A stretch of 36,130 nt of DNA. Origin: an uncultured bacterium. GTDB taxonomy: Bacteria; Myxococcota_A; Polyangia; Polyangiales; Houyiibacteriaceae. This document shows, one piece after another, positions 1-36,130 of this stretch (within the stretch, counting starts at the first letter, position 1; the number at the start of each line of letters is the position of its first letter). Below the pieces are notes generated by a model. That model did not search any database, was not told the DNA's origin, and worked only from the letters and a program-made list of their open reading frames with translations. The position numbers and the translations under genes were made by a program. Location of the stretch: the NCBI GenBank assembly GCA_937998345.1, contig CALLDH010000127.1, forward strand, positions 1 to 36,130, given 5' to 3'.

Positions 1-1
1 C

Positions 2-268
2 CTCTCCACCGTGGGCTGCGCCGGCTTTGGCGTCCAACAGGGGTCGAGCCTCACGGCGCAGTTCCAAAATGAACGCGGCTTCGACAACCTTTGGACGTCC
101 AGCGAAGAGACGCCCACGCCTGGGATCGAGGCACCACTCTACGCAGACCAGGGTCTCGGAGATTTGTGGAGCCCCCGGGAGAACGGGCAGGAGGCCGAGG
201 CCAGCGGCGGCGAAACGGGTTTTTACGTGACCCAGCGGCTCGGAAACCTTTGGAACTCGTCCATGTGA
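2..268 (+). CDS. C-terminal part of a small repeat-containing putative lipoprotein (5' end outside window)
   Basis: Open from the window edge: LSTVGC|AGFGVQQ... resembles a lipobox; three similar motifs GFDNLW / GLGDLW / RLGNLW; stop TGA at 266-268. Confidence 0.5.
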   Translation, partial: LSTVGCAGFGVQQGSSLTAQFQNERGFDNLWTSSEETPTPGIEAPLYADQGLGDLWSPRENGQEAEASGGETGFYVTQRLGNLWNSSM

Positions 269-279
269 GAGGAACCAAA

Positions 280-294
280 TTTACAAACTGTTAA
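280..294. promoter_or_regulatory. Imperfect operator-like palindrome TTTACA-N3-TGTTAA
   Basis: TTTACAAACTGTTAA read at 280-294; same architecture as the perfect palindrome at 317-331. Confidence 0.4.
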
Positions 295-316
295 GTTGCA
301 GGGCCGGAGTGATAAG

Positions 317-331
317 TTTACATTATGTAAA
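317..331. promoter_or_regulatory. Perfect 15-nt palindrome TTTACATTATGTAAA directly upstream of the P450 start codon
   Basis: TTTACAT-T-ATGTAAA read directly; ends 2 nt before ATG at 334. Confidence 0.5.
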
Positions 332-333
332 TC

Positions 334-1767
334 ATGACGCTGCTTGTCGATGCCCAAGAAGATCTGGCCCCGCCCAAGCCCATGCCCCGGCACAAGGGGC
401 ACTGGCTCTGGGGCGGCACTTTCGATTTCAAGCGAAATCCGGCCGAGTTCTTGCTCGAAGCACACGAGGAATACGGCGACGTGTTCGTGACCCGGGTGCT
501 CACCGGTTCGTCGTACTTCATTCGTGATCCAGAAGTCGTCAATGCGATCAACGTCACGCACGCGAAGCACATCTACAAGCCAAAGGTGGTGAAACAGATG
601 TGGAAGCCGTTTCTCGGGAACGGGCTGGTGCCAAACGATGGTGAGTCGTGGAAGCGCCAACACAAGTTGATCATGCCCGGCTTCCACAAGATGCGCGTCG
701 ACGCCTACGCGCCCACAATGGGCGACTACACGCGCGACATGATTCGCGCTTGGAAAGATGGTGAGCAACGCGATTTTCGAGACGAGATGGTGCAGCTCAC
801 GCTCCGCATCGTTGCGAAGACCCTGTTCGACACGGATCTCGCGCACGATTCCGAGACCGTGCACGATGCGATGCAAGCCATCATGGAGGCGCTGATCGAC
901 CACGCGCAAACGCCGATCCCCGCACCACGATGGTGGCCTTCGGAGCGCAACCGGCGAATGGTTCGCTCGCTCGACGCGATGGATGGCGTCATCGAACGCC
1001 TGGTCGCTTCCCGGCGCCAACAGCAGAAGGATCGTGGTGACCTCATGTCGCACATCGTGTTTGCCACTGATGAAGAGGGGAGCATGTCCGCCCAGCAAAT
1101 GCGCGACGAGCTGATGACGCTCATTTTTGCGGGCCACGAGACCACGGCGCACACTCTCACCTGGGCCTGGTATCTACTGGCGACCCACCGCGACAAGCTG
1201 GCGAAGGCGCAGCGAGAGATCGACGAGACCATCGGCGACAGGTCGATCGGCGTCGATGACTTGCGAAACCTGCCGTACCTCGAAATGTGCCTCAAAGAAT
1301 CGCTTCGCCGTCTCCCCGCGGTGTGGATCTACGGCCGCGAGGCGCAGACGGATCTCAATCTCGCCGGCTACTTCTTCCCGAAGGGCTCGATCCTCGCGGT
1401 CAGCCCTCTGGCCACGGGGCGCAACGCCAAGTACTTCGACAAGCCCTTGGAGTACCGGCCCGAGCGCTGGACCCGCGATTTTGAGCGCCAGCTCCCGAAG
1501 GGGGCGTACGTGCCATTCGCCGCGGGCCCCCGGGTTTGCCTCGGGAAGCAATTCGCGATGATGGAGATGCGCCTCATCCTCGGCACGCTGATCCAGAACG
1601 TGGACGTCAACCTCCTCGAGGGCTTCGAGCCCGATATCGTTCCCCAGATATCGCTGAATCCGGGCGAGCGCGGCATGCAGATGAAGGTCCACTTCCGTGA
1701 TGGAGCGCCGGTCTTGACCGGCGACCACAGCCGGCCGCAGGAGGCTTCCAGCCCGCACGCGGCCTGA
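334..1767 (+). CDS. Cytochrome P450
   Basis: 477 aa; I-helix AGHETTA, K-helix ESLRR, heme-binding FAAGPRVCLGKQFA. Confidence 0.95.
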   Translation: MTLLVDAQEDLAPPKPMPRHKGHWLWGGTFDFKRNPAEFLLEAHEEYGDVFVTRVLTGSSYFIRDPEVVNAINVTHAKHIYKPKVVKQMWKPFLGNGLVPNDGESWKRQHKLIMPGFHKMRVDAYAPTMGDYTRDMIRAWKDGEQRDFRDEMVQLTLRIVAKTLFDTDLAHDSETVHDAMQAIMEALIDHAQTPIPAPRWWPSERNRRMVRSLDAMDGVIERLVASRRQQQKDRGDLMSHIVFATDEEGSMSAQQMRDELMTLIFAGHETTAHTLTWAWYLLATHRDKLAKAQREIDETIGDRSIGVDDLRNLPYLEMCLKESLRRLPAVWIYGREAQTDLNLAGYFFPKGSILAVSPLATGRNAKYFDKPLEYRPERWTRDFERQLPKGAYVPFAAGPRVCLGKQFAMMEMRLILGTLIQNVDVNLLEGFEPDIVPQISLNPGERGMQMKVHFRDGAPVLTGDHSRPQEASSPHAA

Positions 1768-1873
1768 GCCTAGCGTCGAGTGTTCACGCCATGAATCAGG
1801 ACTGCGGGTGCCGGCGGTCGAGTATTCTCGCATTCGAGCATGGGGGAATCGTTGGGTTTTCATCGGCGAATAG

Positions 1874-1905
1874 CAATATTGTTAGAATTTTGCAGTATTA
1901 ATACT
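1874..1905. promoter_or_regulatory. AT-rich palindrome pair: CAATATTG (1874-1881) and AGTATTAATACT (1894-1905)
   Basis: Both are perfect palindromes in an AT-rich island of a GC-rich region; a -35-like TTGACG overlaps at 1905-1910. Confidence 0.3.
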
Positions 1906-2001
1906 TGACGCAGTGCGTTGCCGCACCCATGCTGGTGTGTATCAGGAACCCGAGTGGCCTGCCCCAGCACGTGGCTCGCGGGACCGGATCGGGGGTTTCC
2001 C

Positions 2002-2154
2002 ATGGACACTGCATTGCTCGTCGTCATCATGTCTCTCGTCGCGCTTCACGTCGCTGCCCTTGCCGGTGGCGGCCTGGCGCTGTTCGTGATGCGCCTTCTA
2101 GGTCGTGGGCCCGAGAGTATCTCCGGCACCGAGGGCCGAGAGTCGATTCCCTGA
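2002..2154 (+). CDS. Small single-TM hypothetical protein
   Basis: MDTALLVVIMSLVALHVAALAGGGLALFVMRLLGRGPESISGTEGRESIP; one hydrophobic helix. Start inside ORF 1918..2154 is uncertain. Confidence 0.35.
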   Translation: MDTALLVVIMSLVALHVAALAGGGLALFVMRLLGRGPESISGTEGRESIP

Positions 2155-2184
2155 GCCCAGTGGGCCTGCGCCGCCTGGCCTAGG

Positions 2185-2880
2185 TCAGCACCAGGAGGCC
2201 TGGTGCTCCGGCTGTTCTAGGAGCTCGCGCAGGTTTGCCGAGACGACCCGATAGCCGACGTTGCCGTAGAGCTTCTGCCTACCCTGGTTGAGGTAATAGG
2301 TCGGACTACCTTCGATCTTGTTTTCGTCGCGCAGCTCGATGTCGCGGCACATCTCGGCCATCGCTTCGCCGGAGCTCAGCTTAGCTTCGATGGCGTCGGT
2401 CGGTAGTCCGACCTGACGGAGCACGTCCAGAAGCACCTGGCGGTCGGAGATGTCCCGCGCGTGCTCGAAGAAGGCCGAGCGAATCTGCCAGGTCGCCTCC
2501 TCGAAGAGGGTGCGTCCACCGAGGTCCCCGCGGCGCGCCGCGTCGATGACTCCTTCCTGGGTGAGTAGTCGCGCCGCACAGAGTACTTCGTGCGCCGCCG
2601 AGGAAGTCGTTGGCGCGACTTTGCTCCAGACGCGCGCGTTCACCGTGACGTGCGGGAAACCCTCGGCGACCTTCCGAACGTGTTCCCCGAACCCCGCGTA
2701 TCCGCCTCGGTCCTTTCGACCTTCGGCGATGCGATGGCGAGTGGCGCCGAAAATGGGGATGAAGCGGTATTCCAGCTCGACCGAGGAGCCGAACTCCTTG
2801 CGCACCTCGTCCAAGCGAACCTCGGCAACGTAGGCCCAAATGCACAAAACATCGGAAACGTAGGAGATGTGGAGCGTCAT
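2185..2880 (-). CDS. DsbA-like thioredoxin-fold protein (FrnE / 2-hydroxychromene-2-carboxylate isomerase type)
   Basis: MTLHISYVSDVLCIWAYVAEVRLDEV...; C-terminal GSPTYYLNQGRQKLYGNVGYR typical of the family; ATGA overlap with the upstream gene. Confidence 0.8.
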   Translation of the reverse strand: MTLHISYVSDVLCIWAYVAEVRLDEVRKEFGSSVELEYRFIPIFGATRHRIAEGRKDRGGYAGFGEHVRKVAEGFPHVTVNARVWSKVAPTTSSAAHEVLCAARLLTQEGVIDAARRGDLGGRTLFEEATWQIRSAFFEHARDISDRQVLLDVLRQVGLPTDAIEAKLSSGEAMAEMCRDIELRDENKIEGSPTYYLNQGRQKLYGNVGYRVVSANLRELLEQPEHQASWC

Positions 2881-3092
2881 TCGAACACCACGTAGGCAAT
2901 GCCTGCGATGAAGAGAAGCGCGAAGACGACCAGCCACTGGCGCCAGATGTCGCTTTGAAGCGCGGAGTCGTCGGCCGGCTCTACGGCTTCGGTTCGGCTG
3001 CACTTCGGACAGCGAGGATCGTCGCCGGCTTCTTTGGGGACGAACTCATGGTCGCAATCGGCGCAGATGTAGTGTGCCGACACGGCGCTCAC
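2877..3092 (-). CDS. Zinc-ribbon + C-terminal TM small protein
   Basis: CADCDHEF...CPKCSR (two CxxC) followed by hydrophobic WLVVFALLFIAGIAYVVFE; GTG start overlaps the stop of the upstream rhodanese gene. Confidence 0.65.
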   Translation of the reverse strand: MSAVSAHYICADCDHEFVPKEAGDDPRCPKCSRTEAVEPADDSALQSDIWRQWLVVFALLFIAGIAYVVFE

Positions 3093-3436
3093 CACTGCCC
3101 GATGCCGCCCAGGTCGTGAACGTTCGCGAAGCCTTTGCTTTCGAGCAATCGCTTTGCCATCGCACTGCGGTTGCCGCTTTGGCAGTAGACGACGATCTGA
3201 CCCGTCTTGTCGCCTAGCTCGTCGAGCCGTCCGCTGAGCTCCTGAACCGGGATGCTGATGGCGCCTTCGATGTGCCCCCCGGAGAACTCCCCGGGGCTGC
3301 GAACGTCGAGAAGGATCGCCCCCTTCGTGACGAGCTCGCGCGCCTCGCCTCCCGAGATTCGTACCGCCGAGAAACGCATGTAGAGCACGGCCGCAACGAT
3401 GATGACCAAGACGACCAAGATGAGCTTTGAAAGCAT
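3089..3436 (-). CDS. Membrane-anchored rhodanese-like domain protein
   Basis: N-terminal TM helix; rhodanese motifs LLDVRSPGEFSGGHIEGAISIP and active-site CQSGNRS. Confidence 0.9.
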   Translation of the reverse strand: MLSKLILVVLVIIVAAVLYMRFSAVRISGGEARELVTKGAILLDVRSPGEFSGGHIEGAISIPVQELSGRLDELGDKTGQIVVYCQSGNRSAMAKRLLESKGFANVHDLGGIGQW

Positions 3437-3523
3437 GGGCCCAAGGATAGTCGCGCGACGTGGGCGCGCCAGAGGCCGGACGCAAAGGCGGCATCAGGGC
3501 GAAAAGCGCGCTAGACCTGCCGC

Positions 3524-5230
3524 ATGAGCGAGCCGAAGGGCAAGGCCGAAGGCCAAGAGAACGCGCCCAACTTCATCCACGACCTGGTTGAAGCCGACAT
3601 CCGCGAAGGGAAGCACGGCGGCCAGGTCGTGACGCGGTTTCCCCCCGAGCCCAACGGCTATCTGCACATCGGGCACGCCAAGTCGATCTGTTTGAACTTC
3701 ACGACTGCGGAGCTCTCCGGTCAGGGGCGCTGCCATCTTCGCTTCGACGACACGAATCCGGAGGCTGAGGATACCGAGTACGTGGAGTCGATTCGCGAAG
3801 ACGTGCGATGGCTCGGATTTGATTGGGGGAGCCATGAATACTTCGCGTCAGACTACTTCGAGCGGCTCTACGATTGTGCGGTGGACCTGGTCAAGCGTGG
3901 GTTCGCGTATGTCGATAGTCAGAGCCCCGAAGAGATCCGCGAGGGCCGCGGTGACTTTTACAGGCCCGGGGTGAACGGTCCGTTTCGGGATCGAAGCGTC
4001 GAGGAAAATCTGGACCTGCTGGCTCGGATGCGAGCCGGCGAGTTCGACGAGGGCGCTCACGTATTGCGCGCGAAGATCGACATGGCGTCCAAGGACGTCA
4101 ACCTTCGCGATCCGCTCATGTACCGCATTCGCAAAGTGACGCATCACCGCACTGGCGACGACTGGTGCATCTACCCGATGTACGACTACGCGCATCCGAT
4201 GTCGGATGCGTTCGAGGGGATCACCCACTCCGTCTGTACATTGGAGTTCGCGCACCACAATCCGCTCTACCAGTGGTTCGTGTCGCACTTCGACTTCGAC
4301 CCGATGCCTTGGCAATACGAGTTCGCGCGCTTGAACCTAACCTACACGGTGATGAGCAAGCGCCTGCTCAAACGGCTCGTCGAGGAAGCGCGCGTCAGCG
4401 GCTGGGATGACCCCCGGATGCCTACGGTAGCCGGGATGCGCCGTCGCGGGTACACGCCTGCAGCGATTCGCCGCTTTGCGGAGCGCATCGGCGTGTCGCG
4501 GCGAGACAGCGTCGTCGATGTCGGGCTCCTCGAGCATGCTCTTCGCGAAGATCTCAATGTCACCTCGCCGCGAACCATGGCGGTTCTGCGGCCGTTGAAG
4601 CTGGTGATCGAGAACTTCCCCGAAGATGAAGAGGTCGAGCTCGTCGCGCCCTTCAGCCCGAACGACGAGAGCTTCGGATCGCGAACACTCCACCTCACGC
4701 GCGAGGTGTTCATCGAACGCGACGACTTCATGGAAGAGCCGGTCAAAAAGTGGTTCCGCCTCGCGCCCGGCAAGGAGGTCCGCTTGCGGTATGGCGCGCT
4801 GGTTACCTGCAACGAAGTCGTCAAAGACGACGCGGGCAACGTCGTCGAGCTCCGCTGCACCTGGGACCCGGAGTCCAAAGGCGGCAACGCCCCGGATGGA
4901 CGCAAGGTGCGCGGCACGATCCACTGGGTCAGCGCGAAATACGCGGTCGATGCCGAGGTGCGCCTCTACGACCGCCTCTTCAACGATGAAAACCCACTCG
5001 ACGAAGCACACGAAGGCGACTTCACCGATCGCATCAACCCGTCCTCTCTGGAAGTACTACCACACGCGAAGCTCGAGCCCAGCCTAGCCGCTCGCGGCCC
5101 CGGCGAAAGGGTCCAGTTCGAACGCCTAGGCTACTTCGTCGTCGACCCCGACAGCACCCGAGCCCACCCCGTCTACAACCGCACCATCCAACTCAAAGAC
5201 TCCTGGTCCAAACAAGCCAAACGAAATTAA
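3524..5230 (+). CDS. glnS: Glutaminyl-tRNA synthetase
   Basis: 568 aa; class I signature PPEPNGYLHIGHAKS and KMSKS-like VMSKRLL. Confidence 0.95.
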   Translation: MSEPKGKAEGQENAPNFIHDLVEADIREGKHGGQVVTRFPPEPNGYLHIGHAKSICLNFTTAELSGQGRCHLRFDDTNPEAEDTEYVESIREDVRWLGFDWGSHEYFASDYFERLYDCAVDLVKRGFAYVDSQSPEEIREGRGDFYRPGVNGPFRDRSVEENLDLLARMRAGEFDEGAHVLRAKIDMASKDVNLRDPLMYRIRKVTHHRTGDDWCIYPMYDYAHPMSDAFEGITHSVCTLEFAHHNPLYQWFVSHFDFDPMPWQYEFARLNLTYTVMSKRLLKRLVEEARVSGWDDPRMPTVAGMRRRGYTPAAIRRFAERIGVSRRDSVVDVGLLEHALREDLNVTSPRTMAVLRPLKLVIENFPEDEEVELVAPFSPNDESFGSRTLHLTREVFIERDDFMEEPVKKWFRLAPGKEVRLRYGALVTCNEVVKDDAGNVVELRCTWDPESKGGNAPDGRKVRGTIHWVSAKYAVDAEVRLYDRLFNDENPLDEAHEGDFTDRINPSSLEVLPHAKLEPSLAARGPGERVQFERLGYFVVDPDSTRAHPVYNRTIQLKDSWSKQAKRN

Positions 5231-5260
5231 AGGGGACAGTCCCCTTTTTCAAAGGGTTAA
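5229..5260 (+). repeat. 32-bp palindrome-containing repeat, copy 1 (AAAGGGGACAGTCCCCTTTTTCAAAGGGTTAA)
   Basis: Identical 32 nt found in inverted orientation at 10458-10489; GGGGAC-A-GTCCCC dyad with T-run; begins inside the glnS stop codon. Confidence 0.85.
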
Positions 5261-5284
5261 GAGTTGACGAATGCCAGCACCTCA

Positions 5285-6430
5285 TCACTCCGCCTCGATG
5301 CGGCGTGTCAGCTCTTCATGCCACCATTGAATCGGCGCTTCTTCGATGCCGTAGGTGAGAAACTCGTTGGCACCGCTCCTGAGCCCTTTCTGAATCTGCT
5401 CGCAAACCCACAAGTCCTCGCCTTTGAATACGCCGTTCTGGATCAGCTCATAGTTGACCTCCCAATGCTCGCGCGCCTTTTCGGTTGTGGGCGCCTCGGG
5501 GATGATCAAGTCGTGCTCCCAATAGATTTCATCGAGGGCAGTTGGGTACGCCGTCGCGCGGCTCACGAAACCGGGCTGCGCCACGAAGATCGTATTGGGG
5601 AAAATGACGTACGTCGGTGTGGCGATGTCGCGAATGTCATCGATGGACCCGCTCGCCGCAGCTTCGAGAAAACCACCGCGGCCGACAATCGCGCGAACAT
5701 GCGGACCGGTGAGCTCGGAGTAGCTCCGATGGTCCTTGAAGTAGGGCCCGACGGTCTTATGGTGGAGATGCCGCACATGGTAGCCATCGAGAAAGGCTTC
5801 CATGACGATCTTCCAGTTCGTGCGCGCTGTCGTGGTGGCGCGCCGGAATACGACGTGGCTCTCCAGGTTCAAGGGACCGAGATCCGGTTGCAGGGGGTCG
5901 AGAAACGCATCGAAGTCGTACTCCGCCGCAGGGCTGGCGACGACCCACACGAAGCCGAAGCGTTCTGTCACAGGCAGCGAGATCAAGTTGTACTCGTTCC
6001 TATCGAGCGTCGGAAACAGCTCCTGCCTCGGCACGTCGAGTAGCTTGCCCTCGATGTCATACGTCCAGCCGTGGTAGCGGCAATGAAAGCCTTTTCGCAA
6101 CTTGCAGAAACCGGATTCCTCCACGAGGCGCGTCCCACGATGCCGGCACACATTGAGCATCGCGTGGAGCTCGCCTTCACGGTCCCGAGTCACCATGATG
6201 GGAACGCCGAGTGCATCGTGTACCAGACAGGATCTGGCCGTTTGGAGCTGAGACACATGCGCGACGGCCATGGGAAGCGCGCGCAGTAGACGGCGCTCAG
6301 CCTGGAGCTGGAGTTCATCGGTGTAGGCGGCGGCGGGCATCTGGAAGTCCGTCAGCCCAGGGTCCAACCCGCCTTCGTACACGCGCACGAGTTTCTGGAG
6401 CAGGTGTTCGTAGATCGGCGGATTCTTCAT
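5285..6430 (-). CDS. Rieske [2Fe-2S] aromatic ring-hydroxylating oxygenase, alpha-subunit type
   Basis: Start MKNPPIYEHLL; Rieske motif CRHRGTRLVEESGFCKLRKGFHCRYHGW; mononuclear iron motif EAFLDGYHVRHLHH. Confidence 0.9.
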   Translation of the reverse strand: MKNPPIYEHLLQKLVRVYEGGLDPGLTDFQMPAAAYTDELQLQAERRLLRALPMAVAHVSQLQTARSCLVHDALGVPIMVTRDREGELHAMLNVCRHRGTRLVEESGFCKLRKGFHCRYHGWTYDIEGKLLDVPRQELFPTLDRNEYNLISLPVTERFGFVWVVASPAAEYDFDAFLDPLQPDLGPLNLESHVVFRRATTTARTNWKIVMEAFLDGYHVRHLHHKTVGPYFKDHRSYSELTGPHVRAIVGRGGFLEAAASGSIDDIRDIATPTYVIFPNTIFVAQPGFVSRATAYPTALDEIYWEHDLIIPEAPTTEKAREHWEVNYELIQNGVFKGEDLWVCEQIQKGLRSGANEFLTYGIEEAPIQWWHEELTRRIEAE

Positions 6431-6520
6431 GTCGTCTCCGGGATCGGGACAGGACGCCTCTTTCAGTACCACATGCGCATCCGCACCTGCGGGGAAAGCT
6501 CTGTTATGCTCGCGCCCGCG

Positions 6521-7180
6521 ATGCGCATCTTCATCACGGTCATGGCGCTCATCGTCCTTGCTGGCGTCGGGTCCGCAACCTGGCTCATGACACGCCAACC
6601 TAGCGTAGCGCAGGCGGCTCGCATTGCCGCGGTGCTCGAGAGCACGGCCCCTCCCGGCGAACCTGCTGCATTTGCGCATTGCGCGTCGTGCCATTTGCAC
6701 GACGGGAGCGGGAGGCCCGACGGTTCGATACCGCGACTCACAGGACAACGGCGCTCGGTGTTGGAGAACAAGCTCTATCGTTTGCGGGCCGGGATCTTGC
6801 GCATGCCCGTCATGGACCCATTCGCGCGAACATTGGTACCCAGTGAGATCGCCCAAATCGCCGAGTACCTATCTGACCTGCCTGCGGCGGCGGCGCCGAG
6901 CGACGCCACTGAAGAGGAACGAGCCCAGGGAGCCTTGCTTTACGCGGAGCATTGCGCCTCTTGCCACGGGGCGAACGGAGAAGGCCAAGATGAACTGTTC
7001 GCGTCGCGGCTGTGCGGCCAGTACGCCGGCTACCTCAACCGCCGGCTCGCAGAGGTTGCAGCAGGGACCCGGGGCGATGCCGATGCGGTCATGCAAGACG
7101 CGATCGATGCGGTGCCAGTCGATGACCTTCGCGCCATCGTGGCCTGGCTGGCGGCCGGGAACGGATGCACGTCGCCATGA
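6521..7180 (+). CDS. Diheme c-type cytochrome, exported
   Basis: Two CxxCH motifs (CASCHLHDGSG, CASCHGANGEG); N-terminal hydrophobic export signal; alternative ATG at 6506. Confidence 0.85.
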   Translation: MRIFITVMALIVLAGVGSATWLMTRQPSVAQAARIAAVLESTAPPGEPAAFAHCASCHLHDGSGRPDGSIPRLTGQRRSVLENKLYRLRAGILRMPVMDPFARTLVPSEIAQIAEYLSDLPAAAAPSDATEEERAQGALLYAEHCASCHGANGEGQDELFASRLCGQYAGYLNRRLAEVAAGTRGDADAVMQDAIDAVPVDDLRAIVAWLAAGNGCTSP

Positions 7181-8649
7181 GTGATCGGCTTGGGCGCAGA
7201 CGATTCGTGCGATTGAGTGGGGGTGCTGCGGTCGCGGCCTCGCTCGGTTCACCGGGTTTGGTTCGCGCCGCCGCGGGGGAAGCTACCGGTCCTGCCGCGC
7301 GGCATGTCAACGTGATCATCATCGGTGCGGGGCTCTCGGGTCTGATGGCGGGCCGCGAGCTACGCCGGCGCGGAGTGGATTCGTTTCTCGTGCTCGAGGC
7401 AAGCGATCGCGTAGGCGGACGCACGCTCAACATGCCCATTGGCGGCGGGCATATCGTGGAGGTCGGCGGGGAGTGGATCGGTCCTGGCCAGGACAGCGTG
7501 GCTGCCTTGATCGGCGAGCTCGGCATCGGCTCCTTCGATGCCTACTACGAAGGCGACACCACGTACGACATCGAAGGCGCGATCTCTCGCGGTTTTTTGC
7601 CGCACGTCAGTCTCGCCGAAGCCGCCGACTTCGCGAAGGTCGCCTGGCAGCTCGACCGTCTCTGCAAGAAGATGCCGGTTGGTGAACCATGGCGCATGGA
7701 TGGCGCCGCTAGCCTCGATCGCACGACGCTCGGGGATTGGCTCCGCGAGCACGCAGCGACGAGCTTCACGCCGTCGGTTTTCCGTTTGATCACCCGCGCG
7801 GTCTGGGCCGGCTATCCGGAGCGCATTTCGCTGCTTTGGGTCTTGCACTACCTGCGCGCGGCCGGTGGCTTGTTGCCAGTGATCCTCAACGACGGAGGTG
7901 CTCAGGATCAACGAATCGTTGGTGGTTCTCAAATCATCTCGGAGCGCATGGCGTCCCAACTCGGAGATCGTGTCCTTCTCCGCCGACCCGCTCTTCGCAT
8001 CGAAGACCATGACCCGAAACGCATGCGCGTGATGACCCCAGTCGAAACCTTCACCGCCGATCGAGTCATCGTCGCGATGGCGCCCGCCGACACCCTGCGA
8101 ATCGAGTTCACGCCGGCACTGCCGAAGCCGCGCCAGGATTTGGCCGCTGGCTGGGCTCGCCTACCTCGCTTGCCCTTGGTCAAAGCCGCCGTGTTGTATG
8201 AGAGCCCATTCTGGCGTGCGGACGGTCTCAACGGCGCGATGCAGAGCGACCGGAGCCCGATTCAGCTCGTCTTCGACAACTCACCCGAAGATGGCTCGAT
8301 GGGTGTTCTCAGCTGCTTCCTCTCGGTCGTGGAGTGCCCTCATCTCGCAGACCGCAAGGCCCGCGAGGAAGGGTTGCGAGACGAGCTCGCACGCTACTTC
8401 GGTTCAACAGCCCTCGACGCGACCGGCTACGTCGAAAAGGACTGGGCTGCCGACCCCTGGAGCACTGGTTGTATCAGCCCGCTGACACCCGGTGTCCTCA
8501 CCGCCGCCGGCGAGTATTTGCGCAAGTCCACGGGCCGAATTTTTTGGGCCGGCACCGAGAGCGCCAAGCGCTGGTGCGGCTACATGGACGGGGCGATTTC
8601 GGCGGGTGCGAGGGCCGCAAGCGAAGTTCACGCCTCGTTGAAGGCTTAA
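7177..8649 (+). CDS. Tat-signal flavin monoamine oxidase family protein
   Basis: RRRFVRLSGG twin-arginine signal; VIIIGAGLSGLMAGRELRRRG dinucleotide-binding motif, ASDRVGGRT; C-terminal FWAGTESAKRWCGYMDGAISAG; ATGA overlap with the cytochrome c gene. Confidence 0.9.
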   Translation: MSDRLGRRRFVRLSGGAAVAASLGSPGLVRAAAGEATGPAARHVNVIIIGAGLSGLMAGRELRRRGVDSFLVLEASDRVGGRTLNMPIGGGHIVEVGGEWIGPGQDSVAALIGELGIGSFDAYYEGDTTYDIEGAISRGFLPHVSLAEAADFAKVAWQLDRLCKKMPVGEPWRMDGAASLDRTTLGDWLREHAATSFTPSVFRLITRAVWAGYPERISLLWVLHYLRAAGGLLPVILNDGGAQDQRIVGGSQIISERMASQLGDRVLLRRPALRIEDHDPKRMRVMTPVETFTADRVIVAMAPADTLRIEFTPALPKPRQDLAAGWARLPRLPLVKAAVLYESPFWRADGLNGAMQSDRSPIQLVFDNSPEDGSMGVLSCFLSVVECPHLADRKAREEGLRDELARYFGSTALDATGYVEKDWAADPWSTGCISPLTPGVLTAAGEYLRKSTGRIFWAGTESAKRWCGYMDGAISAGARAASEVHASLKA

Positions 8650-10427
8650 CGCAGCGCGATCGCACTCGAGATCCAACGGCGCGACTCGATCGGATCGATG
8701 ACCGCATCGATTTCGAAGTGGGCGGCCATGTTCACTGCCTTTCCGCGCTCATAGAGTTTGTCCACCATCTGCTGGAACATTTCGTCGCGCGCATCGGGGT
8801 CGCTGATCGACTCGAGCTCCTTGCGAAAGCCCAGTTTGACCGCGCCTTCGAGGCCCATGCCTCCGAACTCACCCGTTGGCCAGGCAATCGTGAAAACGGG
8901 GGCTCTAAAGCTGCCCCCGGCCATCGATTGCGCGCCGAGACCGTACCCTTTTCGTAGAACAATCGTGCAGAACGGAACGTTTAGTGAGGCCCCGGTGGTG
9001 AAAAGCTTCGCGGCCCGTTTCACGAGGCCCGTCTCTTCAGCCTCCGGACCCACCATGAATCCCGGTGTGTCACACAGAAACACGAGCGGAATGCCGAACG
9101 TGCTGCAGACGCGCATGAAGTTGCTCGCCTTGTCCGCGGCCTCTCCGTCGATCGCGCCTCCGAGGTGCATCGGGTTGTTCGCGATGATGCCGACCGGCTC
9201 GCCGTCCATTCGGGCTAGCGCGGTCACCATGCCAGGGCCGAAACCTCCCGTGAGCTCGAGCACCGAGTCTGTGTCTGCCAAGGTTTCGATTACTTTGCGC
9301 ACGTCATACACACGGAGACGATTCTCCGGGATCGCCGAGCGAAGCAGGCGTTGGTCTGCGCACTCCCAATCGGGGAGGGCGCCCTGGAAGTACGAGAGGT
9401 ATTTCTTCGCCGCTGCGACTGCTTCGGCGTCGTCGTCGACGAGCACGTCGATGACACCATTGCGATACTGAGATGCCGAGGGCCCGATTTCCTCGGGTGC
9501 AAACACGCCCAGACCCCCACCTTCGATCATGGCAGGGCCGCCCATGCCGATGTTCGAGGCCTTGGTGGCGATCACGACGTCGCAGCAACCGAGGAGCGCC
9601 GCGTTGCCCGCGAAGCACCGGCCCGAGTTGACGCCAACCAACGGCACCTTCCCCGAAAGCTCGGCGAAGTATTGAAACGCACGGCAGTCGAGGCCCGCGA
9701 CGATTGCGTGATCAGTGTCGCCGGGGCGGCCACCTCCTCCCTCCGAGAACAGGACGACAGGAAGCGCACGCTGCTCCGCGAGCTCGAACATGCGGTCCTT
9801 CTTCAGGTGATTCATCGTGCCCTGAGTGCCGGCAAGCACCGTGTAGTCATAGGACATCGCCACGCACTGCGTGCCTGCGTCGCCGAAGACGTCGCCGTTT
9901 ACGCGTCCGATCCCTGCGACCATGCCGTCGGCCGGTGTGCGGCGGATCAATTCTTCGATCGGCCGGCGCCTCCGCTGAGCGGCGATCACCAGTGCGCCGT
10001 ACTCGACGAGCGTTCCCTCGTCGATGAGGTCGGTGATATTCTCGCGCGCACTGCGCTGCCCCGTCTTGCGACGCTTCGCGAGTGCATCTGGCCGGTTCTC
10101 ATCGAGTCCAAAAGCATGCCGCTCGCCCACTTCGGCGAGGTCAGCGCGTATCTGGTCGAGCGAAGGTCTCTCGTCCTCGTCCACCGCAGCCTCCCCGTGC
10201 TCCGCCGGTCGCAACAGCATCAACGGGTCTCCGGCCGCTACCATTCCGTCGGGGCGAACCAGAATCCGCTCGACGATGCCGCTCTGCTCGGCGGTGACGA
10301 TGTGTTCCATCTTCATCGCCTCGAGGATCACGAGCGTTTGGCCCGGCGAAACCACTTGGCCGATTTCGGTTCGGATGCTGACCACCAGCGCCTGCATGGG
10401 CGCCCGAACCTCGAAGCTATCGACCAT
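8646..10427 (-). CDS. Biotinyl domain-carboxyltransferase fusion (acyl-CoA carboxylase, PccB/MmdA-like)
   Basis: N-terminal biotinylation motif EAMKMEH followed by a carboxyltransferase domain (GRINGDVFGD-like segment, SGRCFAGNAALLGCCDVVIA, DTPGFMVGPEAEETG). Confidence 0.9.
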   Translation of the reverse strand: MVDSFEVRAPMQALVVSIRTEIGQVVSPGQTLVILEAMKMEHIVTAEQSGIVERILVRPDGMVAAGDPLMLLRPAEHGEAAVDEDERPSLDQIRADLAEVGERHAFGLDENRPDALAKRRKTGQRSARENITDLIDEGTLVEYGALVIAAQRRRRPIEELIRRTPADGMVAGIGRVNGDVFGDAGTQCVAMSYDYTVLAGTQGTMNHLKKDRMFELAEQRALPVVLFSEGGGGRPGDTDHAIVAGLDCRAFQYFAELSGKVPLVGVNSGRCFAGNAALLGCCDVVIATKASNIGMGGPAMIEGGGLGVFAPEEIGPSASQYRNGVIDVLVDDDAEAVAAAKKYLSYFQGALPDWECADQRLLRSAIPENRLRVYDVRKVIETLADTDSVLELTGGFGPGMVTALARMDGEPVGIIANNPMHLGGAIDGEAADKASNFMRVCSTFGIPLVFLCDTPGFMVGPEAEETGLVKRAAKLFTTGASLNVPFCTIVLRKGYGLGAQSMAGGSFRAPVFTIAWPTGEFGGMGLEGAVKLGFRKELESISDPDARDEMFQQMVDKLYERGKAVNMAAHFEIDAVIDPIESRRWISSAIALR

Positions 10428-10457
10428 CCCCTCCTGATAGCAGCTTCCGGCAACGAA

Positions 10458-10489
10458 TTAACCCTTTGAAAAAGGGGACTGTCCCCTTT
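10458..10489 (-). repeat. 32-bp palindrome-containing repeat, copy 2, inverted relative to copy 1
   Basis: TTAACCCTTTGAAAAAGGGGACTGTCCCCTTT is the exact reverse complement of 5229-5260. Confidence 0.85.
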
Positions 10490-10517
10490 TTCGGGGGGCT
10501 TGGGTTAAGGTGTGCGG

Positions 10518-11558
10518 ATGGAGCGCACGGAGAAGAATGTTCGGTTGGGGATGACTCTGCCGGTGGGTGGGGCGGATCACGCGGTGGGGCTTGCTAGGAC
10601 GGCCAGAGAGCGTGGGTACGACGAGATTTGGATGGCGGAGGTCAATGGGGGGGACTCGTACGCCCTCGCTGGGGCGGTCGCGCAGGGCGTGCCCGGGATG
10701 CGTATCGGGACCGCGGTGGTTCCCGCGCAGACGCGGACGCCGATGATGCATGCCATGGCAGCGATGACGCTGAGCCAGCTGACCGAGGGCAACTTCATCC
10801 TCGGGATTGGGCTTTCGTCCCCGAATATCGTGCGTGATTGGGCGGGCCAGCCCTTCAACAAGCCGGTCACGCGCATGCGCGAGCACATCGAAGTGCTGCG
10901 ACAAATGCTGAGGGGCGCGAAGACGACGTACGAAGGCAGGACGCTCTCGGTGAAAGGGTTTCGTCTCGGTGGCGCGACGGTCGGCGAGGTGCCGATCTAT
11001 CTCGGTGCGCTCAATAAGCGAATGTTGCGATTGACAGGCGCCCTTTGCGATGGCGTCTGCCTCAACATGGTGCCCGAGTCTGCGCTCTGCCAGGTCCTGG
11101 GCGAGGTACGCGCTGGCGCCGAAGAAGCAGGCCGTGATCCGAACGCCATCGAGGTCGTGGCTCGGCTGCACGTGGTGATGGCGGATGACCCGGCCATGGG
11201 ACGGAATCTGATCCGGACGGTCTTTGGCGCGTACGCGGCGACCCCCGGCTACAACAAGTGCTTCGAATGGATCGGCTTTGGAGACGAGGCCCGGCAGATC
11301 CGCGAAGCGTTTGCCGAGGGTGACCGGGCCGGTGTCGCCATGGGGGTCACCGACCGGCTCTGCGACGCGATGGCTGTCGTGGGCGATCGCGAGACAGTTC
11401 GGGCGCGAATTCGCGCCTACGCAGAGATGGGCGTCGATGTTTGTGTGGTCAATCCCATCGCCGACTCCTCAGCGGTCCCGCAGGTGCTCGAGGAGATTTC
11501 GGGCTGCCTCGACGGCCTGGACCTCCGGAATAGCGGCGTCATGCGCGCTACCGCGTGA
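10518..11558 (+). CDS. LLM-class flavin-dependent (possibly F420-dependent) oxidoreductase
   Basis: VRLGMTLPVGGADHAVGLARTARERGYDEIWMAEVNGGDSYALAGAVAQ...; bacterial luciferase-like fold pattern. Confidence 0.85.
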   Translation: MERTEKNVRLGMTLPVGGADHAVGLARTARERGYDEIWMAEVNGGDSYALAGAVAQGVPGMRIGTAVVPAQTRTPMMHAMAAMTLSQLTEGNFILGIGLSSPNIVRDWAGQPFNKPVTRMREHIEVLRQMLRGAKTTYEGRTLSVKGFRLGGATVGEVPIYLGALNKRMLRLTGALCDGVCLNMVPESALCQVLGEVRAGAEEAGRDPNAIEVVARLHVVMADDPAMGRNLIRTVFGAYAATPGYNKCFEWIGFGDEARQIREAFAEGDRAGVAMGVTDRLCDAMAVVGDRETVRARIRAYAEMGVDVCVVNPIADSSAVPQVLEEISGCLDGLDLRNSGVMRATA

Positions 11559-11583
11559 GGGCTCTTGAGGGAGGGGCCGGTTC

Positions 11584-12618
11584 GTGCTCTCGTGGAGGAT
11601 GCGTCGCTTCTTTCTCCTGTTGCCTCTGTTGCTGATTGGTTTGCTAGTCAGCGGCGATTCGTTCACCAGTGGGGCCAGCGCGGAGGCTAGTCCCGAGCCT
11701 GAGCACCAGCTTCGAATCGCGACCCTGGCGCCCAGGCAATCCGGGCTCGGCAAGGCGTTTCAACAGATCCGCAAGGAGCTCAAGGAGCGTACCGGGGGGC
11801 AAGTCAATCTCAAGATGTACGACGGCGGCGTCGCCGGCGACGAGTTGACCGTCGTTCGAACAATGCGCGTGGGTCAGCTCGACGGCGCGTTGTTGACGTC
11901 GACAGGCCTCGGTGCGCTCGTCCCGCAGGTGCTGGTTCTGCAGGCGCCAGGGCTAATCACCAGCTACCCCGCGCTCGACGACGTTCGCGACAAGCTCGGC
12001 CCCGATCTCGAATCGCTCTTCGACAAAGCCGGCTACGCGCTGATCTCCTGGGGAGATTCTGGCCAGATCCGGATCTTCTCCAAGCACAAGATCCAACATC
12101 CCGATGACCTACGAAATGTCCGACCCTGGGTCTGGCGTGGCTCTCCGACGATGCGGTCGTTCATCGAAGCCGCTGGGGCCAACGGCGTGACGATGGGGCT
12201 GCCCGAGGTCTTCTCCGCCCTTCAGACCGGGATGGTAGACACGGTGATCGCATCGTCGATCGGCGTCCTTGCCTTCCAATGGCACACGCGGCTCAAGACG
12301 ATGACCAAGCCCCCAGGCGGGATCGTAGTCGGCGCTTACGTCATCAAGAAGGACCGGCTCGCCCTGCTTCCGAAAGAGGCCCAGGATTACATTCGGCAAG
12401 GCGCGATCGATAATGCGGCGGCGTTCCGCGAAAGTGGGCGAAAGCTCGACGAGGAGGCAAGCGAGGCGCTCGCTAGCCGACTCAAGTCCGTCAACCTTTG
12501 GCGTAACCAGCATGCCTGGCAGGCGGTTCAGCGTGAGGCTCGGGCCTCGCTCGCAGGGCGGCTGTATTCGAAGTCCTTGCTGATCCGGGTGCAGGAGATT
12601 GTGGGCAAGAACTACTGA
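11584..12618 (+). CDS. TRAP-type (DctP-like) periplasmic solute-binding protein
   Basis: Signal peptide; LRIATLAPRQSGLGKAFQQIRKELKERTGGQVNLKMYDGGVAGDELTVVRTMRVGQLDGALLTSTGLG. GTG start; alternative ATG at 11599. Confidence 0.8.
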   Translation: MLSWRMRRFFLLLPLLLIGLLVSGDSFTSGASAEASPEPEHQLRIATLAPRQSGLGKAFQQIRKELKERTGGQVNLKMYDGGVAGDELTVVRTMRVGQLDGALLTSTGLGALVPQVLVLQAPGLITSYPALDDVRDKLGPDLESLFDKAGYALISWGDSGQIRIFSKHKIQHPDDLRNVRPWVWRGSPTMRSFIEAAGANGVTMGLPEVFSALQTGMVDTVIASSIGVLAFQWHTRLKTMTKPPGGIVVGAYVIKKDRLALLPKEAQDYIRQGAIDNAAAFRESGRKLDEEASEALASRLKSVNLWRNQHAWQAVQREARASLAGRLYSKSLLIRVQEIVGKNY

Positions 12619-12989
12619 TGAGTACGATGCTTAGACTGTGTGCTGTATTGCTTCTGTCGAACGCAGGCGCGTTCGGTTGCGGCGACGATGCCGCCGGTAA
12701 CATGGTGCTTGAGCCGGGCCCGACCTGCATCGCGTTCTGCGACAAGGCGGCGGCCGAATGTGGGGTCTACGCCGCTGACGAAGCCGCGTGTGCGCAAAGT
12801 TGCGAGCAAGACTTGGCAGGAGGGCAAGCGGCGTCAGAAGCTTGCGGCGACGCGATCGAGGTGGCGCTTCAGTGCGCCACCGAGCTCGACTGCCAGGAGA
12901 TCATCGACCGGCTCAATGGGGAACCGATCGAGCTGTATCCATGTCGGTCCGAGGTCGAGGACGTCGATGAAATCTGCCTGCTGAACTAG
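12618..12989 (+). CDS. Small Cys-rich putative lipoprotein
   Basis: N-terminal signal ending in AFGC; 11 further Cys in CIAFC/AECG/ACAQSCEQD pattern; TGATG overlap with the DctP-like gene. Confidence 0.65.
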   Translation: MSTMLRLCAVLLLSNAGAFGCGDDAAGNMVLEPGPTCIAFCDKAAAECGVYAADEAACAQSCEQDLAGGQAASEACGDAIEVALQCATELDCQEIIDRLNGEPIELYPCRSEVEDVDEICLLN

Positions 12990-13026
12990 AAGAGGGCGCT
13001 GCACGATGCGGGCGGGCCCGTTGACG

Positions 13027-13055
13027 CAAAAACCCGCGAGCCGAAGCTAGCGGGT
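13027..13055 (-). terminator. Intrinsic terminator with TTCG tetraloop for the minus-strand lipoprotein gene
   Basis: Minus strand: ACCCGCTAGC-TTCG-GCTCGCGGGT-TTTT; near-perfect stem then T-run. Confidence 0.8.
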
Positions 13056-13093
13056 CCCTGCGGATTCGAGCCTTAGGAGCTCGGCCTACCCCA

Positions 13094-13912
13094 CTACGGG
13101 ATCGTGAGGCAGACCTGACCTGAGGTCGCTTCTGGCGTGAGGATCGGATCCTCCAAGTTGATGTCTATCTGATTGGCCGGTTCGCACGCGAACACCACGT
13201 CGAGGACGAATGGATCCGTGATCTTCAAGCCGAAGGTGATTCCCGTCGAGAGGTTGAAACATGCCTCGGTGCCACTTGCTGCAAACGTGTAGGTTCCGTT
13301 GTTGGGCACGAAAGGAAGTGGGAATGGTCCCTTAATGCCGTTGTTGTTCGGATCCGAGGTCAAGTCCAGCTCGATCTCGGGCAAGGTCACGATGACGTCC
13401 GGCCCGGTCGCACCCGAAAGTGCGGTGACTGGAAGGGTGGCTCCTGGCAGGACCTCTGCGGTGTTGAGGGGGCCCACCACGCCTTCGGCGCCCTCGATGA
13501 ACGCTTCGCTCACGACAAAGAAACCGTCGAAGCCTACGTCGAACGCGCCGCCTCCTGTGGTTGCCTCGTCCGGAGCGACCTCCAAAACGGCCGCGAATCC
13601 AAACGTGTTGCCGAGAGCCTGACAACCATAGTCGCAGTCCACGAGGCTGGCGGGGTCGCTACAGGTGGGGTCGCCTTCAGCCTCTCCGTCGCAACACGCG
13701 CACGAGTTCGAGAACTCTGCAGTGCTCGGAATACAGCCTTCAGCTGCACCGCCGGTACCGCCACCGCCGGTGCTGCCACCAGTGCCGCCGCCCTGGGTTT
13801 TGCAGAGTCCCGTCTCCGGATCGATTTGGCATCCCTGGATGGGAGGGCCGATATTGCAGGCCGTGGCCGCGCCAGCCAATGCGAGAACCCAAATGAGATT
13901 GCTTAGTTTCAT
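13094..13912 (-). CDS. Putative lipoprotein, Cys-rich N-terminal part with Gly/Thr linker
   Basis: MKLSNLIWVLALAGAATAC lipobox-like; GGGTGGSTGGGGTGG linker; CACCDGEAEGDPTC. Confidence 0.7.
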   Translation of the reverse strand: MKLSNLIWVLALAGAATACNIGPPIQGCQIDPETGLCKTQGGGTGGSTGGGGTGGAAEGCIPSTAEFSNSCACCDGEAEGDPTCSDPASLVDCDYGCQALGNTFGFAAVLEVAPDEATTGGGAFDVGFDGFFVVSEAFIEGAEGVVGPLNTAEVLPGATLPVTALSGATGPDVIVTLPEIELDLTSDPNNNGIKGPFPLPFVPNNGTYTFAASGTEACFNLSTGITFGLKITDPFVLDVVFACEPANQIDINLEDPILTPEATSGQVCLTIP

Positions 13913-13944
13913 GGGATCGGTTCCTTTCTGTTGGCCACACCCGG

Positions 13945-15879
13945 TTAGAAGATCATGGCTGCGCGCAGCTGTACGGTCCAGAGCCAGGCGTCGTTGAAGC
14001 CGGCGTTTGTAAAGGCTTGTTTCGGTTGCATCATGCCCGTTTCGAGGTCGACCCAGATGATGTCCTTGGCACCCATCTTCGCACGAATGGCGAGGTCGGC
14101 CTCCCAGCCCATGAAGCAGCCCGGGTCGAAGCCACATTTACCGTTTTGGTTGCCTGTGCCGTATATCGTCGAATCGAGTGCACTGGCCCAAGCGATCAGG
14201 AACTGCGTGTGCACCTCGAGCCCCGGGACAACCGTGAAACGGAAACTCGGCATCAAGTACTTCGAGTTCCAGACGCTGCCATTGGCGCCAAGCTCCTGGG
14301 CGCCAAGCGGGGCAAGGGCCTGATACGTCAGTGCCTTGAGCGCAACCTGGTACATCAACATCCCTACCTTGACGTTCTCGTTGAAGCCCCGGGTAGTGAG
14401 TTTCTTGCTTCCCGGGTCCTCGGTGAAGGAGAGGACGCTCGAGTCGCCCGATGACCAGCCACCATCGAGGTTGGTAGCCCAGCTGCCCTCGTTCAAGAGG
14501 CCGATCCGGGCCATTACATTGTGGATGCCCGCGTCGCCCCTGGGACAGACATCGATGGTACAAACTTGACCTGGCCCGACGCCGGTGAAGGCCAATGCGC
14601 CACTATGACCGAGGATCGTGTGCCACTCGCCCTCGGTCGTGATCGCCAAGTTCCGTTTCTTCTTCAACGTGTGCTTCAGTCGCCATGACACGTCAGGGAT
14701 GATGATCCGGCTCTGGGTTGAACGCTGCCATCGATACACGACGTAGGCTCCCGCGAACAGCTCGTCGGTTGCGCCGCGGCCATAATCTTCATCGAACCAG
14801 GCGAGGACGTTGACGATCTCGCTCGTGCGCCGGTCGAGGTTGGTCAAGTAAGCCAGCGGAAACGTCGAGCGCTCGTCCCAGGTAGTATGGAACGGCTGGA
14901 CGTTGGGCTGGGCGCTTGGCGGGTCTGGAAAGGAGGTGACCGCACCGACGATCGGATCCTGCGAGAGTCGGTCGTAGACGAACGCATAGAGAAGCGGGGT
15001 CGAGCGCGTGTCGCCCTTGCTGATGCCTCGCGCCAGTGTGACCGGTCGTGTGGCGAACAAGATACGGTCGAACGTCTCGCCTCGGTAGAACTCACCCCAT
15101 TCGGCGAGGCCGTTGCCCGCGTGCGTCAGTTGGCCCATGCCCCAGTGTGATTCCATTCGGCCGACTCGGATTTGACCGATGGGGACCAAGAACTCGATCC
15201 AGGCACGCTCCAGCTTCAGCGACTCGGTGAGATCGAAACCATTGCGGTCGGTCTTGGACTGGTCGACCGCGAAGAGCGGAACGCCGAATACGCGATTATT
15301 GTCGCCGTACACGACGTTGTCCAAGCCGTCGATCGTGAAGCGTAGACGCGCGATCGGAAGGTCAGGGTTCGGGCCGTAGGTGACTTCCGGATCGAGACGC
15401 AGTCGCATCTCGCCGTACGAGGCGTTCTTGCTCGGGAAGGCCGATTCGCTGGGGATGCTTCCCTTCGGCATCGGTGCGTTGCCGATCCAGTTGTAGCGAG
15501 TGCGGTAGTATCCGTGGAACTTGAACTGAAGCGGGACCGCGTCTTCGCCTTTCTGGCGAACGCTTTGTCCGACCTCGCCCATGCTGCTGCGAATCCTTTC
15601 TCGCTCAGCCGCCTCGGTGCCCATCCCGGCCTCACCGACTTTGGCCGGCGTACTCGCGCTCACCGGCCGGGCGCCGACGACCGTTGGCGTTTCGGAGTCG
15701 GCTTCCATGGCCCTGATCTTGTCGAGCTCCGACATCGGCTCTTCGGCTTCCGTGGCTTCGGCCGCAGGCGCGTCTGGCGGAGATTCATCCTTGTTGTCGC
15801 CTGCGTACTGCGCGGCAGCCGGGCCGGTTGACAACAACGCCGCCATGAATGCGACGAGTGCGATCCATCCATACTTCAC
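13945..15879 (-). CDS. Outer-membrane beta-barrel-like protein, resembles TIGR04551 family
   Basis: Signal peptide VKYGWIALVAFMAALLSTGPAAAQ preceded by SD GGAGGT; FHGYYRTRYNW, GRMESHWGMGQLTHAGNGLAEWGEFYRGETFDRI; terminal aromatic (..LRAAMIF). Family name from memory. Confidence 0.6.
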   Translation of the reverse strand: MKYGWIALVAFMAALLSTGPAAAQYAGDNKDESPPDAPAAEATEAEEPMSELDKIRAMEADSETPTVVGARPVSASTPAKVGEAGMGTEAAERERIRSSMGEVGQSVRQKGEDAVPLQFKFHGYYRTRYNWIGNAPMPKGSIPSESAFPSKNASYGEMRLRLDPEVTYGPNPDLPIARLRFTIDGLDNVVYGDNNRVFGVPLFAVDQSKTDRNGFDLTESLKLERAWIEFLVPIGQIRVGRMESHWGMGQLTHAGNGLAEWGEFYRGETFDRILFATRPVTLARGISKGDTRSTPLLYAFVYDRLSQDPIVGAVTSFPDPPSAQPNVQPFHTTWDERSTFPLAYLTNLDRRTSEIVNVLAWFDEDYGRGATDELFAGAYVVYRWQRSTQSRIIIPDVSWRLKHTLKKKRNLAITTEGEWHTILGHSGALAFTGVGPGQVCTIDVCPRGDAGIHNVMARIGLLNEGSWATNLDGGWSSGDSSVLSFTEDPGSKKLTTRGFNENVKVGMLMYQVALKALTYQALAPLGAQELGANGSVWNSKYLMPSFRFTVVPGLEVHTQFLIAWASALDSTIYGTGNQNGKCGFDPGCFMGWEADLAIRAKMGAKDIIWVDLETGMMQPKQAFTNAGFNDAWLWTVQLRAAMIF

Positions 15880-16071
15880 AACGCACCTCCACCTGCTCAT
15901 CGAGAGCGTACCGAATCGGGGGCCCGGAATCGTTGTGGACCCCGGTGCAACGGAGAATGCACAAAGGCGCAACGTTCTGTCTACCCTCTTCTTTGTAGGT
16001 TAGCGGTGAACGCAGATTAAACGTGAGCACGCGCACATTCTGCGCCTGTCGCCGTTCGGCACCGGCAGCTC

Positions 16072-17811
16072 TCATCGGTCGGAGCGTACGAGTATCCACT
16101 GCCGGTTACCCACGCTCGCGTGAACCTGGACCGGCGCCGCGCCGAGAGCCTCCGCCCACGCGGGGATCGTTGGTTCCGCGATGAAGGCGACTCTATAGCC
16201 TTCGAGCGCGTTGTTCAACACCGAACGGAAGAACACCTGCGCATCCATATCGGCCTGGGCGCGTTTCCCGACGGCCGCCTCGGCCATGCCGTTGCCGAGC
16301 TGCCGTGGAATGAACTCCTGCGCAGTGGACTCGGGGACGACGAGCACCTCGGGTTTGCGAACGCGCACGTCGCCGTACGGCGCGTCGATCTCTTCCGAAC
16401 CGACGAGCGGATTGCGCTCTGGGATCGGCCTTCGGCTGACTCGCTGCAGGCGATAGGGCGCGTCGCCGGATACATCAAAGTGCGGAAGATGAACCAGCCA
16501 CCCGTACGTTTCGACCACCGTGCCTTCATCCAAACCGTCCAGGTACGCCCGCACTTCGTTCCGCGCGTCGCCGTGCTGAGTCAACTGCACCTCGAAGCTG
16601 TGCCCGGCGGCCCACACCACGAGCGCCGCGAGGACCCCCTGCGCCGCGCGGAGCGCGTGTCCATCCGTCGAGGCGAAACGCGAGAGCAGCGCTGCCGACG
16701 CCACACCGCCGTAGTACGCCAGCCAGAACCCAAAGGGCAGCACGAAGCGATGCTCGCAACGCCCAACGACGAGAGTAAAGAACAGGATGCTGCTCATGCC
16801 CGCGCAGAGAGGCAGCAAGCGGAACGTGCGCGAACGGACACCTTCGCCGCCGCGGTTGACGATGACGATGCCAACCCCGACCCAGCAAAGCGCGACGACC
16901 AACCACGGCCAGTAATAGGTCTCTTGACCAAGTCCGATGTCGATGATGTTGGTGAGGACGCCCTTGGGTGTTCTCGCATAGCTCATCCAGTCCTGGCTGG
17001 CGCCGCCCGTAAGCTCGCGAAGCCGGGCGACGAAACCAGTTGGGTTGAGGAGACCCCCGCCGAGGAGACCCAGAGAGAGCGCGCCGGCCAAAGTCGCAAA
17101 AGCCGTGTTCCGGTAGTGTGCTGCACGCGGGCCGAAGGGTTGATCGCTTCGCAGCGGCAACAACAGAACGTAGATCAGGCCGGGCAGCACGAAGCCGGCG
17201 TACGCCTGATCTTTGGTCGCTACCGCTGCACCGGCGAGGACTCCAAAGAGGATGTAGTCGCGGCGATTCCGTGTTTCGGCGACGGCCAGGAGCCGGTCGA
17301 TCGCGAGCGCCGTCCACATCAAGTAGGGCCCGTCGAGGTTGCTGACCCGGCCGTAGTACGCGAACGACAGGCAGGTGGCAGCCCACACCGCTGCCCAGCG
17401 GCCAGCCTCGGCGTTCACCGTTCGCCGCGCGATCCGCGCGAGCACCAGCAAGGCGATGCAGGCCATGATCACGCCCACGAGCTTCGCGACGAGTGAGCAA
17501 CCGGTCATCACCGGCACGGTGAGGATCTGATCCATCAACGCTGGCAGTGTCCATTCCTCTGCCCCGAGTGCGGCGGGCAAGAGGATCGGGATGCAGAGCA
17601 GCGCGATCACCGCGTTGTGAAACAGTGGGTATCGATGCCCTTGTCCGGGGGTCAGATTGATCGCCAGACCCGCAAAGAAGTCGCGAGGCGCGATGCCGTC
17701 ATTCTCCCAGCCGTACGCGCCGGGCAAGTCCCAGCCCACCGCGATCAGCTGAGAGAGCGCGAAGATGAGGACGATCCAGCCGACCGTTCGATCTTCCCGT
17801 ATGAGCTTCAT
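16072..17811 (-). CDS. Glycosyltransferase family 39-like (ArnT/PMT-type) integral membrane protein
   Basis: Multiple TM helices; N-terminal W..D..YGWENDGIAPRDF region; RVSNLDGPYLMW; coupled by ATGA overlap to the DPM1-like gene. Confidence 0.75.
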   Translation of the reverse strand: MKLIREDRTVGWIVLIFALSQLIAVGWDLPGAYGWENDGIAPRDFFAGLAINLTPGQGHRYPLFHNAVIALLCIPILLPAALGAEEWTLPALMDQILTVPVMTGCSLVAKLVGVIMACIALLVLARIARRTVNAEAGRWAAVWAATCLSFAYYGRVSNLDGPYLMWTALAIDRLLAVAETRNRRDYILFGVLAGAAVATKDQAYAGFVLPGLIYVLLLPLRSDQPFGPRAAHYRNTAFATLAGALSLGLLGGGLLNPTGFVARLRELTGGASQDWMSYARTPKGVLTNIIDIGLGQETYYWPWLVVALCWVGVGIVIVNRGGEGVRSRTFRLLPLCAGMSSILFFTLVVGRCEHRFVLPFGFWLAYYGGVASAALLSRFASTDGHALRAAQGVLAALVVWAAGHSFEVQLTQHGDARNEVRAYLDGLDEGTVVETYGWLVHLPHFDVSGDAPYRLQRVSRRPIPERNPLVGSEEIDAPYGDVRVRKPEVLVVPESTAQEFIPRQLGNGMAEAAVGKRAQADMDAQVFFRSVLNNALEGYRVAFIAEPTIPAWAEALGAAPVQVHASVGNRQWILVRSDR

Positions 17812-18512
17812 GTCCCGGCGAAGCGGAGCTTGTATGCGTAGAGCCGGCCCAGGTGGCGAAGGAAGTTCAGCTGCTCCTTGAGCGAGAGCTTGCTTTCGCC
17901 GTGTTGCCGGTCCGCGAAGTGGATTGGGACTTCGCTCGCGTGGTTGAAATCACCCTTCACGAAAATCTCGAGGGCGATCTTATAGCCGATGGGAGAGAGG
18001 CGGCCCGCATCCGGCATCTCGGCGCGACGGAAGGCGAAGAAGCCGCTCATCGGGTCTTTGAGGGGGCAGAGCGGTCGCGCGAGGAGCGAGGGGATGATGG
18101 AGTTCAGCTGGCGAAAGAAGCTCCAGTCATCGTGAATCGAGCCTCCTTGGACATAGCGTGAGCCGAGCACGAAATCGCTTTCACCGCGTTGCAGCCGCTC
18201 GACCATGGCTGGGATCGCGCTCGGCGGATGGGAGAGGTCGGCGTCCATCACGACGACGATGTCTCCCGACGAGACCGCGATTCCGTGAATCACCGCAGTA
18301 GCTAGGCCGCGCTCGCCCTTTCGAACCACGATGCGAACCGGAAAGCGCTCGGACAGCTCGGCGCAGATCTCCTCGGAGCCGTCTTGCGAGTCGTCATCGA
18401 TGAACAGAAGCTCGTAATCGTCTGCGAGGCCGGCGCAGGCCTCGTCCACGGCTTTGGCCACGTGCGGCAAGTTTGCGGCTTCGCGGTACGTTGGCACGAC
18501 GATGGAAATCAC
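17808..18512 (-). CDS. Polyprenol-phosphate mannosyltransferase (DPM1-like GT2)
   Basis: ISIVVPTYREAANLP, LLFIDDDSQDGSEE, VVMDADLSHPP, DPMSGFFAFRR. Confidence 0.9.
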   Translation of the reverse strand: MISIVVPTYREAANLPHVAKAVDEACAGLADDYELLFIDDDSQDGSEEICAELSERFPVRIVVRKGERGLATAVIHGIAVSSGDIVVVMDADLSHPPSAIPAMVERLQRGESDFVLGSRYVQGGSIHDDWSFFRQLNSIIPSLLARPLCPLKDPMSGFFAFRRAEMPDAGRLSPIGYKIALEIFVKGDFNHASEVPIHFADRQHGESKLSLKEQLNFLRHLGRLYAYKLRFAGT

Positions 18513-18607
18513 GGAGGGCCCTCTAGCACAATTCCGCTTCAGCGTGGGGTCTGGCTCAGTGGCACGGCCTGAGTGCCTGGGTTAGAAGTCCTGTTGAGGT
18601 TGGCGGC

Positions 18608-19564
18608 TTGATTCCTTCGATTGCGCACTTTGTTTGGTACGGAACCAGGCTGCCGTATCTGCACGCCCTGGCGATTCGCTCCGCCGCGACGCACGGCGGG
18701 TTCGACGCGGTGCGACTTCATCATACCGACCCGCTCGAAGAGCTTCCGCACGTTCGTGACCTGTATGAGCTCTCCAACGTCGAGCTCGTTGCGCTCGACG
18801 ACCGCGCGCTTTGTGAGGAGGCCAGTGGGCCAGCGCTTGCCAACCTGATCAGCAAGTTGAAGTCGCCCGTTGCTCGCTCGAACCTCGTGCGTACCGCATT
18901 GGTCTATCGTGACGGTGGCGTATATCTGGACATGGACACGCTCACGATTCGGCCGTTCGATGAAGTTCGGGCGCGCGCACCTGGATTTCTCGGGGAGGAG
19001 CACATCGTGTTTCCCGAGGAAGTGGTTACGTCCTGGGACCCGCGAGTTCAGGTCAAAGCGTACCTCAAGACCACGGTTCGCGACGTGTTTCGCCGACTCC
19101 CGCACGGCTATCGCCACTTCCCTCGCATCGAGCAGCACTACCATCGGGCGGTCAATGGGGCGATCATGGGCGGCGTGTCAGGGCATCCGTTCTGCGCGGA
19201 GTACCTCACCGCCATGACGCAGGTGCCGCAGGCTCGCTGGAACAAGCCCCACGCGCTCGGCACTCATCTGCTGCAGTCGGTATACAAACGCTACACCGGA
19301 GACGACCTGCACACTTTTCCTCCACCGTATTTCTACCCTCTGTCACCCGAGATTAGTGCGCACTGGTTTCGCTTCTACCGGAATGGGGTCGACCCGATGG
19401 AAGCACTTGCACCGTCGACGTGCTGTGTGCATTGGTACGCATCGGTTCGCACCAAGAAGATCGTAGCGACGATGGACGAGGCGGAGCTGCGGCGTGTCGC
19501 GGGTCAGCAGCTCTTTGCGGCTCTGGCGGCCCGTGTGCTCGATGGCGAGCTCATCGATCAATGA
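18608..19564 (+). CDS. DXD-containing sugar glycosyltransferase (GT32-like)
   Basis: IPSIAHFVWYG, SNLVRTALVYRDGGVYLDMDTLTIRPF (DxD). TTG start. Confidence 0.85.
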   Translation: MIPSIAHFVWYGTRLPYLHALAIRSAATHGGFDAVRLHHTDPLEELPHVRDLYELSNVELVALDDRALCEEASGPALANLISKLKSPVARSNLVRTALVYRDGGVYLDMDTLTIRPFDEVRARAPGFLGEEHIVFPEEVVTSWDPRVQVKAYLKTTVRDVFRRLPHGYRHFPRIEQHYHRAVNGAIMGGVSGHPFCAEYLTAMTQVPQARWNKPHALGTHLLQSVYKRYTGDDLHTFPPPYFYPLSPEISAHWFRFYRNGVDPMEALAPSTCCVHWYASVRTKKIVATMDEAELRRVAGQQLFAALAARVLDGELIDQ

Positions 19565-21422
19565 ACTCCCGATACCAAAGTTCGAGCATCATGAGCGCCC
19601 AAATTTGATCGCCGCGTGGCTCTCCGCGCTGGTGCTGCCGGAGCAGTGCCTCGATGGCAGCCGGCTCGAAGATTCCGCGCTCGCGTGCTGTCTGGTCGAG
19701 CAAGACGTCACGCGACAGCGGTGCGAGGTCTTCCTTCATCCAGCGATCGACTGGCAGGCCGAAACCTTGCTTTCGCCGTGTCAGGATCTTTTCCGGGAGG
19801 AGCGGCTTGGCGACTTCCCGGAGGATGAGCTTGGTCGTGAGTCCGCGGAGCTTCATCGCGCCTGGTACGGACGCCGCGAAGGCCATCAGCTCCTGGTCGA
19901 CGAGCGGACATCGCACCTCCAGGGAGTGCGCCATCGACGCGATGTCGACCTTTGTGAGAATGTCATCACTGAGGTAGGTCTGGATGTCGAGGTCGAGAAG
20001 GCGGTTGACCGGGTCCGGGGCCGTCGATGCCGCGTAGAGCTCGCCAAAGCGGCGCGCAACGAGGTCCTCGGCGAAGCGCTCGCGCATGGCAGGCCCGTAG
20101 AGAGCGACGCGGTCTTCATGCGGGATGTGCGCCGCCAGACCGAGGAAGCGCACGTGCTCCGGCTCCATGAGTCGGCGACCGTAGTCGCGCACTTGCGTTG
20201 CGGCGGGGATCGGGATGCTGCCAAGCGCCTTCGCGAGCGCCTTGGGCAGTGGTCCGGGGAGTCCTCGGAGCAAACGCGCCGTGCGCGAGTGCGAATAGCG
20301 GCGGTAGCCGGCAAACGCCTCGTCGGCACCGTCGCCGCTGAGCGCAACGGTGACGCCGGTGCGCGTGTACTGACATAGGTACCAGGTCGGGAGCGCCGAG
20401 CTGTCGGCAAAGGGCTCGCCGTAGTGCCGAACGAACTCGGGGATGACGGAAGCCATGTCGGGCTCGACCACGATTTCGTGGTGATCGGTGCTGTAGCGAT
20501 CCGACACCATCTTTGCGTACGGAAGCTCGCTGAAATCCTTGCTGGTGAAGCCCACTGAGAATGTCTTGACCGGCTGTGACGACTGCATCGCCATCATCGC
20601 CACGATGAGCGACGAGTCGAGACCACCCGAAAGAAACGCCCCGAGCGGAACATCCGACACCATGCGAACTCGAACCGCGTCCTCGACCTGCGCGTGCAGG
20701 CGTTCGGTCAGCTCAGCGAGGGAACCAGTCGCGGGTTGGTCGAAGCGAAGTTGGAAATAACGTTCCGGCTCCCTGATGCGCCCCGCCTCGCAGATCAGCC
20801 GGCAGCCGGCTGGTAGCTTTCGGACACCTTCGAATGCGGTCCACGGGGACGGCACGTACTGCAGCGAAAGGAACGCGTCGATCGCATCGATGCGGGGGCG
20901 TCGCTCGAAACGACCGGACTCTGCCAGGGCCCCGAGCTCGGAAGCAAACACGAGACCGCGGGGATCCACGTGATAGAAGAGGGGCTTCTTGCCGAATCGA
21001 TCGCGAGCGAGCACCAGCCGGCGGCGCGGTCCGTCCCAGAGCGCGAGAGCGAACATTCCGCGCAGGTGATCGAGGAAATCGACCCCCTTTTCCTCGTAGA
21101 GGTGGACGATCACTTCGGAGTCGGAACGGGACTTGAACGTGTGACCCTTAGCCTCCAGGTCGCGGCGAAGCGCTTGGAAGTTGTAGATCTCGCCGTTCAC
21201 GATGACCGCGACCGAGCCGTCCTCGTTGGTCATCGGCTGGGCGCCCTCCGGCCGGAGGTCGATGATCGACAGTCGCCGATGACCGAGCACGCAGGGGCCG
21301 TCGGTCAGGTATCCGTGATCGTCGGGCCCGCGATGAACCATCGCGTCGCACATTCGCTGGACGGCTTCGCCATCTGGCGTCGCGTTCCGGTCGACCGCAA
21401 GCGTGCCCGCGATGCCACACAT
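19551..21422 (-). CDS. asnB: Asparagine synthase (glutamine-hydrolysing)
   Basis: MCGIAG N-terminal Cys, HRGPDD, VNGEIYNF, ATP-pyrophosphatase motif FLSGGLDSSLI. Confidence 0.93.
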   Translation of the reverse strand: MCGIAGTLAVDRNATPDGEAVQRMCDAMVHRGPDDHGYLTDGPCVLGHRRLSIIDLRPEGAQPMTNEDGSVAVIVNGEIYNFQALRRDLEAKGHTFKSRSDSEVIVHLYEEKGVDFLDHLRGMFALALWDGPRRRLVLARDRFGKKPLFYHVDPRGLVFASELGALAESGRFERRPRIDAIDAFLSLQYVPSPWTAFEGVRKLPAGCRLICEAGRIREPERYFQLRFDQPATGSLAELTERLHAQVEDAVRVRMVSDVPLGAFLSGGLDSSLIVAMMAMQSSQPVKTFSVGFTSKDFSELPYAKMVSDRYSTDHHEIVVEPDMASVIPEFVRHYGEPFADSSALPTWYLCQYTRTGVTVALSGDGADEAFAGYRRYSHSRTARLLRGLPGPLPKALAKALGSIPIPAATQVRDYGRRLMEPEHVRFLGLAAHIPHEDRVALYGPAMRERFAEDLVARRFGELYAASTAPDPVNRLLDLDIQTYLSDDILTKVDIASMAHSLEVRCPLVDQELMAFAASVPGAMKLRGLTTKLILREVAKPLLPEKILTRRKQGFGLPVDRWMKEDLAPLSRDVLLDQTARERGIFEPAAIEALLRQHQRGEPRGDQIWALMMLELWYREFIDR

Positions 21423-21426
21423 TCGG

Positions 21427-23790
21427 TTATGCCCTCTTGGCCTGCTGAGGTGGGCACCAGGCCCGGAGCCAGATCAGGTTCACCGCCAGAGAGATGCCGA
21501 GGCCGATCACCCCGACCTGCCCCAGCGACCGAAGCCCGGGGCTGTCGGCGGTCATCAGGGCGCCAAACGCAACCATCGAAGTGAGCGTGGACGCGGCGAC
21601 CGCCTTGTAGGTCGCGTACTGCTGCCGCGGGCTGTCGTAGTCGTGTGCCCAGCGGACATGGACGGCGCCGTCGACGGTCAGACCGACGGTGACCGGCACC
21701 GCGAGAAGGTTGTAGAGATGGAGGTCGATCCCAAAGACAGCCAGGGTCGCCGCAAAGAAAACCGTGCTCAATGCCGTCGCGAGGAATACGTCGCGGGTCA
21801 CCACGAACGACCGGCTGGCGACGCCGGTGGCGACGATCAGGCCAAGGAATACCAGGGCAAGGATCCACGGCGCGTCTGCGATCAGGGCCGGGGTGACCTC
21901 GCCGAGGAGCGCGGCCCCCGATGCAAAGGTGACTTTGGGGTGCGCCTCTCGCAGTTGGTCGAGCCATGCGGCCAGCGCTTCCATGGCTCCGGCGTCCGAG
22001 CCCCGCAACGGGACGTAGATGACTCCGCTCTTGCCGACCGAGCCGTCTTTCAGGACCAGCGTTGCGGCGAGCCATTGGGGAATCTGATCCGGTTGTGGCG
22101 GCCCGTCGATGTCGACCCAGGGTTCGAGCTCGTCGAGCTCGTCGAGGAGCTCGCTGTCCTCGCGCTCGATCGCTTTCTCCCTCGCGCGTTCGATGGTTGT
22201 CTTGAGGTCAGCCAAGAGCTCGGTCTTCTCGTCGGAGTCCTCAGGGAAGATCACCTGCGCCGAGACCACGATCGGTTCGACGCCGAGTGCTTCCACGCCG
22301 CCCGCGGTCATCAGATCGTCATCGATCGCTGCGCTTACCGCTTCGCGCGACTCACCGATGTAGAGGGCGTTGATGTTCCCGCGGGCGCGCATCAAGGAGG
22401 CGTCGATGCCGTGTCCGACGCCTTTGGGCTGAAGCTTGCCCAAGTTGGGTTCAAAGCCGACCTGCAACGCGAACGGAACGGCCAAGAGCCCCGCTGCCAG
22501 CACGATCACGGCGAAGCGACGCGCGCTTCGGTCCTTTGCTGCCGGCGGTTGATGCACCGTGCTGCTGCCGGGGAGCAAGCGGACCATGTTCGGGAACACG
22601 GCGAGCGTCCAGAGCAGGGTCACGATGATGCCGAGCGAGGCCATCCATCCCATCTGCGCGAAACCCTGGAAATCGGTCATCGAGAGGGCGCCGAAGCCAC
22701 ACGCGGTGGTCAGGCCTGCGACCAGGAGCGACACCCATAACTCTTGCACGCTCGCCTTCGCCGCCGCGGCCGGCCCCAGGCCCTCTGCACGGGCAGACTG
22801 GTAGTGCATCAAGAGGTGAATGCCAAAGTCGATCGCCATGCCCGCGAGGATCGCAAGCGCGGCCGCACTGATGATGTTGATCTTGGGCTCGATGAGCGCG
22901 ATGAGACCGACGGCGACGGCAAGACCGCTCAACATGGGGACCATCAGCTGTACGACCGCCGTGAGATCTCGGAAGAACACCAGCACCATGAGCAGCGATC
23001 CCAGAGCAGCGAGGATCGACACCAGGCGAAGGTCGTTCAGGATGATACCGTGCTCGAGTGGAGCCACACGGTAGCGGCCGATGACTTCGATGCGCGTGCC
23101 CTCTGGCTGTGACTGCACCAGCGGGACGGTGATCGCTTCGGCGCGCTCCTTGATCATCCGGGCATAGCCGAGGTCCCCTGGAGAGCCGCTCAACATGACC
23201 TGTACGGCGCACACCGAGCCTTCGTCGTTGCATAGCGCTTGCGGACCTTCGTCTCCCTCTTTGCCGCCGCTGGCCTGCTTCGCGGATTCGCCGGTGAGCT
23301 GCCGGAGCACGATTCCGGCGGGGGAGATGTCGACCGCCTCTCGGACGGCGTCGCTGTCGGGAAGCTCCGGTGGGTCCGCGATGGTCACACAGAGCGGCGA
23401 TGCCTTGCAGACCTCCCAGTCGAGCGCCTCTTCCGCCAGCTCGTTCCACTCGTAGAGAGTGTCAGCATCGACGTAGTAAAGAGCGCGCTCAGTCAGCGCA
23501 TCTAGGCCGTAGCCGGTCATGACCCAGACGGTTTCGGGCCACTCCGCGAACGCCTCCGCGAGCTGATCGACGAGCGCCAGGTTGCGGTCCCGGTCGTCCG
23601 ATTCGACGAGGATCGTCAGGGGCTCTTCTAGCCCGAGCTTGTCGCGGGTGGCCTCGATCGATAGCACCGACACGGAATCGCTCGGAAGAAGGGCCTCGAG
23701 CCCCGTATCGAGCTGGAGGCCTCTTGCAATCCAAACCGCGAGCGACGCGAGACCGAGCGCAACGACGAGTGTCAGGAGTGATCGCGCCAC
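21427..23790 (-). CDS. RND/MMPL-superfamily lipid transporter-like protein
   Basis: 787 aa; two TM bundles with GMAIDFGIHLLMHY and GLTVDGAVHVRWAHDY motifs; large periplasmic loops. Confidence 0.85.
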   Translation of the reverse strand: MARSLLTLVVALGLASLAVWIARGLQLDTGLEALLPSDSVSVLSIEATRDKLGLEEPLTILVESDDRDRNLALVDQLAEAFAEWPETVWVMTGYGLDALTERALYYVDADTLYEWNELAEEALDWEVCKASPLCVTIADPPELPDSDAVREAVDISPAGIVLRQLTGESAKQASGGKEGDEGPQALCNDEGSVCAVQVMLSGSPGDLGYARMIKERAEAITVPLVQSQPEGTRIEVIGRYRVAPLEHGIILNDLRLVSILAALGSLLMVLVFFRDLTAVVQLMVPMLSGLAVAVGLIALIEPKINIISAAALAILAGMAIDFGIHLLMHYQSARAEGLGPAAAAKASVQELWVSLLVAGLTTACGFGALSMTDFQGFAQMGWMASLGIIVTLLWTLAVFPNMVRLLPGSSTVHQPPAAKDRSARRFAVIVLAAGLLAVPFALQVGFEPNLGKLQPKGVGHGIDASLMRARGNINALYIGESREAVSAAIDDDLMTAGGVEALGVEPIVVSAQVIFPEDSDEKTELLADLKTTIERAREKAIEREDSELLDELDELEPWVDIDGPPQPDQIPQWLAATLVLKDGSVGKSGVIYVPLRGSDAGAMEALAAWLDQLREAHPKVTFASGAALLGEVTPALIADAPWILALVFLGLIVATGVASRSFVVTRDVFLATALSTVFFAATLAVFGIDLHLYNLLAVPVTVGLTVDGAVHVRWAHDYDSPRQQYATYKAVAASTLTSMVAFGALMTADSPGLRSLGQVGVIGLGISLAVNLIWLRAWCPPQQAKRA

Positions 23791-24662
23791 TGCGCGGAAC
23801 TATAGGCCTCGCGTCCCAGAACACAACTCCGGCTGAACGCCCGACCGTCCTCCAGGCCGAGCTCGAAGGTTTCTTGCAGCCCGTCGGGGTTTGCGTAGTC
23901 GAACTTGTCGATCGTGATCGGCTTCGACGGTTGCACCCAGGTGACCCGGTCCGCTTCGGGGAGCTTGCGCTCATACTTGCGGCTGAGCAGAACGAGAGTC
24001 TCACCGGGCTGGTCGGCCGCGAGCCGTACGGGGATGTTCTCGATCAGGCCACCGTCGAGCACCTTTCGGCCTCCGAAGCAGCCCTCTGGCAGAATGGGAG
24101 GTATGCACGATGCCGCCAATATCATGCTGATGTAGTCCTGCAGCGTGTGGCAGTCGGTCACTCGTCCGATGAGCGGTTTGAAGCCAGCTTTCGCCGGCCA
24201 CTTGGGGTGGATTGGATCTTTGCGGAGCGTGTTTTCGAGCCCGTAGATGCAAAGTGCGGCGGTTGCGCCGATCGTCCCGCCGAGCCACTTCGGGTATCCG
24301 CTCATCAGGAAGTGAACCGAAGTATTTTTCAAGATCTCCAAATCGTCCGGTCCAATGAGCTCCTTCAGCGCTTCGCGGTACATGCGAGCGTGCGGAAGCA
24401 GAGTGCCCTGCTTGAACGGACTGAGGTTGCGCCAGTGAATGTTCCTCGGATTCTGTGCTGTGAAGTCTTTGAAGAGATCCAAGGCGTAGTGTGACCGGTC
24501 GAGGACTGCGGCCGTTGCCATCGCACAACCCGCGCTCGTCGAACCCGCGAACTTCACAGAGCTCTGGAGATCGAGCCCCGCTTCCTTCGCGCCTTCCCAG
24601 AAGCCGAGTTGCCAAAAGCAGCGGCTGCCTCCGCCGGCAAAGATCGCGTTCCGAAACTTCAT
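23772..24662 (-). CDS. Patatin-like phospholipase
   Basis: [11 protein letters not shown] oxyanion hole, GSTSAG nucleophile elbow, DGG; start [12 protein letters not shown]. Confidence 0.9.
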
Positions 24663-24786
24663 TAACTCGCAATTCGTGACCCGCCGCCGGCCTCCTGTCG
24701 AGTCGAAGCGAGTTGCCTCACCCGGAAAATCGGGTAGACGAAGCGCCCTCGGGCAGCTGCCCCGCCCGGGCCTCGGAGTACCTGTC

Positions 24787-25386
24787 ATGCCGCCACTCGT
24801 CGTTTGCCTCGATCTAGAAGGAGTCCTCATCCCGGAGGTCTGGATTGCGTTCGCCGAGAAGACCGGAATCGACGCCCTGCGGCGCACCACTCGCGACGAG
24901 CCGGACTACGACAAGCTCATGCGCGGCCGCTTGGAGATCCTCGACGAGCACGGGTTCAAGCTGTCCGACATCGACGAGGTGATCGGTACGATGGAACCAC
25001 TGCCAGGCGCGAAGGAGTTTCTCGACGAGCTTCGCGACCGAACGCAGCTGATCATCCTGAGTGACACCTTTTACCAGTTTGCCGCGCCCTTCATGCGCCA
25101 ACTAGGCCAGCCGACGCTCTTTTGCCACGAGCTCTTGACCGACGAGACCAATCGGGTGACCGACTACCGCCTCCGGATTCCCGACGGCAAGCGCAAGGCT
25201 GTCGCGGGGCTCAAGAACATCGGGTTTCGGGTGCATGCCGCCGGTGACAGCTACAACGACACGACCATGCTGAAGGAAGCGGACCGGGGCATTTTGTTCC
25301 GGTGCCCGGACAACGTTGCCGAGGAGTTCCCGCAGTTTCAGCGTACGGACTCGTACAGCGAGCTACTGCCGGCGCTCCTCGACTAA
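24787..25386 (+). CDS. thrH: Bifunctional phosphoserine phosphatase/homoserine phosphotransferase
   Basis: [66 protein letters not shown]. Confidence 0.9.
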
Positions 25387-26313
25387 TCCTTGGATTCCGT
25401 CGCCGTACACGACCGCGTGCACCGCCTCGGCGGCTTGCAGGATTCCCAACCCAGGATCGGTGAGCAGTTGCGTTTCAATGCTGCGAACCTGGCCCGACCG
25501 GCACGCCGAGAGCGATTCGAAGCCCGGGTGGCGGCAAAGAGAGCGCTCCGTCCCTGGGTTGGTGATGATCCATGGGGGGTCGAGGCTGAGTAGCTGCTCG
25601 TTGGTGAATGCAGGCCAGCCGTGGAATCCCGCTTCTGCCGCCATGTCGATGAGGCCCCCGGCGACGAGGACGTCATGAAAGCTGGTTCCAGCGGTTCCGC
25701 CATACAGCCGGTCTCCGTGAATCCCGACGTAGAGGCCGCGCCGCCTATCCTCCGCCGCGACGTCCGCGGACACGGCTTCGAGCTTTCGCAAGAGGTCATC
25801 CGCAAGCTCCTCGCCGCGTGCGGCCACATCGAGCACGGCCGCGAGCCGCCGGATGTTCGGCAGCAGCGTCTCCAGCCCCCGCATCTCCCCCATGTCGAAC
25901 ACATTCAGGCCGGCGTCCTTGAGGCGCTCGACCTGGCGTCGATCGATGAAGTTGTTGATGAACACGATATCAGGCCGGAGCTCGATGATCGTCTCGATGT
26001 CGCGTGCGTGCTCGACGCCGATCTTGTCTTGGTACGCGCGAGACTCCTGGGTGCGGAGCGTATGACCGCTCACGGCCAGCAGCCGGTTCGGCTCGATGAT
26101 CTCGATCAACACCTGATCTGCGACGATACTCGTGCTGACGATGCTTGCGTACTCGCGAACCGCGATGCGTTCGCCTGTCGCATCTTCGACAGTGCGCACA
26201 CCACCGCCCCGATCGTCGAGGGGAGCCCTCTTCGAGACGGCGCCGGTGAGCACTACACCCAGGATCAACGCAGCGACCAGGAGCGCAGCATTGACTTCAT
26301 TGACCCGCTTCAT
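25363..26313 (-). CDS. btuF: Cobalamin/iron-complex ABC transporter substrate-binding protein
   Basis: Periplasmic binding fold: [46 protein letters not shown]; adjacent to btuD/btuC-like genes and a B12 riboswitch. Confidence 0.85.
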
Positions 26314-26314
26314 A

Positions 26315-27145
26315 TCACTCAGTGCCAGTGCCAGTGCCAGTGCCAGTGCCAGTGCCAGTGCCAGTGTCCGCGTCGGTGCCTGGTGCGAAGCCGATTCGGG
26401 CGTTCTCGATGAGCTTCACGCCGTAGACCGCTCGAATCGGTTTTGGGCTGACCACGTCTCCGGTACTCCCCTGCTCGACGACACGGCCCTCCTGCAACAA
26501 GAGCGCGCGGTCGGTCGTGCTGAGGGCATCGGCCAGGTCGTGCAGCACTACGATCAAAGTGTGCTTGCGTGCCGCGAGCGTTCTGATCAAGCGCAGGACC
26601 GCCATCCCTTCGCCGACGTCGAGCGCCGCGGTCGGCTCGTCGAGCAAGAGAATTGGTGCGTCCGACGCGAGCGCGCGGGCGAGCAATACGCGTTGCTGCT
26701 CTCCGACCGACAGTTGGGTAAAGATGCGATCGCGGAGAACGTCGGCATGTGCGGTTTGGAGCGCATGGTTGATCGCGTCTCTGTCGTTCTTCGACATTCC
26801 GCCAAAGCTGCCGCCGTGGACATACCTGCCTAGTGCCACCACTTCCTCGACCGACAACGCAGAGCGAAGCAGGCTGCGTTGCGGCACGTATGAAACTCGT
26901 TTCGCCCTTGCCCGGCTAGAAAGCGAAGCGACGTCGGCGCCCGCGATCTCCACGCGGCCTTCGTATGGTAGCAAGCCGGCCAGGGCTTTGAGCAGCGTGC
27001 TCTTGCCAGCACCGTTGGGTCCAAGAAGTGCGAGCACTTCACCGGGGTTGGCTTCGAGGCTCACGTCGCGTAGCACGCTCCGCCCGCCGAGGGTGACGCT
27101 TACGCCCTGGGCACGAAGGCCCAAGTGTCCGTCGCCGTTACGCAT
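26315..27145 (-). CDS. btuD: ABC transporter ATP-binding protein (BtuD/FecE-like) with (GT)n C-terminal tail
   Basis: Walker A GPNGAGKST, signature LSVGEQQR, Walker B ILLLDEPTAALD; C-terminus TDADTGTGTGTGTGTGTGTE. Confidence 0.9.
   Translation of the reverse strand: MRNGDGHLGLRAQGVSVTLGGRSVLRDVSLEANPGEVLALLGPNGAGKSTLLKALAGLLPYEGRVEIAGADVASLSSRARAKRVSYVPQRSLLRSALSVEEVVALGRYVHGGSFGGMSKNDRDAINHALQTAHADVLRDRIFTQLSVGEQQRVLLARALASDAPILLLDEPTAALDVGEGMAVLRLIRTLAARKHTLIVVLHDLADALSTTDRALLLQEGRVVEQGSTGDVVSPKPIRAVYGVKLIENARIGFAPGTDADTGTGTGTGTGTGTGTE
26320..26367. repeat. Hexanucleotide tandem repeat (CAGTGC)7 + CAGTGT
   Basis: Seven perfect CAGTGC units read directly; minus-strand coding for (TG)n at the BtuD C-terminus. 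Confidence 0.95.
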
Positions 27146-28112
27146 AGGCCCGCTCCCGACGAAGCCTGATCAGGAGCAGCAAGAACAGCGGCGCACCGAT
27201 CAAGCCGGTGACCACGCCGAGCGGGATCTCGCTCCGCGACGGGATGACGCGCGCGATGATGTCGCAGGCGACCAGAAAGACGCCTCCCGCTAGGGCGGCG
27301 GCAGGGATCAGCCGTTGATGCTTCGTCCCAGCAAATGGGCGCAGCATGTGTGGCACGACCAGGCCCACGAAGCCGACGTTGCCACCCACGGACACCGCAC
27401 CAGCGACCAGTACGCTCACCCAAATCGCGGACCACCAGCGCACCGCACCGACATTGGCGCCCATCGACTGCGCCTCCTCTTCGCCGCTCAGAAGAAGGTC
27501 GAGAGACCTGCCCCAGAACCAGCACGCGACGAGCGCTACGGCGATCAGCGGGAGCGCAAACGCCAGCTGCCGAGGGCCGGTTCCGCTCACCGAGCCGAGC
27601 GAGAACGAGACGACCGCTCGGCCCAGCTCCCAGGTTTCCTGGGCGACGCTGGTTACGAATGCACTCAGGCTCAAAAAGAGCGCGCTCAAGACGAATCCCG
27701 TGAGCAAGAGAGCGAGAAGATCCTGGGTGACCCGCAAGAAGAGCAGGAGAACCGCGAGAGAAACCAACGCGCCAATGAAACAACCGATCGGCACGGTCAT
27801 CTCCGGAACGACGAAGCTGCCGCCGACACCGGCAAGCCCGTAGGTGAGTAGGGCGACTTGCCCTCCGAAGCTCGCGCCTGCGGTCGTCCCGAGCACCGAA
27901 GGGCTTGCAAGCGGGTTGCGGAACAACCCCTGCACGACGACGCCGCCGACGGCCAGCGCTGCGCCGGCGAGAAACGCCGCGGCTAACCGATAGCCGCGGA
28001 GCTTCAGAAACGTATCGCGGAGCTCCGGGTCCGTGAGATCACCCGATCCGACGAGCACGGCGAGTGCTCCGGCGACGAGCAACAGTAAGAACAGCAAGGG
28101 ATACAGCCGCAC
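27138..28112 (-). CDS. btuC: ABC transporter permease (BtuC/FecCD family)
   Basis: Multi-TM; LAAAFLAGAALAVGGVVVQGLFRNPLASPSVLGTTAGASFG family signature; overlaps btuD start by 8 nt. Confidence 0.9.
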   Translation of the reverse strand: MRLYPLLFLLLLVAGALAVLVGSGDLTDPELRDTFLKLRGYRLAAAFLAGAALAVGGVVVQGLFRNPLASPSVLGTTAGASFGGQVALLTYGLAGVGGSFVVPEMTVPIGCFIGALVSLAVLLLFLRVTQDLLALLLTGFVLSALFLSLSAFVTSVAQETWELGRAVVSFSLGSVSGTGPRQLAFALPLIAVALVACWFWGRSLDLLLSGEEEAQSMGANVGAVRWWSAIWVSVLVAGAVSVGGNVGFVGLVVPHMLRPFAGTKHQRLIPAAALAGGVFLVACDIIARVIPSRSEIPLGVVTGLIGAPLFLLLLIRLRRERAYA

Positions 28113-28164
28113 CGCGCCTCCTTACCACGCGGTTTCAGCTCGATCGACACGCTTCCTCGACGAT

Positions 28165-28330
28165 TGACGGTGTAAGAGGGATCGGTCATCGTCCGGCCAA
28201 GCAGGGAAGTCGGTGAGAGGCCGGCGCGGACCCGCCACGGTATGTGACTGAATGTTCTGTCGTGATGCCACTGGGCGCTGAGCCTGGGAAGGTGACAGGA
28301 CCTGGGGTCGCGAGCCCGGAAACCTGCGAA
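28165..28330 (+). promoter_or_regulatory. Cobalamin riboswitch 1 (upstream of BtuB-like receptor)
   Basis: CAGGGAAGTCGGTGAGAGGCCGGCGCGGACCCGCCACGG...GCCACTGGG...GCCTGGGAAGG...CGAGCCCGGAAACCTGC: B12-riboswitch core and B12 box. Edges approximate. Confidence 0.92.
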
Positions 28331-28425
28331 CGCACTTTTTGTGTCTATCACCTCGGGGACGGTGAGAGTCGCGCGTCGGGATTCCTGTCTCGTTCGATCG
28401 ACCGTTTCCGAGTCAGGAACGGGTT

Positions 28426-30462
28426 TTGGTCGACATCCGGCAGTACGGGAGTGAGCGACAGCGGTGGTGCACACACACCGGCGTGGGAGTCTCCGTGCTG
28501 ATCTGCGCCGTTGCGATTCTCGCAAGATCTGCGGATGCGCAGTTCGGCGAAACCGCGGAAGTCGAACGTCTGATTCCGGCCACCAACTCACTCGATGCCA
28601 CGGCCGCGGGGAGCGAGATTCTCGTTCGAGATCGCATCGTTCCGCAGACGACCGAGCAGCTGCTTCAGGAATCGGCAGGGACGCGGGTGGTTTCCGCCGG
28701 GGCCCCGGGTAGTTTCTTTTGCCTCCGTCTACGCGGCGTGGCCTGTGAGCAGTCGACCGTGATGCTCGGGGACGTGCCGATCAGTAATCCCGACACGGGG
28801 TCGTTCGACCTGAGCTTGATACCGCTTGAAGCGGTGGACGGCTTTCAGGTCTTCCGAGGTGGTGCACCCGCCTGGCTCAACGACGGTTCGGTCGGGGGGG
28901 TCCTGCGATTCATGCCGCGCACATACAAGGAGAACGAGGTTGGCGGACGTGTTACAGCCGGCAGCTTCGGGTCCTGGCGTGCCAACCTGTTCGGCGCCGC
29001 CGCAGGAGAGAAGGTGCAGTTCTTCGGCACCGCCGGAGCGGCGGGGGCCCGCAATGATTACCCGTACCTCGATGACAACGGAACCCGATTCGACCCCAGC
29101 GATGACGTCGAGCGCGCCCGCGAGAACGCAGATTTCCTCGAAGGTTTCGGCTTCGCCAATCTCGTCGCTGAGACCAGCGACTCGAGCCAGTTGGATCTGA
29201 TCTTCCTGGGGCTCGGAAGAGACCGAGGTGAGCCGGGGCCGGGCTCGAGTCCTGCACTTCAAGCCCGGACCAAGGCCACACACCTCATCGGTTCGGCTTC
29301 ATGGCTGCAGGAGAAGGGCGGCGAGCACCCGTACCGTCTCCAGGTCGCGGCGAACTACGACTACGGCAGGAACCGATTCATCGACGAGTTCGCGGAGATT
29401 GGCAACGGCGGTCCGCAACGAACGAACGATCAGACTCACGCGATTTTCGGACGCGTGGCGGGGTCGGTGGAGGTCATGCCCTGGCTCGAGATCACGACCA
29501 TTGGCTCAGCCCGTTATCAAGCCTTCGATCCGCAAGACGAGCTTTCCACGATTTCCGATCAGGCATCCGATCGCCTCTCTGCAGCCGGCACCCTGGAGAC
29601 CCGTTTCTACGGCGAGCTTGGCAAGGTGGCGCTGGAGCTTCGGCCGAGCGTTCGCCTGAGCTGGACGCGCGCGTCGATTCGGCAGACTCAACTCGGGGGG
29701 CCGACCGAGAGCCAGTCTTCAGAGTTCCTTCCGACGTATCGAGTGGCCGGGGCGGTCGCGCCCCTGGAGTGGCTTGCGTTCCGAGGATCGGTCAGCAGTG
29801 GCTACAAACTGCCGTCGCTGGTTCAGCTCTTTGGCAACCGCGGGACGGTGGTCGGTAACCCCAATCTGGTTCCGGAACGGGCCCTCGCGTACGACGCCGC
29901 CGTCACCGTTCGAGGTCACAAAGGAGTCGTCAGTGGCTACGCATCGATAGGAGCGTTCCTGACCCATATCGACGACGCGATTCGGTTTCGCAGGACGTCT
30001 CAGTTCACGGTGATCGCAGAGAACATCGATTCGGCGCGGAGTCGGGGCGTCGAAGTAGAGCTGCGCGGAGGCGTCACGCAGCACTTCGTTGTCCAGAGCG
30101 AGATGACCTGGACACAGGCAATCGATAACACGAGTGGCGCCCAGCTGCCGGGGCAGCCCGAGTGGGTCGCCTTTGCGCAGCCCGAAGCTCACTCCGGCAC
30201 ACTGTCGAAGTGGGTGTCCGACATCATGGCGTTCTTTCAAGTCTCCTACATCGGCAGGAGCTATGCCGATCCCGCGAACCTCGTCGAGATTCGCGCACGC
30301 ACCGTCCTCGCGACGGGTTGCGGTGTCGACCTGTTCGAGGGCAGCCTGGGATTGAGCTTTCGAGTAGACGACTTGCTCGACGTGCGCGGTGACGATCTGC
30401 TGGGCTTTCCGCTGCCCGGTCGTCGATACACCGGTCGGCTGAGCTACCGCTACGCCTGGTAG
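28426..30462 (+). CDS. btuB: TonB-dependent cobalamin receptor (BtuB-like)
   Basis: Signal peptide; plug-domain pattern TTEQLLQESAGTRVVS...CLRLRGV...VMLGDVPISNPDTGSFDLSLIPLEAVDGFQVFRGGAPAW; terminal aromatic YRYAW; B12 riboswitch upstream. TTG start. Confidence 0.88.
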   Translation: MVDIRQYGSERQRWCTHTGVGVSVLICAVAILARSADAQFGETAEVERLIPATNSLDATAAGSEILVRDRIVPQTTEQLLQESAGTRVVSAGAPGSFFCLRLRGVACEQSTVMLGDVPISNPDTGSFDLSLIPLEAVDGFQVFRGGAPAWLNDGSVGGVLRFMPRTYKENEVGGRVTAGSFGSWRANLFGAAAGEKVQFFGTAGAAGARNDYPYLDDNGTRFDPSDDVERARENADFLEGFGFANLVAETSDSSQLDLIFLGLGRDRGEPGPGSSPALQARTKATHLIGSASWLQEKGGEHPYRLQVAANYDYGRNRFIDEFAEIGNGGPQRTNDQTHAIFGRVAGSVEVMPWLEITTIGSARYQAFDPQDELSTISDQASDRLSAAGTLETRFYGELGKVALELRPSVRLSWTRASIRQTQLGGPTESQSSEFLPTYRVAGAVAPLEWLAFRGSVSSGYKLPSLVQLFGNRGTVVGNPNLVPERALAYDAAVTVRGHKGVVSGYASIGAFLTHIDDAIRFRRTSQFTVIAENIDSARSRGVEVELRGGVTQHFVVQSEMTWTQAIDNTSGAQLPGQPEWVAFAQPEAHSGTLSKWVSDIMAFFQVSYIGRSYADPANLVEIRARTVLATGCGVDLFEGSLGLSFRVDDLLDVRGDDLLGFPLPGRRYTGRLSYRYAW

Positions 30463-30535
30463 CTTGACTTCGTTTTGCCACAAACTACCGTGACCCCTCT
30501 TGCGAGGGTCGAAGGCGGCTTCATCGAAGTCGTTG

Positions 30536-30700
30536 GAGATAGGCCGGCGGAGAGAAATCCGTTCGGTTGAACAGGGAAGTCGGTGAGAGGCCGACGCGGA
30601 CCCGCCACGGTATGTGACTGAATGCGCTGCCACTACGCCACTGGGTGAAAACCTGGGAAGGCGGCAGAGCCTAGGGTCACGAGCCCGGAGACCTACCCAT
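30536..30700 (+). promoter_or_regulatory. Cobalamin riboswitch 2 (upstream of lipoprotein gene)
   Basis: ACAGGGAAGTCGGTGAGAGGCCGACGCGGACCCGCCACGG...CGCCACTGGG...CCTGGGAAGG...CGAGCCCGGAGACCTACC; near-identical core to riboswitch 1. Edges approximate. Confidence 0.92.
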
Positions 30701-30810
30701 CGTGAGCTCACCCAGATCGCCTCGGGGATGGCAGGTAGCTACATGGTTACAGTTCTACGTTTGAACGCGCCTTGTTTCTGTCCGTCTTCCGCCGAAGCTG
30801 GAGGAAGCAA

Positions 30811-32082
30811 ATGGAACGGGAATTCGCGAACACACTTCTAGTCTGCGCCGCGCTCGCAGCGGTCGGCTGCGGGGACAGCAACTCGGCGCTCCGTCCCCTC
30901 GATGCAACGCCGCGATACGCGGTGGTCAGCTCCGACTACAGCAGCTCGTCCATCGCAATGCTCGACGAGGATTTCGAGGTCATCGACGAAAGCTGGCTCA
31001 ACTCCGGGACGACGTACCCAGGGCTGGTCGCTGCCTTGTCCGGCGACGTCGTATTGCCGAATCGGCAAGCCGGCGACGAAACATTCGCTGTCATCGATCG
31101 GCTTTTCACCGATGTCGTCACGCGCTTCTTCGTGCCCAGCGGAAATCTCAACGGGCAGGCGCGTACCCATGGAGAGGTGGGCGACACCGGCTTCTCCTCG
31201 AACCCGCAGGACTTCATCTTCGTCGATGCGGATAGCGCCTGGGCGCCGCGCTACGACTCCAACTTCAATCCTGCAGCCCCCCCGGAAAACCAAGGGAACG
31301 ACCTGTTCGAGATCAACCCGACCGACATGAGCGCCACCGGGGCCCGAATCGACCTCTCCTCTCTCGATACGACCGCCACCATCATGACGGACGACGGCCC
31401 CGTCGAAGTCGATGTCTTTGCACGGCCGAGCCGAGGCGTGCTCGTAGGGTCGAGGATCGTGGTCGGTCTCGATCGCATCAGCGGGAGCTTCGACGCAGCC
31501 GGCGATGGAATGGTCGCGATCGTCGACCTCGAGGAGGAGTCGGTGCAAGGCCTGGAGCTTGCCGGGCTCAAGAGCTGCGGGAACGTCGTTCCGGTGCCTG
31601 GAGCGCCCAGCAAGGTCGTCGTGGCGTGCGTCGGTTTCGCGCAGCCCTACGGGGACGAGCCGCAGGTACGCGCCTCATCGGGCGTCGTTTTGCTCGACGT
31701 GGCGGCAGCTGAGGTCACGATCGAGCGGCTTTGGCGAGTGGCCGATCACCCCGGGTCCGCAATTGCTGTGAACTCCGTCATCGCGATCGACGCGGAGCGA
31801 GTTGTCGGTGTGGCGAACCCCGACTCGACGAGGACCCTCGATGCCTTGTACGAGACGGATCTCGCGACCGGAGTGCAAGAGCTCGTTCACGAGTCCGGCG
31901 GCTCCTTCGTCGTCGGCCTCCCGGCCTACGATCCAGACAGCGAGATGCTCTACGTGCCGGATGCGGCGGAGAATGGTGTCGTCGAGTTTGCCTCTGAGAA
32001 CGGAACCTTCGTCGAAACGGGTTCCACCAGCATCGCTCCCGGCCTCGGCCTCCCGCCGACAAAGGTCTACTTGCTCGACTGA
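30811..32082 (+). CDS. B12-riboswitch-controlled putative lipoprotein with beta-propeller-like repeats
   Basis: SD GGAGGAAG then ATG; signal LLVCAALAAVGC|GDSNS; repeated blade-like segments (VVLLDVAAAEVTIERLWRV, GVANPDSTRTLDALYETDLATGVQELV, SEMLYVPDAAENGVVEFA). Confidence 0.7.
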   Translation: MEREFANTLLVCAALAAVGCGDSNSALRPLDATPRYAVVSSDYSSSSIAMLDEDFEVIDESWLNSGTTYPGLVAALSGDVVLPNRQAGDETFAVIDRLFTDVVTRFFVPSGNLNGQARTHGEVGDTGFSSNPQDFIFVDADSAWAPRYDSNFNPAAPPENQGNDLFEINPTDMSATGARIDLSSLDTTATIMTDDGPVEVDVFARPSRGVLVGSRIVVGLDRISGSFDAAGDGMVAIVDLEEESVQGLELAGLKSCGNVVPVPGAPSKVVVACVGFAQPYGDEPQVRASSGVVLLDVAAAEVTIERLWRVADHPGSAIAVNSVIAIDAERVVGVANPDSTRTLDALYETDLATGVQELVHESGGSFVVGLPAYDPDSEMLYVPDAAENGVVEFASENGTFVETGSTSIAPGLGLPPTKVYLLD

Positions 32083-32091
32083 CGTCCAGCG

Positions 32092-33855
32092 CTACTGCGG
32101 CTCCGCCGGTGACTCCTCCGGGGGAGTGTGAGTGTCAGCGTCAGCGTCAGTGCCAGCGTCAGTGCCAGCGCCGGTGTCAGCGTCAGTGCCAGCGCCAGTG
32201 CCAGCGCCAGTGTCAGTGCCAGCGTCAGTGCCAGCGTCAGCGTCAGTGTCAGTGCCAGCGTCAGCGTCGGTGTCAGCCCCAGCGCCAGCGCCGGTCTCAG
32301 TGCCAGCGCCGGTCTCAGTGCCAGCGTCGGTGTCAGTGCCGGCGTCCGTGCCACTCGGGGCGTCCGGGTCCTCCTCGGCGTTGCCGTTTTTCTTCTTGGC
32401 CTTCTTCTTCTTGTACTTCTGCTGAACGTCTTTCGCGCCCTTGCTCGCGACCGAGACGGCGCCGGCGACGTACAAGACGAGGGCGGAGATGGTGGCTTTG
32501 GTTCGCTCGTAGCCGCTCACCTGCGCGTCGGGATCGATTTTGAATGACAGGGCGTCTCCCTTTCCGAAGTACCCGTTCGCACCGAGGGTGAGGCGATATC
32601 CATGCGTGTCGACGCCTATCGAGAAAGCGGCGCCAAACATGTTGACCTGGTCCGGCGCGTACACGGTCGAGGTAGCGGGCACGTCGGGCGCCGAGGAGAT
32701 GTTGGTGAACAGGCCGCCGGCCACCACGACCTTGCCGAACATGTGCTCGGACCCGACCGCGACGTTTGGCGTCCAACGCCGTTCGGTCGAGTTCGCGTAG
32801 TAAACACCGAGGTTGCCAGGGACGTCTGCGATTTGGTCAGGGCGATCGAAGACGGCCTGTGTGCGCACGGGGCCCGTGACCGAGGCATCCACGGATAGGA
32901 CCGTCGTGGCATTTGCCTTGAACTCGAAACCCGTCCGCAGCTCGAACGGGATCGGTATGTTCGTCGAGAGGTCGCCTTTATCGAACACGAAATACGAGTC
33001 GTTCCCGTCCACCGCTGTCGTGGTGCGCCGAAACACGTTGCCCTTCTGCGTCACGGGAATGCCGGGCGGCTGGACCATATAGCCCATCTGCCAGCGCGGG
33101 TTGATGCGATGGAGCACGCCCACTCTGAAGACGAGGTGGTACGTGTCCACCCCGATTCCGGTGCTTGATGTTATCGAGTTGCCACCTATCCGTAGACCGC
33201 TCTCCTCGATCGTTCCGCCGGACGCGAGTCCGATGTCTTCGTTATAGTTCCCGCTCTGGTCTGCGAGGAAACCGCTCAGCCCAATGGCGACCTTCTTGGC
33301 GACGTGTGCCGCGAACGAAACCCCGTACCACCTCGTCTTGAAATTGTTGCTCAGGCGTAGGTCGAGACTGGCCTGGGCCTCGACCTGGGTCGAGCCGGCG
33401 CCAAAGCTCTCACGCGCAACCTCGAACGTGCTGTACCCGACGGCAAACTGGTGATCGCCAAATCGCTTGCGTCCCATCTTCACGACTGTCCCGATGAAGG
33501 ACGGGAGAGTCGTCGTGCCCGTGGACGTGAAGTCCGTATCGAGGTTCGTCGAATCGAACGCGTTCTCGACGGTGCGCCGGGTGAACACGATCGAGCTCAG
33601 GCTGCCCATGAGCTGGAAACGACCGCCCGTTACGATGCCTGCCGGGTTGTAGTACGTCGCCGATGGGTCGTTTGCGATGCCAGTGTACGCGCCACCGAGC
33701 CCCATGGCACGCTCGCCGATGGGGATGCTTCTGTAGTAGAGGGCCTGCGCTTGGGAACGATTCGGCGTAAAGGCAGAGCCGAGACAGATGGTGGCGACGA
33801 CGGCCGTCAAGGCGAACGATCTCACCCTCCGTGTTCCGCTGTGTGAGGCCCGCAC
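32092..33855 (-). CDS. FadL/OmpP1-like outer-membrane protein with Lys-rich segment and [G/D/E][T/A] repeat tail
   Basis: Signal peptide; IGERAMGLGGAYTGIANDPSATYYNPAGIV typical of the superfamily; C-terminus YKKKKAKKKNGNAEEDPDAPSG then long alternating repeat. GTG start. Confidence 0.75.
   Translation of the reverse strand: MRASHSGTRRVRSFALTAVVATICLGSAFTPNRSQAQALYYRSIPIGERAMGLGGAYTGIANDPSATYYNPAGIVTGGRFQLMGSLSSIVFTRRTVENAFDSTNLDTDFTSTGTTTLPSFIGTVVKMGRKRFGDHQFAVGYSTFEVARESFGAGSTQVEAQASLDLRLSNNFKTRWYGVSFAAHVAKKVAIGLSGFLADQSGNYNEDIGLASGGTIEESGLRIGGNSITSSTGIGVDTYHLVFRVGVLHRINPRWQMGYMVQPPGIPVTQKGNVFRRTTTAVDGNDSYFVFDKGDLSTNIPIPFELRTGFEFKANATTVLSVDASVTGPVRTQAVFDRPDQIADVPGNLGVYYANSTERRWTPNVAVGSEHMFGKVVVAGGLFTNISSAPDVPATSTVYAPDQVNMFGAAFSIGVDTHGYRLTLGANGYFGKGDALSFKIDPDAQVSGYERTKATISALVLYVAGAVSVASKGAKDVQQKYKKKKAKKKNGNAEEDPDAPSGTDAGTDTDAGTETGAGTETGAGAGADTDADAGTDTDADAGTDAGTDTGAGTGAGTDADTGAGTDAGTDADADTHTPPEESPAEPQ
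32127..32350. repeat. Degenerate hexanucleotide tandem repeat (consensus CRGYGY on + strand)
   Basis: Uninterrupted 6-bp periodicity CAGCGT/CAGTGC/CAGCGC/CGGTGT over about 220 bp; encodes the alternating tail on the minus strand. Confidence 0.95.
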
Positions 33856-33919
33856 AAGGCGATACTAGCCAGCGTTTGCTCTTTGTCGATCCCCGTGAAG
33901 CCCACAATCGGGCGCCCGA

Positions 33920-34375
33920 TCAGTCGTCGTTCGCGCGAATCTTGCCGCGTGCCTTCTTCTGTTCGCCTCGTCGCCGCTTGTCGTCGAGGCGTCTGCGCCT
34001 CGACGCGCGCGTTGGCTTCGTTGCCACACGGGACTTCGGCGGCACGAGCGCTTTGCCGATGAGCTTGCGCAACCCGTCTCGCGCACGTTCGAGGTTCTGC
34101 CTCTGCGAGCGTTCGGCTTGTGCATTGATCATGAGCGCACCCTGGGCGTCGATCCGCTTGCCCGCCAGCTTCCGAAGCCGGACTTTCTGCGCGCGGCTCA
34201 ATGCCTCGGTGCCGCGAAGGTCGAAACGAAGGGTCACCTTCGTCGCGACCTTGTTGACATTCTGCCCGCCAGGGCCGGACGCCCGGCTGGCCGTCCAAGA
34301 CAGATCTCCAGCAGGGATGATCACCCGATCATTGATGACGAGGTCCTTGCTTCTTGCCGCGGGTTCGGTCGTCAT
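33920..34375 (-). CDS. arfB: Peptidyl-tRNA hydrolase ArfB-like ribosome rescue factor
   Basis: GGQ motif ASGPGGQNVNKV; Lys/Arg-rich C-terminal tail PTRASRRRRLDDKRRRGEQKKARGK. Confidence 0.9.
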   Translation of the reverse strand: MTTEPAARSKDLVINDRVIIPAGDLSWTASRASGPGGQNVNKVATKVTLRFDLRGTEALSRAQKVRLRKLAGKRIDAQGALMINAQAERSQRQNLERARDGLRKLIGKALVPPKSRVATKPTRASRRRRLDDKRRRGEQKKARGKIRANDD

Positions 34376-34402
34376 CCTAGGTTAAGCCCCTCGGCGAGCG
34401 GA

Positions 34403-35245
34403 TTAACCTTCGACTCGAGCCAGCACGTCACGAACGCGATCTTCCCACGGAATCAGCGGGCCGACGAGCTCTTCGGTCGCGGAAATGTCGAGCACGCTGT
34501 ACGCGGGCCGAGGTGCAGGACGCGGGAACTCCTCACTTGAGCACGGTTCCACGCGACAGTCGGGATTCACGACTCCAGCGATCAGCGCGGCAAGCTCGAA
34601 CCAGCTGCATTCCCCTGCGTCGGTCACGTGGAATACCCCCCGGCGGCCCTTTTCGGCCAGTGCCAGGCTGACCTCGGCGAGCTTTCGGCTATCCGTCGGT
34701 CGGCCTCGCTGGTCGCCGACCACTCGAAGGCTGTCGCGATACTTGGCGAGCTCGCGGATCGTGAGGACGAAGTTCTTTGCCCAAGGAGCGTACAGCCAAC
34801 TGCTCCGCACGAGGAGGTGCTCCACCCGGGAGCGCTCGATCAATTCCTCCCCGAGCGCTTTGCTTCGGCCGTAGGCGTTCACGGGGTTTCGGGCATGACC
34901 CGTCGGGTAGGGCGTCGTCGCGGTTCCGTCGAACACGTAGTCGGTGCTGTAGTGAAGGAGCTTGGCTCCGACGGTTTGGCAGCGCTCCGCCATGCGTCCC
35001 ACCGCGTATCCATTCACCTCGTTGGCGAGCGCCTCGTGTTCCTCCGCCGCGTCGACGAGGGTGTACGCCGCGCAGTTCACGACCCACTCCGTTCCCGGCT
35101 CGATGAAGCTGTCCACGGCCGAAGAGTCGCGGATGTCCAGCTCGGCGAGCGTGGTCGCTACGTGCCCGATGCCTCGGGCGGTCAAGAGCTCGGTCCAGCA
35201 GCGCCCGAGCATCCCGTCGGCTCCGATGATGACGATGTCACTCAT
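34403..35245 (-). CDS. rfbD: dTDP-4-dehydrorhamnose reductase
   Basis: IVIIGADGMLGRCW, VVNCAAYTLVDAAEE, YSTDYVFDG, PVNAYGRSKALGE. Confidence 0.93.
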   Translation of the reverse strand: MSDIVIIGADGMLGRCWTELLTARGIGHVATTLAELDIRDSSAVDSFIEPGTEWVVNCAAYTLVDAAEEHEALANEVNGYAVGRMAERCQTVGAKLLHYSTDYVFDGTATTPYPTGHARNPVNAYGRSKALGEELIERSRVEHLLVRSSWLYAPWAKNFVLTIRELAKYRDSLRVVGDQRGRPTDSRKLAEVSLALAEKGRRGVFHVTDAGECSWFELAALIAGVVNPDCRVEPCSSEEFPRPAPRPAYSVLDISATEELVGPLIPWEDRVRDVLARVEG

Positions 35246-35792
35246 AGCGTGGGAGCGCGTCGACCGGGATGTCCCTGAGCCGTCGGTTCTGTAGATCTTT
35301 GGCCGAAAGACGTGGCGATTGAATCGGCCATTGGATCCCGATCTCGGGGTCATCCCAGGCCACCCCTATCTCGTTCGGTGCGGAGTAGAAGTCGGTGCAC
35401 TTGTACGAGAACATCGCCCGCTCGCTGAGCACGCAGAAACCATGCGCGAACCCTGGAGGAATGTAGAGCTGCCGTTTGTTCTCCGAGGACAGGGCCACGC
35501 CCTCCCACTGACCGAACGTCGGAGAGCCAACCCGAACGTCAACCGCGACGTCGAACACTTCGCCTTCGAGAACGAAGCAGAGCTTGCCCTGAGCCTTCGG
35601 GTGCTGAAGGTGCAGGCCGCGCAAAATGCTTTTGGTGGACAGCGACAGGTTGTCTTGAACGAACTCGCCAGCAACACCCGCCTCCGCGTAACGGTCTCGC
35701 GAGTACGACTCCATGAAGAAGCCTCGATCGTCACCGTAGACCGGCGGCTCGATGATCAGCAGGCCCGGAACTCTCGCAGTCTCCACCTTCAT
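35238..35792 (-). CDS. rfbC: dTDP-4-dehydrorhamnose 3,5-epimerase
   Basis: GDDRGFFMESYSRDRY, QDNLSLSTKSILRGLHLQ, IPPGFAHGFCVLSE. Confidence 0.95.
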   Translation of the reverse strand: MKVETARVPGLLIIEPPVYGDDRGFFMESYSRDRYAEAGVAGEFVQDNLSLSTKSILRGLHLQHPKAQGKLCFVLEGEVFDVAVDVRVGSPTFGQWEGVALSSENKRQLYIPPGFAHGFCVLSERAMFSYKCTDFYSAPNEIGVAWDDPEIGIQWPIQSPRLSAKDLQNRRLRDIPVDALPRYE

Positions 35793-36130
35793 CAGATGTC
35801 CAACCCTGCGGCCAAGGCACGCAAGTACTGACCGTACTCGGTTTTCTCTAGGGGCTCGGCAAGCCGCGCGAGCTGCTCGGCATCGATCCAGCCCTGTCGG
35901 AAGGAGATCTCCTCGGGACACGAAGCGCGCAAGCCTTGGCGCTCCTGAATCGTCTGCACGAAGCTTGCCGCCTGCAGTAGGGTCTCCGGCGTACCGGTAT
36001 CGAGCCAGGCCACTCCCCGCCCAAACTTTTGCAATCGAAGCTTGCCGGCACCGAGATACCTGCGGTTGAGGTCGGTGATCTCGAGCTCGCCCCTTGCGGA
36101 CGGTTTGAGCGCCTTGGCGTGAGCGACGAC
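35792..36130 (-). CDS. rfbA: Glucose-1-phosphate thymidylyltransferase, C-terminal part (5' end outside window)
   Basis: [13 protein letters not shown]...[50 protein letters not shown]; open to the window edge. Confidence 0.92.

Follow-up and report, generated by a model that had tools for sequence, protein, structure and literature searches.

Does lipoprotein-assisted capture of vitamin B12 at the cell surface, as performed by BtuG in Bacteroides, also occur outside Bacteroidota? BtuG binds B12 with femtomolar affinity and has been reported to be exclusive to Bacteroidetes, a restriction explained by competition in the gut (PMC6143338); BtuB–BtuG complexes and the seven-bladed fold of BtuG have been described (PMC10404256). 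Our limited literature search found no report of a BtuG-like protein in Myxococcota. The question is raised here by a lipoprotein gene in the window, a stretch of 36,130 nucleotides that constitutes one contig of a metagenome-assembled genome of Myxococcota (3.47 Mb, 346 contigs, 79% complete).

The lipoprotein gene and its neighbours

The lipoprotein ORF (30811–32082, forward strand) encodes 423 amino acids with a signal peptide at residues 1–19, MEREFANTLLVCAALAAVG, and a lipobox in which LAAVG precedes the lipidated Cys20, and the encoded protein is predicted to be a beta-propeller. A GGAGG Shine–Dalgarno (SD) sequence at 30800–30804 lies 6 nt 5' of the ATG. Both features had been proposed by a sequence-only reading of this DNA, and both stood up to our analysis. 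A TTG at 30772 was rejected as an alternative start, the additional in-frame codons overlapping the SD region. The same reading recognised no named family, and neither the lipoprotein nor its family had a Pfam, NCBIfam or PDB match by sequence search; single members gave only weak matches to PQQ_2, Lactonase, SGL and beta_rpt_yvtn.

The gene lies directly downstream of a BtuB-like TonB-dependent receptor, as had been claimed: the receptor ORF (28426–30462, forward strand; true start probably near 28495) contains Plug and TonB_dep_Rec domains, and its best PDB matches are BtuB chains of B. theta. Its top NCBIfam match was TIGR01779 (TonB-B12, 1.9e-22), but this fell below the cut-off. Divergent from btuB, on the reverse strand, are genes for a BtuC-like permease of the FecCD family (27138–28112), a BtuD-like ABC ATPase (26315–27145) and a BtuF-like periplasmic binding protein with a Peripla_BP_2 domain (25363–26313).

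None of the 20 lipoprotein carriers that were tested yielded a CbiC (PF02570) match, and 286 of 290 Myxococcota genomes gave none either, whereas the genus of this organism has both MetH and methylmalonyl-CoA mutase. The organism therefore needs corrinoids, which it probably imports. Judged from gene content, the pattern suggests a near phylum-wide lack of corrin-ring synthesis in Myxococcota; just four of the 290 genomes had a detectable CbiC. Since the absence is phylum-wide, it is not discriminating and was discarded as a marker of lipoprotein carriers.

Two cobalamin riboswitches

The lipoprotein gene had been credited with a complete cobalamin riboswitch of its own, and this proved correct. 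RF00174 matched at 30524–30714 on the forward strand over the full model (positions 1–189; 94.3 bits, E 2e-22), the start given earlier (30536) falling slightly inside the element. The other riboswitch, at 28172–28345 on the same strand (80.9 bits, E 1.4e-18), precedes btuB, and these two were the sole cobalamin riboswitches found with Rfam in the incomplete genome.

Just past the btuB stop begins a promoter-like motif, TTGACT-N16-TACCGT (30464–30491, forward strand), with a sub-consensus −10 element. A consensus promoter scan did not list it. The pattern TTGAC[TA]-N16-TANNNT occurred with fixed spacing in all eight aligned members of the genus, in which the region from the btuB stop to the lipoprotein aligns end to end. 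The core of the lipoprotein riboswitch is nearly identical in the eight, and the SD sequence is GGAGG in most.

A hairpin that may sequester the SD sequence, with CTTCC ... GGAAG spanning GGAGG, occupies 30786–30807 (forward strand) and is inferred to be a candidate translational expression platform. Since CTTCC at 30786–30790 can pair with the SD sequence, translational control of the lipoprotein by SD occlusion is suggested, as an inference. A 56-nt window over the element gave a z of −2.5 and a longer stretch was unremarkable; the hairpin is kept in most, but not all, relatives of the eight-member alignment. A terminator-type platform for btuB is likewise an inference, from a terminator-like hairpin CCGTTTCCGAGTCAGGAACGG followed by GTTTTGG (28402–28422, forward strand) 3' of the btuB riboswitch. 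This call is weak, since the number of such hairpins found was not above that in shuffled sequences.

A family linked to btuB and cobalamin riboswitches

A protein search of 290 Myxococcota genomes located the lipoprotein family in 59 of them, at 60 places in all. A pattern search from a 10-row alignment returned 22 loci, the named relatives being Myxococcota or Deltaproteobacteria MAGs; profile searches, which were confined to Myxococcota genomes, gave further strong matches, then a gap, then a weaker, remote tier with E-values from about 1e-22 upwards. The remote proteins (L140–L157) are mostly lipoproteins of about 350 amino acids with common motifs such as NPQD.

A BtuB-like gene lies directly upstream of 42 of the 60 copies (41/59 plus the window), and in 38 a same-strand cobalamin riboswitch lies no more than 8 kb upstream. 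Ten of these 38 riboswitches stand directly before the lipoprotein gene; the remainder are mostly 2–4 kb upstream, before btuB. One or both contexts accompany 49 of the 60 copies. In the other 11, two of them at contig ends, neither BtuB nor a riboswitch is nearby, and a rescan near the unlinked copies for riboswitches missed by strict filters found none. With roughly 100 riboswitches over some 370 Mb, we estimate that chance would place only about 0.1% of genes near one. Given that expectation, the 49/60 context and the E-value of 2e-22 for the riboswitch, the linkage exceeds chance. Homologues of the protein thus generally co-occur with btuB, B12 riboswitches or both, and the lack of linkage that the sequence-only reading had named as a refutation was not seen. 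Among the 20 remote loci, 11 adjoin a BtuB-like gene and eight have a same-strand upstream riboswitch.

Some copies lie apart from btuB. In two genomes (G014 and G019) no btuB lies closer than about 9 kb to the lipoprotein gene, which retains its own riboswitch; in G014, a good assembly, the lipoprotein and btuB are on different contigs, each with a riboswitch, and B12-riboswitch regulation is retained there without linkage.

Two neighbourhoods are recorded here as separate observations. At one locus (L063 8797–10065, G053:C15), the lipoprotein gene, with its own riboswitch, is divergent from two genes at 10533–14848 whose N-termini, recognised by eye, resemble methylmalonyl-CoA mutase subunits. 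At another (L114 7315–13187, G266:C993), a different YncE/DUF5074-like propeller lipoprotein and then a CobN-like chelatase lie behind a cobalamin riboswitch, and a further riboswitch nearby precedes CbiZ and CobD.

Predicted fold

An AlphaFold2 model built from the lipoprotein sequence alone was unusable (pLDDT 34). With 20 aligned sequences, the prediction was confident (pLDDT 91.4, pTM 0.91) and all-beta, with 29 strands, in keeping with the repeated blade-like segments noted earlier. Ranks 1 to 13 of a Foldseek search of the PDB with this model were all Bacteroides BtuG structures (E 5.6e-11 to 4.7e-9), among them 8blw_B (5.6e-11), 8ptf, 8ptd, 8okv, 3dsm, 8bmz, 8bmx_D and 8bai. The match was moderate: identity was 12–16%, and the TM-score was 0.52–0.63 by query; by target it was 0.62–0.73, except for the two-domain chain of BtuG1, at 0.40. 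The first match outside BtuG was 3scy (9.3e-9), other propellers followed within about two orders of E-value, and many non-B12 propellers were returned. The proposed propeller fold thus survived structure prediction: the lipoprotein is confidently predicted to be a beta-propeller whose fold is nearest that of BtuG. From the count of 29 strands in the model we infer a seven-bladed type.

Independent support for a closed propeller ring comes from a natural circular permutant of the family (L109 7443–8864, JAHDCI010000024.1), a single ORF that keeps an intact lipobox and an acidic tether and that has a cobalamin riboswitch and a BtuB-like gene upstream. Positions 306–411 of the family profile come first in this protein (residues 74–178, i-E 4e-20), and positions 13–302 come second (residues 189–472, i-E 1e-79).

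The lipobox is present in most relatives, and many members have a long tether, rich in Gly or Asp, after the lipidated Cys. Invariant residues, in mature numbering, include D23, G59, D60, R78, Q97, N112, D115, R128 and D145, together with a Cys pair at 237/254. The majority of conserved columns fall within the first 40% of the chain; in BtuG2, the hydrogen bonds to B12 come from blades 1 to 4. With a median pI of 4.6, the family is acidic. Examined for a Bacteroidota-type LES motif, many members show acidic residues after the Cys, seen without comparison with other Myxococcota lipoproteins. Net charge was dropped as a sign of a BtuG-like acidic face, as some control propellers are acidic too and one BtuG is not.

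Relation to BtuG and other propeller lipoproteins

The lipoprotein resembles BtuG (BtuG1–3 of B. theta; PF16819/DUF5074) in being a propeller lipoprotein encoded directly after btuB under cobalamin-riboswitch control, with BtuG as its top PDB fold match. It differs in its low identity and its phylum, in a mature chain that exceeds the solved BtuG propellers by about 60 residues, in the invariant Cys pair of its family and, in the window genus, in a riboswitch separate from that of btuB; binding by the Myxococcota lipoprotein has not been shown. PF16819 matched neither the window protein nor 58 relatives and 10 remote relatives, and its search of 33 genomes gave no match at these lipoprotein loci. 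Two PF16819 matches elsewhere in the 33 genomes were set aside, one lying amid NHL/YVTN-type proteins and one being a separate YncE-like lipoprotein. Phmmer and profile searches found no match of the lipoprotein family to BtuG chains in the PDB, and a BtuG fragment searched against viral contigs found nothing.

Profile comparison was not decisive. We aligned BtuG proteins of B. finegoldii, P. massiliensis, Prevotella, Chondrinema and Persicobacter, each of which adjoins a TonB receptor. The trimmed family profile matched BtuG with a probability of 88.8 (E 2.5e-6), against 42 for generic YncE-like propellers and 0 for reversed BtuG; with the remote tier added, the values were 95.6 for BtuG and 73 for generic propellers. 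BtuG itself matched the generic YncE-like propellers at 98.2 (E 3e-14), and is thus closer to them than to the lipoprotein family. These profile probabilities place the family within the broad superfamily of propellers, without either demonstrating or ruling out that it shares a specific origin with BtuG. The suggestion of a BtuG analogue, either of independent origin or strongly diverged, gains support from the fold and from the btuB and riboswitch linkage, while the choice between convergence and remote homology is undecided. By sequence the lipoprotein is not BtuG/DUF5074; it is best read as a BtuG analogue or a very remote homologue.

Other known systems are similar in part. XusB of B. theta (DUF4374), a xenosiderophore lipoprotein with a seven-bladed propeller, likewise has a TonB-dependent transporter as its partner (PMC13142918), but it binds ferric siderophores, whereas the Myxococcota family is controlled by B12 riboswitches and partnered with a BtuB-like receptor. 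BtuJ (DUF4465) and BtuH are B12-riboswitch-regulated accessory B12-binding lipoproteins, and DUF4465 B12 binders are recorded in Myxococcota too (PMC13398666); DUF4465 is, however, a beta jelly roll, in contrast to the propeller predicted here. Neither DUF4374 nor DUF4465 had a Pfam match in the lipoprotein or its relatives. YncE/YVTN and lactonase-type propellers have the broad fold in common and account for weak matches of single members, but they lack a B12 context and their profile match is weaker than that of BtuG.

Proposed role and alternatives

Riboswitch control and adjacency to btuB indicate that this propeller lipoprotein is probably a B12-catching partner of BtuB like BtuG. We consider it likely, in the absence of binding data, that it is a B12-repressed outer-membrane propeller lipoprotein of the seven-bladed type that captures corrinoids for the neighbouring BtuB. 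Low intracellular B12 would release expression of both genes through the riboswitches before btuB and the lipoprotein. The propeller, whose surface exposure is inferred, would be tethered to the outer membrane via the lipidated Cys and a flexible linker, and would hold a corrinoid in its central pocket before delivering it to BtuB; B12 as ligand and the contact with BtuB are likewise inferred. TonB-driven import through BtuB would then be followed by BtuF–BtuCD.

The lipobox is silent on the leaflet, and our analysis established no surface-export signal for Myxococcota lipoproteins, so the protein may instead reside in the inner leaflet, facing the periplasm, and take corrinoid from BtuB, relay it to BtuF or help to process cobamides. 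The position of several copies between btuB and the btuCD/btuF genes, on the same strand, would suit such a function. We regard it as unlikely, since the locus already supplies a BtuF-like protein, the nearest folds are those of surface BtuGs and the tethers after the Cys are long in many members. Little credence can also be given to a B12-repressed envelope protein with another ligand, such as a complex of cobalt or another metal, a carrier protein for B12 or, by comparison with XusB, a siderophore-like ligand. Pairs of a TonB receptor and a propeller lipoprotein are indeed known for siderophores (XusAB, PMC13142918), and the non-B12 propellers among the Foldseek matches leave room for it; cobalamin-riboswitch control and BtuB-like pairing across the phylum argue against it, as do the solitary copies that retain their own B12 riboswitch.

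Descent from Bacteroidota BtuG itself, as a true orthologue gained by gene transfer along with btuB, appears very improbable. The Foldseek rank of the BtuG structures, the Bacteroides BtuBs at the top of the receptor's PDB matches and a btuB–lipoprotein gene order as at Bacteroidota loci would all fit. They are countered by the lack of a PF16819 match and of any phmmer or profile match to BtuG chains in the PDB, by the relation of BtuG to generic YncE propellers, closer than that to the family, and by the breadth of the family across Myxococcota, which argues for old residence. A capture protein serving BtuB remains our preferred reading. We would go further only tentatively, and with slightly more doubt than conviction, to propose that an unnamed, phylum-wide Myxococcota superfamily of corrinoid-binding propeller lipoproteins joined BtuB independently, so that a propeller partner may have evolved at least twice.

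If the preferred reading is true, bacteria that depend on B12 would, as a general strategy not limited to Bacteroidota, use lipoproteins to help capture it. An unannotated protein family gains a function that can be put to the test, and propeller-to-BtuB corrinoid transfer can be compared in a second system that has diverged.

Hexamer repeats in the window

Arrays of the hexamer GYCAGY were observed in the window at 26320–26366 and 32131–32353, each at the 3' end of a gene: the first in the BtuD-like ORF, the second in a 587-aa ORF (32092–33855). Such arrays occur on many other contigs, with 189 overlapping 30-mer matches genome-wide and none for a reversed control pattern. A comparable repeat-rich C-terminus was seen in the relative G014 (L119 3339–4133).
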